Positions 1 to 6,013 of a stretch of DNA of 6,013 nucleotides are shown here, one piece after another. Source of the DNA: Chloroflexota bacterium (lineage in GTDB: Bacteria > Chloroflexota > Limnocylindria > Limnocylindrales > CSP1-4); contig JAJYDP010000324.1 in the NCBI GenBank assembly GCA_021777365.1, positions 1 to 6,013 of the forward strand, read 5' to 3'. How positions within the stretch are numbered: position 1 is the first letter of the stretch; every line of letters begins with the position of its first letter. Made by a program: the position numbers and the translations under genes. The notes beneath the pieces were generated by a model that was given only the letters and a program-made list of their open reading frames with translations, had not been told where the DNA came from and ran no database searches.

Positions 1-206
1 CCGCGCGTCGCCGACCGAGCCCCACGAAGTCGTCCCGGCAACACTTGTAGTGATGCGGGGGGCAGACCGGGGGGCGGAGCGGGAGCGAGCGATGCGGGGG
101 GGTGAGCGATGCGGGAGCGGCGGGGGCCCTCTCCGCGCAGCCACGCCACGCTCACTGGGGTGTCGCCCGGGCCGCCCTCGTCGTCCGACATGCCGCGACG
201 GGTTGC

Positions 207-287
207 CATCGGGTCCGGCATCGGGTCCGGCACGCGACCGGCATCGGGTCCGGCACGCGACCGGCACCGGGTCCGGCACGCGACATG
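207..287. repeat. 23-bp GC-rich tandem repeat, about 3.5 copies
   Basis: A short first copy (207-218, CATCGGGTCCGG) is followed by two identical 23-bp units at 219-241 and 242-264, then a diverged third at 265-287. Each unit has the core CGGGTCCGGCACGCGAC. The period is not a multiple of three and there is no unique spacer, so this is a minisatellite from slippage, not a CRISPR array or a coding repeat. Confidence 0.85.
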
Positions 288-540
288 GCAGAGCTGTCGT
301 CCGTCGCCCGCCCTCAGTCCGCCCCACGTCTGCGCCGCACACCTGCCGGCCGTTCCCGTGCTCCCCTGAGGCCGAGGGCCACACCGGTCGCTTCGCGCCC
401 CCCGGCCCGCCAGCGGCCTCCCCGCGCGTGATTCAGCTGACCATCTCGGCGACGAACCCGTCGCGGCCGCGAGCGCCTGTGCGATCGCCGGTGAGACCGA
501 CCCGTCCACACGGCCAGTCGAGGTGGCATCCGGGGAATGG

Positions 541-621
541 TCATCTCCGAGCGACGCGGGTCCGGGCACGCGACCCGGAAGGGGGGCGGGCTCTATCTCA
601 TCCCCGAGCGACGCGGGTCCG
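541..621. repeat. Pair of 24-bp direct repeats, 57 bp apart
   Basis: Positions 541-564 and 598-621 match at 23 of 24 bases (core CGAGCGACGCGGGTCCG). The intervening sequence is GC-rich and unrelated. Function unknown; probably another product of the local duplication seen throughout this window. Confidence 0.7.
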
Positions 622-659
622 CCGGCATGGCCAGGGAAAAGGGTGACCGGTGAGCCGCT

Positions 660-700
660 CCGCCCGGGCGCAGCGGAACGGGCAGCGGGCCCCCGGGCGG
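660..700 (-). terminator. Possible terminator hairpin after ABC operon
   Basis: CCGCCCGGG at 660-668 is the exact reverse complement of CCCGGGCGG at 692-700, with a 23-nt loop. It lies about 50 nt beyond the permease stop on the minus strand, where an operon terminator is expected. There is no U-tract, so termination is inferred only from position and symmetry. GC-rich inverted repeats of this size also arise by chance at this composition. Confidence 0.3.
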
Positions 701-750
701 TGCGTAGGACCCCCTCACTGACTCCCCTGCGCACGCGGTCCGGCAGCGGA

Positions 751-1488
751 TCAGTCCAGGATCAGCCTCGCTCGCTGGAATCGCGCCATCGCGGCGGTCA
801 GCAGGAGCAGGTCGGCGAGCACCAGGACCACGGCTGCGCCGCCCCCGATCGTCACCCAATCGAGGCCGTTCAGCGTCGTGACTACCTGGCGGCGGACGTC
901 CAGCGGCAGCACCTGGAGCACGAGCACCGGCACCAGGACGACCGCGAAGATCGCCAGGTTCATGTTCTGCGCCGCCTGGCGCACCGTCGGCGCCCGCAGC
1001 GCGACCAGCGCGCCCCCGCACGCCACGAGCCCGGCGCCGAGCAGCCCGAACCCGCCGAGCAGCACGATGGCGTCCGGCTCGTACAGCAGGATGCCGTGGC
1101 CCGCGTTCGCCAGGTTGACCGTGACCAGGCCGACGATGGCGCTGACGACCATGAAACCCCACCCATAGGCGACCGCCGCGACGATCTTGCCCAGCAGGAT
1201 CGAGCGATCCGAGAGCCGGCTCGCAAGCAGCGTCTCGAGCGTGTGCCGCTCGCGTTCACCCGCGATGCCGTCCGCCACCATCCCGCTCGCCAGCAGCAAC
1301 GGCACCCAGGCGAACGGCAGGATCGCCGCGGGCTCGCGGACCAGATCGGGCCCGATCTGGAGCGGCAGGAACACGCCGAAGACCAGGAACGAGAACATCA
1401 GCCCCCGGAGCGACCTGCGCAGTGTGCCCGACTGCAGCAGCACCTCGCGCAGGTCCTTCCAGGCGATCGTCATGACGTCGGCGATCAC
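751..1488 (-). CDS. ABC-2 type transporter permease
   Basis: Membrane subunit of an ABC-2 type exporter, 245 aa. The hydrophobicity pattern gives about six helices near residues 28-44, 55-73, 98-124, 140-165, 178-195 and 212-235. The short cytosolic stretch around residues 73-101 (ADGIAGERERHTLETLLASR, then LLGK) is the diagnostic loop of this permease class (compare IAGEKERGTLE in NatB/ABC2_membrane proteins). The GTG start at 1488 is chosen over the ATG at 1473 because an AGGAGG ribosome site sits 6 nt upstream. The ATPase gene lies immediately upstream in the same direction, and the two products should form a homodimeric permease plus ATPase complex in the cytoplasmic membrane. The substrate cannot be told from sequence; drug or ion efflux is typical of the family. 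Confidence 0.9.
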   Translation of the reverse strand: MIADVMTIAWKDLREVLLQSGTLRRSLRGLMFSFLVFGVFLPLQIGPDLVREPAAILPFAWVPLLLASGMVADGIAGERERHTLETLLASRLSDRSILLGKIVAAVAYGWGFMVVSAIVGLVTVNLANAGHGILLYEPDAIVLLGGFGLLGAGLVACGGALVALRAPTVRQAAQNMNLAIFAVVLVPVLVLQVLPLDVRRQVVTTLNGLDWVTIGGGAAVVLVLADLLLLTAAMARFQRARLILD

Positions 1489-1494
1489 GATGCG

Positions 1495-1500
1495 CCTCCT
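1495..1500 (-). promoter_or_regulatory. Ribosome binding site of permease (AGGAGG)
   Basis: The minus strand reads AGGAGG with 6 nt before GTG at 1488. This is a near-ideal Shine-Dalgarno and decides the start. It lies directly after the last unit of the 15-bp repeat array, so the permease has its own initiation site despite the 124-nt gap to the ATPase. Confidence 0.8.
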
Positions 1501-1506
1501 CCCGAC

Positions 1507-1621
1507 GTCAGGCGTCCCGCCGTCACGCGTCCCGCCATCAGGCGTCCCGCCGTCAGGCGTCCCGCCATCAGGCGTCCCGCCGTCACGCGTCCCGCCGTCA
1601 CGCGTCCCGCCATCAGGCGTC
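1507..1621. repeat. 15-bp tandem repeat copying the ATPase stop codon
   Basis: Seven full 15-bp units (plus-strand type GTCAGGCGTCCCGCC, with G/A variation at base 1 and G/C at base 5) start at 1507, 1522, 1537, 1552, 1567, 1582 and 1597. An eighth partial unit at 1612 contains the real end of the ATPase gene. On the minus strand each unit reads (GAC)GC(C/G)TGA(C/T)GGCGG. The array therefore re-copies the last codons and the TGA of the ATPase, and because 15 is a multiple of three all eight TGA codons are in the same frame. It fills nearly the whole ATPase-permease gap. Confidence 0.95.
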
Positions 1622-2545
1622 GGCCCCGACCAGTGCCATGAACGCCTCCTCGAGATCGGCCCCGCCCTTGCGCACCTCGTCGATGGCCACCCCTTCGCGC
1701 ACCAGCAGCGCGACCAGCGGCGAGGTGTCCTGTCCGTCGCGCAGACGCAGGGTCATGCGCCCGTCGGCCATCTCGGCCGCCTCCACCGCGGGCTGGGCCT
1801 CGACAAGCTGCACGACCCGCTCATCGATACCGCGCCCGGTGACCTCCATGCGGTCCCGCCGTGCCTGCGCCCGTAGCTCGTCGGGGCGTCCCACGGCCAG
1901 CAGGCGCCCGGAACGGATCACCCCCACCTGGTCGCACAACCTCTCCGCCTCCGCGAGGTTGTGCGTCGTCAGGAACACCGTCACGCCCTCGCGCCGTGCG
2001 AGCCGGGTCAGGTCGTCGCGCAGGGCGGCCGCGGCGATCGGGTCGAGCCCGGCCGTCGGCTCGTCGAGGAAGACGAGCGCCGGGCGATGCAGCAGGGCCC
2101 GCGCGACCGCGAGCTTCTGCTTCATGCCGCGGCTCCAGGCGCCTACGATCTCGCGCCGCCGGTCCCACAGCCCCAGCCCGGTGAGCAGGTCCCGGACGCG
2201 TTCCCGCCGCTCGGCAGGCCGCAGGTGCCACACCCTGGCATAGAACTCGAGGTTGTCCTGGGCCGTCATCCGCTCGTACAGCCCGGAGTATTCGAGGAGC
2301 GCCCCGCAACGATCTCTGATCGCCCCCGGGTCCGTCCGCGCGTCGTGCCCGAGCACGATCGCCGTCCCGCCGGTCGGCTCGAGCAGGCCCAGCAGCAGGC
2401 GGATCGTCGTGGTCTTGCCCGAGCCGTTGGGGCCGAGGAAGCCGAAGATGGCGCCCGTGGGAACCTCGAGCGACAGCCCGTCGACCGCGCGGAGCCTGCC
2501 GAAGTCGCGCGTCAGTTCGTCCGTCCGGATCGCGCAGTCGTTCAC
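1613..2545 (-). CDS. ABC transporter ATP-binding protein
   Basis: Cytoplasmic ATPase of an ABC-2 type exporter, about 310 aa. Visible elements (numbered from the GTG at 2545): Walker A GPNGSGKTT at 38-46, a variant Q-loop region GALLEYSGLYERMTAQDNL near 81-99, signature SRGMKQKL at 138-145 in place of LSGGQ (normal for NatA/BcrA/DrrA-type proteins), Walker B LVFLDEPTAGLDP at 157-169, and the switch histidine TTH at 195. A C-terminal domain of about 90 residues follows, as in drug and bacitracin ATPases. A GGAGG at 2556-2560 lies 10 nt before GTG 2545 but only 1 nt before the in-frame ATG at 2554, so GTG is preferred; ATG would add three residues (MHR). The reading frame stays open further upstream without family homology. 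Cotranscribed with the permease downstream. Confidence 0.9.
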   Translation of the reverse strand: MNDCAIRTDELTRDFGRLRAVDGLSLEVPTGAIFGFLGPNGSGKTTTIRLLLGLLEPTGGTAIVLGHDARTDPGAIRDRCGALLEYSGLYERMTAQDNLEFYARVWHLRPAERRERVRDLLTGLGLWDRRREIVGAWSRGMKQKLAVARALLHRPALVFLDEPTAGLDPIAAAALRDDLTRLARREGVTVFLTTHNLAEAERLCDQVGVIRSGRLLAVGRPDELRAQARRDRMEVTGRGIDERVVQLVEAQPAVEAAEMADGRMTLRLRDGQDTSPLVALLVREGVAIDEVRKGGADLEEAFMALVGADA

Positions 2546-2585
2546 CCGATGCATGCCTCCGCGAGACCTGTGGCTGCCGGGGCCG

Positions 2586-2591
2586 ATTGTA
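2586..2591 (-). promoter_or_regulatory. Candidate -10 box (TACAAT) for ABC operon
   Basis: On the minus strand TACAAT matches the TATAAT consensus at 5 of 6 bases in a very GC-rich setting. It lies about 40 nt upstream of the ATPase start, leaving a leader of roughly 30 nt that includes the GGAGG. No good -35 is visible at 17-18 nt spacing, so this is a moderate prediction. Confidence 0.4.
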
Positions 2592-2614
2592 GGGGCCCTG
2601 TTCCGCGTTGCGGT

Positions 2615-2629
2615 CCGAGGTATCCTCGG
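2615..2629. promoter_or_regulatory. Palindrome CCGAGGTATCCTCGG in divergent promoter region
   Basis: A perfect 6-bp inverted repeat with centre TAT lies between the divergent ABC operon and the small-membrane-protein gene. It could be an operator serving both directions. The central TATCCT (2621-2626) also fits a TANNNT -10 box positioned 6 nt before the ATG at 2633, which would give a leaderless or near-leaderless mRNA; no Shine-Dalgarno is otherwise evident for that gene. The binding protein is unknown. Confidence 0.4.
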
Positions 2630-2632
2630 CGC

Positions 2633-2740
2633 ATGCGACCGACCACCCGTGACTTCGTCGGCATCGGGGTCTTCATCTTCGTGCTCGTCGCGCTGCTCGT
2701 CGTGTTCGTGGCGGCAGCCCTCCCGCCGGGACACCCCTGA
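2633..2740 (+). CDS. Small single-helix membrane protein, 35 aa
   Basis: ATG at 2633 to TGA at 2738-2740 encodes 35 residues: a short basic start (MRPTTRDF), one strongly hydrophobic helix at about residues 8-30 (VGIGVFIFVLVALLVVFVAA) and a short Pro-rich tail PPGHP. The stop overlaps the next start as TGATG, a classical translational coupling junction, which supports both genes being real. No family is recognised. Its place before a lipoprotein suggests a small membrane partner or simply a one-helix anchor protein. The topology is probably N-in, from the positive N-terminal residues. Confidence 0.6.
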   Translation: MRPTTRDFVGIGVFIFVLVALLVVFVAAALPPGHP

Positions 2741-3228
2741 TGCGCGTGCGCCTCGCCGCGTGCGCGGCGCTCCTGCTGCTCCTGGGCGCATGCACCGCCG
2801 GCGGGACGGCGAGTCCGCAGCCGGCGAGTCCGCATCCGGCGACCGCATCGTACGCGCCGGCGATATCGCCGACCGGGTCGGCCTCCACCACCGCCACCTC
2901 GTGGGGCGTGATCCTCGACCAGGCCCCTGTTTCGTTCCCGCGGTATCCGGGTGCAGCCGACGCGAACGGCGCCACCACCGACGCAGTCACGCAGTCGATC
3001 TCGACCAGCGCCCCGGTTTCCACGGTCAGCGGCTGGTATGCCACGGCACTCTCCCCCGTCGGGTACAAGCAGACCAGCATCAGCAACCCGGCCGAGGATG
3101 GATCCGTGGTGGCCGAGTTCGATGGCGGCAGCCTGGGCTCCGGCTGCAGGGCGCAGGTCACGTACAAGCCGATGGGCACGCTGACGTTCATCTTCGTGCT
3201 GGTCGCGGCGACCTGTCCGTCGACCTGA
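2740..3228 (+). CDS. Putative secreted lipoprotein, 162 aa
   Basis: A type II signal peptide is clear: basic MRVR, a hydrophobic run to residue 15 and lipobox LGAC with Cys18 as the predicted lipidated residue. A Ser/Pro/Ala/Thr-rich linker follows to about residue 53, as in surface lipoproteins. The folded part (about 54-162) carries FPRYPGA near 67-72 and VSGWY near 96-100 followed by a G-Y segment. This resembles small lipoproteins of high-GC bacteria with a YPGA and WY...L...GY pattern, but I cannot name the family. Cys136 and Cys159 could form an extracytoplasmic disulfide. It is coupled to the 35-aa membrane protein by a 1-bp overlap and diverges from the ABC exporter. Function unknown. 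Confidence 0.8.
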   Translation: MRVRLAACAALLLLLGACTAGGTASPQPASPHPATASYAPAISPTGSASTTATSWGVILDQAPVSFPRYPGAADANGATTDAVTQSISTSAPVSTVSGWYATALSPVGYKQTSISNPAEDGSVVAEFDGGSLGSGCRAQVTYKPMGTLTFIFVLVAATCPST

Positions 3229-3234
3229 CGGTTC

Positions 3235-3258
3235 GGCGGCCGGCGCGGCGGCCGGCGC
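3235..3258. repeat. Two tandem 12-bp copies GGCGGCCGGCGC
   Basis: GGCGGCCGGCGC occurs twice head to tail, 6 nt after the lipoprotein stop. Each unit is itself nearly palindromic (GGCCGGC), so the mRNA end here would be highly structured and might help termination. Confidence 0.6.
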
Positions 3259-3378
3259 GGGCGCGGGTCCCTTCTGGGTCCGGAGGGGGTGGTCGGCGGC
3301 AGGTGCGACTGTGTTCTGGACCGGTGCGGCTGCGTTCCGGATCCGCTTCGGCGGCGGCCACTGCCTTCTGGACCGGCA

Positions 3379-3466
3379 CGGGTGCGTTCCGGCGCCGATA
3401 TCGGGGCCGCCGCTCCCTACCGGGGCCGGTCGGCGGCAGACGCGGGTGCGTTCCGGCGCCGATATC
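3379..3466. repeat. 24-bp direct repeat, 64-bp period
   Basis: Positions 3379-3402 and 3443-3466 are identical (core TGCGTTCCGGCGCCGATATC). A related shorter duplication, TTCTGGACCGG at 3314-3324 and 3366-3376, lies just upstream, so the region 3300-3470 looks built from partial duplications. No spacers or inverted copies indicate a known element. Confidence 0.75.
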
Positions 3467-3598
3467 CGCGGAATCTCCTGAGCAGGGCGTCACACCGGGG
3501 CAAGCCGCTTCGTCATTTGAATACCACCATCTCCCCACTGGTGCGGCCGTGGTCGGTCCGGGTTCTCCTCCTCCCCGGCTCGGAAAGCGGCGCTGGAC

Positions 3599-3628
3599 CT
3601 CGACCCCGGCCACACGGCCGGGGTCGAG
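3599..3628. terminator. Perfect 13-bp stem hairpin
   Basis: CTCGACCCCGGCC (3599-3611), loop ACAC, then its exact complement GGCCGGGGTCGAG (3616-3628). This is the strongest hairpin noticed in the window and looks like an intrinsic terminator stem, but neither side has a T-tract and the nearest gene end (3228) is about 370 bp away. It could also be a remnant of a terminator, a mobile repeat end or a protein site. Confidence 0.5.
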
Positions 3629-3700
3629 TCGTGTCCGGGACTTTGCTGACCGCAACCGCCGACGGCGCAACAGCAGAGGGCACCACGCCCGGACCGACCG

Positions 3701-3780
3701 CCCCCGCTGGGTCGACCGTGCCCCCGCTGGGTCGACCGTGCCCCCGCTGGGTCGACCGTGCCCCCGCTGGGTCGACCGCG
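3701..3780. repeat. 20-bp tandem repeat, four copies
   Basis: Four head-to-tail units of CCCCCGCTGGGTCGACCGTG start at 3701, 3721, 3741 and 3761. The first three are identical and the last ends GCG instead of GTG. Each contains the palindrome GGTCGACC. The period of 20 rules out a coding repeat and the lack of spacers rules out CRISPR. The identity of the copies suggests recent expansion. Confidence 0.95.
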
Positions 3781-4204
3781 GCCGTATCACCAGAAGTGTT
3801 ACCGGCCGGCCACGCGGGCCTCGGCCACTGCGCGCGGACATCTGTGCCGGACCCTTCCTGCAGCGCGCTGGGGAATGCGCGCGGCTGCGGCCTGCGAGCT
3901 CCGTGAGGGACACCGTAGCCCGTCCGAGACCAGCGTACGGCTGCCTGCCGGGCGGGCGGGGGGCCACGTCGCCGCGAGGGACCACGTGCACGGGAGCGAC
4001 CCTGTCGGCGTGGGCGCGACACCAGGCACTGGGCCGTCCGCCCCGTCGAAACCCGAGCGCCCGGGCGGTCATCCGTGCAGCTTCCACGGTCTCCCAACAC
4101 TACAAGCGATACGGCGCCGCACAGGGGCACGCGCGCGGCGCGCTCGCCTCGCCCGGCACTGCACGGGGGCACGTGCGCGCCGTGTCCTGTCGGTACGGCC
4201 GCCG

Positions 4205-4450
4205 GTCGCACAGGCGTTCGAGGTGCTACGTTCCGTCGATCCCATCGCGGTAGACGAGCGCAAGGAGCCGCTGCCCGGCAATCTTGCAGTAGAAGCGACG
4301 GATCGGCCGACGCCACCACGCTTCCCCGACCCGCCAGCGGTTGCAGACCTCGACCTTCTCGCGGCGGCCGTTCCATGCGAAGGGGACGAGCCCGCCTTCG
4401 TTGTCAAGCTCGACGGCGATCGTCGGATGTTCCTCGAGCAGGCGCGGCAT
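4205..4450 (-). pseudogene. DUF6504-like protein, nonsense-mutated
   Basis: The frame from ATG 4450 reads 74 aa to TAG at 4226-4228. It shows VELDNEGG, then PFAWNGRREKVEVCNRWR, GEAWWRRPIRRFY and ALVYRDGIDGT, the pattern of the small DUF6504 proteins (F-W-G-R, V-N-RWR, WWRRP, YRD) encoded beside ImuB-type polymerases. Past the stop the same frame continues HLERLCD. The family usually reads W-x-LER-x-YD here, so TAG has most likely replaced a Trp TGG codon. The gene is therefore probably a recent pseudogene missing only its last residues. The family name rests on remembered pattern, not a search. The other pieces of the cassette lie just upstream on the same strand. Confidence 0.65.
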
Positions 4451-4492
4451 CGCGGCGCCTCGGGCTGCGGCATCGCGGCGCCTCGGGCTGCG
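4447..4492. repeat. 23-bp tandem duplication at DUF6504 start
   Basis: Two identical 23-bp units at 4447-4469 and 4470-4492, with a diverged trace near 4525 (CGGGCTGCGGCGCCTC). The array ends exactly on the start codon of the DUF6504 frame, so a GCGATGCCGC start-codon context is duplicated on the minus strand. It separates the DUF6504 piece from the ImuB piece and has shifted their frames relative to one another. Confidence 0.9.
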
Positions 4493-4563
4493 GCACTGTC
4501 AATCGGGGGGCTGGACCCGGGCTGCGGCGCCTCTGCCGACCGTACCGCCCCCGCCGGTGCCGC

Positions 4564-4731
4564 TCCCGGCGATGCCTCTGCCCAGTCGATGCGCTCCTCA
4601 GGCAGCCGCATCTCCGGGTCACGGACCGTCGCACGCAGCACGCGCCCTGTGCCGGACCGGAACACGAGATCGGCGAGCTGCCACTCGAGGCGCGCGACCC
4701 GGGCTGCCTGCGGCGCGATGGGTCCGAGCTG
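4564..4731 (-). pseudogene. C-terminal fragment of ImuB-type Y-family DNA polymerase
   Basis: The minus-strand frame reads QLGPIAPQAARVARLEWQ, then LADLVFRSGTGRVLRA, then VRDPEMRLPEERIDW. In ImuB-like (DinB-related, catalytically inactive) polymerases of high-GC bacteria a similar segment closes the protein: QLGLF-PQAARAARL-WQLA-L, FG--RI-R, DPE--LPE-R--W. The preceding roughly 400 residues (palm, fingers, little finger) are absent. The fragment starts 1 nt from the end of the ImuA' fragment in a different frame, so an internal deletion has joined the two. DUF6504 follows, in the gene order imuA'-imuB-DUF6504. Assignment rests on remembered family pattern. Confidence 0.55.
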
Positions 4732-4732
4732 G

Positions 4733-4858
4733 CGCCTCCGCGACGAGCCGGAGGGCGGGCGTGGTCTTGCCGCTCGACGCATCGCCACGGAGCGTCACCT
4801 GGACCTCGCGCACGAGCCCGCCGGGACCCAGGATGGCATCGAGCGCCGGGAAGCCCAT
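4733..4858 (-). pseudogene. RecA-like ImuA' fragment with Walker A
   Basis: The frame reads MGFPALDAILGPGGLVREVQ, then VTLRGDASSGKTTPALRLVAEA. GFPALDAIL-GGL-R is the RecA/RadA-type entry strand and GDASSGKTT is a P-loop, as in the RecA-like ImuA'/SulA-like protein of mutasome cassettes, which supports ImuB and DnaE2 translesion synthesis. Only about 42 residues remain. The N-terminus is lost at the junction with the TIR cassette, and the rest of the ATPase core is lost at the junction with the ImuB fragment. It is certainly non-functional. Confidence 0.6.
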
Positions 4859-4874
4859 GAGCCGGGAAGCCCAT
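4845..4874. repeat. 14-bp direct repeat at imuA'/TIR junction
   Basis: GCCGGGAAGCCCAT occurs at 4845-4858 and 4861-4874 (period 16). On the minus strand it encodes the MGFPA start of the ImuA' fragment twice. It lies exactly where RecA-like sequence ends and TIR coding sequence begins, so it marks a rearrangement breakpoint. Confidence 0.85.
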
Positions 4875-5204
4875 GGGGACGACACGACCGTCGGCGTGTT
4901 GGCGAAGCTGCCCGACTCCCCCTTCGAGGTATCCGATGTGTCCCTCAAGGAGGAGCAGCCACAGAAGGAGTGGGAGGAGAAGGCCAAGAAGGCCATCGGG
5001 CGCTGCGACGTCTTCGTCGTAATGCTTGGGCCAAAGACTCGCTCCGCCTCGGGCGTTCGGAAAGAAGTGAAGATGGCCAATGACCTGGCAAAGCGGAAGT
5101 TCCAGATCATCGGCTACAAGAACGGATCGGAGGACTGGGCGGTGCCGGATGGCGGCCGCACTTACGCCTGGAACTGGGACAACCTGAAGAAGCTGCTGGC
5201 GTAG
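4857..5204 (+). CDS. ThsB/MTH538-like TIR-like protein, 5'-truncated
   Basis: 115 aa from the ATG at 4857; GTG 4896 or TTG 4899 are alternatives, none with a convincing ribosome site. From residue 15 it reads LAKLPDSPFEVSDVSLKEEQ, then W39, CDVFVVMLGPKT (50-61), SGVRKEVKMA (65-74), FQIIGYK (82-88) and GRTYAWNWDNLKKLL. This is the pattern of the MTH538/DUF1863 TIR-like domain (Pfam PF08937) to which Thoeris ThsB belongs. The family's opening strand (a VFISF-type segment of about 20 residues) is missing: sequence upstream of about codon 10 is antisense ImuA'. Glu70 sits where TIR enzymes keep their active-site Glu. ThsB proteins make an NAD-derived signal on phage infection; that role is inferred here. 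A 2-nt gap links it to the next TIR gene. The truncation may make it a pseudogene. Confidence 0.75.
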   Translation: MSREAHGDDTTVGVLAKLPDSPFEVSDVSLKEEQPQKEWEEKAKKAIGRCDVFVVMLGPKTRSASGVRKEVKMANDLAKRKFQIIGYKNGSEDWAVPDGGRTYAWNWDNLKKLLA

Positions 5205-5206
5205 CC

Positions 5207-6013
5207 ATGATCCCGCGGCGGGTCGTTGTTCTGCATGATGGCAGCGACTCCTGGTCCCGCGAGATCGAGTCGGCCCTTCACGAGCGACTGCGAGCCGCGT
5301 CGTTCGATCCGAGGAGCGTCCGGTTCTCGGCCAGGCCCCCAACTAGCCTCGACGGGCTTCTGGCAGTAGTTCTCTTGGCCACGGCGGACGCAGCATCCAG
5401 CCGCCGGATCATCCGAGACCTTGATCGCGTCATCGGGGCCGACGTTGCCATCCTTCCGGTGATCCGTCGACCTGACTCGTTCTCGGATTCGGTGCTTCCG
5501 CCGAACCTCCGTAGGGTCCAAGGTCTGGTGTGGGATGAAGACAGCCATCGGGTAACTGAGTACGTGCTGGCTGCTCTCGGGCTAGCCGAGACCGACCGTC
5601 GCGTGTTCATCTCGTACGGGCGGCGGGACGCAGACCGGATAGCCCGGCAGCTCTGGGCAGCACTCAGCGAGAGAGGCTTTGACGTCTTCCTCGATCGATT
5701 CCGTATGCAGCCAGGCGAGGACTGGGAACGACAACTTGACGTGGAGCTCTCCGACAAGTCCTTCGTGCTGGTCGTGGAGAGCGACGCTGCGGCCGACTCC
5801 AGGTGGGTGCAGCATGAGGTCAGCTACGCGCTCAAGAACCATCTGGGCTTCGCCGTGCTGTCCCTGCCAGGAACGCGTCCGGAGCGACTAGTAGATCGTT
5901 CCGGACCAATCCTTACGCATCAAACGAGTCCGAGGTCGAACTTGTTCCAGCGGAACACGACGGGCGCGTCGTTGAACTCCGCGATGCCCTGGTGGATGCG
6001 GGCCTTCAGCTCG
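5207..6013 (+). CDS. TIR-domain protein with degenerate N-terminal TIR-like half (runs off edge)
   Basis: Open from ATG 5207 to the window end (269 codons, no stop). Residues 131-221 are a TIR domain: RRVFISYGRRDAD (131-143), a GFDVFLDRFRMQPGEDW segment (157-173), SFVLVVES (185-192), SRWVQHEV (198-205) and FAVLSLPG. Glu204 in W-V-Q-H-E aligns with the catalytic Glu of SARM1 (W-V-H-K-E), so NAD hydrolase or cyclase activity is plausible. Residues 1-125 (VVVLHDGSDSW, LLAVVLLATADAASSR, ADVAILPVIRRPDSF, LRRVQGLVWD) look like a second, degenerate TIR/Rossmann-like half without that Glu. The start follows the upstream stop by 2 nt, so coupling is likely. The native gene probably ends or is cut near residue 227, because codons after about 5890 lie over an IS630-type end read on the other strand. 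G+C is visibly lower than in the ABC genes. Confidence 0.8.
   Translation, partial: MIPRRVVVLHDGSDSWSREIESALHERLRAASFDPRSVRFSARPPTSLDGLLAVVLLATADAASSRRIIRDLDRVIGADVAILPVIRRPDSFSDSVLPPNLRRVQGLVWDEDSHRVTEYVLAALGLAETDRRVFISYGRRDADRIARQLWAALSERGFDVFLDRFRMQPGEDWERQLDVELSDKSFVLVVESDAAADSRWVQHEVSYALKNHLGFAVLSLPGTRPERLVDRSGPILTHQTSPRSNLFQRNTTGASLNSAMPWWMRAFSS
5892..6013 (-). mobile_element. End of an IS630-like insertion sequence
   Basis: The transposase tail on the minus strand implies that the element's transposase-3' end lies just left of 5920. IS630 elements insert at TA. Two TA dinucleotides in CTAGTAGATC (5889-5890, 5892-5893) are candidate target sites, so the left boundary is uncertain by tens of bases. 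The other end is outside the window. The insertion appears to sit in or at the 3' part of the TIR gene. Confidence 0.5.
5920..6013 (-). CDS. IS630-like transposase, C-terminal 30 aa
   Basis: The frame entering from the right edge reads ELKARIHQGIAEFND, then APVVFRWNKFDLGLV and TGA at 5920-5922. The I--FN--P--FRW-K ending is typical of IS630/Tc1-mariner-type DDE transposases. Only this tail is in the window, so catalytic residues cannot be checked. The coding sense is opposite to the TIR gene. Confidence 0.7.
   Translation of the reverse strand, partial: ELKARIHQGIAEFNDAPVVFRWNKFDLGLV

Follow-up and report, generated by a model that had tools for sequence, protein, structure and literature searches.

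A truncated pair of TIR genes from a Chloroflexota bacterium as the remnant of a TIR-SLOG3 gene cluster

The 3' part of a 6,013-nucleotide stretch of DNA from a Chloroflexota bacterium (contig JAJYDP010000324.1; the whole stretch is called the window below) carries what is left of two TIR genes, A and B. We are all but sure of the following description: the window copy is a remnant, the relatives of B form a near-constant pair with the gene that follows them, and A is one of several TIR genes that can stand upstream of the pair. The gene after B in the relatives encodes a free-standing SLOG protein of about 205 aa that belongs to SLOG cluster 3 (PF18180; SLOG3 below). The original prediction had been of a two-gene TIR cassette; the stable unit is instead B with the SLOG3 gene downstream, as found in 29 plasmid records and 12 of 13 genome loci. 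The cluster is little studied, is probably an anti-virus alarm, and is best read as working like Thoeris without being a member of that system as defined.

The TIR genes of the window

Gene A ends at 5204 and gene B starts at 5207, both on the plus strand and 2 nt apart (Table 1). Both had been assigned to the TIR family, and this is supported. B matches the Pfam TIR_2 profile at E 8.9e-20 and A matches it at E 6.7e-5, under Pfam's cut-off; the A fragment passes the cut-off of 21.2 bits for ThsB_TIR (PF08937; 22 bits, E 2.2e-4), and the ThsB models of PADLOC match B at 1e-24 and A at 1e-5. The common strand and the spacing were also noted correctly, while the incompleteness of both genes had been overlooked.

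Table 1. Features of the window, and patatin-SLOG2 genes at three related loci
Feature	Position	Strand	Remark
RecA-like fragment	4619..4864	-	abuts broken start of gene A; RecA Pfam match below cut-off, and tblastn
16-nt unit, 1.9 perfect copies	4845..4875		at join of RecA-like fragment and gene A
Gene A fragment, ThsB-like TIR	4857..5204	+	homology to the family starts at nt 4902 (residue 26 of 125)
Gene B fragment, 229 of 386 residues	5207..5893	+	homology ends at V229 (nt 5893)
Gene B, N-terminal domain	about 5207-5581	+	part of B fragment
Gene B, first part of TIR domain	from about 5594	+	cut short
Gene B, catalytic-type Glu (residue 204)	about 5816-5818	+	in the part of the TIR domain that is present
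End of IS630-type element interrupting B	5891..6013	-	transposase C-terminus; element boundary about 5889-5893
Patatin-SLOG2 gene	L052:3439-5055		
Patatin-SLOG2 gene	L044:1531-3147		
Patatin-SLOG2 gene	L012:10912-12684	-	

The family of gene A consists of 125-aa ThsB-like proteins (767 relatives at E <=1e-3, the best 120 of the 767 listed). Its start, VFVSFDFDND, is conserved, with Ser9 in 117 of 117 rows and Asp11, Asp13 and Asp15 in 116 of 117 (rows include the reference). This start (residues 1-25) is missing from the window. With homology starting no earlier than nt 4902, the ATG at 4857 does not correspond to the family start, and the TIR fold lacks its opening stretch; the frame is open upstream as far as 4341, with no homology there. 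As a single query against solved structures, P0001 gave chance-level matches only. The family profile found the E. coli protein EcThsB (8wcf, E 0.0032) and a B. cereus TIR structure (8fz9, E 0.009).

Members of the B family are mostly 360-400 aa long, and the nearest relatives of the window copy, P0122 and P0123, are 88-89% identical to it in B. Residues about 129-274 of the B model align with solved TIR structures; the break at residue 229 falls inside this stretch, so that the TIR domain itself is incomplete. The TIR fold came from this second comparison, a Foldseek search with the model having returned nothing at E <=1e-3. The TIR catalytic Glu is kept in 44 of 44 B relatives. Having a TIR fold and a catalytic Glu at the WxxxE position, B is a predicted TIR NADase by sequence and model comparison. 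Its N-terminal domain is modelled with confidence (pLDDT about 90), and a second alignment to SARM1, weak at 6.9 bits, hints that this part may be a degenerate TIR half; the description of B as a 'bipartite TIR' gains weak support from it.

The window copy is therefore a remnant in which both A and B are broken, and cannot be intact. Given the fold elements that are absent from A (residues 1-25) and B (residues 230-386), it would be unable to work. The IS element interrupts B ahead of the position where SLOG3 is found in relatives, and neither the rest of B nor a SLOG3 gene is present in the window.

Pairing of B with SLOG3

A search for a conserved third gene near homologs of A and B had been suggested, and such a gene exists: SLOG3, after B. 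All four SLOG3 proteins compared with PF18180 match it, at 90.4 to 114 bits against a Pfam cut-off of 25 bits. Genome contigs were scanned for relatives, and of the 16 loci obtained 14 have a B-type protein; the other two (L015, L016) had a TIR match only and were dropped, and L008, where the stored DNA ends within B, was left out of the neighbour count. SLOG3 follows B directly, as judged by profile, in 12 of the 13 assessable loci. In the remaining one, L013, a 263-aa ORF without a Pfam match occupies the place of SLOG3. The Castellaniella locus L012 has a second B, followed by a 261-aa ORF that is likewise unmatched by the profile, and counted per B gene the figure is 12 of 14.

Plasmids give the same picture. 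B and SLOG3 queries taken from one Enterobacter cluster match an identical set of 29 plasmid records, side by side. A SLOG3 query from L002 matched 28 plasmid records and a P0122 query 30; all 20 records listed of these 30 are also in the SLOG3 record list. In all 14 annotated plasmid loci B and SLOG3 overlap by at most 13 nt or are separated by at most 3 nt. A comparison of the SLOG3 and B profiles found no homology between them (probability 0.3%).

The pairing also holds when approached from SLOG3. Searches with PF18180 in the phylum to which the L003 genome belongs found the gene in 2 of 395 genomes; for the phylum of the L009 genome (Telluribacter) the figure is 6 of 296. B is present in six of the seven SLOG3 loci found in this way, or in four of five after removal of the two centre genomes, which had been found through B; L041/L058, where the contig stops beside SLOG3, is excluded, and among the locus rows as a whole L026 and L054 repeat L004 and L052. 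The sole exception among the seven is L036/L057, where the partner of SLOG3 may have decayed or be a different one. The gene there (L057:4498-5118) adjoins what appears by eye to be a type I restriction methylase gene. A gene B search in the same 395 genomes gave one match, the centre genome, a figure that may under-count B, as at most four candidates were scored per genome in the rows listed.

The cluster ranges over Actinomycetota, Pseudomonadota, Bacteroidota, Verrucomicrobiota and Acidobacteriota, and plasmids. Among 5,426 E. coli genomes four carry the B-SLOG3 core, at three chromosomal places and one on a plasmid; two of the four are records of AW1.7, a meat isolate whose cluster has the make-up TIR-B-SLOG3. 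Two scans of viral contigs and a search of a phage collection with gene A only, all with short patterns that do not establish absence, found no relative and lend no support to carriage by phages.

Candidate effectors near the pair

The surroundings of B-SLOG3 hold further genes of interest. Fusions of a patatin with a SLOG cluster 2 domain are found in the enterobacterial and Cupriavidus clusters and, some 4 kb from B-SLOG3, in Castellaniella L012 (Table 1). The E. coli copy matches Patatin at 1.1e-28 and LD_cluster2 at 1.2e-7. Four annotated copies, those of E. coli and Cupriavidus among them, bear the name 'CBASS cGAMP-activated phospholipase'; they are probably nucleotide-activated effectors of TIR systems, not of CBASS. 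A two-TM gene lies within 2 kb of B in 4 of the 13 genome loci, in one case as a 58-aa fragment, and in Cupriavidus SLOG3 has a SIR2-family gene about 3 kb away. Of 164 neighbour ORFs 56 were scanned; models of type I restriction, Druantia, argonaute and Hma are among those matched, a mix of the kind seen in defence islands.

The SLOG3 pocket and a possible mechanism

The predicted SLOG3 model, built from five sequences only, has no membrane part, and LOG enzymes tie with ThsA as its nearest folds. An Arg and a Glu aligned with R371 and E403 of BcThsA are invariant in the best 120 of 696 SLOG3 relatives (rows include the reference). These two positions are also those of the catalytic Arg and Glu in LOG enzymes. 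The loop bearing K388 of BcThsA is absent from SLOG3, and the window itself has no SLOG gene. A study in plants reports that changes at R371, E403 and K388 raised the NADase activity of BcThsA (PMC10022894), so that residues of the pocket may have a restraining as well as an activating role.

For an intact cluster, in which A (small and ThsB-like) is followed by B (a TIR protein about 386 aa long) and then by SLOG3, the following mechanism can be proposed. Infection would be detected by A, or by whichever small TIR protein stands in for it, and that protein would make an NAD-derived messenger. The free SLOG3 would bind the messenger in a ThsA-type pocket, as its fold and the two invariant residues suggest, and, encoded back to back with B, would switch on the TIR NADase of B. 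B would then deplete NAD+ and the infection would be aborted. ThsA would in effect be split in two, with a TIR enzyme replacing SIR2; in some clusters the nearby two-TM protein or patatin-SLOG2 fusion may act as a further effector. We give this split-effector, Thoeris-like chain from the signal of A through SLOG3 to the NADase of B slightly less than an even chance. Somewhat more tentatively still, the cluster may be a type of TIR immunity of its own: a free SLOG3 receptor would let one TIR protein switch on another by way of a diffusible NAD-derived signal, with small TIR sensors exchanged around the same core and a patatin-SLOG2 or two-TM effector added in some clusters. If the split-ThsA reading holds, a small molecule would carry the signal from one TIR protein to another, the receptor being a different protein from the enzyme; the E. 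coli copies make this idea directly testable.

SLOG3 might instead be a LOG-like enzyme that converts or cleaves a TIR-made nucleotide, as an off-switch or a second step, with A and B both making the messenger and the two-TM or patatin protein acting as effector where present. The tie between LOG enzymes and ThsA in the fold comparison is consistent with this, as are the Arg and Glu at the LOG catalytic positions, the two-TM genes in 4 of 13 genome loci and the patatin-SLOG2 genes near B in Enterobacteriaceae, Cupriavidus and Castellaniella. Aravind's group predicts that SLOG domains are sensors or cleavers of such nucleotides (PMC9503650). In most of the loci examined, however, neither a two-TM nor a patatin gene was recognised near B-SLOG3, which would leave the system there short of an effector, and the tight coupling of B and SLOG3 suits a complex equally well. 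We consider this enzyme role for SLOG3 unlikely.

Less probable again is an arrangement like that of a toxin-antitoxin or guarded pair: B would be a toxic NADase that SLOG3, dedicated to it, inhibits or regulates, and the small TIR genes would be separate systems of the same defence island. A near-constant back-to-back pair in variable surroundings would be expected of such an arrangement, and A and other small TIR genes do occur without B. A plain inhibitor, however, would have no need of an invariant Arg and Glu in a nucleotide pocket, and SLOG3 stands without B at least once (L057).

Relation to Thoeris and other known systems

The split-effector reading places the cluster next to Thoeris with a SIR2-SLOG ThsA. 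The two share ThsB-like TIR genes and a SLOG of the ThsA fold, with counterparts of two of the three residues that coordinate 3'cADPR; they differ in that the SLOG of the relatives is a separate protein (PF18180) that lacks SIR2 and has a TIR protein about 386 aa long as its partner. At least one TIR gene of the ThsB type is present and a ThsA effector, be it SIR2-SLOG or TM-macro, is not: Pfam finds no ThsA among the window proteins, and SLOG3 takes its place in relatives. This bears out the earlier view of a Thoeris-related setting without ThsA, and canonical Thoeris was rejected as an assignment on the same ground.

An ordinary Thoeris system, with A and B as its ThsB proteins and a ThsA out of view past the IS element, would agree with the labels that PADLOC gives, ThsB for 27 of 27 members of the gene B set (A1) and 19 of 21 of the gene A set (A2). 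It is very improbable: the next gene of the relatives is SLOG3, not ThsA, no ThsA model appeared among the best 25 of 123 families (reaching to about E 2e-44, so that a weaker match could be hidden) in the 56 of 164 neighbour ORFs scanned, and the name ThsA is absent from the annotations around B in the plasmid loci that were fetched. PADLOC labels the TIR genes ThsB and leaves SLOG3 unlabelled (four proteins tested), so that the cluster goes unseen as a unit.

In Thoeris with a TM-macro ThsA, TIR proteins feed a nucleotide-binding effector, according to one report (PMC11204291). The cluster proposed here likewise places TIR proteins upstream of a nucleotide-binding protein; it differs in that no macro domain is seen and the binder would be SLOG3, which lacks a membrane part in its predicted model. 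The PADLOC candidate system PDC-M50, which joins a two-TM protein to a ThsB-like TIR, resembles the cluster in that the A family adjoins M50A-type genes elsewhere, whereas the two-TM profile finds none in the window. TIR-caspase systems, which we take to be type IV Thoeris, are similar in that the A family is found near caspase-like proteases at L018 and L019, whereas the window proteins that were scanned gave no caspase match.

The third gene of the relatives, absent from the window, is a member of the SLOG cluster 3 family, PF18180. Work by Burroughs et al. in 2015 on nucleotide-centred conflict systems may include an account of SLOG-TIR neighbourhoods. The article of Aravind's group cited above refers to antiviral systems of the TIR-SLOG kind as an idea already known (PMC9503650). 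In the literature searched, mostly outside subscription journals and preprints, no published description of the B-SLOG3 cluster or of the PF18180 family was found.

Partners of gene A

A lies directly upstream of B-SLOG3 in an Acidimicrobiales MAG (L002), a gammaproteobacterial MAG (L003) and a Sulfitobacter plasmid (L017, NZ_CP081125.1), whose cluster is intact; in L004 the match to an A-like protein covers the second half only. That A and B are unrelated genes joined by chance in a decaying, IS-rich region, as their rearranged surroundings and the truncation of both might suggest, is hardly tenable, being largely refuted by this recurring order, and three A/B cluster pairs share an identical size of longest contig against 0.34 expected from jittered sets, which is not proof of a shared contig. 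A count of three was reached by the jittered sets at least once in 2,000. The size-matched pairs are P0006/P0124, P0047/P0125 and P0041/P0126, and their B proteins are 52-55% identical to that of the window.

Queries with A tell more about its usual company. Eight loci were counted, centres excluded: three plasmid matches with at least 45% identity and five genome matches at E <=1e-30. The other 37 of the 40 plasmid records, with A-like matches below 45% identity, were left out, as were L033 and L034, where the A matches are weaker than 1e-30. B is near A in one of the eight. A two-TM gene of the PDC-M50A kind occurs in five, adjacent in four and about 1 kb off on the other strand in one, and a caspase in two, adjacent in L019 and about 1.8 kb off in L018. 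Among 14 B-holding genomes searched, two have a strong A (E <=1e-30) and two more have weaker matches; none was found at E 1e-30 in 145 genomes of the phylum of L004. A small TIR gene, either A or one of a related profile, is found no more than 2 kb from B-SLOG3 at 9 of 13 genome loci; among the plasmid loci that were fetched the figure is 11 of 15.

Being found mostly near two-TM or caspase genes and rarely in genomes with B, A looks interchangeable, like one exchangeable sensor or signal-maker among several small TIR genes. The predicted pairing of A with B thus stands for its order, which recurs in the three loci named above, and fails as a rule, B being the partner in one of eight A-query loci and a strong A being present in 2 of 14 genomes. 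Rare adjacency of the homologs had been named as the result that would speak against a module; seen from A it is largely what is observed, and the module is rescued by the constant SLOG3 partner of B and the small TIR genes nearby.

Two further arrangements of A were seen. A relative of A in L033 adjoins a caspase-like gene. In L059, L060, L062 and L063 A adjoins a two-TM gene of the PDC-M50A type, and both L059 and L063 have another small TIR gene besides; we know of no described function for this recurring small cassette.

Surroundings of the remnant

The flanks of the remnant were largely as predicted. An IS was expected at the 3' side, and the C-terminus of an IS630-type transposase is read there on the minus strand, from 6013 down to a stop at 5922-5920; the minus-strand translation of the window's 3' end is 82% identical over 28 aa to such a transposase. 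A composition shift had also been described, and GC does drop within the window, from about 0.72-0.73 to 0.62-0.64. A broken repair operon, proposed for the 5' side, fares less evenly. The RecA-like fragment speaks for it, at E 4.2e-4 and 20.3 bits, below the Pfam cut-off of 27 (best E listed in tblastn against plasmid recA genes, 8e-3), while the remainder has no Pfam match. The minus-strand segment 4226-4465, which we had presumed to be DUF6504-like, was rejected as the rest of the operon for the same lack of a Pfam match.

Farther upstream, on the minus strand, the window holds an ABC-2 permease and DrrA-like ATPase gene pair (751-1488 and 1613-2848), which looks intact and has no apparent connection with the TIR remnant. 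Four GC-rich tandem arrays, some within or adjoining genes, are contained in the same 6 kb: 215-284 (23-nt unit x 3.0), 1500-1621 (15-nt unit x 8.1), 3700-3778 (20-nt unit x 4.0) and 4444-4495 (23-nt unit x 2.3).
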